From the NCBI GenBank assembly GCA_021205755.1, contig JAJPWX010000048.1:1-39975 (forward strand): a DNA stretch of 39,975 nt, given 5' to 3'. Below the pieces are notes generated by a model. The model had not been told where the DNA came from. It saw only the letters and a list, made by a program, of their open reading frames with translations, and made no database searches. The stretch comes from Lachnospiraceae bacterium. GTDB taxonomy: Bacteria > Bacillota > Clostridia > Lachnospirales > Lachnospiraceae. Position 1 is the stretch's first letter. Every line of letters begins with the position of its first letter. Below are positions 1 through 39,975 of the stretch, piece by piece. Position numbers and translations under genes: made by a program.

Positions 1-33
1 GAGGAGCTACTTGTCGTGGCTTTTAGTTGCCCC

Positions 34-55
34 TGGCCCGGGTGTGACCTGTAAC
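34..55. repeat. End fragment of a GGTCACAC palindromic repeat
   Basis: The stretch contains GGTGTGACCTGTAAC, which matches one arm of the palindromic element found whole at 32533-32594 and 27680-27734. The other arm is not recognisable here, so this looks like a truncated or diverged copy. It lies just beyond the end of the LacI-family gene. Bases 1-33 hold nothing else I can identify. Confidence 0.5.
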
Positions 56-73
56 CCTTACTTTGGTGTAGGC

Positions 74-1081
74 TTAGCTGCTCTCCCGCACAATCAGACG
101 ATTCGGAAATTCCACACGAACCTTTTCCATATGTCCTTTTTTCATCCGGTCAAGCAGCACCTTCACTGCTGCTTTTCCCATCGCTTCATGAGGAATATGG
201 ACCGCGGTAAGAGCCGGTGTGATCTCAGAAGCAGCCTGTGTATCGTCAATTGAAATAAGTGCCGGCAATTTCAAATTCTTTTTCTTTGTTGTATCAGAAG
301 TGTGGTATTCACGCCATCCGTTCAGCGCACCGATCGCAGTCGCATCATTTGCACACAAAATAGCGTCCACCGTATTATTATCCAATAGCTTTTTCATAGC
401 ACGACATCCGCTTTCCTCTGTCTGGTCCGTTTGGATAATACTTGCATAATTCATCGGGAGATCATGCCGTATGATGGTATCACAATATCCTACATAGCGA
501 TCCTCATAAGAACAGTCGCCGATATATCCAATCCGCCGATATCCTTTTTTAATCAGATATTCCATCGCGCATACCGCCGCGGAACGTCCATCACAGATGA
601 TCTCATCCAGTTCAAATTGTGTTGGATTTCGACTGACCGCAACCAGATTTTTACTGTATTTTTTCATAATATGAAGCGTCTGCGGCGAAACACGACCCAG
701 AATGATATATCCGTCCGCTTTTTCCTCAGAAAGCTCCTCCATACGCAGCTCTGAAAAAAACACTTTACTGATCGTACAGCCATTGGCAAATGCTTCCTGC
801 TCTACACTGCGATACAATTCGTGAAAAAAGGGATCGTCATCCAGTGAATGAAAACGTTCCAGAATTACAGCCAGCTTTCGAACCGGAGTGGAAGGCTGAT
901 ATTTCAGGCCAAGCTTTAGATTACGCGCAGTTTCATTTGGCACATAATGGATTTCTTCAGCCGCAGCCCATATTTTATTTTTTATTTCTTCTGAAGCACA
1001 ATTATAATCCCGGTTATTTAACACTCTAGATACAGTAGATATTGATACGCCGGTCATTTCAGCAATTCTTTTCAGTGACAT
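74..1081 (-). CDS. LacI/GalR-family transcriptional repressor
   Basis: A 335-residue DNA-binding regulator. The N-terminus carries the canonical LacI helix-turn-helix and hinge (residues 3-60, with GVSISTVSRVLNN and YVPNETARNLK), followed by a periplasmic-binding-protein-like effector domain ending in a typical SIDDTQAA...PALTAVHIP segment. Length is normal for the family. It is transcribed divergently from an ABC importer; both genes share a 125-bp control region holding two copies of a 16-bp LacI-type operator. I infer that it represses itself and the importer. The effector is unknown. GalR-type members usually sense sugars or nucleosides, so a neighbour of the sulfonate/nitrate importer type is unusual. 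The ATG at 1081 is preceded by an AGGAGG-like site at about 1087-1092. Confidence 0.93.
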   Translation of the reverse strand: MSLKRIAEMTGVSISTVSRVLNNRDYNCASEEIKNKIWAAAEEIHYVPNETARNLKLGLKYQPSTPVRKLAVILERFHSLDDDPFFHELYRSVEQEAFANGCTISKVFFSELRMEELSEEKADGYIILGRVSPQTLHIMKKYSKNLVAVSRNPTQFELDEIICDGRSAAVCAMEYLIKKGYRRIGYIGDCSYEDRYVGYCDTIIRHDLPMNYASIIQTDQTEESGCRAMKKLLDNNTVDAILCANDATAIGALNGWREYHTSDTTKKKNLKLPALISIDDTQAASEITPALTAVHIPHEAMGKAAVKVLLDRMKKGHMEKVRVEFPNRLIVRESS

Positions 1082-1095
1082 TCGATACCTCCTGC

Positions 1096-1111
1096 CTTGT
1101 GAAAACGTTTG
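1096..1111. promoter_or_regulatory. LacI-type operator O1
   Basis: CTTGTGAAAACGTTTG contains the AAACGTTT core (1103-1110) typical of LacI/CcpA-family operators. It lies just upstream of the repressor's start codon, downstream of its predicted transcription start. The identical 16 bases occur in inverted orientation at 1223-1238. Confidence 0.72.
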
Positions 1112-1123
1112 TGTAATTATCTC

Positions 1124-1152
1124 TTTAAAAATTCGTGTGAAACGTGTATGAT
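1124..1152 (+). promoter_or_regulatory. Candidate promoter of the ABC importer operon
   Basis: TTTAAA (1124-1129) and TATGAT (1147-1152) are separated by 17 bp and read toward the substrate-binding-protein gene. The -10 box is a 5/6 match and the -35 box a 4/6 match to the sigma-A consensus. It lies between the two operators. Confidence 0.45.
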
Positions 1153-1158
1153 ACGATT

Positions 1159-1187
1159 ATTATAAAAAACAAATGACAAAAATACAA
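1159..1187 (-). promoter_or_regulatory. Candidate promoter of the LacI-family gene
   Basis: On the minus strand TTGTAT (1182-1187) and a perfect TATAAT (1159-1164) are separated by 17 bp. Transcription would start near 1152 and cross operator O1 before reaching the start codon at 1081, which fits autorepression. Confidence 0.62.
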
Positions 1188-1206
1188 GCAGAAAGGTGAC
1201 ATTAGC

Positions 1207-2298
1207 ATGAAAAGTTTTAATGCAAACGTTTTCACAAGAGAAAGAGGAAAGCAAACATCGAGTCGGAAACGTCCCCGGCTTTTGTGGATTGCGCTCTTTA
1301 TGATAACACTATTCGGGCTCACCGGGTGTTCATCCCAAAATACGGATTCTTCGTCTGACGCTGACTCAGGTTCTGAAACCGTTGAAGTCCGAATGGCATA
1401 TTTCCCCAATATTACACACGCGCAGGCGCTTGTTATGAAAAATGAAGGAACACTGGAGGAAGCGCTCGGTGATGGATACGATGTATCCTGGACGTCTTTT
1501 ACAGCTGGTTCTTCTGAAGTAGAAGCACTGTTCGCCCAGGAAATTGATATCGGCTATATCGGACCTGTGCCGGCGATCAATGGCAATGTCAAGTCAGATG
1601 GAGATGTCGTTGTGATTGCCAACGCAGCGGACGCGGGCGCAGTGCTTGTGGTGAGCGCGGATTCCGGAATCACATCCGTTGCTGACCTCGATGGAAAAAC
1701 GGTGGCCATTCCACAGACGGGAAATACGCAGCATCTGTGTCTTCTGAACCTGCTTTCCCAGAATGATCTTTCTCCTGTTTCTGATGGAGGCACGGTGGAA
1801 GTGGTTGCCGTAGATAATTCAAACCTGCAGAATATGTTCGATCAGGGCAGTATTGATGCCGCTCTTGTACCGGAGCCGTGGGGAACAATCCTGACCTCCT
1901 CCGATAATATTGATATTTTGCTGGATTACGAGGATATTTACTATTCCGGCAATTATCCGGTTGCTGTCATTGTTGTACGAAAGGATTTCCTGGAAGAATA
2001 TCCGGAAGTAGTAGAGACATTTTTGCAGGTACATATGGATACGACAGACGCAATTAATGCGGATCTGGACAGCTCCGTTGACGCGATGATTGAGGAAATT
2101 AACGAGGTCACCGGAACTTCTTATGACAAAGACGTGATCCTGAGCGCTTTTTCCCGCACGACGCTTACGGTAGAATTAAATGAAGACGCACTGATGGATT
2201 TCGCGAATATTTCTCTGGAGCAGGGATTGATTGATGAGATGCCAGGCGACTCACTTGTCGATCTGTCCATACTGGAAGGTCTTCTTAGTGAAAAATAA
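1207..2298 (+). CDS. ABC transporter substrate-binding lipoprotein, SsuA/NMT1 type
   Basis: A 363-residue extracellular solute-binding lipoprotein. After a basic N-terminus, a hydrophobic segment ends in a lipobox (FGLTGC, Cys at about residue 42), followed by a Ser/Asp-rich linker and the two-lobed NMT1/SsuA fold: RMAYFPNITHAQAL, a GSSEVEALFAQEIDIGYIGPVPAING segment split over the first lobe, and ALVPEPWGTIL in the second. It is the first gene of an importer whose ATPase and permease follow. The family binds sulfonates, taurine, nitrate, bicarbonate or pyrimidine precursors; the ligand cannot be told from sequence. The start at 1207 is supported by AGAAAGG about 10 nt upstream. Oddly, codons 6-11 contain the second operator. 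An AAATAAG-rich gap of about 90 bp separates it from the ATPase. Confidence 0.88.
   Translation: MKSFNANVFTRERGKQTSSRKRPRLLWIALFMITLFGLTGCSSQNTDSSSDADSGSETVEVRMAYFPNITHAQALVMKNEGTLEEALGDGYDVSWTSFTAGSSEVEALFAQEIDIGYIGPVPAINGNVKSDGDVVVIANAADAGAVLVVSADSGITSVADLDGKTVAIPQTGNTQHLCLLNLLSQNDLSPVSDGGTVEVVAVDNSNLQNMFDQGSIDAALVPEPWGTILTSSDNIDILLDYEDIYYSGNYPVAVIVVRKDFLEEYPEVVETFLQVHMDTTDAINADLDSSVDAMIEEINEVTGTSYDKDVILSAFSRTTLTVELNEDALMDFANISLEQGLIDEMPGDSLVDLSILEGLLSEK
1223..1238. promoter_or_regulatory. LacI-type operator O2, inside the importer gene
   Basis: CAAACGTTTTCACAAG is the exact reverse complement of O1. Its AAACGTTT core (1224-1231) is centred 121 bp from the O1 core. It lies within codons 6-11 of the substrate-binding-protein gene, a position suited to a roadblock or to looping with O1. 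Confidence 0.68.
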
Positions 2299-2387
2299 GA
2301 GAAACTGTTACACACTTTTGGAACGTGGGAAGTCTGGGGATCAGGCCACGCAGAATTTAAATTATAAAAATGTAAGAGGAAACAAGA

Positions 2388-3158
2388 ATGTCGTTAGAAT
2401 TAAAAAATATCAGCCGTTCTTTTGATAATTCTGTAAGGGAAACTCTGAAGGATATTTCTCTTACGGTAGAAGACGGAGAATTTGTCTGTATTGTCGGGCC
2501 GTCCGGCTGTGGAAAATCGACCCTGCTGAATATCGTCGCCGGACTTGATCAGCCTTCTTCCGGTGAGATTTATATTAACGGAAAAGTGATTACCGGAGCT
2601 GGCGCAGACCGAGTCATGATGTTTCAGGAGCACGCGCTTTATCCGTGGCTCAACGTAATTGATAATGTAAAATTCGGAATGAAGCTTGCCGGCGTACCAA
2701 AGGAGGAACAAGACCGCCGCGCGGAACAATACCTGAAAATGGTGCGTCTCTGGGAATTCCGGGACTATCGGATCCATGAGATTTCCGGCGGAATGAAGCA
2801 GCGGACCGCGCTTGCCAGAGCTTTGTGTCTGAACAGTCCAATTCTTTTGATGGATGAACCTTTTTCGGCGCTTGATAAGCAGACAACGAATAAGCTGCGC
2901 GCAGACCTGGAGCAGATCTGGGAGGAGACAAAAAAGACGATTCTCTTTGTGACGCATAGCGTGGAGGAAGCCGTGTTTCTCGCAGATCGGATTGTGATTC
3001 TTTCCGATAATCCGGGATGCATCAAGGACGTTTATACCGTCGGCCTGCCGCGTCCGCGCCAGATCGATTCTCCGGAATTTCTGGCAGCACGCCATAAGAT
3101 TTTATCCAGTGTAGAAAGGGAGGTGGAAAAGCTTGCAAAAGAAGAATACGACCACTAA
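2388..3158 (+). CDS. ABC transporter ATP-binding protein, SsuB type
   Basis: A 256-residue cytoplasmic ATPase that would energise the importer. It has a Walker A (GPSGCGKST, about residues 38-46), a Q-loop (MMFQEHALYPWLNVIDN), the ABC signature EISGGMKQR, Walker B (PILLMDEPFSALD) and the switch histidine in LFVTHSVEEA. The ALYPWLNV segment after the Q-loop is typical of the nitrate/sulfonate/taurine subfamily. GAGGAA lies upstream of the ATG. The gene overlaps the permease gene by 26 bp, implying translational coupling. Confidence 0.93.
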   Translation: MSLELKNISRSFDNSVRETLKDISLTVEDGEFVCIVGPSGCGKSTLLNIVAGLDQPSSGEIYINGKVITGAGADRVMMFQEHALYPWLNVIDNVKFGMKLAGVPKEEQDRRAEQYLKMVRLWEFRDYRIHEISGGMKQRTALARALCLNSPILLMDEPFSALDKQTTNKLRADLEQIWEETKKTILFVTHSVEEAVFLADRIVILSDNPGCIKDVYTVGLPRPRQIDSPEFLAARHKILSSVEREVEKLAKEEYDH

Positions 3159-3930
3159 AAATACGCCAGGGAAGATTCTTTCCTGCATCTGCTTCTATCT
3201 CCTGCTTATCCTTCTATGGCAGGTGATTTATACCGTTGGCACCGGGACGCTTGGCTGGTGGAAATCCTACGCGATGCCCTCCCCTCTTGGCGTACTTCAG
3301 AGTCTGAGAAAGCTGATTCTCAACGGAACCCTCTTTCAGGCCGTGATTTACAGTCTGCGAAGAGTGCTGATTGGCTTTGTGATTTCTCTCCTGATCGGTG
3401 CGATTCTGGGGCTTATGATCTCCGCTTCGGCCTTTTTAAACCGCTGCCTGAAGCCTTTGCTAAATGGTTTCCAGTCGCTGCCAAGTGTCTGCTGGGTGCC
3501 CTTCGCCATCCTCTGGTTTGGCCTGAAAGAATCCGCGGTTCTGTTTGTTGTCGTAATTGGTTCTACCTTTAGCGTAGCACTGGCAATCGAAAACGCAATT
3601 GCTTCTATCCCGCCCATCTACAAGCGGGCGGCAGCAACCATGGGCGCGAATCCGCTTCAGATGTATAAGGATGTCATTTTCCCGGCAGCATTGCCTGGTT
3701 TTCTCGCGGGTCTGCGCCAATCCTGGTCCTTTGCCTGGAGGGCACTGATGTCCGGAGAGGTCATGTCCTCTTACGTCGGCCTGGGCTATTCCCTGATGAC
3801 AGGGCGCGATATGGCGGATATCAACCAGGTAACTGCCGTGATGCTCGTCATTATCGTGATCGGCATTCTCATCGACCGATGCGTATTTTCTGTTTTAGAG
3901 CGGCGGGTATTGAAAAGCAGAGGACTATGA
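3133..3930 (+). CDS. ABC transporter permease, SsuC type
   Basis: A 265-residue integral membrane protein of the binding-protein-dependent transport inner-membrane family. It has about six hydrophobic segments and the EAA-loop region (KRAAATMGANPLQMYKDVIFPAALP) that docks to the ATPase. The start is a TTG at 3133, inside the end of the ATPase gene. It is chosen because GGGAGGTGG lies at the right distance upstream and the next Met codon would remove the first membrane segment. It completes the three-gene importer; no terminator hairpin was seen directly after the stop. Confidence 0.9.
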   Translation: MQKKNTTTKNTPGKILSCICFYLLLILLWQVIYTVGTGTLGWWKSYAMPSPLGVLQSLRKLILNGTLFQAVIYSLRRVLIGFVISLLIGAILGLMISASAFLNRCLKPLLNGFQSLPSVCWVPFAILWFGLKESAVLFVVVIGSTFSVALAIENAIASIPPIYKRAAATMGANPLQMYKDVIFPAALPGFLAGLRQSWSFAWRALMSGEVMSSYVGLGYSLMTGRDMADINQVTAVMLVIIVIGILIDRCVFSVLERRVLKSRGL

Positions 3931-3950
3931 TCCTTCTCAAAAAAGCGTTG

Positions 3951-3979
3951 TTAAAAACCTTATTCTGTGTTACTATAAT
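3951..3979 (+). promoter_or_regulatory. Candidate promoter of the 48-residue ORF
   Basis: TTAAAA (3951-3956), a 17-bp spacer, and a perfect TATAAT (3974-3979). It sits about 80 bp upstream of the small ORF and just after the importer operon. Confidence 0.5.
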
Positions 3980-4057
3980 GAAAGAATAAAAACTGAATTC
4001 ACTGCACAGGACGCATATTGTGGTATATTTACCGAGATTTAAATCGGAGGAAAGGCT

Positions 4058-4204
4058 ATGGTAGATACAATGACAAGAGACGAATTTAAAACAATCATGG
4101 AAATGGTTCGAATGATCATACAGGGATCAGCGGATAAAGATGAAGCATTAAAGAAAATAGATAGTCTTACTATTTTGAAAGACAGTAAAAAGGATGAAGA
4201 TTAA
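4058..4204 (+). CDS. Small hypothetical protein, 48 residues
   Basis: I do not recognise this protein. The translation begins MVDTMTRDEFKTIMEMVRMI and ends KDSKKDED. It is highly charged, has no Cys, no signal peptide and no membrane segment, and looks mostly helical. Support for it being real comes from context: a strong GGAGG ribosome binding site (4047-4051) at 6 nt, its own promoter candidate at 3951-3979, and a terminator right after the stop. It fills what would otherwise be a 333-bp gap between the importer and acsV. It is not co-directional with the acs operon. Confidence 0.62.
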   Translation: MVDTMTRDEFKTIMEMVRMIIQGSADKDEALKKIDSLTILKDSKKDED

Positions 4205-4210
4205 AATAAG

Positions 4211-4249
4211 TGAAAAAGGCAGAGGACATTTTGTTTCTCTGCCTTTTCA
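4211..4249. terminator. Bidirectional intrinsic terminator
   Basis: GGCAGAG (4218-4224) pairs with CTCTGCC (4237-4243). The stem is flanked by AAAAA on the left and TTTT on the right, so it can stop transcripts from both sides: the small ORF on plus and acsV on minus. Confidence 0.82.
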
Positions 4250-4263
4250 CGATTTCGATTATT

Positions 4264-6195
4264 TTACTTTAAAACTACCGATGGAAACAGCCCCGCATCT
4301 GTATGAGGAAGGAAGCAGCTTGCCACAAATTCATCCATATAGGTTGGCTCGTTGCTGAGTTCCAGATATGTCATGTTATGAGCTACCTCGGATACCTTTG
4401 CTTCTGCTTCTTTAGAAAGCAGGATTGCGTACGCGCCGGAGAGAGAGGAATTTCCGATATAAGTGAATTTATCCATCTCGATATCCGGGAACATACCGAT
4501 CGACACCGCATTGCGCATATTGATACCGCTGCCGATTCCGCCCGCCACATACACATGGTCAATCATAGACACGTCAAAATCCAGTGACTGCAGCATCACG
4601 CGTATTGCGGAGAAAATCGCTCCTTTCGCGCGAATAAAGCTGTCAATATCCACTTCCGTGATTTCGATGTTTTTCACAGACGCAGCATCTTCTTTATAAG
4701 CCAGCACATAGCTTCCCATTCCGTACTGGTCATGGCGGATGCGCTTCCCTTCACGGACAAATTTCCCTTTCGGACTGATAATGCCGCAACGATACAGCTC
4801 ACTGATGACATCGATGATGCCGGAGCCGCAAAGTCCCACCGGCTTTTGTCCCTCATCTCCGACAATGGTAAATGTAGGTTCCATGGTATCCTTATCAATC
4901 ACACATGCCTCGATGGCGCCGTCTGTCGCACGCATTCCGCAGCTGATATCGCCGCCCTCAAACGCAGGCCCCGCGGAGCAGGCACAGCTCATCATGAAGT
5001 CCGTATTTCCAAAAACGAGCTCCCCATTCGTACCAAGGTCAATAAACAGGGACATTTCTTCTTTATTCCAGATCGTGCTTGCGAGTGTACCGGCCGTGAT
5101 GTCACCACCAACATAGCTTCCGATGTTTGGCGAAATCAAAACAGATGCATGCGGATAAAGATTCAATCCCAGATCACACGCCTGAACCGAGTCTGTTTCA
5201 AAGAAGGTAGGGATAAACGGCTCCATACGAACCGGATCCGCATCTACACCAAGAAGCAGATGATTCATGGTTGTATTTCCGGCGATGCAGGCGCGATAAA
5301 TCTGCTGCGGGAGAATACCAATGGAAGCGCACATTTCTTTAATCATCGGATTCAAAGTCTCTTTGATAATCGCATTCTGAAGCTTTTTGCGCCCGCCTTC
5401 TTTCTGCTGTTCGATAATACGGTTAATCACGTCCGCTCCATAGCGGATCTGGCCGTTTCCGGCAGAGCCTTTTGCAAGAATTTCACCGGAGAGCATGTCG
5501 ATCAGCACCGCAGAAACGGTTGTCGTTCCAATATCAATGGCAATCCCGCAAACCTTTGCGTCTTCATTTCCAGGAATCACATCAAGCACATACACCTCAT
5601 CTGCTTCCCCATCTGTCACGATACACTTCACGTCAAACGCAGATTTTCGCAGTGTTTCTGCCAGCTTCTGCAACACTGCAAAAGAAAGCTTAGCCTTCGA
5701 CACCCCACAGGCTGCCTCAACAGCCCAGATCAGCCGCTCATTGTCCGGCATGGTATCATCCAGCGAAGGCTCCTCCATTGTCAGGTTGATCACTTTAAAG
5801 TCATTTTCAAATTTGATTCCGGCATCTATAATATCTGCTTTGGTCTTTTCGAATATCTGCAATTCTTCCGCCGAACTCAGATCCGCAACTTTCATCCGAC
5901 TGCGATATGCTGACGCAATGTCTGGTACAAGCACCTCCACGTCCGCACTGATTTTGCTCACGCAGGCTAACCTCCATCCCTGCGCAAATTCCTCATCGGA
6001 GATATGCATGGTCTTCTTGGTGTCCAGTTCTCCTCCGATCAATTTTACTCTGCATTTTCCGCAAGCTGCATTTCCATTGCATGGCGCATCAATGGCAACA
6101 TTCATTTTCTTTGCCACATCCAGAAGACTTTCTCCCGCTAAAGCAAAGCCTTCCACATCCTGGCCATGTTCAAACTTAAAAGTCACTTTAAACAT
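4264..6195 (-). CDS. acsV: AcsV, corrinoid protein reductive activator (RACo)
   Basis: A 643-residue ATP-dependent activase that returns oxidised Co(II) of the corrinoid iron-sulfur protein AcsCD to Co(I). The N-terminal [2Fe-2S] ferredoxin domain has C39-x5-C45-x2-C48 and C78. A linker follows, then the ASKHA-type ATPase core: AIDIGTTTVSAVLID phosphate loop, GNTTMNHLLLG, FIDLGTNGELV and the VAGGIGSGINMRNA motif near the C-terminus. An in-frame GTG at 6210 would add five residues, but the ATG at 6195 is preferred because GGGAG lies about 8 nt upstream of it. It is the last gene of the acs cluster and is separated from acsE by a 212-bp structured leader with a strong terminator. Confidence 0.93.
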   Translation of the reverse strand: MFKVTFKFEHGQDVEGFALAGESLLDVAKKMNVAIDAPCNGNAACGKCRVKLIGGELDTKKTMHISDEEFAQGWRLACVSKISADVEVLVPDIASAYRSRMKVADLSSAEELQIFEKTKADIIDAGIKFENDFKVINLTMEEPSLDDTMPDNERLIWAVEAACGVSKAKLSFAVLQKLAETLRKSAFDVKCIVTDGEADEVYVLDVIPGNEDAKVCGIAIDIGTTTVSAVLIDMLSGEILAKGSAGNGQIRYGADVINRIIEQQKEGGRKKLQNAIIKETLNPMIKEMCASIGILPQQIYRACIAGNTTMNHLLLGVDADPVRMEPFIPTFFETDSVQACDLGLNLYPHASVLISPNIGSYVGGDITAGTLASTIWNKEEMSLFIDLGTNGELVFGNTDFMMSCACSAGPAFEGGDISCGMRATDGAIEACVIDKDTMEPTFTIVGDEGQKPVGLCGSGIIDVISELYRCGIISPKGKFVREGKRIRHDQYGMGSYVLAYKEDAASVKNIEITEVDIDSFIRAKGAIFSAIRVMLQSLDFDVSMIDHVYVAGGIGSGINMRNAVSIGMFPDIEMDKFTYIGNSSLSGAYAILLSKEAEAKVSEVAHNMTYLELSNEPTYMDEFVASCFLPHTDAGLFPSVVLK

Positions 6196-6216
6196 AAGCT
6201 TTTCTCCCACTCACTG

Positions 6217-6256
6217 AAAAAACATACCCAGGGGTAACAAATACTTCCTGGGTATG
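6217..6256 (-). terminator. Strong intrinsic terminator in the acsV leader
   Basis: On the minus strand CATACCCAGG and CCTGGGTATG form a perfect 10-bp stem (6247-6256 with 6223-6232) followed by six U residues (6222-6217). It ends only about 21 nt before the acsV start codon. This leaves no room for a promoter after it, so it should act as an attenuator or partial terminator of acsV. Confidence 0.82.
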
Positions 6257-6407
6257 AGTCCGATTCATTATGATTCCATCCGCACGCAGCGACAGGCGGC
6301 ATTGATTCTGCAGTGTTTTATCCGCCACAAAATCCCTGCGCTGCATTTGCGGAGGAAAGCTGTATGCGTACAGCCCTTTCGATGCTGTCCTGAACGGTTG
6401 TTCAGCA
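6257..6407 (-). ncRNA. Candidate structured leader RNA upstream of acsV
   Basis: Between acsE and the terminator the sense RNA can form three further helices. One is a stop-codon-proximal hairpin (6381-6409, GATGC..TGAAC arms). The second has a 6-bp stem GCTGTA/TACAGC (6359-6374). The third is a long interrupted arm closed by TCCGCA/TGCGGA (6353-6348 with 6284-6279), continued by GCAGCG/CGCTGC and CAGG/CCTG, and capped by a GATTTTG/CAGAATC stem (6334-6328 with 6310-6304). The cap loop holds GGCGG (6326-6322), complementary to CCGCC (6299-6295) just 3' of the stem, a possible pseudoknot. It matches no riboswitch I know; I saw no B12 box. The position argues for control of acsV. Confidence 0.5.
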
Positions 6408-7193
6408 TCAGATCTCCAGATAGGAATCCGCATACAGAGTGTTGCTCTTAAATACGTCGCATGACTTAATGGTTTCCATCAGGCGAAGGTCATTCGGGTT
6501 TACGATCGCGGAGGTAAGTCCCTGCATCATAGCCATAGCTACGAGCGCGGAATCCATGATCGGGCGAATGTGCTTCGGCATACCATTGGAGTTATTGGAA
6601 AGACCGCCGGTAGAATTCAGCCCCATATCAGAGAGCATCTTGATAAACTCAAGGATCTCCATCTGCTTGTCCTGCATACCCTTTACAACCAGGAAGAGCG
6701 GGTCAAACCACATATCGGTCGGCTCCATACCCAGCTCCATGCCTCTCTCAAGAAGCATCTGGCAATAACCCATACGCTCATCATTGTCTTTTGCAATGCC
6801 TTCGCCGTTGCAAAGAGCAATCACGATCGCATCGTTTGCTGCTGCAAGATCGATATTCTCGATTCTTCCGGAAGCATCCGCAGAGTTCACAATCGGTTTT
6901 CCTTTTGAGCGGTTGTAAACAGAAATGCCTGCCTCAATCGCTTTTTTATTGGAGGTATCCAGCGCCAGCGGAACATTGTCAAAGTTGCTCTGAAGGAGCT
7001 GCACTGCCCACTTCATCAGGTCCTCACCATCTGCCTCAGCAGGTCCGATGTTTACATCAAGGTAAACTGCGCCGGCATCGAGCTGCTGCTTTGCTCTTTT
7101 CAGAATCGGCTCCGGATCCCTCTCAGTAAACGCTTTGTTGACTGCAGGAGCTGTGGTGGAAAGTCTCTCACCAATCGTTACAAATTTTGCCAT
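6408..7193 (-). CDS. acsE: AcsE, methyltetrahydrofolate:corrinoid/iron-sulfur protein methyltransferase
   Basis: A 261-residue cytosolic enzyme that moves the methyl group from methyl-THF to Co(I) of the corrinoid protein AcsCD, linking the methyl and carbonyl branches. It is a single pterin-binding TIM barrel with YLDVNIGPAEADGEDLM, LALDTSNKKAIEAGI, IVNSADA and the GLSNNSNGMP loop, whose Asn positions help bind the pterin N5. The length matches family members of about 260 residues. AAGGAGAA precedes the ATG. It follows acsC and precedes the structured acsV leader. Confidence 0.95.
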   Translation of the reverse strand: MAKFVTIGERLSTTAPAVNKAFTERDPEPILKRAKQQLDAGAVYLDVNIGPAEADGEDLMKWAVQLLQSNFDNVPLALDTSNKKAIEAGISVYNRSKGKPIVNSADASGRIENIDLAAANDAIVIALCNGEGIAKDNDERMGYCQMLLERGMELGMEPTDMWFDPLFLVVKGMQDKQMEILEFIKMLSDMGLNSTGGLSNNSNGMPKHIRPIMDSALVAMAMMQGLTSAIVNPNDLRLMETIKSCDVFKSNTLYADSYLEI

Positions 7194-7225
7194 GATGGTT
7201 CTCCTTTATTTTTAAAAATGATCTA

Positions 7226-7260
7226 TTCAGAACAGCAGGCCGCCTGTTCTGAACGGTTAC
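7226..7260. repeat. Palindromic repeat TTCAGAACAG...CTGTTCTGAACGGTTAC
   Basis: TTCAGAACAG (7226-7235) and CTGTTCTGAA (7244-7253) form a perfect 10-bp hairpin with an 8-base loop, followed by CGGTTAC. It lies in the acsC-acsE gap, about 10 nt after the acsC stop. Related sequences occur after acsE, khpA and lepB (27781). Confidence 0.7.
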
Positions 7261-7270
7261 TAAAATTATA

Positions 7271-8614
7271 TTACAGTTCTTTCATGAACTTCACAAGCTG
7301 AACAGCCTCTCTCGGAGCAATGATGATCTCCCAGCCCGGAAGCTTCGCCTCAAGCTCGCCCTTTAATACGGCAACCTTGCCCGGAATAATCAGCTTTCTG
7401 GATTTTATTTTTCCTTCGATGTCCTGCTCTGCAAAGAACTTCGCAATCGTTCCTGCTGAGAATTTTCCTGCCGCCCAGGAGGTCAGTACGGAAAGTCCGC
7501 CAGCATCGTTGATGATGAGGTTGCACGGTACACCGGAACGCTCCAGCTCACCAGATACAAGGAAATAAGTCAGCGCAAAGTCTACCGTAGTCAGACATAC
7601 CGAATTCTCATCTGCGCCGTTAAGCGGATAGATGCCCGGCTCAACCTTCATTGGCTTCTGCGGATCGGTGAAGAGGTTCTGTCTCAGACCATATACCGGG
7701 TTTGCTTCCGCATAGGTCATCTGATCAAGCACGATAATCGAACCATACTTCATCGTGAACAGAGAAAGCAGAGCTGCCTGAAGATGCTTATCTCCCTGGC
7801 TCAGGCGATCCAGACGAACGATCGACGGATAACCGCAGGTACGATTGCCATCCTTGATGGCCGCTTTGCGGAACTCAACTGCGATCTTATATGCTTCCTT
7901 GACGGAATTCACGCCGCAGTCAAAGATCAGATTCTTATTTCCAAGCTTCTCAAGAGCTGCCAGTGTGTCATAAAGTTCATCAATATCCGCGCCGGAAACG
8001 CCCAGAGTTACACCAGCTTCGGTCGCTACTTTGTTCATTGCCTCATAGTTCGAAGCATTCGCACCATTCAGAACCGGCTTCTTGTCCTTAACCAGAGCAA
8101 GTGCTTCCGCAGCCACCTCCGGATCCTCGCAGCCAAGAATCAGTACACGGTCGATCGCGGCACATTTCTTTACAAGATCCAGATATTTATCCTTGCCAGC
8201 TGCCTCCGCATAGTTTACATAAATCATTTCAGTAAACATACGTTCACCGATACGCTCATAATCTACGGACTGAATTTCAGCCAGCTTCGCGTCAATGGCC
8301 GCATCATCCATGCAGCTGCATACAGTAACCGCGTAACGTGTTCTGCTCACAAAGGTTTTCTCATGACGGAACAGAACGGTCTCACCGCCGAGAGAATACT
8401 CATTGTCACCAGTGCCGACCTTGATGGTCTTCATTGGCGGCGCAGTCGCCTCGTTCAGAGAAGCTTTTGCGTCCTCAGAAAAATAAGGACATTTATCAAT
8501 GGAAACCGCGCCCTGCGCAACCTTCATAGAGAAAGCCATACAAGTCGGGCTGCCGCACTCTTTGCAGTTCTTCTTCGGTGATAATTTAAAAATATCCAAG
8601 CCTTTCAATGCCAT
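7271..8614 (-). CDS. acsC: AcsC, corrinoid/iron-sulfur protein large subunit
   Basis: A 447-residue large subunit of the corrinoid iron-sulfur protein, which carries the methyl group from AcsE to acetyl-CoA synthase. The N-terminal [4Fe-4S] domain shows C17-x2-C20-x4-C25-x16-C42 (KNCKECGSPTCMAF and DKCPYF). The central TIM barrel contacts the small subunit, and the C-terminal Rossmann-like domain (LIINDAGGLSVLTSWAAGKFSAG) is the corrinoid-binding part. Length matches the family (about 445). It starts 30 bp after acsD with AAGGAGG, so the two subunits are co-translated. Confidence 0.95.
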   Translation of the reverse strand: MALKGLDIFKLSPKKNCKECGSPTCMAFSMKVAQGAVSIDKCPYFSEDAKASLNEATAPPMKTIKVGTGDNEYSLGGETVLFRHEKTFVSRTRYAVTVCSCMDDAAIDAKLAEIQSVDYERIGERMFTEMIYVNYAEAAGKDKYLDLVKKCAAIDRVLILGCEDPEVAAEALALVKDKKPVLNGANASNYEAMNKVATEAGVTLGVSGADIDELYDTLAALEKLGNKNLIFDCGVNSVKEAYKIAVEFRKAAIKDGNRTCGYPSIVRLDRLSQGDKHLQAALLSLFTMKYGSIIVLDQMTYAEANPVYGLRQNLFTDPQKPMKVEPGIYPLNGADENSVCLTTVDFALTYFLVSGELERSGVPCNLIINDAGGLSVLTSWAAGKFSAGTIAKFFAEQDIEGKIKSRKLIIPGKVAVLKGELEAKLPGWEIIIAPREAVQLVKFMKEL

Positions 8615-8644
8615 TTTGTTTTCCTCCTTACGCTCTTCTGGCGA

Positions 8645-9586
8645 TTAAATCAACTCTGAAATCATGGTCTTAATGGTTCTGACAGATTCCGGATGTTTCA
8701 GAATCACAGCGTCTGAGCCTGCTGCGAGAACTGCAGCAGCGGTCTCCACTTCCATATCAATCCCGCGCTCTTCCAGATTGCCCCATGCAGGCATATCCTC
8801 TTCCGTAGCGGTGGATTCCTTTACCGTCCATGTCTCAGAAGCGACCGGAGTAATAATTGGCATCTGCAGCGTCGCGTCACCCTGTGACAGCGCGGCCGCC
8901 TTTACACGGTCAAGCGTAGATATCACGTAGTCAAATCCATATCCGACTGCCGCGGTACCTGCGTTCATTACGATTGTTTTACTGTCAACGCCAAGCTGTG
9001 TAAGCAATACGTTCAGCTGCTTTGCAAGGTTGATATCTACTGCGGACTCAGCGCCAACGACCTGCTTGTATGCAAGTCCGGCCGAAGCACCGATTGTCTT
9101 GTAGTTTTCTTCCTTTGCCGCCAGAATAACAGCATTCCTGCCTTCTAGCGCAGCCGCAGCCTTATCGAGAAGCTCAGCGTCTTTTTCTACGTTCTTGCAG
9201 CCGCAAACAACAAGCGGAACATCGACAGCATCAGCTACATCTTTCACTAGCTGAATCAGTTCCTCCGTAGATTTGTTCTTTCCGTTTGGATCTCCGCCTT
9301 CCAAACGAATGCTGAGAAAATCAACTCCGTCAAATGTCACGGCCTTCTTCGCCATGTCAACGACCGTCGTGCAGCCCTCATAGAGCTTCTGTACACACTC
9401 TGGCTCCGCCTCCATGCCGCCGTCCGTGATCTCAATACCAACCTTCGGCGCGTTCTCAATCGCGTCGTCAAAGGTATAGAATGGGAAAACGTTCTCGCCG
9501 CCAAGCTTGATAGCCTTATCGCCGGTGCCGACTTCAACGGTATTAATTTTCGCATTGAATTTTCCTGATTTTGCAGTAAACGGCAT
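8645..9586 (-). CDS. acsD: AcsD, corrinoid/iron-sulfur protein small subunit
   Basis: A 313-residue small subunit of the corrinoid iron-sulfur protein. It is a TIM barrel without its own metal centre that dimerises with AcsC. Diagnostic segments are VEVGTGDKAIKLGGENVFPF near the N-terminus, VDFLSIRLEGGDPNG, and IVMNAGTAAVGYGFDYVISTLDR. The short VGTGD..LGGE motif is shared with AcsC, as expected for paralogous barrels. AAGGAGG precedes the ATG. A 301-bp spacer with an elaborate hairpin element separates it from acsB. Confidence 0.95.
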   Translation of the reverse strand: MPFTAKSGKFNAKINTVEVGTGDKAIKLGGENVFPFYTFDDAIENAPKVGIEITDGGMEAEPECVQKLYEGCTTVVDMAKKAVTFDGVDFLSIRLEGGDPNGKNKSTEELIQLVKDVADAVDVPLVVCGCKNVEKDAELLDKAAAALEGRNAVILAAKEENYKTIGASAGLAYKQVVGAESAVDINLAKQLNVLLTQLGVDSKTIVMNAGTAAVGYGFDYVISTLDRVKAAALSQGDATLQMPIITPVASETWTVKESTATEEDMPAWGNLEERGIDMEVETAAAVLAAGSDAVILKHPESVRTIKTMISELI

Positions 9587-9739
9587 TTCTTTTAATCCTC
9601 CTTGTGGGTGTTGCTAAATTTGGGAAAAGGGAGTCTACCGAGTAAGGTGATTGTTAAGTATTTATTTGCCTGGCTTACATATGAAAGAAAAGACTAGTAA
9701 GCAAGGTGCGTCTCACTACTTGGCCTACATCGTAGACTC

Positions 9740-9762
9740 AGAAAAATGCTTCGCATTTTTCT
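9740..9762 (-). other. Hairpin next to the four-way-junction element
   Basis: In sense RNA AGAAAAATGC-GAA-GCATTTTTCT is a perfect 10-bp hairpin with a GAA triloop and a U-rich 3' arm. It lies 5 bases downstream of the element at 9768-9889 and may be part of the same unit. Bases 9590-9739 toward acsD hold only the acsD ribosome binding site. Confidence 0.7.
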
Positions 9763-9767
9763 TCGTT

Positions 9768-9889
9768 AAAAAAGCCAAAATCAACTCGCAGGAAATTCTC
9801 GCGAGCGAGATTTCCCCGCGAATTGATTTTCGGGAGATTCGCAATGCGAATCTCCCGGGAATGCGGCTTTGCCGCATTCCGGCTTTTTT
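9768..9889 (-). ncRNA. Linker-free four-way-junction RNA element between acsB and acsD
   Basis: In the sense RNA AAAAAAGCC (9889-9881) and GGCTTTTTT (9776-9768) close a 9-bp stem. Inside it three hairpins abut exactly: GGAATGCGGC-AAA-GCCGCATTCC (9880-9858), a CGGGAGATTCGC-type stem (9857-9831), and a long arm beginning AAAATCAA and ending TTGATTTT (9830-9777). No base is left between arms. In the long arm, the two imperfect positions are G-U pairs in the sense strand but A-C mismatches in the antisense strand, favouring selection on the mRNA. It starts within the acsB stop codon and ends in U6. It could stabilise acsB mRNA, lower downstream expression, or be a mobile repeat. Confidence 0.72.
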
Positions 9890-12017
9890 ACATCATCGGT
9901 TCCATCTCGAGTGCCGGGTGACCTTTTTCGGTCAGGAACGCAAGCAATGCTTCCGGATCTTCGGTAACGACGGTCTCATCCGCAATCATATCAACGAAGT
10001 TATCGATTCCGTACAGCTCTTTCGCTGACTCGTTCAGGCGCTCTGCTACCTGGTCTTTGAGGTCTTTCGGCATCCACACGATACGGGCGATGCCGCCTTC
10101 TGCCTTCATGAACTTCTTTGAAGAGATGAAGTGCTTGCCATGGCCCATGAAGCCCGGGGTCTGTACACCGCCGCCAGTCATGGAAGCCAGCTCGGAGAAA
10201 GTCATGCCGATCGGAGTCATGCCTGCGTACTCACGGTTCGCGATGCAGACACCGTTGGAGAGCGGCTCGATACCACAGATACACTCGAAGCAGCCGCAGC
10301 TTGTCATCGGCTTTTCGATGATGGAATACAGAGATACATCCTCCAGTGCGCCCTGAGAGAACTTACGAACAGCCTCATTGACGTCCTCGTACTCACCAAT
10401 GCGCTCGTCGATGACTTTCTCTTTGGTAATTACCTGGCACGGACCCTGCGGATCCAGCTCGTTGGTCGCCTTCGCGTCCAGCCATGAAACAGCGCCGCAC
10501 AGTCCAAGACGCTCCGGCGTAACCACACAGACGTGGCTCGGAGAGAATGCCTGGCACATGATGCAGCTATAGTAAACGTCAACGCCCTCATCTGTCAGGG
10601 TCGTCAGACGTTCATCGCGCTTATCAAACATCGGAATCGCCAACTCATGGCGAAGCTTTGTACACATTTCCGGATCGGTGATGACCTTCACCTGGCATTT
10701 GTCTACAACAGCTGCGAACTCGCTCTTTACTCTCGCGTAAAGAACCTCGCCGATGTGTTTCAAACGGAAACCAGCGTTGAACGTATCTTTGCTGACACGG
10801 ATACGGATCATGTCACGCTGACCGGTGTGCATCAAGCCTTCGATGCAGTTCAGGTAAGAGTGGAACTTGCGCTCAAATACCGGCTCGAAATCTGCCTGCA
10901 TGCTCTTGCCCGCTACTTCTACTATGTAACCAATGGAATGCTTACTGCCTACTTCGAACTCGTCCAAGTCCGGTCCGATAACTTCGATCTTGTGGTCTTC
11001 TACTTCAGAAGCATCTTTATTGTGAACCAGCTCGAAGCAGTCCACGCGGGAGCCGTCAAACTCAACCTGCATATCTCCGCGGCGGATAATCTCACCCTCG
11101 AATGCTGACGCAAATGCCACCGGAATATCAATGTTTGTAATCTTAAGCTTAATGTCTCTCGCTTCCAGAGAGGTTGCGTTGAACTTGGACACATCCTCCT
11201 GATAAATCAGGCTCTTCGGTACCCTGTAGCGATCCTCATTTGAGATAACCGGGAAACCAAGCGCGATTGCTCCGCCGCCATATGCATATACCTCATTCGT
11301 AAGAGGACCATAAGCATTAACAAACGCGAACACACGATCCATTGTATATTTCTCCAGACCCGGAAGATCGCCAGGCGTAATATTTCCGAAAATCAGAGCT
11401 GCACGTACTGCCACAGATACCACGTGAATTACCGACTGCATTTCATCTCCAAGCGGGATGACACGGATATTGAAACCAGTCTTTAAGCCGAGAGATTCAC
11501 ACTGATCGATTACACCGCCAGTCAAGGTCACAAGAATGCCCTGCGCCTGATAACTCTTTACCAGATCAACGGCATCCTGCGCAGTCGGCGCTGTACCGAT
11601 AATAGCTGCTACACCAGGAATATCACCGGTAACAAGCGGTACACCAAGTTCACGAATCATAGCATCAGAAAGATGACCATAACGTGGAAGTTCATATGGA
11701 ACAGCACCGTCAATATATTTCAGAACTTCCAGAAACTCAGCGCACAAAGCAGAAGCAATGCCGGAATTAAACACATCGTTTAGTCTCGGCTTTCTGCCCA
11801 TCAGAGTCTCTTTTACATTAGCCAGCGCTGCTTTTAATTCGCCAAGATTGCCTACTTTCTGGCCAGTCACGCCATAGTAGCACGGAAGACTGTAAGCAGT
11901 ATCCGGAAAAGCTACCGCTTTGTCCTCGCCATACTGGGCAATCGCGTCATTGATCGCCTTATCAGTGCGGGCAAATAATTCATCATTTCCGCTATAGATA
12001 ATATCAAATAAAGTCAC
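9888..12017 (-). CDS. acsB: AcsB, acetyl-CoA synthase subunit of CODH/ACS
   Basis: A 709-residue enzyme that condenses CO (from AcsA through the tunnel), the methyl group of AcsCD and CoA into acetyl-CoA at its nickel-containing A-cluster. The A-cluster cysteines are visible as CIMCQAFSPSHVC, ERLGLCGAVSW and the CGCFECICG loop that supplies the Cys-Gly-Cys nickel site. The Gly-rich segments YGGGAIALGFPVISN and GGGVQTPGFMGHG fit the family. Length is close to the usual 700-730. The start is GTG (12015-12017) behind AGGAGG at 9 nt. It is directly preceded by the CooS-like domain protein. Confidence 0.96.
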   Translation of the reverse strand: MTLFDIIYSGNDELFARTDKAINDAIAQYGEDKAVAFPDTAYSLPCYYGVTGQKVGNLGELKAALANVKETLMGRKPRLNDVFNSGIASALCAEFLEVLKYIDGAVPYELPRYGHLSDAMIRELGVPLVTGDIPGVAAIIGTAPTAQDAVDLVKSYQAQGILVTLTGGVIDQCESLGLKTGFNIRVIPLGDEMQSVIHVVSVAVRAALIFGNITPGDLPGLEKYTMDRVFAFVNAYGPLTNEVYAYGGGAIALGFPVISNEDRYRVPKSLIYQEDVSKFNATSLEARDIKLKITNIDIPVAFASAFEGEIIRRGDMQVEFDGSRVDCFELVHNKDASEVEDHKIEVIGPDLDEFEVGSKHSIGYIVEVAGKSMQADFEPVFERKFHSYLNCIEGLMHTGQRDMIRIRVSKDTFNAGFRLKHIGEVLYARVKSEFAAVVDKCQVKVITDPEMCTKLRHELAIPMFDKRDERLTTLTDEGVDVYYSCIMCQAFSPSHVCVVTPERLGLCGAVSWLDAKATNELDPQGPCQVITKEKVIDERIGEYEDVNEAVRKFSQGALEDVSLYSIIEKPMTSCGCFECICGIEPLSNGVCIANREYAGMTPIGMTFSELASMTGGGVQTPGFMGHGKHFISSKKFMKAEGGIARIVWMPKDLKDQVAERLNESAKELYGIDNFVDMIADETVVTEDPEALLAFLTEKGHPALEMEPMM

Positions 12018-12034
12018 GTTATTTTCCTCCTAAT

Positions 12035-12727
12035 TTATATTGCTATCGCCGTGCGTTTTTTTTCGATATCTGCGATCAGAGCATCGGCCAACTCATCCAG
12101 GTTCGAGGAAACGGTCTGCGTAGCATCCGGCCCATTCTTAAGACCGCTTGCAGCGATGATATCCTCCAGATATCCTTCATACGGCATAATGCCAATAAAG
12201 GTGTCTACGCCCAGCCCTGCAAAGGTATTTCCAAGTTCCACTGCCTGAGCCGTCACTCCAGCCGGGTCACATCCAACCACCGGAAGCTGGGGAACAGTAA
12301 GGCCGGAATCATTGCAGAGCGCAGTTGCAATCGTCACAACATTGCCCACGTTCTCCAGCCCGCCAAGCGGCAGTACCGGAGGAATCTCCGCCAGCTCACA
12401 GACGCGTTTCAGTCCCGCGCCACAGAGGTCTTTCGCATCCGGATTCAGCAGTCCGGCCTCCGCCGCAATCTTTACTGGATAGCCAATTGCCAATACAACA
12501 ATATCATTGGCAACCAGCTTTTTGAAAAGAGCAACATACTCCTCCGTATCTCTAACCTCAGAGCCATCTGTCCCAAGCATAACAGCCGCGCCCCGGAGTA
12601 CACCGGAAACAACACATTCCAGCAATGGTTTCGTAGAGCCGGTCGTATCGACCTTAGAATTGCAGACGCCGTCCAGTGCCTGGATGATGTCTGTCACCTC
12701 AAGTTTCGGTAATGCAGAATCACTCAT
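12035..12727 (-). CDS. Stand-alone CODH C-terminal-domain paralogue lacking the C-cluster cysteines
   Basis: A 230-residue protein that aligns end to end with the C-terminal domain of the AcsA/CooS encoded 0.9 kb upstream. Shared blocks include VDTTGSTKPLLEC, DLCGAGLKRVC, IPPVL, LPVVGC and the terminal EKKRTA. The three C-cluster cysteines this domain supplies in CooS are replaced here at exactly collinear positions: GCNN becomes GTDG (Thr53), SGCSA becomes IGYPV (Tyr83), and GSCVD becomes GGLEN (Leu124). Cys102 and Cys110 of CGAGLKRVC and the VGC Cys are kept. It has its own ATG and ribosome binding site, so it is not a fragment of a broken gene. It cannot be a CODH. A structural, chaperone or regulatory role in CODH/ACS is an inference. 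Confidence 0.85.
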   Translation of the reverse strand: MSDSALPKLEVTDIIQALDGVCNSKVDTTGSTKPLLECVVSGVLRGAAVMLGTDGSEVRDTEEYVALFKKLVANDIVVLAIGYPVKIAAEAGLLNPDAKDLCGAGLKRVCELAEIPPVLPLGGLENVGNVVTIATALCNDSGLTVPQLPVVGCDPAGVTAQAVELGNTFAGLGVDTFIGIMPYEGYLEDIIAASGLKNGPDATQTVSSNLDELADALIADIEKKRTAIAI

Positions 12728-12765
12728 TTTATTCGCCTCTTTTCTTTAATAATGGTTCTTATCTT

Positions 12766-12794
12766 GTTATACCAAGATATTGACTTTTTTGCAA
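12766..12794 (-). promoter_or_regulatory. Candidate internal promoter before the CODH-like domain gene and acsB
   Basis: On the minus strand TTGCAA (12789-12794), 17 bp, and TATAAC (12766-12771) with an upstream TGG resembling an extended -10. It lies in the 100-bp gap after cooC and would boost the CODH-like domain gene and acsB. The gap can also fold AATGGTT/AACCATT around an ATCTTG/CAAGAT hairpin. Confidence 0.42.
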
Positions 12795-12827
12795 CCCAAA
12801 AACCATTTTCTGCCCCAAATTTCTCTC

Positions 12828-13604
12828 TCAGGATAGTGCACCCGGCTGATCCAGTTTTTCTTTAATTGAACGAATCTCCGCCACAGCACTATGGCTGTAA
12901 TCGTAAGGCGATGAACCATTTCGGTCCGCGTCAATGACTTCTGTATTATAATGAATGATACCTAACAAATCTTCCGGTGGGATCTTTGATTGGACAAATG
13001 CTTCGTCCTTTTCGTCTCTCACCTTATTTGCGACCACATAAACCTGTTTCACTCCGAGATCGACCGCCAGCCGTTTCACATTGCGGTAGGTCTGCACACT
13101 TCTCGCACCTGGCTCGATCACAACAATAAACGCATCCATGCCGCTTGTTGTGCCCCGCCCGAGGTGTTCCAGCCCGGCTTCCATGTCCAGAATTACGACA
13201 TCGTCTGAACGAAGCATCAGATGGTTGATAATCCTTTTTAACATCACATGTTCCGGGCAGACACACCCGCTTCCGCCGGTCTCAACGGTACCAAGCACCA
13301 GAAGCTTTACACCATTGCATTTTTTTGCGTACTTATCCGGAATATCATCCACCTTCGGATTCAGTTTAAAAATCTTATTGAATTCATCCGCGCCGGTGCG
13401 TTCCTGAACAAGCTTGCGCATTTTCGTAATCGGGACGATCTCATCAAGCGCTTCCTCATCAAATCCAAGCGCAAGTCCAAGGTTCGCGTCCGGATCCGCA
13501 TCCGCCGCCAGGACAGGACGCCCCTCATCCGCATAAAGCCGTGCCAGTGTCGCCGCAAAAGTTGTCTTTCCTACACCACCCTTACCGGTAATCGCTATTT
13601 TCAT
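12828..13604 (-). CDS. cooC: CooC-type nickel-insertion ATPase
   Basis: A 258-residue SIMIBI-class ATPase of the MinD/CooC family that helps insert nickel into CO dehydrogenase. It has the deviant Walker A GKGGVGKTT (residues 7-15), switch I DADPDANLG, the metal-binding CxC (C114-V-C116) and DMEAGLEHLGRGT in the switch II region, all diagnostic of CooC. It lies between acsA and the CODH-like domain gene. A second CooC paralogue lies upstream of acsA; this one is the closer match to the biochemically studied CooC. Confidence 0.93.
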   Translation of the reverse strand: MKIAITGKGGVGKTTFAATLARLYADEGRPVLAADADPDANLGLALGFDEEALDEIVPITKMRKLVQERTGADEFNKIFKLNPKVDDIPDKYAKKCNGVKLLVLGTVETGGSGCVCPEHVMLKRIINHLMLRSDDVVILDMEAGLEHLGRGTTSGMDAFIVVIEPGARSVQTYRNVKRLAVDLGVKQVYVVANKVRDEKDEAFVQSKIPPEDLLGIIHYNTEVIDADRNGSSPYDYSHSAVAEIRSIKEKLDQPGALS

Positions 13605-13649
13605 GTATTTTGCCTCTTAATATCAAATAACGCTTAACAAATTGTGAAA

Positions 13650-15542
13650 TCAGATTCCAAGAGCCGTTCTCTTCTCTTCGATGCGGTCAATCATCTTATC
13701 CACCAGCTTATCAATATCCGTCTCAACGGTGTAGCAGGCTTCTACCCAGTCGCGGATACCGCCCTGCAGCAGACCTTCTACCTCTGAAGATCCGCTTGCA
13801 TACGGGTCAACGCCGAGGAAAGTGTCAAGGCCGGTTGCTACAACGTAGTTGCCAATAGAAACAGCCTTTTCAGACATCCACTCTGGTGCACAGCCCACTA
13901 CAGGGAGTTCAGAAATATTCCATCCGGAATCTTTCGAGAGATCAGACACGAGAATCATCATACGGCTGATATCCACACAGGACCCCATGTGAAGCACAGG
14001 AGGAATATCCGCCAGCTGACATACTCTCTTAAGGCCGGCACCGCACAGATCGCGAGCGCGCTTATCCATCAGGCCTGCTTTCGCAGCTGCCTGCGCGGAG
14101 CAGCCGGATGCAACGATAATGATATCGTTTTCAATCAGCTTCTTCATCAGACCAATGTGCGCTGTATCCGGGCGAACCTTCGGGTTGTTGCAGCCTACCA
14201 TCGCGACTGCGCCGCGGATAACACCGGATTTCACACATTCTACGAGCGGCTTCAGCGTACCAGTAATATCTACCTGAGAGTTTGTTACAGTATCCAATGT
14301 CTTTTTGATTGCTTCTACAGAATAGCCAACAGTCGCTTTCTGCTTCATCTGCGGGATATGTACCAGTTCCGGCTTTCTATTCTTAAAGTTCTCGATTGCC
14401 ATCTTTACAATCGCTTTTGCATTCTCTCCGGCATTCTCCGGTGAGAAACGTATATAGTCGCTCTCCGGCATCTGCGCGATCGGTGAGGTCGTCACAAATT
14501 TGGTATGGAAGCATTTTGCAAGTGGTCCGATTGCCGGGAAAATACATTGCACATCAACAACAATTGCCTCACAGGCACCGGTCAGAATGACATTCTCCTG
14601 CTGCAGGAAATTACCTGCCATCGGAATACCGCGGCGCATAGCAACTTCATTGGAGGTACAGCAGACACCGGAAACCGTGATGCCTTTCGCTCCCATTTCT
14701 TTTGCGTAAGCAATCATCTCCGGATCATCCGCATATTCACAGATCATCTCAGAAAGTGACGGATCATGTCCATGGACTACGATGTTTACATTCTCCTCCA
14801 CCATGACACCAAGATTTGCTTCTGTGTCGATCGGCATTGGCGTACCAAACAATACGTCAGAAAACTCTGTGCCGGCCATAGAACCGCCCCAGCCATCCGC
14901 CAGACCTGCCCGTAATGACTGACGAATCAGTGCTTCCGGCTTGGAGGAACATCCCATATGGGTCATATGCATCGCGCAGGATACCTCGCGGTCAATCGCA
15001 CGCGGCTCAATTTCTTCTCTTGCCCAGATTTCCTGGGTGTGCTTCGGAGCTCTTTTAATAAAGTTCTGATGCCCAAATACTTTTCCATATTCACCCAATG
15101 CAAGAACAGCGACTTCATGAGCCAGATCGTAGATATCCTTTCCTTCGGTCTCAACACCCCATTCTTTTGCGATGCGGATCAGCTTCTCCGGATCTTTCAC
15201 CTTATAGTTGCCATCCGGTGCTGTGCAGTACAAAGTGTGGCAGATTTCGCGGCCATGATCCGAGTGTGTCGCTGCTCCGCCGGCAGTAAATCTCAGATAA
15301 TTACGGCCTACAATCCCATGCGCGTCGCAGCCGCAGATTCCGCGCGGCGCTTTCGGAGTAATACGGCATGGTCCCATCGTACAGATACGGCAGCAGACGC
15401 CCTGCTCGCCAAATTTACAGTGCGGTGTCTGATTCTTCACACGGAACTGATAAGCATCCGCGCCCACCTTTGCTCCGGTCTCGAGGAGTCGGTTTATAGC
15501 CGCTTCAAACTCCTCAACTGTTGTCAGCTTAAAGTCTCCCAT
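13650..15542 (-). CDS. acsA: AcsA/CooS, Ni-dependent carbon monoxide dehydrogenase catalytic subunit
   Basis: A 630-residue homodimeric enzyme that interconverts CO2 and CO at the [Ni-4Fe-4S] C-cluster and feeds CO to AcsB. The N-terminus has the D- and B-cluster cysteines (C42, C50, C51, C54, C59, C70/C72 in HCKFGEQGVCCRICTMG and GICGC). C-cluster ligands are visible in order: His in VVHGHDP, Cys in GVCCTSNE, GACEAIVVDVQC, VGCNN, SGCSA and GSCVD; the last four spacings fit the family. AATHSDHGRE carries the acid-base histidine. GGAGG precedes the ATG. It is followed by cooC and preceded by a second cooC, cooT and a His-rich gene. Confidence 0.96.
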   Translation of the reverse strand: MGDFKLTTVEEFEAAINRLLETGAKVGADAYQFRVKNQTPHCKFGEQGVCCRICTMGPCRITPKAPRGICGCDAHGIVGRNYLRFTAGGAATHSDHGREICHTLYCTAPDGNYKVKDPEKLIRIAKEWGVETEGKDIYDLAHEVAVLALGEYGKVFGHQNFIKRAPKHTQEIWAREEIEPRAIDREVSCAMHMTHMGCSSKPEALIRQSLRAGLADGWGGSMAGTEFSDVLFGTPMPIDTEANLGVMVEENVNIVVHGHDPSLSEMICEYADDPEMIAYAKEMGAKGITVSGVCCTSNEVAMRRGIPMAGNFLQQENVILTGACEAIVVDVQCIFPAIGPLAKCFHTKFVTTSPIAQMPESDYIRFSPENAGENAKAIVKMAIENFKNRKPELVHIPQMKQKATVGYSVEAIKKTLDTVTNSQVDITGTLKPLVECVKSGVIRGAVAMVGCNNPKVRPDTAHIGLMKKLIENDIIIVASGCSAQAAAKAGLMDKRARDLCGAGLKRVCQLADIPPVLHMGSCVDISRMMILVSDLSKDSGWNISELPVVGCAPEWMSEKAVSIGNYVVATGLDTFLGVDPYASGSSEVEGLLQGGIRDWVEACYTVETDIDKLVDKMIDRIEEKRTALGI

Positions 15543-15687
15543 AAATAACCTCCAAGTTTATTTAATAGTGAAAGTATATTACCGGCTGCGACAAAAAGAA
15601 AATCCAGAAAGGATCCGCAATTTATGTCCGCTGCCAGTTCATAATTACCGTGTGTCTTCGCACTTCACGCGTAAGGCTCCACAGCAG

Positions 15688-16461
15688 TTACGTCAAATTA
15701 ATTTTCTTAAGGATTTCATCGAGAGCGATACGCACTGGTGAATCCTCCGGAAGTGAAGAAGTCGGCCTGCCCTCACAGTCGTATTCATAAATCTGATCAT
15801 CATGCGGTACGACACCGAGAAGCTGAAGTCCGCTCTTTTCGATCTCTTCTTTGGTACCGGCATTTAACAGCCCGTTCGGGGCACGGTTTACAATCAGCCC
15901 GATTGTTTTCGGATTCAGATGGCACTCTTCCACCAGCTCGGCAATGCGCTCCGTCGCCTGCACGCCTCTTCTGGAGCAGTCACTGATAAGCAACATTGTA
16001 TCCACCTTAGGAAGAATCCCGCGGCTGATATGCTCCATACCGGCTTCATTATCTACCACTACGTATTTGTAATTCGGAATCAGCTTTGCCAGCTGTGCCT
16101 GCAGCAATCCGTTCACATAGCAGTAGCAGCCCTGTCCCTGTGACCTTCCCATCACCAGAAGATCATAGTCATCATCCTCCGCAAGACAGCGCTGAAGCAT
16201 CATCTCCGTGTAGTCCGCTTTCGTCATTCCAGAGGGAATGCTTTTATCGAGCTTATCTGCGTCATGGAGTACGGTCTCCCGCACATCACCGAGCGTCATT
16301 TCTACGTCAACGCCAAGCACCTCGTTCAGGTTCGAGTTCGCGTCAGCATCCACCGCAAGGATCGGACGTTTTCCTTCCCCGCACATCGTCTGAATCAGCA
16401 GACCGCCGAGTGTTGTCTTGCCGACGCCGCCTTTTCCCGCAATCGCAATCACATGCGCCAT
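15688..16461 (-). CDS. Second CooC-type nickel-insertion ATPase
   Basis: A 257-residue CooC/AcsF-family ATPase with Walker A GKGGVGKTT (residues 9-17), DADANSNLNEVLG, a CxC motif in GQGCYCYVNG and VVDNEAGMEHISRGI. It is clearly a paralogue, not a duplicate, of the CooC at 12828-13604. Possibly one serves the CODH C-cluster and the other the ACS A-cluster, as proposed for CooC and AcsF in other acetogens. The start was set at ATG 16461 because AAAGGAGG lies 10 nt upstream. An in-frame TTG at 16494 would include the ribosome binding site itself, and the ATG at 16470 is too close to it. Confidence 0.88.
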   Translation of the reverse strand: MAHVIAIAGKGGVGKTTLGGLLIQTMCGEGKRPILAVDADANSNLNEVLGVDVEMTLGDVRETVLHDADKLDKSIPSGMTKADYTEMMLQRCLAEDDDYDLLVMGRSQGQGCYCYVNGLLQAQLAKLIPNYKYVVVDNEAGMEHISRGILPKVDTMLLISDCSRRGVQATERIAELVEECHLNPKTIGLIVNRAPNGLLNAGTKEEIEKSGLQLLGVVPHDDQIYEYDCEGRPTSSLPEDSPVRIALDEILKKINLT

Positions 16462-16481
16462 GAAATGCATGCCTCCTTTAT

Positions 16482-16502
16482 TTCCGCGAAGCAACGAGCC
16501 AA
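16482..16502. repeat. Short interspersed repeat TTGGCTCGTTGCT-CGCGG, copy 1
   Basis: The minus strand reads TTGGCTCGTTGCTTCGCGGAA. A nearly identical 22-base stretch occurs at 25451-25472. Both copies lie between a stop codon and the ribosome binding site of the next gene (second CooC here, rnhB there). Confidence 0.6.
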
Positions 16503-16542
16503 GCAGACGCGCTTACACGGATATTGGGCGACTGTCGCAAGG

Positions 16543-16611
16543 GTCAAATACCCCCGATGCTTGCATCGCCGCAAATTTGATACCCCGTATGCTTGTATCG
16601 GAGTATTTGAC
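16543..16611. repeat. GTCAAATAC double-hairpin repeat in the cooT-cooC gap
   Basis: The ends GTCAAATAC and GTATTTGAC are inverted repeats. Inside are CGATGC-TT-GCATCG (16555-16568) and ATACCCCG/CGGAGTAT (16580-16606). The RNA can fold as two hairpins or as one long arm. No U-tract follows on the sense strand, so it is not a typical terminator. It may be a Lachnospiraceae interspersed repeat; it fills most of the 188-bp gap. Confidence 0.6.
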
Positions 16612-16649
16612 TTTCATATAAACACAAATTCGGATCAGAATACGAAAAA

Positions 16650-16844
16650 TCACGCGACATCCTCACAATTGATTTCTACCTTGCCGCCGGTCAGATCCGC
16701 CATAGCCAGCGTGCCCTCAATCGTCTTTCTCTCACCCATCACATCGGTAAGAGTAATCTGATGCCCGTCCACCTCAATTTTGCTGACATACTCCAGAATG
16801 ATGCTGTCGGGCTCATTTTTCGCGTATACTGTTGCCAGACACAT
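16650..16844 (-). CDS. cooT: CooT nickel-binding protein
   Basis: A 64-residue protein of the CooT family, small homodimeric nickel-binding proteins linked to CODH maturation. It begins MCLATVYAK: the Cys at position 2 is the nickel-site residue known from Rhodospirillum rubrum CooT. It continues with a compact beta fold (SKIEVDGHQITLTDVMGERK) and ends INCEDVA. The reading frame is open 11 codons further upstream, but ATG 16844 is the right start: AAGGAGGTG lies 7-8 nt before it, and it places Cys at position 2. It sits between a His-rich protein and a CooC, forming a nickel-delivery block ahead of acsA. Confidence 0.86.
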   Translation of the reverse strand: MCLATVYAKNEPDSIILEYVSKIEVDGHQITLTDVMGERKTIEGTLAMADLTGGKVEINCEDVA

Positions 16845-16882
16845 ATTGCGCCACCTCCTTCTGTATGATTCTTTCATGATTC

Positions 16883-17308
16883 TTAGTTTTCCTGTACCAT
16901 CGAAAGCGCAAGCTTCAGATAAAGATTCCCTTTCTGGAACTCATCCACTGCTTTTTGGATCTGCTCCGCAGCAGCTTCTTTTCCATCCTCGCGAAACTTC
17001 TCCGCTACCTGATCAAGCTCTACGGCATGATGCTCGTTATGCTTCAGCATATAGTCAAGCAGCGCTACCATCTTATCGCCCTGTGCAGGCTCATTTCCAT
17101 TTGCACTGCACGCACCACAATGTTCGTGAGAATGTCCACCCTCATAATCAGGGCAATGTTCATGAGAATGGTTGTGCTCCTCCTCATGACCGTGCTCATG
17201 GGTATGCGGATGTGAATGCTCATACGTATGGGTATGAGTATGCGTATGCTCTTCGTTTTCGTGCGAATGCGGAAGCGGATTTCCGCTTTCATCCTGAACC
17301 AGATGCAT
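16883..17308 (-). CDS. Histidine-rich putative nickel-binding protein
   Basis: A 141-residue soluble protein in two parts. Residues 1-67 hold 20 His, mostly as alternating HTHTHTH, HSHPHTHEHGH and HNHSHEH runs, plus three Cys (C52, C64, C67). Residues 75-141 form a Cys-free, probably helical domain (ALLDYMLKHNEHHAVELDQV and a second helix to LALSMVQEN). It lies 38 bp before cooT at the head of the acs operon, so nickel storage or delivery to CODH/ACS is the natural inference. CooJ of R. rubrum also joins helices to a His tail, but in the opposite order. Start ATG 17308 has AAAGGGG 8 nt upstream; an in-frame TTG at 17332 lacks a site. The family could instead serve zinc or cobalt. Confidence 0.8.
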   Translation of the reverse strand: MHLVQDESGNPLPHSHENEEHTHTHTHTYEHSHPHTHEHGHEEEHNHSHEHCPDYEGGHSHEHCGACSANGNEPAQGDKMVALLDYMLKHNEHHAVELDQVAEKFREDGKEAAAEQIQKAVDEFQKGNLYLKLALSMVQEN

Positions 17309-17427
17309 AAATGTACCCCTTTCTCTTTGCAATTACATCTTTCAATCAGATATTTGCTCTGTACTACCTCATCAGCGGAAAGAGTATAGTTTTCTATGAT
17401 TGTTAATTTTTTCACGTATAAACGCAC

Positions 17428-17457
17428 AAAAAAACAGCATCCCCCCGCCACGGATAC
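17428..17457 (-). terminator. Terminator-like hairpin between gpsA and the acs operon
   Basis: In sense RNA GUAUCC (17457-17452) pairs with GGAUGC (17442-17437, one G-U) and a U-rich run (17434-17428) follows. It is about 100 nt after the gpsA stop and can end that transcript. It also lies just downstream of the promoter candidate at 17461-17489, so it could attenuate the acs operon. Confidence 0.5.
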
Positions 17458-17460
17458 CTT

Positions 17461-17489
17461 ATACTATCACAAATGCCCGAAAAATACAA
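17461..17489 (-). promoter_or_regulatory. Candidate promoter of the acs operon
   Basis: On the minus strand TTGTAT (17484-17489), 17 bp, TAGTAT (17461-17466) with TGA directly before the -10 box (extended -10). The leader to the His-rich gene would be about 145 nt and includes the hairpin at 17437-17457. An alternative TATACT near 17380 has no good -35 box. Confidence 0.42.
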
Positions 17490-17559
17490 TGATTTCCCGG
17501 GCAATTTCAAATTAAGTATTAAAAAAATACAAAGAATTTACATCGTCTTTTCTTTCCGT

Positions 17560-18570
17560 TTACTGCCAGGGTGTCAGTGAGTTTTCTACCCCCATATCCC
17601 GCAGCATCAGATCGGACACCGTCTCTTTCGGATTTTTTCCCTCAAACAATATCTTATTCACCTGCTCAATGATCGGCATTTCAACGCCGTACTTCTTAGC
17701 GAGGGCAACAACAGACTTGGTTGAATAAACGCCCTCCACAACCATATTGACTTCCTTCATCGCCTCTTCCATGGAATACCCCTGTCCCAGAAGAATTCCG
17801 GCACGGCGGTTGCGGCTGTGCATACTCGCGCAGGTAACAATCAGATCGCCGATCCCGGTAAGCCCGCAGAACGTCTCAAACTGTCCGCCCATCTTGATTC
17901 CAAGCCGTGCAATTTCTACGATGCCGCGCGTAATCAGCGCTGCCTTTGCGTTGTCGCCATATCCCATTCCATCTGCAATACCAGCCGCAAGGGCAATTAC
18001 ATTTTTCAGAGAACCGCCAAGTTCAATTCCGATCATATCAGAGCTGATATAGACACGAAATACAGGGCTCATAAACAGCTTCTGCAGCATCCGCGCCGTC
18101 TGCTCGTTCTTCGCGCCGATCACAACCGCAGTGGGCATACCGCGCCCTACTTCTTCCGCATGGCTTGGACCGGAAATCACCGCTGTCTGCGCCTGCGGTA
18201 TTTCATCCTCAATCACATCCGTCATCGTCATGAGGCTGCCTTCCTCAATGCCTTTTGCCGCATTCACGATCACTGTGCCGTCTGCGACCAGCGGCTTCAT
18301 TTTTCTGGCAGTCTCCCGCACAACTGCCGACGGGCTGACCATGATAAGAATATCCTGCCCCGGAACCGCGGCCGCAAGATCTGAAGTCACCTGAATCTGT
18401 TCCGGAATAGTAACTCCAGGGAGCTTTGATGGGAGCTCATGAGCGGTGCGGATCTGTTCCGCGTCTGATTCCAGAAAAGACCAGAGGGTCACCTCATTTC
18501 CATTTTCACATAATAATTTCGACAGGGCGAGCCCCCAACCGCCCGCGCCGATCACTCCGATTTTTGCCAT
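17560..18570 (-). CDS. gpsA: NAD(P)H-dependent glycerol-3-phosphate dehydrogenase
   Basis: A 336-residue cytosolic enzyme that reduces dihydroxyacetone phosphate to sn-glycerol 3-phosphate for phospholipid synthesis. It has the Rossmann motif GVIGAGGWGLALSKLL at the N-terminus, SGPSHAEEVGRGMPTAVV, and the catalytic region ELGGSLKNVIALAAGIADGMGYGDNAKAALITRG with its lysine. GLTGIGDLIVTC follows. Length is usual. It follows plsY, the acyltransferase that uses its product, so the two form a lipid-precursor pair at the end of the der-plsY-gpsA string. Confidence 0.96.
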   Translation of the reverse strand: MAKIGVIGAGGWGLALSKLLCENGNEVTLWSFLESDAEQIRTAHELPSKLPGVTIPEQIQVTSDLAAAVPGQDILIMVSPSAVVRETARKMKPLVADGTVIVNAAKGIEEGSLMTMTDVIEDEIPQAQTAVISGPSHAEEVGRGMPTAVVIGAKNEQTARMLQKLFMSPVFRVYISSDMIGIELGGSLKNVIALAAGIADGMGYGDNAKAALITRGIVEIARLGIKMGGQFETFCGLTGIGDLIVTCASMHSRNRRAGILLGQGYSMEEAMKEVNMVVEGVYSTKSVVALAKKYGVEMPIIEQVNKILFEGKNPKETVSDLMLRDMGVENSLTPWQ

Positions 18571-18639
18571 ATCGTATCCTCCATTTGCATGTCTGACGAG
18601 TCCTGCTTTTTATGATAATCCAGACACAGGATTCCGCGC

Positions 18640-19284
18640 TTATTGTTTTTTTACCAGAAATCCGGCTTTTCTCTCTTCTCCCTTACGCAGGCGATCGATG
18701 TTGCCTCGATGCATATAAAATGCCAGTACCGTCACAACCGCCGCCACAACGTACATTTCATTCAGGTACCTTTGCGTCATTCCAAATAAACCAAGCTGTC
18801 CGAATATAACTGTTTCAATCAGGAATCCGGCTGCTACAACCAGAGAACCGACCGATACATAGCCAGTCAGAAACAGTCCGGCGCAAAAACCAAGGATTGC
18901 AAGCCCGCACAAAGGACGGTTGATCGCAAAAATGGTCCCACCGGTGGTCGCAATCCCTTTTCCGCCATGAAACTTTAAGTAAAAGGGAAAATTATGCCCC
19001 AGCACCGCACCGAAGCCGGTATACAGACACAATAACGGCCAGATATCGGCATAATTTTTGCCAAAAATCAGCCAGGCAGCCACTGCGGCAAAGATTGCTT
19101 TAAAAGCGTCTCCGATAAATGTTACCGCTCCCCACCCTTTTCCCAAAGTGCGGAACATATTCGTCGTACCGGCGTTCCCGCTGCCATAGTTTCGGATATC
19201 GATTCCATGCAGCCGCCCAATAATATAACTGGTCTCAAACAGACCAAACACATAACCGATTGCCAGACATGCCAAACGTTCCAT
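18640..19284 (-). CDS. plsY: Glycerol-3-phosphate acyltransferase PlsY
   Basis: A 214-residue membrane enzyme that transfers an acyl group from acyl-phosphate to glycerol 3-phosphate, the first step of membrane lipid synthesis. The three family motifs are present: GSGNAGTTNMFRTLG, GHNFPFYLKFHGGKGIATTGG and the C-terminal HRGNIDRLRKGEERK. Several hydrophobic spans fit the multi-pass topology. Its ATG immediately follows the der stop codon (no spacer), and its ribosome binding site lies inside the der end, so translation is coupled. Confidence 0.95.
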   Translation of the reverse strand: MERLACLAIGYVFGLFETSYIIGRLHGIDIRNYGSGNAGTTNMFRTLGKGWGAVTFIGDAFKAIFAAVAAWLIFGKNYADIWPLLCLYTGFGAVLGHNFPFYLKFHGGKGIATTGGTIFAINRPLCGLAILGFCAGLFLTGYVSVGSLVVAAGFLIETVIFGQLGLFGMTQRYLNEMYVVAAVVTVLAFYMHRGNIDRLRKGEERKAGFLVKKQ

Positions 19285-20610
19285 TTATTTTTCGTTATCC
19301 TTTCGTTCCCTGACAATAAATTTCAGCGGAGTACCACGAAAGCCAAAGGCATCGCGGATCCGATTTTCCAGGTATCTTAAGTAAGAAAAGTGCATCAGTT
19401 CTTTATCATTGACAAATACCACAAAAGTAGGCGGCTTCACGCGTGCCTGTGTAATGTAAAACAGCTTCAGACGCTTTCCTTTATCGGTCGGCGGCTGCTG
19501 CAGAGCGACCGCCTCTGCCATAATCTCGTTGAGCACACCCGTCTTTACGCGCATAGACTGATTCTGGATCACCATGTCGATGGTCTCAAACAGCTTAGGA
19601 AGGCGCTGCCCAGTCTCAGCAGAAATAAAAATAATCTCCGCATACGGCATATAGGAAAGCACCTGACGGATTTTAGCTGTATACTCATAAATAGTCTTGT
19701 CATCCTTTTCGATGGCGTCCCACTTATTGACCGCAATTACAATTCCCTTGCCGCGCTCATGGGCGATACCTGCGATGTGCGCATCCTGCTCGGTCACACC
19801 TTCGGTAGCGTCTATCATCATAACCACCACGTCCGCCCGCTCCACCGCGGAAACGGTACGGATTATACTGTAGCGCTCGATATCTTCTTTTATCTTATTC
19901 TTGCGGCGCAGTCCGGCTGTATCAATAAATACATACTCCTGCCCGTTCCACTTAACTGCCGCATCTACTGCGTCACGCGTTGTTCCCGCAATATCGGTCA
20001 CAATCAGGCGGTTTTCCCCGAGAAGCTTATTAATCAGAGACGATTTGCCGACATTCGGCTTACCCACAATGGCGATGCGCGGACGCTCGTCCTCCTCCAT
20101 ATAAACCTTTTCCGGGTCAAAATAAGAGGTCACCGCGTCCAGCATATCGCCCAATCCCTGTCGGTTCGCCGCAGAAATCGGCACCGGATCTCCTATCCCC
20201 AGATTATAAAACTCATAAACATCTGCCTGATATTTTTTGAAGCTGTCTACTTTATTTACCGCCAAAACGACTGGTTTTTTCGAGCGCCGAAGCATATCTG
20301 CCACTTTTGCGTCCGAATCCACCAGACCTTGCTGGCAATCTACGAGAAAAATAATCACATCCGCCGTATCAATGGCAATCTGCGCCTGCTCACGCATCTG
20401 GGAAAGCATAATATCCCTGCTCTCCGGCTCAATCCCCCCTGTATCAATCAGGGTAAAATTCAGGTTCAGCCATTCTACATCTGTATAGATGCGGTCCCTC
20501 GTAACCCCTGGCGTGTCCTTCACAATCGAAATGTTGGAACCAGCCAACGCGTTAAATAACGTGGATTTTCCCACATTCGGTCTTCCGACAATTGCAACAA
20601 TAGGTTTCAT
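19285..20610 (-). CDS. der: Ribosome-assembly GTPase Der (EngA)
   Basis: A 441-residue essential GTPase acting in 50S subunit maturation. Two tandem G domains are clear: [12 protein letters not shown] with DTPGVTR and NKVDS, then [12 protein letters not shown] with [16 protein letters not shown] and [12 protein letters not shown]-like C-terminal domain follows ([20 protein letters not shown]). The tandem arrangement is unique to Der. It lies 14 bp after the DUF512 gene and abuts plsY. Confidence 0.97.
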
Positions 20611-20624
20611 AAAATGTCCTCACT

Positions 20625-21986
20625 TCATTTTCCAACTACTGCGCTCACAAAATCACGCCCGTCTGATTCAACAATACGGATCGGAACAGATAAGCTTTTT
20701 TCCAGGTCCTCGACACAGATATCATCCAGAAATACCCTCTCGCCGCTTCGAAGCATACTGCACGGAAGCAGAAGCTCTTCCCCAAGCGGTCTGTCCACCA
20801 GCTGTGCCAGTAAATCCGTCCCGGTAAGCAATCCGGCAACGGTAATCTGTTCGCCAAAAAAGTCATTACGAATCTCATAAACATGGCAGGTAATATTCGG
20901 ATGCTGTCCACGGATACGGTCACACAGGCGGCGTATATAAGGACCGGCAAGCATCCCGGTCGCAATAGAGACTTCCCGGGGATTCTCATCTTGAAAAGCC
21001 TCCGGAACACCCGCCTCTTTTTTCTCCATCACTTCTGTCTCTTCACACAGTGCTTCCCCGACTTCCTCCACCAAAAGCCGCATCATGCCGACGCCATTCT
21101 CCAGCTGCAGATATCCGTCATAACGATCTTCTTCCGGAAAATCACGGCCAGCCAAAACATACCACTCGTCAGAAGCATGAATAAAATGCAGCCCATAATC
21201 CCTGTAAATTTTTTTCTGCCAGTTTTCTATACAGTCAATGACCTTACAGGCATCTTCCGAAGTAAATGCCTCCAAAGGATATAAACCATCCCGAAACTTC
21301 GTCAGGCCGACCGGTACTACCGACACACTGCGAAGCTGGGGAAGATACCCGGTCAATTCCTGTATAGAAGCATTTAAATCCTCTCCGTCATTGATGCCGC
21401 GGCAAAGAACAATCTGCCCATTCATCTCAATCCCGGCGTCCGCCATGCGGCGCACCTTGGGAAAAATATCCCCCGCAAACCGGTTCCGCAGCATCTCACA
21501 GCGGAGAGACGGATTCGTAGTATGAAACGAAATATTGATTGGCTCCAGATGGTAGCGGATAATACGGTCAATATCGTGGTCGCTCATATTGGTCAGGGTA
21601 ACATAATTTCCCTGCAAAAAAGAAAGCCTGGAATCGTCATCTTTAAAATACAGTGTATCACGCATTCCCTTCGGCATCTGATCGATAAAACAGAAAATAC
21701 AGTGATTCCGGCAGGAACGATACTCATCCATCAGAGAATTCTCAAAAGTAATGCCCAGATCCTCCTCGAATTCTTTTTCAATCTCCAGCTCCCACTCTTC
21801 CCCATTCTCCTTGCGCACCTGTACGGTCAGATATTCTTCATTGATCAGATAATGGTAATCGAAGACATCTTCGATCTCCTGTCCATTCACAGAGAGCACG
21901 AAATCGCCCGGCGCAAGCTCCAGTTCTTCCGCGATACTTCCCGGCTCAACCTCTGCTATTTTATGTTCCAAACGTTCCTTTTTCAT
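20625..21986 (-). CDS. DUF512 family protein (PDZ plus radical-SAM-like)
   Basis: A 453-residue protein found next to der in many Clostridia; its function is not established. The N-terminus is PDZ-like (IAEVEPGSIAEELELAPGDFVLSVNG). It is followed by CRNHCIFCFIDQMPKG, whose C92-x3-C96-x2-C99 is a radical-SAM-type cluster motif. The segment LSFLQGNYVTLTN and the C-terminal DUF512 domain (RDFPEEDRYDGYLQLENGVGM) complete the family pattern. It lies 12 bp after prs and 14 bp before der. I infer an Fe-S enzyme but no substrate. Confidence 0.9.
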   Translation of the reverse strand: MKKERLEHKIAEVEPGSIAEELELAPGDFVLSVNGQEIEDVFDYHYLINEEYLTVQVRKENGEEWELEIEKEFEEDLGITFENSLMDEYRSCRNHCIFCFIDQMPKGMRDTLYFKDDDSRLSFLQGNYVTLTNMSDHDIDRIIRYHLEPINISFHTTNPSLRCEMLRNRFAGDIFPKVRRMADAGIEMNGQIVLCRGINDGEDLNASIQELTGYLPQLRSVSVVPVGLTKFRDGLYPLEAFTSEDACKVIDCIENWQKKIYRDYGLHFIHASDEWYVLAGRDFPEEDRYDGYLQLENGVGMMRLLVEEVGEALCEETEVMEKKEAGVPEAFQDENPREVSIATGMLAGPYIRRLCDRIRGQHPNITCHVYEIRNDFFGEQITVAGLLTGTDLLAQLVDRPLGEELLLPCSMLRSGERVFLDDICVEDLEKSLSVPIRIVESDGRDFVSAVVGK

Positions 21987-21997
21987 ATCTTATGGAC

Positions 21998-23179
21998 TCA
22001 GTCCTTCTTGTGGATTTTTGAGAGCAGCTCATGAATCTTCGCAGTCGGCGTCTCAATATTGCTCAGCGTCGAATCATGGTTCAGGGTCTCAATGATCGTA
22101 GCAAGGAACTTCGTCATGTCCGCCTCCGCATAATATGGCTTTGAAAGAAGCTCCGGATTCCGGTAATGAAGATTCGTCGTCACCACTTTCGTAATATATC
22201 CCTGCTCATAGTAGCGGTCAAATTTCTCAAGCCCATTGGTGAACAGGCCAAATGTCGTGCACACGAAAACGCGCTTCGCGCCGCGCTCTTTGACCTGCTT
22301 TGCGACATCAAGCATACTTTCACCGGAAGAAATCATGTCGTCCACGACGATCACATCTTTTCCTTCGACAGAATCACCCAGGAACTCATGCGCTACAATC
22401 GGATTCTTCCCATCCACAATGACGGAATAATCCCTTCTTTTATAGAACATACCCATATCCACGCCAAGGATACCGGAAAAATAAACCGCACGGCTCATCG
22501 CCCCCTCATCCGGGCTGATAATCATCAGATGGTCGTTGTCAATCTGAAAATCCTCCACATTGTCTACCAGCGCTTTGAGGAACTGATAGGTCGGCATAAA
22601 AGAGTCAAAACCACTTAACGGTATCGCATTCTGCACACGGGGATCGTGCGCGTCAAAAGTAATAATATTAGAAACGCCCATATCCACCAGCTCCTGTAAA
22701 GCCAGGGAGCAGTCCAGAGATTCTCTTTTGGAGCGCTTGTGCTGTCTCCCCTCATAGAGGAAAGGCATCACGACATTTACCCGTTTCGCCTTACCATTCG
22801 CAGCGGCAATAATACGCTTCAGATCCTGGAAATGATTGTCTGGGGACATATGATTCACATGTCCGCAGACCGTATAAGTAAGACTATAATTACAAACATC
22901 AACAAGAATATACAGGTCCGTCCCGCGGACAGAGTCATTGATCTGTCCTTTTCCCTCACCGGTGCCAAAACGCGGACAGCTGCAGTCAAGCAGATAGGTA
23001 TCTGCAATATACCCGGGCTGAGAGATCACATTGTGGTTCTCCGGTTTCAGATGACTGTTTTTTCTGGACTCCACAAGGCAGGCGTCCACTGCCGCCCCAA
23101 ATTCACGGCATCCTTCCAGCGCTGCTATTTTCAATGGACCGACCGGCATGATCTGATCCAGCGATTCTAATTCGGACAT
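21998..23179 (-). CDS. prs: Ribose-phosphate pyrophosphokinase, long form
   Basis: A 393-residue enzyme making PRPP from ribose 5-phosphate and ATP. The PRPP-binding loop DVIVVDDMISSGESM and the ribose-phosphate loop MIISPDEGAMSRA are clear, as is the FLYEGRQHKRSKRES ATP-binding segment. It is about 75 residues longer than the classical 315-residue Prs, mainly at the N-terminus (residues 1-80) and C-terminus. This long form occurs in Lachnospiraceae. It has its own good promoter (23296-23324) and a leader of about 110 nt. Confidence 0.93.
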   Translation of the reverse strand: MSELESLDQIMPVGPLKIAALEGCREFGAAVDACLVESRKNSHLKPENHNVISQPGYIADTYLLDCSCPRFGTGEGKGQINDSVRGTDLYILVDVCNYSLTYTVCGHVNHMSPDNHFQDLKRIIAAANGKAKRVNVVMPFLYEGRQHKRSKRESLDCSLALQELVDMGVSNIITFDAHDPRVQNAIPLSGFDSFMPTYQFLKALVDNVEDFQIDNDHLMIISPDEGAMSRAVYFSGILGVDMGMFYKRRDYSVIVDGKNPIVAHEFLGDSVEGKDVIVVDDMISSGESMLDVAKQVKERGAKRVFVCTTFGLFTNGLEKFDRYYEQGYITKVVTTNLHYRNPELLSKPYYAEADMTKFLATIIETLNHDSTLSNIETPTAKIHELLSKIHKKD

Positions 23180-23295
23180 TGGTCTCCCCCTCTTTCGTAC
23201 ATCGTACGTTCGCTATAACTTTTTCAGAATGCAGCTTTCCACTCACCGGAAACAGGAAAAGCGAAAAGAACGTCATTCCGTAAAATTACGCAAGA

Positions 23296-23324
23296 AGTAT
23301 AGCATCTCGCGTCCGGTGCGTCAA
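23296..23324 (-). promoter_or_regulatory. Sigma-A promoter of prs
   Basis: On the minus strand TTGACG (23319-23324), 17 bp, TATACT (23296-23301): each box is one base from consensus with ideal spacing. It lies just past the pgeF stop, so prs, the DUF512 gene, der, plsY and gpsA can be transcribed from here. Confidence 0.78.
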
Positions 23325-23339
23325 TAAAAAAGTGAGCTT

Positions 23340-24233
23340 CTACTCTTTCAGTGCCAGGAATCCCGCCAGATTTCCACGCTTTCCATGTGAGGCCCGATGA
23401 GAGAAAAAGATTTCCGGATTACAGCAGGTACACAGATCAGTGACAGTGATATGTTCCGGACGAAGACCGGCACGCAGCATATTTTGCCTGCAGCACTCCC
23501 ACAGATTCAGCTGATACTTCTGAGCATCGCCAGCCAATTCGTTTATGTGCCTTTCCGGCTTCGTTGTCTCTTTCTTTGTGAAAAGAACCGGCCAAAGAGT
23601 CTCTGGAAATCCTTCACGCACCTGCCGGATGACATCCTCACCGACCTCATAGCAGTCCTGACAGATGGATGGGCCAATTGCCGCCACCAGATCGGAAGGG
23701 TGCGTTTCATACAGCTTCTTCATTTTCTCAACGGTTGCCCCGGCGATGTCATTCACCGTTCCGCGCCAGCCGGAATGAGACAGGCCAATCGCCTTATGAA
23801 CCGGATCTACGAAAAAAAGCGGCACACAGTCCGCGTAAAAGGTCGTCAGAACAACTCCCGGCACATTCGTCACCAGGCCATCCACATCCTTGTAATCCCT
23901 CTCGCGCAGGTATCCTTTTCCGCAATCCTTTTCCGTCACTTCACGCACATTCGTCGTGTGCGTCTGATAAGAAAAGACCATGCGTTCATACGGAAATCCA
24001 ATCGCAGCGGCGATTCTGTGAAAATTCTCTTTTACACGTTCCGGGTCATCCCCACGCGTAAAGCTCAGATTCATCTCGCTAAGCTCATGCTCACTGACCC
24101 CGCCAATGCGGCTGCTAAATCCATGCACCAGAAAAGGAAGTTCGTCATACGCTGGAACCGTAAAGTAGAGAACACCGTTCCTTGTATTCTCCTGCAGATG
24201 ATTTCCATACTTTTTCCTGAGCAAATGCATCAT
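23340..24233 (-). CDS. pgeF: Purine nucleoside phosphorylase PgeF (YfiH/laccase domain)
   Basis: A 297-residue enzyme of the multicopper-polyphenol-oxidase-like (YfiH/DUF152) family, known to act on purine nucleosides. The zinc-site residues are in FYADCVPLFF, SHSGWRGTVNDIAG, and the C-terminal DLCTCCNPEIFFSHRA. AIGPSICQDCYEVGEDV and FSYQTHTTNVREV are also diagnostic. ATG 24233 is chosen because AGGAG lies 7 nt upstream; the 18 codons before it, in frame from an ATG at 24287, have no such site. Confidence 0.9.
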   Translation of the reverse strand: MMHLLRKKYGNHLQENTRNGVLYFTVPAYDELPFLVHGFSSRIGGVSEHELSEMNLSFTRGDDPERVKENFHRIAAAIGFPYERMVFSYQTHTTNVREVTEKDCGKGYLRERDYKDVDGLVTNVPGVVLTTFYADCVPLFFVDPVHKAIGLSHSGWRGTVNDIAGATVEKMKKLYETHPSDLVAAIGPSICQDCYEVGEDVIRQVREGFPETLWPVLFTKKETTKPERHINELAGDAQKYQLNLWECCRQNMLRAGLRPEHITVTDLCTCCNPEIFFSHRASHGKRGNLAGFLALKE

Positions 24234-24318
24234 TTCGTTACTCCTGTTCGTTTCATGTCCTTTTGTCGCTCGAATCATTTTAATCATCGTTGCCCAAAGC
24301 AGTCATATGCCCGGAATC

Positions 24319-24666
24319 TTATGTCCAGAACGCGTCCGGTATCACCCGCACCCGGTTTCCTTCAAAAGCAACCACGTCAAACCGCACCGGCGTCTCCTCT
24401 GGTAAATGATGCTCCATCAGATACCACCGCGCTACGCGGATAATGCGCTGCTGCTTTTTGAAATCCACTGCTTCCGCCGCACTTCCACTGTTTTCGTCCG
24501 CCCGATACTTTACTTCAATGAATACAAGATATTCTTTATAGCGGGCAACCAGATCAATCTCTCCCATGCGGGAACGGTAGTTCCGGCAGACAATCCGATA
24601 GCCCAGCGATTCCAGATGGGCAGCTGCCCGTGCTTCGTATTCAGAACCGACGGCACGTTTATTCAT
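24319..24666 (-). CDS. yraN: YraN family (UPF0102) endonuclease-like protein
   Basis: A 115-residue single-domain protein with the Holliday-junction-resolvase-like (PD-(D/E)XK) fold typical of UPF0102: GSEYEARAAAHLESLGY, then GEIDLVARYKEYLVFIEVKYR, where the Asp and the Glu-x-Lys form the nuclease-like site. Biological role is not settled. The ATG overlaps the rnhB stop (ATGA), the usual clostridial rnhB-yraN pair. Confidence 0.93.
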   Translation of the reverse strand: MNKRAVGSEYEARAAAHLESLGYRIVCRNYRSRMGEIDLVARYKEYLVFIEVKYRADENSGSAAEAVDFKKQQRIIRVARWYLMEHHLPEETPVRFDVVAFEGNRVRVIPDAFWT

Positions 24667-25430
24667 TCACATTCCCCCACAAAATGCCCGATAAAGGTCT
24701 TCCTGTGAATTGGCGATGGCCCATATTTCTTTAACGCCTCAATATGCGCCGCTGTGCCATAACCCTTATGGGCTGCAAACCCGTATTCCGGCATGATTTT
24801 ATCGTATTCCAGCATCAGCCGGTCCCTGGTCACTTTCGCCAGCACACTGGCAGCCGCAATCGAAAGACTTTTTCCATCGCCGCCTATGATCGGTACCTGG
24901 CGGAAGGTAATCTCAGGAATGGTTACCGCATCGTTCAGCAGCACCTGCGGCTGCGGACGCAGCATGGAAATTGCTTCCCGCATAGCTTCATAGGTTGCCT
25001 GCAAAATATTAATTTCATCAATCCGGGCAGGAGAAGCCATGCCAATTCCATACGCAACCGCTTTTTCCTCTATCTCTGCAAATAATTCTTCCCGTCTCGC
25101 CGGCGTCAGCTTTTTGGAATCGTTCAGATAGAGAATCTCACAATCCGCGGGTAAGATCACCGCACCGGCAACCACCGGCCCCGCAAGAGGTCCGCGCCCG
25201 GCCTCATCAATCCCGCAGACCAGTCCGAGTTTTTCGTATTTATGCTCATAGATACGCATCTGCTCCAGCCGTTTCCGCTCAACAGTCAGGCGGTCCAGTT
25301 TTTTCTGATATTGCACAATCAGGCCGCGGACACCGCTTCTGCTGTCGTTTTCATATTCCTTAAACAACTGCAAAAGCTCAGCTTCCCCGGCCTGTGAAAA
25401 TTGTTCTCTGATTTCTTTGATCTGCTTCAT
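24663..25430 (-). CDS. rnhB: Ribonuclease HII
   Basis: A 255-residue endonuclease that nicks RNA-DNA hybrids and removes misincorporated ribonucleotides. Catalytic acidic residues lie in CGIDEAGRGPLAGP and YLNDSKKLTPARRE, with RIDEINILQATYEAM and RLMLEYDKIMPEYGFAAHKGYGT downstream. The first 70 residues form a coiled-coil-like extension usual in clostridial RNase HII. The start is set at ATG 25430 behind GGGAGG; the frame is open upstream to 25472, but that part is the interspersed repeat at 25451-25472, so it is not coding. Confidence 0.93.
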   Translation of the reverse strand: MKQIKEIREQFSQAGEAELLQLFKEYENDSRSGVRGLIVQYQKKLDRLTVERKRLEQMRIYEHKYEKLGLVCGIDEAGRGPLAGPVVAGAVILPADCEILYLNDSKKLTPARREELFAEIEEKAVAYGIGMASPARIDEINILQATYEAMREAISMLRPQPQVLLNDAVTIPEITFRQVPIIGGDGKSLSIAAASVLAKVTRDRLMLEYDKIMPEYGFAAHKGYGTAAHIEALKKYGPSPIHRKTFIGHFVGECE

Positions 25431-25450
25431 CCTGCCTCCCACAGATTTCA

Positions 25451-25472
25451 TTCCCGCGTAGCAACGAGCCAA
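25451..25472. repeat. Short interspersed repeat TTGGCTCGTTGCT-CGCGG, copy 2
   Basis: The minus strand reads TTGGCTCGTTGCTACGCGGGAA, matching 16482-16502 with one substitution and one inserted G. It directly follows the stop codon of the first lepB and precedes the rnhB ribosome binding site. Confidence 0.6.
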
Positions 25473-26048
25473 TTACCCCAGCAGTCCGATCGACTCAAAC
25501 GGCCAGATCCGCAAAATTGCTTTTCCAAGGATCTGATCTCTTGTTATGTTTCCAACACTCGGCTCCCGGCTGTCCGTACTATTATTGCGGTTATCACCAA
25601 GGACAAAATATTCCTGATCACCAAGCGTAATCTCCGCGGACGCCAGACCCGGATTCCGGATTTCTTCATTGCCATAAGGATCCTCTAAAGCTTCCCCGTT
25701 GATATATATGACGCCGTCAGCGATCTGTACAGTCTCCCCCGGCAAGCCAATGATCCGCTTGATATAATACGTATCTTCCTGGTACTGGAATGGAAAAACG
25801 ACGATATCGAACCGTTTCGGATCCGTGAAACGATAGGAAATCAGATCGACAATCAGCTGATCCCCATCGTTCAGCGCCGGATACATGGAATCTCCACGTA
25901 CCTCCGTGCGTTCCCCGACATAATTTACCATCAAATATGCCGCACAGCAGAGCAGCACAAAATAGAAAATCCAGCTTAATGCTTCCCGTACAATGCTTTT
26001 TTTCTTCTTTCCTGTCTTTTTTTCAGTCTTTTTCTCACCCTTTTTCAA
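25473..26048 (-). CDS. lepB: Type I signal peptidase (lepB copy 1)
   Basis: A 191-residue membrane-anchored serine protease that removes signal peptides. A Lys-rich N-terminus is followed by one transmembrane segment (about residues 25-42). The catalytic dyad is Ser54 (GDSMYP) and Lys97 (YYIKRIIGLPGE), and GDNRNNSTDSR is box E. The start is a TTG (26046-26048) behind GGGGAA; there is no earlier ATG and the next Met lies at the end of the membrane segment. It is 61 bp after lepB copy 2 and shares the GDNRNNSTDSR box and dyad positions with it. Confidence 0.93.
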   Translation of the reverse strand: MKKGEKKTEKKTGKKKKSIVREALSWIFYFVLLCCAAYLMVNYVGERTEVRGDSMYPALNDGDQLIVDLISYRFTDPKRFDIVVFPFQYQEDTYYIKRIIGLPGETVQIADGVIYINGEALEDPYGNEEIRNPGLASAEITLGDQEYFVLGDNRNNSTDSREPSVGNITRDQILGKAILRIWPFESIGLLG

Positions 26049-26109
26049 GTGCTTCCCCTCAAACTTCCCCTGTATCCCCTGATATGGCTGGCACTGCCCC
26101 CTTGCACGA

Positions 26110-26694
26110 TTACTGATGCGTCAGGAAACCAAAACTGCTAAACGGCCAGATCCGCAGCCATGCCTTGCCGACAATCGAATCGCGGCTCACATTGCCGACG
26201 CGCTCTGTACGGCTGTCCGTACTATTGTTGCGATTGTCACCGAGGACAAAATATTCATCTTCCCCAAGCGTAATCTCCTCACTGGCCCGTCCCGGGTTCT
26301 CAATCGTCTCTTTGCCGTAATTCTCCTCAAGCAATTCGCCATCGATGTAAATATTACCGTCCTCATCAATACGGACAGTCTCTCCCGGAAGGCCAATGAT
26401 ACGCTTGATATAGAGCTCATCCGAATCCTCATAAGGCTTAAATACGATAATGTCAAAGCGCTGTGGATCGCCAAAGCGGTACGACAGCTTTTCCACAATC
26501 AGATTATCTCCATCCTGAAGAGTGTCATTCATAGAACGCCCGTCTACCACTGTCCGCTGGCCGACAAAATGCAAGATCAGCCAGGTAGCCAGAATCACAA
26601 AAGCAATATATAAGATCCAGCTTACGATCTCTCTCTTCGGATCCACTTTTTCCACCTCTTTACTGGAGTTGTTCTGCTTATTTTCCCCGCTCAT
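26110..26694 (-). CDS. lepB: Type I signal peptidase (lepB copy 2)
   Basis: A 194-residue signal peptidase. It has a polar N-terminus rich in Asn/Lys, a transmembrane segment at about residues 24-42, Ser54 (GRSMND), Lys97 (LYIKRIIGLPGE) and GDNRNNSTDSR. The dyad sits at the same positions as in copy 1, so the two likely arose by duplication. A candidate extended -10 promoter lies just upstream (26718-26726), so this pair may be expressed apart from ylqF. Confidence 0.93.
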   Translation of the reverse strand: MSGENKQNNSSKEVEKVDPKREIVSWILYIAFVILATWLILHFVGQRTVVDGRSMNDTLQDGDNLIVEKLSYRFGDPQRFDIIVFKPYEDSDELYIKRIIGLPGETVRIDEDGNIYIDGELLEENYGKETIENPGRASEEITLGEDEYFVLGDNRNNSTDSRTERVGNVSRDSIVGKAWLRIWPFSSFGFLTHQ

Positions 26695-26717
26695 TGTCTC
26701 TGTTCATCTTCTTTCTT

Positions 26718-26726
26718 ATATTATCA
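26718..26726 (-). promoter_or_regulatory. Possible extended -10 promoter of lepB copies 2 and 1
   Basis: The minus strand reads TGATAATAT about 25 nt before the lepB start, with no recognisable -35 box. The rest of the 114-bp gap to ylqF shows no clear terminator. Confidence 0.3.
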
Positions 26727-26808
26727 CCATGTTTTCATTCCACACATGCAGCGTCGCAAAGACGTGCTTTTACTACATCATATTTTCTCATCCGCAAACA
26801 AGTGTAAT

Positions 26809-27654
26809 CTATAACGGCACCCGTTCCAATGTCATTCGGCCGATTCGCCCACTTCGGAAATCATCCAGCAAAAATGCCGCCGCTTTTTCATAGTCCGGCT
26901 CATTCCCGGTACGGATACAGCCACGCACTCTGGCAATTTCACCCAGAAGAACCGCCGCATCGGCTTCCTCGGCAATCTGATAACGGGCAGTCAGAAAGCC
27001 CGGATAATTATCCTGTATAAACCGAAGCACCCACAAGGCCAGATCTTCCGTCTGAATAATTTCATCGCGGATCGATCCTAATGCCGCAAGTCTCTGCCCC
27101 ACCTGTGGATCATCGATCTTTGGCCAGAGAATTCCCGGCGTGTCCAGAAGTTCAACGTTTTTATTCAGACGAATCCATTGCTTTCCACGCGTCACGCCAG
27201 GCTTATTCCCCGTCTTTGCGCAGGCTTTCCCCGCAAATGAATTAATAAACGTCGACTTTCCAACATTTGGAATGCCAGCCACCATCGCGCGCACCGGGCG
27301 GTTCAATATTCCCCTTTTCCGGTCGCGCTCTATTTTTTCCTGACAGGCCTCCATAATCACACTTTGAATCCGCTTCATGCCAGCGCCTGTCCTGGAATTG
27401 ACCGCCGCCGCAAAAAGGCCCTGCCCGCGAAAATACGTTTCCCAGCTGACATTCTGCCGTTCATCAGCCATATCAGCCTTATTCAGCAAAATCACACGGG
27501 ATTTGTTTTTTCCTAATTCATCTATATCCGGATTCCGCCCCGACAGCGGAGCACGCGCGTCTGCCAGCTCAATGACCAGGTCAACCAGCTTCACGTCTTC
27601 CTGCATCATCCGCTTTGCTTTCGTCATATGTCCCGGATACCACTGATACGCCAT
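26809..27654 (-). CDS. ylqF: Ribosome biogenesis GTPase YlqF (RbgA)
   Basis: A 281-residue circularly permuted GTPase needed for late 50S subunit assembly. The permuted order is visible: the NKAD motif (ILLNKADMAD) comes before the P-loop (GIPNVGKSTFINSF) and the TPGI motif (LLDTPGILWP). The protein starts MAYQWYPGHMTKAKRMM, the family signature. ATG 27654 has AGGAGG 6 nt upstream; the 12 codons before it run into a palindromic repeat. It sits between signal peptidase genes, a classical ylqF-lepB neighbourhood. Confidence 0.95.
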   Translation of the reverse strand: MAYQWYPGHMTKAKRMMQEDVKLVDLVIELADARAPLSGRNPDIDELGKNKSRVILLNKADMADERQNVSWETYFRGQGLFAAAVNSRTGAGMKRIQSVIMEACQEKIERDRKRGILNRPVRAMVAGIPNVGKSTFINSFAGKACAKTGNKPGVTRGKQWIRLNKNVELLDTPGILWPKIDDPQVGQRLAALGSIRDEIIQTEDLALWVLRFIQDNYPGFLTARYQIAEEADAAVLLGEIARVRGCIRTGNEPDYEKAAAFLLDDFRSGRIGRMTLERVPL

Positions 27655-27679
27655 ACAGACCTCCTGTTCCTGGAACGGG

Positions 27680-27734
27680 CTACAGGTCACACCCCGGCCA
27701 GATTTACGTTATTTTATCCTCTATAGGTGTGACC
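27680..27734. repeat. GGTCACAC palindromic repeat, copy 2
   Basis: GGTCACACC (27685-27693) and GGTGTGACC (27726-27734) are perfect inverted repeats around a core with a GATTTACGTT stretch. The same arms and a similar core occur at 32533-32594. It lies between lepB copy 3 and ylqF. Confidence 0.65.
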
Positions 27735-27780
27735 AATCACAGTCAAATCAGTCTGCTGCAGGTCTGCGCTGTGCAACGAT

Positions 27781-27790
27781 CTGAACGGTT
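27781..27790. repeat. CTGAACGGTT element after lepB copy 3
   Basis: The sense strand reads AACCGTTCAG 5 nt after the lepB copy 3 stop codon. The same decamer follows acsC, acsE and khpA. Confidence 0.45.
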
Positions 27791-27795
27791 TTCAT

Positions 27796-28341
27796 TCAAC
27801 TCACAAATCCCCAATGCTCCGAGGGAGAAATCACAAACCACACCTTTCCCTCAATATAATCAATCGATACCACACCAACGTCTGCGTAACGGCTGTCCTC
27901 ACTGTTGTTGCGGTTATCTCCGAGCACAAAATATTCCCTGTCGCCGAGCGTCACACCGTTCTCAGCAAGCCCCGGATCTGTAATCGAAGGAAAGTTTTTA
28001 CTCTCAATGTAAACTTCCCCATCGATATAAATCATACCATTTTTTATCTGAATCGTCTCACCGGGCAAGCCAATGACACGCTTGATACTCGTATAGGCAG
28101 TACTGCTTCCATTTGGTTTAAACGCAATCACATCTCCCCGATCCGGCGTGCTGAACTGATAGGCAAAGGTATTCAGCAGCACTGTGTCCCCACCGGAGAG
28201 AGTGGTATTCATAGACTGACCGATATTCGTCCGCGTCTGCCCGAAAAAATAAACGACCACATAGGCAAACAGAATCGCGACCAGAATCTCAAATGCCCAT
28301 AAAAGAATATTTCGAAATACGGATTTCTTTTTCGTATTCAC
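27796..28341 (-). CDS. lepB: Type I signal peptidase (lepB copy 3)
   Basis: A 181-residue signal peptidase, more diverged than the other two. It has a short basic N-terminus, a transmembrane segment at about residues 11-32, Ser43 (GQSMNT), Lys87 (TSIKRVIGLPGE) and GDNRNNSEDSR. All catalytic elements are intact. It lies between rplS and ylqF, the ancestral lepB position in this block, and is separated from rplS by a terminator. AGGGGGGC precedes the ATG. Confidence 0.93.
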   Translation of the reverse strand: MNTKKKSVFRNILLWAFEILVAILFAYVVVYFFGQTRTNIGQSMNTTLSGGDTVLLNTFAYQFSTPDRGDVIAFKPNGSSTAYTSIKRVIGLPGETIQIKNGMIYIDGEVYIESKNFPSITDPGLAENGVTLGDREYFVLGDNRNNSEDSRYADVGVVSIDYIEGKVWFVISPSEHWGFVS

Positions 28342-28394
28342 GGAAGCCCCCCTGAAGTGAAGATTTCACGTGCTGCGGTTTTCAGAACAGCAAG

Positions 28395-28428
28395 CAAAAA
28401 AGGGAGAATACATGAATGTAATCTCCCT
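28395..28428 (-). terminator. Intrinsic terminator after rplS
   Basis: In sense RNA AGGGAGATTACAT pairs with ATGTATTCTCCCT (one mismatch, 28428-28401) and six U residues follow. It lies 10 nt after the rplS stop and closes the L19 transcript, so lepB copy 3 needs its own promoter or read-through. Confidence 0.85.
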
Positions 28429-28438
28429 GATCCGATCC

Positions 28439-28786
28439 TTATTTCACAAGCTCTTTTACTTTCGCTTTCTTTCCTACGCGTCCTCTCAGGTATGTCAGCT
28501 TCGCGCGTCTTACTTTACCGCGTCTCACGACTTCAACTTTCTCTACGGATGGGGAATGCAGCGGCCAGGTCTTCTCAACGCCTACGCCATTGGAATTCTT
28601 ACGAACCGTGAATGTGGCACGGACGCCGCCGCCCTGCTTCTTCATAACGATTCCTTCAAACACCTGAATTCTCTCGCGGTTTCCCTCTTTGATCTTACCG
28701 TACACTCTGACGGTGTCGCCTACAGAAAACTGCGGAACCTCAGCCTTCAGCTGAGCGTCCTCAATCTTTTTGATAATATCGCTCAT
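28439..28786 (-). CDS. rplS: 50S ribosomal protein L19
   Basis: A 115-residue large-subunit protein at the 30S-50S interface. It has [56 protein letters not shown] and [20 protein letters not shown]. Length and sequence are typical. It has its own promoter and a terminator, so it is transcribed separately from trmD. GGAAGGAG precedes the ATG. Confidence 0.98.
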
Positions 28787-28953
28787 TGTGGATCTCCTTC
28801 CTATACTGGATGTTCGTAATACGCGTGCTTCTGACCCTGTTTGCTTCAGACTTTTTCACTAAATCAAATCCCGTATCGGACCAATAAATCAGTTCGAAGC
28901 GGCAGGCCCGCACAGACTGCATCAGAGGACCATCTTTTTTCACAACGCAAATC

Positions 28954-28982
28954 AGTGTAGCATGATTCCCGACAAAATGCAA
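28954..28982 (-). promoter_or_regulatory. Promoter of rplS
   Basis: On the minus strand TTGCAT (28977-28982), 17 bp, TACACT (28954-28959). The leader to rplS is about 160 nt; ribosomal protein leaders in Firmicutes often bind the product, and an L19 leader is known, but I could not confirm that fold here. Confidence 0.62.
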
Positions 28983-29001
28983 GAAAATATTAACTGATTT
29001 T

Positions 29002-29025
29002 ACAAACTTTTTCCTGCAAGTTTGT
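29002..29025 (-). other. Hairpin after trmD
   Basis: ACAAACTT and AAGTTTGT form an 8-bp stem about 12 nt after the trmD stop, but A residues rather than U follow on the sense strand. It may protect the 3' end or be a weak terminator. Confidence 0.4.
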
Positions 29026-29036
29026 CCCTTTTCCTT

Positions 29037-29852
29037 TCAATCGCTGAACTTTAAAGATATCCCTAACAGATTTTTCAGCACAGAGATTTCTTCGGCCGAA
29101 AGTCCGTTATCCGTTTCACTTTCAAGAAGCTTCCGCAAATATTTCAGATCTTCCTTATTAAGGTTTTCCTTTTTAAGAAGATCCGGTCGATTCCGAAACG
29201 TCCGCAGCAGAGATTGTTCGTGGCGCCAGCGATCCACGTTTCCATGATGACCAGACAAAAGTACCGGAGGAACCGGACAGCCTCGCCAAATCTCCGGACG
29301 GCTGTACTGCGGATATTCCAGAAGCCCGTCCGAAAAGCTCTCCGATACGCCAGAATCGGAATTGCTGAGGACTCCAGGCACCATGCGGGAAATCGCGTCC
29401 ATCATCACCATCGCTGGAAGCTCTCCTCCGGTCAGAACATAGTCTCCGATGGAAACATAATCTGTGACTATCGCTTCCAAAACGCGTTCGTCTACCCCTT
29501 CATAATGTCCGCAGAGAAAAGCCAGATTCTCTTCCTGTGCAAGCTCCTGCGCCATCGCCTGGTGAAACACACGTCCCTGCGGCGTCAGATAGACCAGACG
29601 GATTTTATCCTGCGCCCTGGTCTGCCGCAGCAGATCTTCATAGGCACGATAAATCGGCTCCGCCTGCATCACCATGCCGGCGCCGCCTCCATAAGGATAA
29701 TCATCAATTCGACCATTCCCGGTAACCGAGTAATCGCGAATATTAATCGTCTTAAGAGAAAGCAGACCTTTTTCCATCGCGCGGCCGGTGATACTTGTGT
29801 GCATTCCCTGCTCGATCATTTCCGGAAATAAAGTCATTACATAAAAATTCAT
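29037..29852 (-). CDS. trmD: tRNA (guanine-N1)-methyltransferase TrmD
   Basis: A 271-residue SPOUT methyltransferase making m1G37 in tRNAs with G36-G37, which prevents +1 frameshifting. The trefoil-knot motifs are LCGHYEGVDERV and SIGDYVLTGGELPAM, with LFPEMIEQG and YPYGGGAGMVMQAEP-type segments near the N-terminus. It is about 25 residues longer than usual at the C-terminus (LNKEDLKYLRKLLESETDNG and on), an acidic-basic helical tail. Its ATG overlaps the rimM stop (ATGA). Confidence 0.96.
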   Translation of the reverse strand: MNFYVMTLFPEMIEQGMHTSITGRAMEKGLLSLKTINIRDYSVTGNGRIDDYPYGGGAGMVMQAEPIYRAYEDLLRQTRAQDKIRLVYLTPQGRVFHQAMAQELAQEENLAFLCGHYEGVDERVLEAIVTDYVSIGDYVLTGGELPAMVMMDAISRMVPGVLSNSDSGVSESFSDGLLEYPQYSRPEIWRGCPVPPVLLSGHHGNVDRWRHEQSLLRTFRNRPDLLKKENLNKEDLKYLRKLLESETDNGLSAEEISVLKNLLGISLKFSD

Positions 29853-30457
29853 TCCAGAAGGCCCTCCAGCAGGTGTACCAGCATACTTCCCTTTTCGATA
29901 TCAACCGCAAGGATACACTGCCGGATCGCCGGAATCAGCACCTCACGTCCATCTGATAAAGTCACCGCATAGACGTCGTTTGCACCGGTCTGCAGCACAT
30001 CCGTCAGTTCACCGAGAAAATACATCGGCTCCGTCTCGAACTCATCCGCATTCGTCTCTTCCGATTCAGTGACGCCTTTCACGGCAGCCTGCGGCTCATC
30101 CGTGTATACCTTCAGTCCAATCAGATCAGCAATGAAGTACTCTCCTTCTTCGAGCTCCACCGCATTCTTTCGGGTGACATAGAGCGGACATCCACGAAAG
30201 CTTTCCACATCTTCAATCCGGTCAAGTCCGCGAAATTTCACAATCACCATGTTTTTGAAAAACTTTACACGCTCCACCTCAAGCTCACGCAAAGCGTCCG
30301 CCGTATTCTCTCTGGCAGCCTGGCTTTCTGGCTTTCCAAGCAAAACGGATTTCAGTTTTTTAAACCGCATCGGATCATCTGTCGTAGGAAAAACCTTGAC
30401 TTCACCGATCAGGCCATGTGTGGAAGTGACTGCTCCCACCTGTAAAATATCCTGCAT
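29849..30457 (-). CDS. rimM: 16S rRNA processing protein RimM
   Basis: A 202-residue 30S maturation factor that binds ribosomal protein S19. The N-terminal barrel (LQVGAVTSTHGLIGEVKVFPTTDD) and the C-terminal PRC-barrel (YFIADLIGLKVYTD, VLIPAIRQCILAVDIEKG) are both present. It is longer than the usual 170 residues because of an acidic insert (ESEETNADEFETEP) between strands of the PRC domain. It is coupled to trmD by a 4-nt overlap. Confidence 0.95.
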   Translation of the reverse strand: MQDILQVGAVTSTHGLIGEVKVFPTTDDPMRFKKLKSVLLGKPESQAARENTADALRELEVERVKFFKNMVIVKFRGLDRIEDVESFRGCPLYVTRKNAVELEEGEYFIADLIGLKVYTDEPQAAVKGVTESEETNADEFETEPMYFLGELTDVLQTGANDVYAVTLSDGREVLIPAIRQCILAVDIEKGSMLVHLLEGLLE

Positions 30458-30475
30458 CTTCTTTCCTCATTTATC

Positions 30476-30599
30476 CTCAGAACAGCAGACTGCCTCTGAA
30501 CGGTTACAAAATGAGGAACTGTCCTCACAAGTCACGGGTTCACTTCCGCCAATCCGCACATACTCCGACAGTTCCTCATTCCTGTTCTGAACGATTACT
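30476..30599. repeat. Nested palindromic repeat between khpA and rimM
   Basis: Inverted arms TCAGAACAG/CTGTTCTGA are at the outer ends and AATGAGGAACTGTC/GACAGTTCCTCATT are inside. A CTGAACGGTT (30496-30505) lies within and a CTGAACGATT (30587-30596) overlaps the khpA stop codon. It fills nearly the whole 137-bp gap. It resembles two copies of the acsC-acsE repeat flanking a different palindrome. Confidence 0.65.
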
Positions 30600-30825
30600 G
30601 TAAAATGTCAACGACAACTTTTCTGTCTTCTTTCGTCGCCGCAGCCTTTACCACAGAACGAATCGCTTTCGCGATCCTCCCCTGTTTACCGATCACTTTT
30701 CCCATATCAGAAGAAGCGACACGTAATTCTAATACCAGTGTGTTTCCACTTTCTTTTTCCGTAACTTCGACTTCGTCCGGATGTTCAACCAGAGATTTTG
30801 CAATTACTTCCAACAGCTCTTTCAT
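30595..30825 (-). CDS. khpA: KhpA, KH-domain RNA-binding protein
   Basis: A 76-residue single KH domain with the GxxG loop in VIGKQGRIAKAIRSVVKAAA. It is a small RNA chaperone that partners KhpB in Firmicutes and affects cell elongation in some species. The position between rpsP and rimM is its conserved location. Its stop codon lies inside a palindromic repeat. Confidence 0.95.
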   Translation of the reverse strand: MKELLEVIAKSLVEHPDEVEVTEKESGNTLVLELRVASSDMGKVIGKQGRIAKAIRSVVKAAATKEDRKVVVDILQ

Positions 30826-30841
30826 GCCTGCTTACCTCCGA

Positions 30842-31096
30842 TTATTTTTCAATACCGGCCAGCTTGAAAAGCTTTCCAACTGTCTCAGTCGGCTGAGCTC
30901 CGCTCGCAAGCCACTTCTTAGCCAGATCTTCATTGATCTTGAACTCACTCGGATTTGCGTTAGGATTGTAGGTACCAATCTCCTCGATGCATCTTCCGTC
31001 TCTCGGAGATCTCGCGTCTGCAACCACGATTCTATAGAAAGGATTCTTCTTCTTACCAGTCCTTCTTAAACGAATCTTTACTGCCATTTCATTCAC
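30842..31096 (-). CDS. rpsP: 30S ribosomal protein S16
   Basis: An 84-residue small-subunit protein: [29 protein letters not shown] and [10 protein letters not shown] are typical, and the length is as usual. AGGAGG precedes the ATG. It lies between ffh (55-bp gap containing a GGCAGG/CCTGCC hairpin, 31123-31147, without a U-tract) and khpA. Confidence 0.98.
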
Positions 31097-31151
31097 CTCC
31101 TGTTAGAATAATGTATTTATCAGGCAGGGCTCACACTTCTACCTGCCCGAT

Positions 31152-32501
31152 TCAAAAAGGAAGTTTAAACTTACCTCTTTTCGCACCTTTGCCTCCGAAC
31201 ATCCCGGAGTACTGCTTCATCATCTTGCGGCTCTGTTCAAACTGCTTCACCAGGCGGTTCACCTCACTGATGTCTACGCCCGCGCCTGCCGCGATCCGGC
31301 GCTTTCTGGAAAGATTCAGAATATCGGGATTCGATCGCTCCTTCGGAGTCATCGAGAGGATGATCGCCTCAATCTGCGCCATCTTCTTCTCATCCACAGC
31401 ATCCTCCAGCTGCTTCATCTGCGCGCCGCCCATACCGGGCATCATACTGAGGACACTGGAAATGCCTCCCATATTCTTCATCTGATTCATACTTTCAAGG
31501 TAATCGTCAAAGCCAAACTGCGCCTTCCGGAGCTTCTGCTCCATGTCTTTGGCCTTTTCCTCGTCAATGTTCTCCTGCGCCTTCTCAATCAGGGAAAGCA
31601 CATCTCCCATACCAAGAATACGGGACGCCATGCGGTCCGGATAGAACTGCTCCAGATCAGAGAGCTTCTCACCCATACCGGCATACAATATCGGCTTGCC
31701 GCAGGTCGCCTTAATCGAAAGCGCCGCGCCGCCTCTCGTATCACCATCCAGCTTCGTAAGGATCACACCGTCGATACCGATCTTTTCCTCAAACATGGTG
31801 GCGACATTCACCGCATCCTGTCCAGTCATCGCGTCGACAACCAAAACCGTCTGATCCACCTCAACGGCTTCCTTGATCTCCTGCAGCTCGCGCATCATAT
31901 CTTCATCGACATGCAGACGTCCTGCTGTGTCCAGGAACACCAGATTCAGGTTGTGCTCTTTCGCATAGCTCACAGCCTCCTGCGCAATGCGCACCGGTCT
32001 TTCCTTATCCCCAAGGGAAAAAACCTCCACGCCCTGCTTCTCGCCGTTGATCTGCAGCTGCTTAATCGCAGCCGGGCGGTACACGTCACAGGCCACCAGC
32101 AAAGGTCTGCGGCCTTTGGACTTAAACTTGCCCGCCAGCTTGGCGGCAGTGGTCGTCTTACCTGCACCCTGCAGACCGGCCATCATCACAACCGATACTT
32201 CATTCGCAGGCCGCAGCGCAAGCTCCGTCGTCTCCGAACCCATCAGAGATACAAGCTCATCATTGACAATCTTGATCACCATCTGCCCTGGATTCAGGCC
32301 ATTCATGACATCCTGTCCAATCGCCTTCTCCTCGACCGACTTAATAAACTGCTTTACTACCTTGAAGCTGACGTCCGCCTCCAGAAGAGCCATCTTGACT
32401 TCCTTAAGCGCGGTCTTCACATCCGCCTCCGTCAGTCTTCCCTTACTGCGCAGGTTCTTAAATACATTCTGCAGTTTTTCCGATAAGCTTTCAAAAGCCA
32501 T
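31152..32501 (-). CDS. ffh: Signal recognition particle protein Ffh
   Basis: A 449-residue GTPase of the signal recognition particle. N domain helices are followed by the G domain with GLQGAGKTTTAAKLA, DVYRPAAIKQL, DTAGRLHVD and TKLDGDTRGGAALS. The M domain has the Met-rich and RNA-binding parts (LSMMPGMGG, SRKRRIAAGAGVDISEVNRLVKQF). It binds 4.5S RNA and signal peptides on ribosomes. It is preceded by ylxM, its usual partner, though here with a 211-bp repeat-filled gap. Confidence 0.98.
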   Translation of the reverse strand: MAFESLSEKLQNVFKNLRSKGRLTEADVKTALKEVKMALLEADVSFKVVKQFIKSVEEKAIGQDVMNGLNPGQMVIKIVNDELVSLMGSETTELALRPANEVSVVMMAGLQGAGKTTTAAKLAGKFKSKGRRPLLVACDVYRPAAIKQLQINGEKQGVEVFSLGDKERPVRIAQEAVSYAKEHNLNLVFLDTAGRLHVDEDMMRELQEIKEAVEVDQTVLVVDAMTGQDAVNVATMFEEKIGIDGVILTKLDGDTRGGAALSIKATCGKPILYAGMGEKLSDLEQFYPDRMASRILGMGDVLSLIEKAQENIDEEKAKDMEQKLRKAQFGFDDYLESMNQMKNMGGISSVLSMMPGMGGAQMKQLEDAVDEKKMAQIEAIILSMTPKERSNPDILNLSRKRRIAAGAGVDISEVNRLVKQFEQSRKMMKQYSGMFGGKGAKRGKFKLPF

Positions 32502-32532
32502 TCTGCAACTCCTCTATCGAAAGTCTGAATCT

Positions 32533-32594
32533 GTTACAGGTCACACCACGACCAAATCTACGTTTTCTCAGTCACTACAAGTGTGACCTGCAAC
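32533..32594. repeat. GGTCACAC palindromic repeat, copy 3
   Basis: GTTACAGGTCACAC (32533-32546) and GTGTGACCTGCAAC (32581-32594) are inverted repeats with one mismatch around a core with CAAATCTACGTT. It matches 27680-27734 in arms and core, and an end fragment at 34-55. It lies in the ylxM-ffh gap. Confidence 0.72.
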
Positions 32595-32699
32595 GGCATC
32601 CGTCCATTTAAAATCGCTTCGCGATGGGCCGGATGCCCGAAAACACTACGTTTCCACTCCGCCCCCCGCAGCAAGTGCGTGGTGCGGGTCTGACCAGTA
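32595..32699. repeat. Further hairpins in the ylxM-ffh gap
   Basis: GGCATCCG and CGGATGCC (32595-32632) close an arm that includes ATCGC-TTC-GCGAT. A CCGCA/TGCGG arm follows around 32665-32689. With the neighbouring repeat they make a mosaic of three hairpins filling the gap, resembling interspersed repeat DNA rather than gene-specific regulation. Confidence 0.55.
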
Positions 32700-32712
32700 A
32701 CCTGATTCTCTC

Positions 32713-33063
32713 TTATAACTCTTCCAGAATCTGCGCCGACAGGTTCGAAACCTGTTCAGCAAATATCTGTGCGTCCATCTCTTCGTAATGTGTGGACAGC
32801 TCCTGGATTCGCTGCGCTTTCGCCCTAATATCCAGAAAACGCTCTACCAAATGCAGCTTTGACTCGTATTCTTCCAGAATCTTACCGGAGCGCTTCACCA
32901 GATCATGCACGCCCTGTCTGCTGACGCCGAATTCCTCAGCCGCTTCCGAATACGAAAGATCATTCTGCATTACTGCCTCGTAAACTTCTCTCTGGTGCTC
33001 TGTGAGCAGTTCCCCATAAAAATCATACAGAAGCGTCTGCCGTAATACCTCGTCCATGTCCAT
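32713..33063 (-). CDS. ylxM: YlxM, SRP-associated HTH protein
   Basis: A 116-residue sigma-70 region 4-like helix-turn-helix protein (UPF0122), genetically linked to ffh. The HTH is LSYSEAAEEFGVSRQGVHDLVKRSGKILEEYESKL (about residues 33-67, read in two parts in the sequence), preceded by LLYDFYGELLTEHQREVYEAV. The C-terminal half is helical. The ATG at 33063 (or the one at 33057) is chosen over a GTG at 33066. The predicted transcription start lies only about 5 nt upstream, so the mRNA is almost leaderless. Confidence 0.92.
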   Translation of the reverse strand: MDMDEVLRQTLLYDFYGELLTEHQREVYEAVMQNDLSYSEAAEEFGVSRQGVHDLVKRSGKILEEYESKLHLVERFLDIRAKAQRIQELSTHYEEMDAQIFAEQVSNLSAQILEEL

Positions 33064-33074
33064 CACCGCCGCTT

Positions 33075-33103
33075 ACTATACACAAAAAAAATGGTCCTGT
33101 CAA
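33075..33103 (-). promoter_or_regulatory. Strong promoter of the ylxM-ffh operon
   Basis: On the minus strand a perfect TTGACA (33098-33103), 17 bp, TATAGT (33075-33080). The -35 box lies inside the 3' arm of the terminator hairpin at 33083-33131. Transcription should start near 33068. Confidence 0.85.
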
Positions 33104-33131
33104 GTATTTTTTCTTGACAGGACCATTTTTT
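33083..33131. terminator. Bidirectional terminator hairpin
   Basis: ATGGTCCTGTCAAG (33091-33104) and CTTGACAGGACCAT form a perfect 14-bp stem with an A/T-only loop. It is flanked by A8 on the left and T7 on the right and so has U-tracts on both strands. It separates ylxM from the truncated 5'-nucleotidase and overlaps the ylxM promoter. Confidence 0.88.
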
Positions 33132-33135
33132 TCTA

Positions 33136-33852
33136 TTGGCAAGCCTTTTGTTCTATGCTACGTTTGAAATTGACAGAAAAACCGAAGAGACCAACCTGGG
33201 CGACTTGATCACAGACGCAATGCTCTGGTACGTGACAAAGGATGGCGTAGACACCCTCGGAATCGCGGAAGAAAACATCGTAGCGATCACAAACGGTGGC
33301 GGCATCCGTGCAACAATTGAAGCAGGCGACATCACAATGAACGACATCAATACCGTCCTTCCGTTCGGCAACACCGTAGCAGTCGTATATGTGACCGGCG
33401 AGGTTCTCCTGGAATCCCTGGAAGCTTCCACCTACAGCACACCGGAAGCAATCGGCGCATTCCCGCAGACCTCCGGCATTGAGTTCACAGTCGACACAAC
33501 CATCGCTTACGACGAAGGCGAACAGTACGAAGGCTCCACCTACTATGGCCCGGCTTCCATCCAGCGTGTCACCATCACCTCCATCAACGGACAGGAATTC
33601 GATCCGGAAGCCACCTATGCGGTAGTAACCAACGACTTCCTGGCAGCAGGCGGCGACACCTACTACGCATTCTCAGTATCCGATGTCATGGACACAGGCG
33701 CACCGATGGATGAAGCAGTCATCGCATACATCGAAGAAAAACTCGGCGGCGTGATCACGGCAGACGCCTACGGCGAAGCCCGCGGCGACATCACCATCAT
33801 CGCAGACGAGACCGAAGCTGCGGAAGAAGAAACATTAGAACCGGCAGCTTAA
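33136..33852 (+). pseudogene. 5'-nucleotidase C-terminal domain, 5'-truncated
   Basis: Only the C-terminal substrate-binding domain of a secreted 5'-nucleotidase (5_nucleotid_C) is left: ETNLGDLITDAML, ITNGGGIRATIEAGDITMNDINTVLPFGN, TSGIEFTVD and VTNDFLAAGGDTYYAF. The metallophosphatase domain and signal peptide that should precede it are missing. The frame opens right after a terminator, with a TTG and no ribosome binding site; family similarity begins only at about codon 12. No sorting signal is seen at the C-terminus, which ends in a Glu-rich tail. The codon use is GC-ending and biased, as in a once highly expressed gene. A deletion joining this remnant to the ylxM upstream region is the likely history. 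Confidence 0.82.
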
Positions 33853-33874
33853 AAAAGCTGACATATACAGCAGA

Positions 33875-33902
33875 AAAGAGGGGCGGCAACGTCCCTCTTT
33901 TT
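33875..33902 (+). terminator. Intrinsic terminator after the 5'-nucleotidase remnant
   Basis: AAAGAGGG (33875-33882) pairs with CCCTCTTT (33893-33900), followed by further T residues. It is the original terminator of the truncated gene, about 22 nt after its stop. Confidence 0.82.
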
Positions 33903-33983
33903 ATACAATAAAAAAACTCTACTGACTTCCCTATCAGATAACATTTTCGCACACAGATGCGCACCTTTAGAGCCAAATAATCT

Positions 33984-35633
33984 TCAAAGCACTTCGATCC
34001 TGCAGTGATGGTCTTTTTTCTTCCTGTCATAGCCGATACCCACCATCCGTATCTGTCCGATATGGCGTTTTTTCTCTGCCATCTTCCCCTGAAATTTAAG
34101 GACGTATTTTCTATCCTTTATCTGCTGAATTGCTGCCTCCGGCGTATCATCAACCTTCAGTTCCAGGATGATCCCATCATCCCCCGGTCGTTCCGGATAA
34201 AAAATAAAATCAACATACCCTTCTCCTGCTTTATTTTCACGCTCTACATAATAAAAATCACGGGCGGCAAGATACACGAGGTTTACAATCGCCGTTAATT
34301 CCGTCTCATTATTGTAATCCAACAATGGAGTTTCCGTATCGTGTGCAAATTGCAGAACCTCTTCCATTGTCTTTGTATCACCCTTCAGCGTTGCCTGGAG
34401 CATCCGATCTGAAGCAACTGCCAGTCTATGGATATAGCCGAGATCCTTTTGACTGCGGATGGTCTTAGCAAACTCATCCATCAGCTCCTTGTTTGGAATG
34501 CGAACCTTCCCAGCCTCATAATTAAGAAAGCCATACACAACCATAGCAGAAAAAATCTCATCCTTCGTATCCAGATGCATGGCTGTTGCCGCAAACTCCT
34601 CTATCTTAGACGAAACAGATTCCCCCGCCACCATCAGTGCAATATCTTTCTTTACTCCGTCAACATCATTTACGATATATCTGGAAAGCTCAGAATAAGG
34701 ACCTGTGGTAGTCCAGTAACTTGACAAACAATTATTGGTCAATGCCAAAACAACCGAACGCGGATTATACAGTTTCGTTCCGCCTGCGGTACAATAGCCA
34801 TCATACCAGAGCCGTAAATCATCTCTTGTGACCACCGTTTTTTTTTCATTCTCCAGATAACGCGCATAAAGCATATCCACTTCATCATCTGAAAATCCGA
34901 AGTACTCACTGTACTTCGGCTGCGCTGCCATCGTGTATTCCAGAAAATTATTAATCGTCGACCCACTGGAATATTTAGCAATCGGAAGAACACCCGTCAT
35001 ATAGGTCAAAGCCACATACCCCGTATCTTTTGTCATAGCCGCAAGCCAGTTTATAAAACGATTCCGATCCTCATTTGTAATATAGCCCTTATGAAAAATG
35101 CAATCCCATTCATCAAACACAAGAATAAACTTCATTCTGGTCTGTGAATAAATCATACGCAGATCCTGCGTCACTGTCCCATTCTTGCGAAACTTCACAT
35201 CTGGAAATGTTTCTCTCAAATCCTCCTGAAGAATTTCCTTAACCGAAGAGATAAACTGTTCATAGCTGTCCGTTTCATTCGCAGGCTCAATAAAATTAAT
35301 ATAAATCACATCGTACTGATTCATATAATTCCGATAATCAATCTCTTCTGGCTCATCAAAATTTTCATTTGGATTTTTTGCATCATTCTTTGCAATTTTC
35401 AAGCTATCAAAAATGCAGCTACTGTCGACACCCTTACCAAAAAAAGCAGCAACCATCGCAGCCATGATTGATTTTCCAAATCGTCTTGGGCGAGTAATAC
35501 AAACATGATTATTCCCTTGCTCAACAAGAGGAATCAGTTCCCTCAGCATCTCTGTTTTGTCAACAAAATAAGGCTTTTTCGCTTCGCTTTCATATAAAGA
35601 AAAAGCGGATGCGCTATTCAGATAATACCCCAT
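33984..35633 (-). CDS. AAA-ATPase-like / DUF1703 (PD-(D/E)XK) protein
   Basis: A 549-residue protein with an N-terminal AAA-ATPase-like domain: SFGLYESEAK-type start, FVDKTEMLRELIPL, the P-loop-like RPRRFGKSIMAAMVAAFF and LVFDEWDCIF as Walker B. The C-terminal DUF1703 domain is nuclease-like, with YVDFIFYPERPGDDGIILELKV giving the D...E-x-K pattern. The family is very abundant and often multi-copy in gut Clostridia and Bacteroidetes, with unknown function; mobile-element or defence roles are suspected, not shown. It lies alone in a scarred region, next to an istB remnant. GGAGGGG precedes the ATG. Confidence 0.88.
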   Translation of the reverse strand: MGYYLNSASAFSLYESEAKKPYFVDKTEMLRELIPLVEQGNNHVCITRPRRFGKSIMAAMVAAFFGKGVDSSCIFDSLKIAKNDAKNPNENFDEPEEIDYRNYMNQYDVIYINFIEPANETDSYEQFISSVKEILQEDLRETFPDVKFRKNGTVTQDLRMIYSQTRMKFILVFDEWDCIFHKGYITNEDRNRFINWLAAMTKDTGYVALTYMTGVLPIAKYSSGSTINNFLEYTMAAQPKYSEYFGFSDDEVDMLYARYLENEKKTVVTRDDLRLWYDGYCTAGGTKLYNPRSVVLALTNNCLSSYWTTTGPYSELSRYIVNDVDGVKKDIALMVAGESVSSKIEEFAATAMHLDTKDEIFSAMVVYGFLNYEAGKVRIPNKELMDEFAKTIRSQKDLGYIHRLAVASDRMLQATLKGDTKTMEEVLQFAHDTETPLLDYNNETELTAIVNLVYLAARDFYYVERENKAGEGYVDFIFYPERPGDDGIILELKVDDTPEAAIQQIKDRKYVLKFQGKMAEKKRHIGQIRMVGIGYDRKKKDHHCRIEVL

Positions 35634-35783
35634 ATAACCTGCACCCCTCCTCTACACCTCCTGCAACATCCCGGCTTTGATCTCAAGAACATTTTCTGTG
35701 AACAAGCAAGCAACAATTCCTTTTACTGACAATTTTCCCTGTTTTAGCGCCCTCCATATTAATGCAACAGTTACACTAGAATA

Positions 35784-36315
35784 ATGCCACAAACAAAGGC
35801 ATTTGGCAAGAGGCAAATGCCTTACATCACAGATCACAGGAATATCTTCATCACTGGTGTTACCAGCAGTGGCAAGACCTATCTGGCCTATGTGTTCGAA
35901 ATAGAGGCTTGCAAGCAGCGCTATAAGACAAAGTATGTCCGTCCTCCTGACCTTCTCCTTGAACTGGAGATGGCTCGTAACGATGGGACTTACAAGAAAG
36001 TACAAGCCAAATATGTGAACCCGGTATTGCTCAGTCATCGATGAATGGCTTCTCCTTAAGCCGAATAAATCAGAGCAGCATGATATTCTGGAACTGCTTC
36101 ACAGGAGACGTAAGAAATCATCCACGATTTTCTGTTCACAGTATGATTCCAGTGGCTGGTATGATCAGCTCGGCGGGGACAACAGCCCTCTTGCGGAAGC
36201 AATCATTGACCGCATCAAGTACGATGGGTACATAGTGAACATCATCCCTATCGATCCGGCGAACTATAAGTCCATGCGGGAAGTATACGGGATGGATCCG
36301 GCATTAAGCGTGTAA
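35784..36315 (+). pseudogene. IS21-family istB remnant, truncated and frameshifted
   Basis: Part of the IstB helper ATPase of an IS21-type element. Frame 1 (from 35784) reads RNIFITGVTSSGKTYLAYVF (Walker A) and KTKYVRPPDLLLELEMARNDGTY. At about 36030 the frame shifts and similarity continues as IDEWLLLKPNKSEQHDILEL (Walker B region) and FCSQYDSSGWYDQLGGDN through PANYKSMREVYGMDPALSV, stop at 36313-36315. The N-terminal 80-90 residues and istA are absent, so it cannot transpose. A 10-bp hairpin (35796-35823) sits at its left end. Confidence 0.85.
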
Positions 36316-36445
36316 ACTCGCATAGAAACAATAGTAATTAGCGGTTTCCGTTGCTGCGGATTACGGTTTCCGGTTTTCCGGAACAGCGGTTTCACCGCAA
36401 CAGAATATTCAAACCGAAGAGATAAACTGTTCATACTAACAAAAA
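36316..36445. other. Scar between istB remnant and flippase gene
   Basis: No gene. It holds short GCGGTTTCCG-type repeats and, at 36412-36435, a 24-bp exact copy of 35241-35264, which lies inside the AAA-ATPase/DUF1703 gene. It looks like rearranged debris. Confidence 0.7.
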
Positions 36446-37903
36446 TCATTTTTGCTTTTTCAATAAACGGGCTTTGATTACAATAACGCTCTTCCACAAC
36501 TCATCTTTCGATTTCCAAAGCCAAAACACACAGAGAATAATATAAATTGCCACTCCCAAGATTATTTGCGTCAATAATGTAAGAATGGCACTACCCATCC
36601 ACTTTCCTATTAAATTGACAACAAAACACATTATCAAACCAATAATAACAAATGGCACAATATCTCTAATATATTTCTTAATAGGCAAATATTTTCTTGA
36701 ATATAAAGACTGAATTATACAAACAATAGCTTCTGCAGCAATCGTTCCCAATGAAGCACCCATTGCTCCAAAATACGGAATTAACAACGTATTCACAAGT
36801 AAATTTAATATCGCACCAGAAATCACGGAACTCTGGTAGATAAAATCATGATGATTAGGAATAAGGAACTGCGTTCTAAGCACATTTGCAAATGAAGTAA
36901 ATGGCATTGATAAAGAAAGGGCAATCAACAAGCTGTTACATTTTTTAAATTCTTCACCATAAAAAACAGGCATAAAAATATCAGCTATTCCAATAATGCC
37001 AAAAGTCATTGCAATAGAAAGGATCATAATAAAATGCATAGATGTGTCAATAGTCTTTTCAATTTTCTGCGTATCACCTTTAACTGCTAAGTTAGTCATC
37101 CGTGGAAGCATAACAGTTCCCAAAGCAGTTACAAATCCAAGTGAAATATTGATCACTTTTTCTGAATTTTCATAAAATCCAACCTGTGTGGTATTGCTAA
37201 ATATGCCAATCATTATTTTGTCCATCACTTTGTATAAGCTAACAGCAAGTGATGGAATAAACATGGAAATCAAGGAACGAAAATGCCTCGGGATCGAAGT
37301 AAAATCTGGTTTAACCAAACAGACAACTTGAGGAACAAAAAGCCACATAATTGCCTGGCTCAATGCAGTACTGATAGACAAAACTGCACAATAAACCACA
37401 ACATCACTTTCATTATGTACAAACAAAAAAATCGCAATTAATGTGAAGAATTTTAGCATCGAATTGCGTACAACTGTCATTCGAAAATTTTCCAATCCAA
37501 AAAAAAGCCAATCAACTTCTAACATTTCCCCTATAACATAAAAAATCTGAACCCATATGATTAATTTATATTTGGAAGGATATAAAAGTGCATATCCAAT
37601 ATATATAAGCAAAACAAAAAATGAAATACTAACATGTAAAAACAATAAGTCCGAAAAGGTCTGATTTAACTTTGATTGATTATCCCTAACTGCAGCTATC
37701 GAGCGGTTTCCATGAACATGAATACCAAGCTTTGCTACTAACACAAAATAAGATGCAATCGAGTATGTATATGAATAAATTCCAATACCCTCGGCTCCAA
37801 GCACACGTGAGATATAAGGACTGGTAATCATTGGTAATAAAACTCCAAGCAATTGGTACGTCACTTGGTAGATATAGTTCATTTTAAGGCTCACTTTTTT
37901 CAT
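36446..37903 (-). CDS. Wzx-like polysaccharide flippase
   Basis: A 485-residue membrane protein of the MOP (MATE/Wzx) superfamily with about 12-14 hydrophobic spans. The N-terminus is typical of Wzx: YQLLGVLLPMITSPYISRVLGAEGIGIYSYTYSIA (split over the first two spans). DKIMIGIFSNTTQVGFYENSEKVI is also family-typical. It would flip lipid-linked repeat units across the membrane for capsule or other surface polysaccharide. Its ATG overlaps the stop of the CapA-like gene (ATGA). Base composition is much more AT-rich than the housekeeping genes, a sign of transfer. Confidence 0.92.
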   Translation of the reverse strand: MKKVSLKMNYIYQVTYQLLGVLLPMITSPYISRVLGAEGIGIYSYTYSIASYFVLVAKLGIHVHGNRSIAAVRDNQSKLNQTFSDLLFLHVSISFFVLLIYIGYALLYPSKYKLIIWVQIFYVIGEMLEVDWLFFGLENFRMTVVRNSMLKFFTLIAIFLFVHNESDVVVYCAVLSISTALSQAIMWLFVPQVVCLVKPDFTSIPRHFRSLISMFIPSLAVSLYKVMDKIMIGIFSNTTQVGFYENSEKVINISLGFVTALGTVMLPRMTNLAVKGDTQKIEKTIDTSMHFIMILSIAMTFGIIGIADIFMPVFYGEEFKKCNSLLIALSLSMPFTSFANVLRTQFLIPNHHDFIYQSSVISGAILNLLVNTLLIPYFGAMGASLGTIAAEAIVCIIQSLYSRKYLPIKKYIRDIVPFVIIGLIMCFVVNLIGKWMGSAILTLLTQIILGVAIYIILCVFWLWKSKDELWKSVIVIKARLLKKQK

Positions 37904-39063
37904 TTTAACTCGCCTTTCTCAATAAGACTTTCAAGTCCACATTGTAACAATTCTGAATGAGCTTCACAACGGATTGAATTATAAATGCAGAGTAACGTTT
38001 GTTGATCATAACAATGCTTCTTTATATAATTCAAATAATGTTTCTCTAGAGCAAGTTTCTTACAGACTCTCCCAAATATTGTTCGTCCATGTAGTGACAA
38101 TAGATAACTGTCAATCGCTTGCATTGATAATGTCCGATATTCATTAGCAATAAAATTCTCATCCAATAATTTTTCTGAGCGATAATAAAATCCAGAAAGA
38201 ATTTGTTCACTTTGAAAATCATTTGCTAGTCTCACTCCATATTGTTTCTTTAAAACAGGAATCCAATCGTAGCTAAATCCTTTGCTCGAAAAGATCAGTC
38301 GAATAAGGAGACCATTGGAGCAAAATTCATCCATTGACTGTCCAAACAAAAAATTCCCTTGTCCATAAACGAGCAAAGAACCATTATACATTTCAAAACA
38401 CCCTACACAATGTGTATGCTGAGCTATAACAATATCAGCTCCTTTTTCAGCAAAAAGTCGAAATCTGTCTTGAAGACCAGGAGAAGGGTAACGAAACTTT
38501 TCTTTTCCTCCATGATAAGCTACAATTAGATAATCACATTTTTCTTTTGCGAATCGAATTTCATCAAACACCGTCATTGGATTGTACGCATTCGCACCAA
38601 ATTGTCCTTCCGGTACAACAGAAAATTCGCTTTCACAACAATTATAAACACCGATCGTTAAAGAAGAGGACCTTATATAAAACACTTGACTGCGCTGGCT
38701 TTGCGTAAGTCCAACTCCAATCCAAGGAATTTTTAGTGAATCTAATACCGAAAGAGTACTTTCTACACCGTGGCCTCCATGATCGAGGATATGATTGTTT
38801 GCTAGCAAGATTAAATCGCTTTTCATAGCGACAAGTCCCTTTGCTGTTTTAACAGAAGCATCAAAAATCGGCCCATCCTTTTTTATAGGAGAAGGGGTAT
38901 CAATTAACGGGCCTTCTAGATTATAAATTCTGAAATCGGCCTGTTGAATGATTTCATTCAATTCATCACCTAATAATTCACTCATATTACCAGAGGAGAA
39001 TAAATCTTCATTATGAATCGTCGGCAAAAGGTCAGCGCTAATGATTATTTTAATTTTTTTCAT
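37900..39063 (-). CDS. CapA-like metallophosphatase-fold protein
   Basis: A 387-residue protein of the bacterial capsule synthesis CapA/PgsA family (calcineurin-like fold). Visible motifs are RIYNLEGPLID, LILLANNHILDHGG, VAYHGGKEKFRYPSPG and IVIAQHTHCVGCFEMYNGSLLVYGQGNFLF, which hold the metal-binding Asn/His residues. The early Asp motif is SADLLP. No signal peptide or membrane anchor is seen, unlike classical PgsA, so it is probably cytosolic or acts in a different role. AT-rich. It is coupled to the flippase by a 4-nt overlap and follows the ATP-grasp gene by 12 bp. Confidence 0.88.
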   Translation of the reverse strand: MKKIKIIISADLLPTIHNEDLFSSGNMSELLGDELNEIIQQADFRIYNLEGPLIDTPSPIKKDGPIFDASVKTAKGLVAMKSDLILLANNHILDHGGHGVESTLSVLDSLKIPWIGVGLTQSQRSQVFYIRSSSLTIGVYNCCESEFSVVPEGQFGANAYNPMTVFDEIRFAKEKCDYLIVAYHGGKEKFRYPSPGLQDRFRLFAEKGADIVIAQHTHCVGCFEMYNGSLLVYGQGNFLFGQSMDEFCSNGLLIRLIFSSKGFSYDWIPVLKKQYGVRLANDFQSEQILSGFYYRSEKLLDENFIANEYRTLSMQAIDSYLLSLHGRTIFGRVCKKLALEKHYLNYIKKHCYDQQTLLCIYNSIRCEAHSELLQCGLESLIEKGELK

Positions 39064-39075
39064 AATATAACACCT

Positions 39076-39960
39076 TCATATTAATACAAACTTTGGTGGA
39101 AGAATAATAGATTCACCAAGAATTCTATCATAGCCATCTGGCAACCAATGCCTGGCTCCAGATGCCGGAGTAAATGTCATTTCACCAAAATAAATTTGTT
39201 TGCTTCCAATCAAATACCAATCCACTCTCACCAAGCTGAATCCTTCAGCCAACTGACTAGACATATACACCATCTGTTCAAGCTGTTCAGGCCTAGGATC
39301 TTTGCCATCTCCTTTATTATAGTAAGAATGGTAAAAAGGCATAACATTCCAATTACAATCATAAAAAGACATTTCGCTTTGTCCAAATCTATTTTTTATA
39401 ACTTGTATAAAAACTGGAGTTCCATTAAAACAATATACTTTATAGTCTGTTAAGTATCCTGATAAATCTTCCAAATATGTTTCAGCAATAATTCGATGTG
39501 GAATATCACGATAATGTAATTCCTGACGTTCATCAAGGCCATAATAAACTTTTCTCCAATAATCAAACTTCTTTCTAGATGCATTTACGGAAAAACTATT
39601 TTTATCTGTGACAATCTGATTCATCCCACATCCATGTGACATCTTTAAAACAAACTGATCTGGAAAATGAGCAAAATCTATGTCTTCATAACACTCGTAT
39701 ATACCAATCATAGGAATCAGGACATCTTCTCCTAACTTTTCTTTCACCCAGCCACGAACAGCGTATTTATCAGCTAATTTTGTTTTGATTGGAGTAGAAT
39801 CATATAATTTCAACCACTGAATTTTTTCATTCAAGGTAGATGGATTTTTAAAATTCATTTGATATCCATGTACGCTTTCATACCAAGCGCCTAATTCTAT
39901 TTCGCGTGTATCAGGTGAAAGATTTTTATAATAGTTTTGCACTGCCAGTATCCGATCCAT
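39076..39960 (-). CDS. TupA-like ATP-grasp protein, possibly 5'-incomplete
   Basis: A TupA-like ATP-grasp protein of at least 294 residues, common in polysaccharide biosynthesis loci. Motifs: NPSTLNEKIQWLKLYD, KTKLADKYAVRGWVKEKLG, FVLKMSHGCGMNQIVTDK (ATP-grasp core) and VRVDWYLIGSKQIYFGEMTFTPASG with acidic metal ligands. TupA itself attaches glutamate or glucuronate in teichuronopeptide synthesis; the substrate here is unknown. The ATG at 39960 has only a poorly spaced GGAGA before it, and the frame is open to the window edge, so the true start may lie outside. AT-rich like its neighbours. Confidence 0.85.
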   Translation of the reverse strand: MDRILAVQNYYKNLSPDTREIELGAWYESVHGYQMNFKNPSTLNEKIQWLKLYDSTPIKTKLADKYAVRGWVKEKLGEDVLIPMIGIYECYEDIDFAHFPDQFVLKMSHGCGMNQIVTDKNSFSVNASRKKFDYWRKVYYGLDERQELHYRDIPHRIIAETYLEDLSGYLTDYKVYCFNGTPVFIQVIKNRFGQSEMSFYDCNWNVMPFYHSYYNKGDGKDPRPEQLEQMVYMSSQLAEGFSLVRVDWYLIGSKQIYFGEMTFTPASGARHWLPDGYDRILGESIILPPKFVLI

Positions 39961-39975
39961 TTCTCCACATAGTCC

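Follow-up and report, generated by a model that had tools for sequence, protein, structure and literature searches.

The described proteins closest to the one considered here belong to the complex of CODH and acetyl-CoA synthase (ACS) or to its CODH relatives. Acs-type Ni-CODH (CooS/AcsA) comprises a helical domain with the B and D clusters, Rossmann fold 1 and Rossmann fold 2, and A1 is the N-terminal domain of bacterial ACS, where it is fused to A2 and A3. In C. autoethanogenum CODH, a closest solved CODH, a loop and helix alphaA are reported to bind ACS, and the A-cluster alcove residues lie on helix alphaA of A1 (Arg142, Ile146 and Val149 in Moorella; PMC11474084). Among smaller or deviant relatives, mini-CooS is reported as a small CODH relative with a complete metal-cluster motif (PMC8776680), and CooS-V and other CODHs have incomplete C-cluster motifs (PMC9311411 and PMC6344411).

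The protein described here differs from each of these. It corresponds to Rossmann fold 2 of acs-type CooS without the helical domain and Rossmann fold 1; in its class C-cluster Cys2 and Cys3 are absent throughout and the catalytic Lys is mostly Gln. A1 is fused and far in sequence, whereas this protein is free and much closer to CooS. It is small like mini-CooS, but it is a single domain without the motif that is reported to be complete there. CooS-V and its like share deviant active-site residues with it, but they have CODH length (629 aa for the CooS-V chain), while it is without two domains and the cysteines that hold the C-cluster.

The window, which is the whole stretch of 39,975 nucleotides analysed from a Lachnospiraceae bacterium (contig JAJPWX010000048.1), carries an acs operon in the order cooC1, cooS, cooC2, the gene for a 230-aa protein, acsB, acsD, acsC, acsE and acsV (Table 1). 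The names cooC1 and cooC2 are applied here to its two genes for MinD/ParA-type ATPases. A sequence-only reading of this DNA had proposed that the 230-aa protein is a stand-alone CODH C-terminal domain, with its own ATG and ribosome-binding site, directly before acsB. That reading named no strand; the ORF lies on the minus strand, its start is preceded by the ribosome-binding site AGAGGCGA, and its end is separated from acsB by 17 bases. All 24 in-operon loci (L003-L026) have GAGGCGA 5′ of the start, as does the window. The 230-aa protein is a separate ORF, and the full-length acsB includes an N-terminal domain of its own. Promoter and terminator predictions showed no excess over shuffles. Upstream of cooC1, a 149-aa ORF on the minus strand (16883-17332) had no NCBIfam match; tblastn placed it at the same position in 22 of the 24 in-operon loci with 48-82% identity, the other two stretches being too short.

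Table 1. Features of the acs operon and of the stand-alone gene in the window
Feature	Positions	Strand	Basis or remark
cooC1, member of the acs operon	15688-16494		Search result, MinD/ParA-type ATPase
cooS/acsA, full-length CODH, 630 aa, three cysteines present; parent family	13650-15542	-	Homology searches
cooC2, MinD/ParA-type ATPase, immediately upstream of the 230-aa protein gene	12828-13604	-	Family search
Ribosome-binding site	12733-12740	-	Precedes ATG of the 230-aa protein gene
Putative stand-alone CODH Rossmann-fold-2 domain, C-cluster ligands lost	12035-12727	-	ORF, ATG start, 230 aa
Codons 23-41, loop and helix alphaA, CooS-like; candidate counterpart of the ACS-binding element of C. 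autoethanogenum CODH	12605-12661	-	PMC11474084 and sequence comparison
Thr53 codon, C-cluster Cys 1 position	12569-12571	-	Alignment
Tyr83 codon, C-cluster Cys 2 position	12479-12481	-	Tyr in 66/66 class members
Leu124 codon, C-cluster Cys 3 position	12356-12358	-	Leu in 65/66 class members
Gln161 codon, catalytic Lys position	12245-12247	-	Gln in 50/56
acsB, acetyl-CoA synthase, 709 aa, immediately downstream of the 230-aa protein gene	9888-12017	-	Family searches
5′ part of acsB, residues 1-275, approximately the A1 domain, divergent in the window lineage	11193-12017	-	Sequence comparison

BLASTP aligned residues 1-230 of the protein with residues 399-630 of the window CooS at 100/232 identities (43%) and two gap columns, in agreement with the collinearity seen earlier. 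CooS Cys451, Cys481 and Cys522 align with Thr53, Tyr83 and Leu124, with spacings of 30 and 41 residues in both proteins, and the same register was recovered in a 114-protein alignment. CGAGLKRVC, VGC and the C-terminal EKKRTA are all present, again as claimed. One loss had gone unmentioned: the catalytic Lys of CooS, K559 in window numbering, is replaced by Gln161. K559 corresponds to K563 of C. hydrogenoformans, the acid-base catalyst. The protein scored 81.8 bits against Pfam PF03063 (prismane/CODH fold; gathering cut-off 27; profile positions 345-483 of 513) and 91.8 bits against TIGR01702 (Ni-CODH catalytic subunit), below the curated cut-off of 478. An N-terminal helical domain with the B and D clusters is absent, the alignment beginning at CooS residue 399. 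CODH Rossmann fold 2 was assigned to the protein, and the A1-like Rossmann fold likewise. Pfam and NCBIfam searches revealed no further domain, inspection by eye found no classical nucleotide-binding glycine motif, and the predicted model is poorest at residues 1-40 (block pLDDT 49-64). The protein thus belongs to the PF03063 fold family and falls outside Ni-CODH; mini-CooS is excluded as an identity by the missing C-cluster cysteines.

A homologue search of 5.8 billion proteins with the 230-aa sequence returned 113 matches, which the residues at positions 53, 83 and 124 divide cleanly into 66 stand-alone proteins (P0001 and P0003-P0067) and 47 CooS-like ones. The latter (P0068-P0114) resemble pieces of ordinary CooS and have Cys at the three positions wherever readable, except for P0114 (149 aa), which has retained the second Cys alone and aligns poorly at the other two positions; a mere C-terminal CooS fragment is thereby excluded as an identity for our protein. 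Stand-alone members are 219-232 aa long in 63 cases, with two shorter pieces and one having a start longer by 49 residues. Residue 83 is Tyr in 66/66 and residue 124 is Leu in 65/66 and Val in one, so that none of the 66 has Cys at either position. Residue 53 varies among Thr, Gly, Cys, Ser, Ala, Asn and Val. The claim that all three cysteines are replaced therefore holds for the window protein and not for the whole family, where 14 of the 65 readable members have Cys at 53. Residue 161 is Gln in 50, Lys in three, Thr in two and Ala in one (n = 56). An alignment of 41 of the 66 has a mean column identity of 77% with 55 invariant positions listed; invariant Cys in these 41 are limited to Cys38 and Cys110, also present in 65/69 and 68/69 CooS respectively, and no His is invariant among the 41. 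These proteins constitute a conserved family; debris is contradicted by the invariant positions and the low dN/dS given below. Where the sources name them, they are annotated as "hypothetical protein". The named origins are metagenome assemblies of Lachnospiraceae, Clostridiales and Eubacteriales, a number of which bear the label Marvinbryantia or Blautia; some source titles indicate a gut, such as roe deer cecum or dairy cattle duodenum, and many give no habitat. A subclade of shorter proteins (P0063, P0065 and P0066; 219-222 aa) has Ser at 53 and is known from contigs only.

In keeping with the earlier statement that no named protein has this make-up, we found no family of its own in Pfam or NCBIfam and, among the matches listed in literature searches, no paper describing it. 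Published CODH surveys dropped sequences under 550 aa (PMC6344411), sequences under 400 aa (PMC8776680) or substituted motifs (PMC11338639), and by these filters the stand-alone protein would have been dropped.

We compared the family with 69 acs-type CooS domains and found 21 positions that are fixed (at least 90%) in both with differing residues. Most lie in or adjoin the Cys and Lys segments (Val49, Leu51, Ser56, Tyr64, Tyr83, Pro120, Leu121, Leu124, Asn129, Val130, Ile133, Asp154, Ala156, Ala160, Glu164, Leu165, Thr168, Phe169 and Leu172), suggesting that the C-cluster face has been rebuilt into another fixed residue set and not merely lost. Mean identity to CooS is 0.20-0.35 in the loops at the three Cys and the Lys, and 0.19 in residues 183-203, away from those. 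It is 0.65 in the loop before helix alphaA (residues 23-32), 0.68 in alphaA, 0.65 in strand 1, 0.73-0.74 in CGAGLKRVC-IPPVL, 0.74 in strand 3 and 0.76 in strand 4. Monofunctional CODH has an identity to acs-type CooS of 0.13 in the loop before alphaA and 0.53 in alphaA. The low value in the loop indicates that the fold does not demand it; by this comparison the loop alone appears to discriminate, helix alphaA being no special mark of acs-type CODH.

The stand-alone protein keeps 17 of the 51 signature residues of acs-type CODH, in an analysis from which L110, among six distant acs-type rows, was omitted because it had been read in a wrong frame. Three of four are kept in the predefined loop and helix 23-41 versus 14/47 elsewhere (p = 0.10); the best 26-residue segment, 22-47, keeps 6/7 and was equalled by 121/2000 shuffles, and a post hoc segment, 19-47, keeps 7/8 (p = 0.001). 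Retention of the ACS-docking loop and helix is thus suggestive and borderline. Counterparts of the alcove residues would be Lys33, Glu37 and Val40, by a profile alignment whose probability is very low (2.47%) and whose register is unsure.

The duplicated Rossmann-like domain of the sequence-only reading is borne out by phylogeny. In a tree of 135 domains, 56 stand-alone rows formed one clade (SH-aLRT 100) nested inside Lachnospiraceae acs-type CooS, with a stem length of 1.8 changes per column; the method is a quick one that carries a long-branch warning, and the exact sister of the clade is not settled by it. The sequence set had been cleared of exact duplicates and of matches shorter than 150 aa, and the tree leaves out 11 partial or duplicate locus rows, 27/65 stand-alone and 12/47 other matches, with the window's own protein added apart. 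Because the clade is single and nested in this way, the tree points to one event in which the C-terminal Rossmann domain of CODH was duplicated, followed by a burst of change and then constraint. The gene is under purifying selection: median dN/dS is 0.071 and the highest value 0.27 across 30 intact sequences (complete copies without stops, as for the other three genes; 324/435 pairs usable), compared with medians of 0.039 for cooS (n = 23), 0.092 for acsB (n = 24) and 0.031 for cooC2 (n = 13). The acsB value is probably raised by replacement of its A1 domain.

Relatives also carry the gene, and selection on it is not relaxed, contrary to both signs of decay named in the sequence-only reading. 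Its order in the genome collection is cooC2, stand-alone gene, acsB in 24/29 loci, and since this recurs on 24 other contigs, an assembly artefact is excluded. The remaining five loci (L027-L031) have a detached gene, the sequence around it containing no acs gene as far as it extends. The in-operon rows sit in a clade of 31 rows (support 92) with detached members outside it, so the detached place may be older than the operon place. The detached copies lie at 9001-9693 (L027), 4807-5499 (L028), 2134-2829 (L029), 8983-9678 (L030) and 3729-4424 (L031). Named by sequence reading and not by family search, L027 and L028 have a MATE-type transporter gene upstream in common and the neighbours of L029-L031 differ, the L030 copy standing just after CsoR-like and copper P-type ATPase-like genes and the L031 copy after a sugar-kinase-like gene.

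All 29 genomes with the stand-alone gene, including those where it is detached, contain an acs-type CooS, whole or partial, that is 78-100% identical to that of the window. An acsB match was found in 27/29; the two without (G421 and G423) also have only a partial CooS match. Among 47 genomes of the same genus (E 1e-40), 22 have the gene, 15 have CooS only and 10 have neither, several of these 10 being incomplete (65-91%); there is overlap between the 22 and the 29 loci, and the genome tallies in the genus and family surveys are hand counts. Six same-genus operons without the gene show no remnant of it, cooC2 running straight to acsB in 6/6. In 397 evenly drawn Lachnospiraceae genomes, about 49 have acs-type CooS (E 5e-50 or better) and the gene occurs only in the window's own. 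The same was true of 391 genomes of the class, where each of the other matches at E 1e-15 falls in a frame at least 412 aa long. The gene is a patchy accessory not seen in these genomes without CODH, and the CODH/ACS complex can do without the protein, given the family survey. When operons with the gene (25; 22 for acsC and acsD) were compared with the six without, residues separating them were few and scattered (CooS, 7/371 columns seen; cooC2, 3/252; acsB, 2/707; acsD, 3/313; acsC, 0/87), so no partner stands out.

A change within acsB offered a natural experiment. Compared with ten close relatives, acsB has a distant version of its N-terminal part in the window and in L003, L009, L010 and L022: 57-58 fixed A1 differences all fall in residues 6-274 and none in 275-709, and identity to L004 is 0.74 in the N-terminal part versus 0.99 in the rest. 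The nearest A1 beyond the window's own cluster (P0115) is 76% identical among the best 120 of 7989 candidates scored, and the divergence reflects either a domain exchange from an unnamed donor or change that came in a local burst. Between the two ACS-A1 groups the stand-alone protein has zero fixed differences, which speaks against docking on ACS, as a partner reading A1 might have changed. CooS, which by homology would be expected to dock at A1, has only two, so this comparison has little power. One of the two, at residue 437 (Val versus Ile), lies inside CooS alphaA and might reflect co-adaptation, though a single residue is far from enough for such a claim.

What is the protein likely to do? 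The earlier suggestion of a domain kept for a non-catalytic job agrees with its retention by selection and the loss of the C-cluster ligands, and leaves the specific job unsettled. It is quite probably some non-catalytic accessory of CODH/ACS, presumably acting by protein contact and not by chemistry. The evidence leans toward an ACS-facing docking role, with borderline retention statistics and the A1 comparison against it, and we put a non-catalytic CODH mimic that docks on ACS at a probability of roughly 0.36. The protein is a copy of the Rossmann fold 2 found in acs-type CODH, encoded by a gene of its own and catalytically dead. Because the loop and alphaA with which C. autoethanogenum CODH holds ACS A1 appear to be kept, ACS would be the likeliest contact, and the protein may occupy, as a stand-in, the site where CooS normally docks. 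There it could cap or hold ACS in the absence of CODH or during nickel loading by CooC2, whose role we take to be nickel insertion, or it could instead tune the fraction of ACS bound to CODH. The old C-cluster face, with its fixed Tyr, Leu, Asp and Asn set, would seal a cavity now without a cluster. This docking is weakened by strand 1, CGAGLKRVC-IPPVL and strand 4, which are equally kept and have, to our knowledge, no link to ACS. We also count against it that the proposed contact residues are in the part of the model with the lowest pLDDT, and that so many family genomes have acs-type CooS without the gene.

A position directly downstream of cooC2 in every in-operon locus, the presence of CooS in all carrier genomes and of acsB in nearly all, and a CODH fold retained despite ligand loss would also suit a maturation helper, that is, a chaperone or platform for CooC2 or CooC1 that holds apo-CooS or apo-ACS, or presents nickel, the dead face serving as a template that does not react. 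We consider this somewhat unlikely, as all six same-genus operons examined stand without the gene, five copies have no acs-operon neighbour, and no nickel site is suggested when the sole invariant Cys are common to CooS and the 41 aligned members have no invariant His. The detached copies, in surroundings without acs genes, would fit a sensor or small-molecule pseudo-enzyme whose rebuilt face forms a new ligand pocket and which regulates CODH/ACS or something else. Tyr64, Tyr83, Leu124, Asn129, Asp154, Glu164, Phe169 and Thr132 are 95-100% fixed in 56 sequences, and all except Thr132 replace an equally fixed CooS residue, which argues for new constraint and not mere loss. Against such a sensor, which we regard as unlikely, the protein has no other domain and no glycine motif, the clustering of these residues is deduced from the fold, and co-occurrence with CODH/ACS argues for a local role.

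Constant company with CooS in carriers might indicate an extra structural subunit that is bound to CooS and has a function like that of the archaeal epsilon subunit, but most genomes with acs-type CooS are without the gene and Pfam and NCBIfam give no family link to that subunit (it is also absent from the 50 fold rows, which exclude nothing), making this distinctly improbable. The patchy occurrence within the genus is what a decaying duplicate or neutral passenger would show; with 30 intact sequences at such low dN/dS, the invariant positions across 41 diverse members and a conserved ribosome site, we give it almost no credence.

Returning to the non-catalytic mimic that docks on ACS, a further, rather doubtful extension is that gut acetogens recently repeated the step thought to have made A1: Rossmann fold 2 of CODH may have been copied and its metal site removed, giving CODH/ACS a free subunit for docking or gating that can be exchanged and was encoded first elsewhere and later between cooC2 and acsB. 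A living, independent domain copy without cluster ligands beside acsB would open this step in the origin of A1 to experiment. The family also shows that CODH surveys filtered by length and motif can overlook a protein conserved in the acetyl-CoA pathway, a point of relevance to the assembly of CODH/ACS in other hosts. Several carriers come from animal guts, and acetyl-CoA from CO2 is the product of the enzyme complex that the stand-alone protein probably partners.
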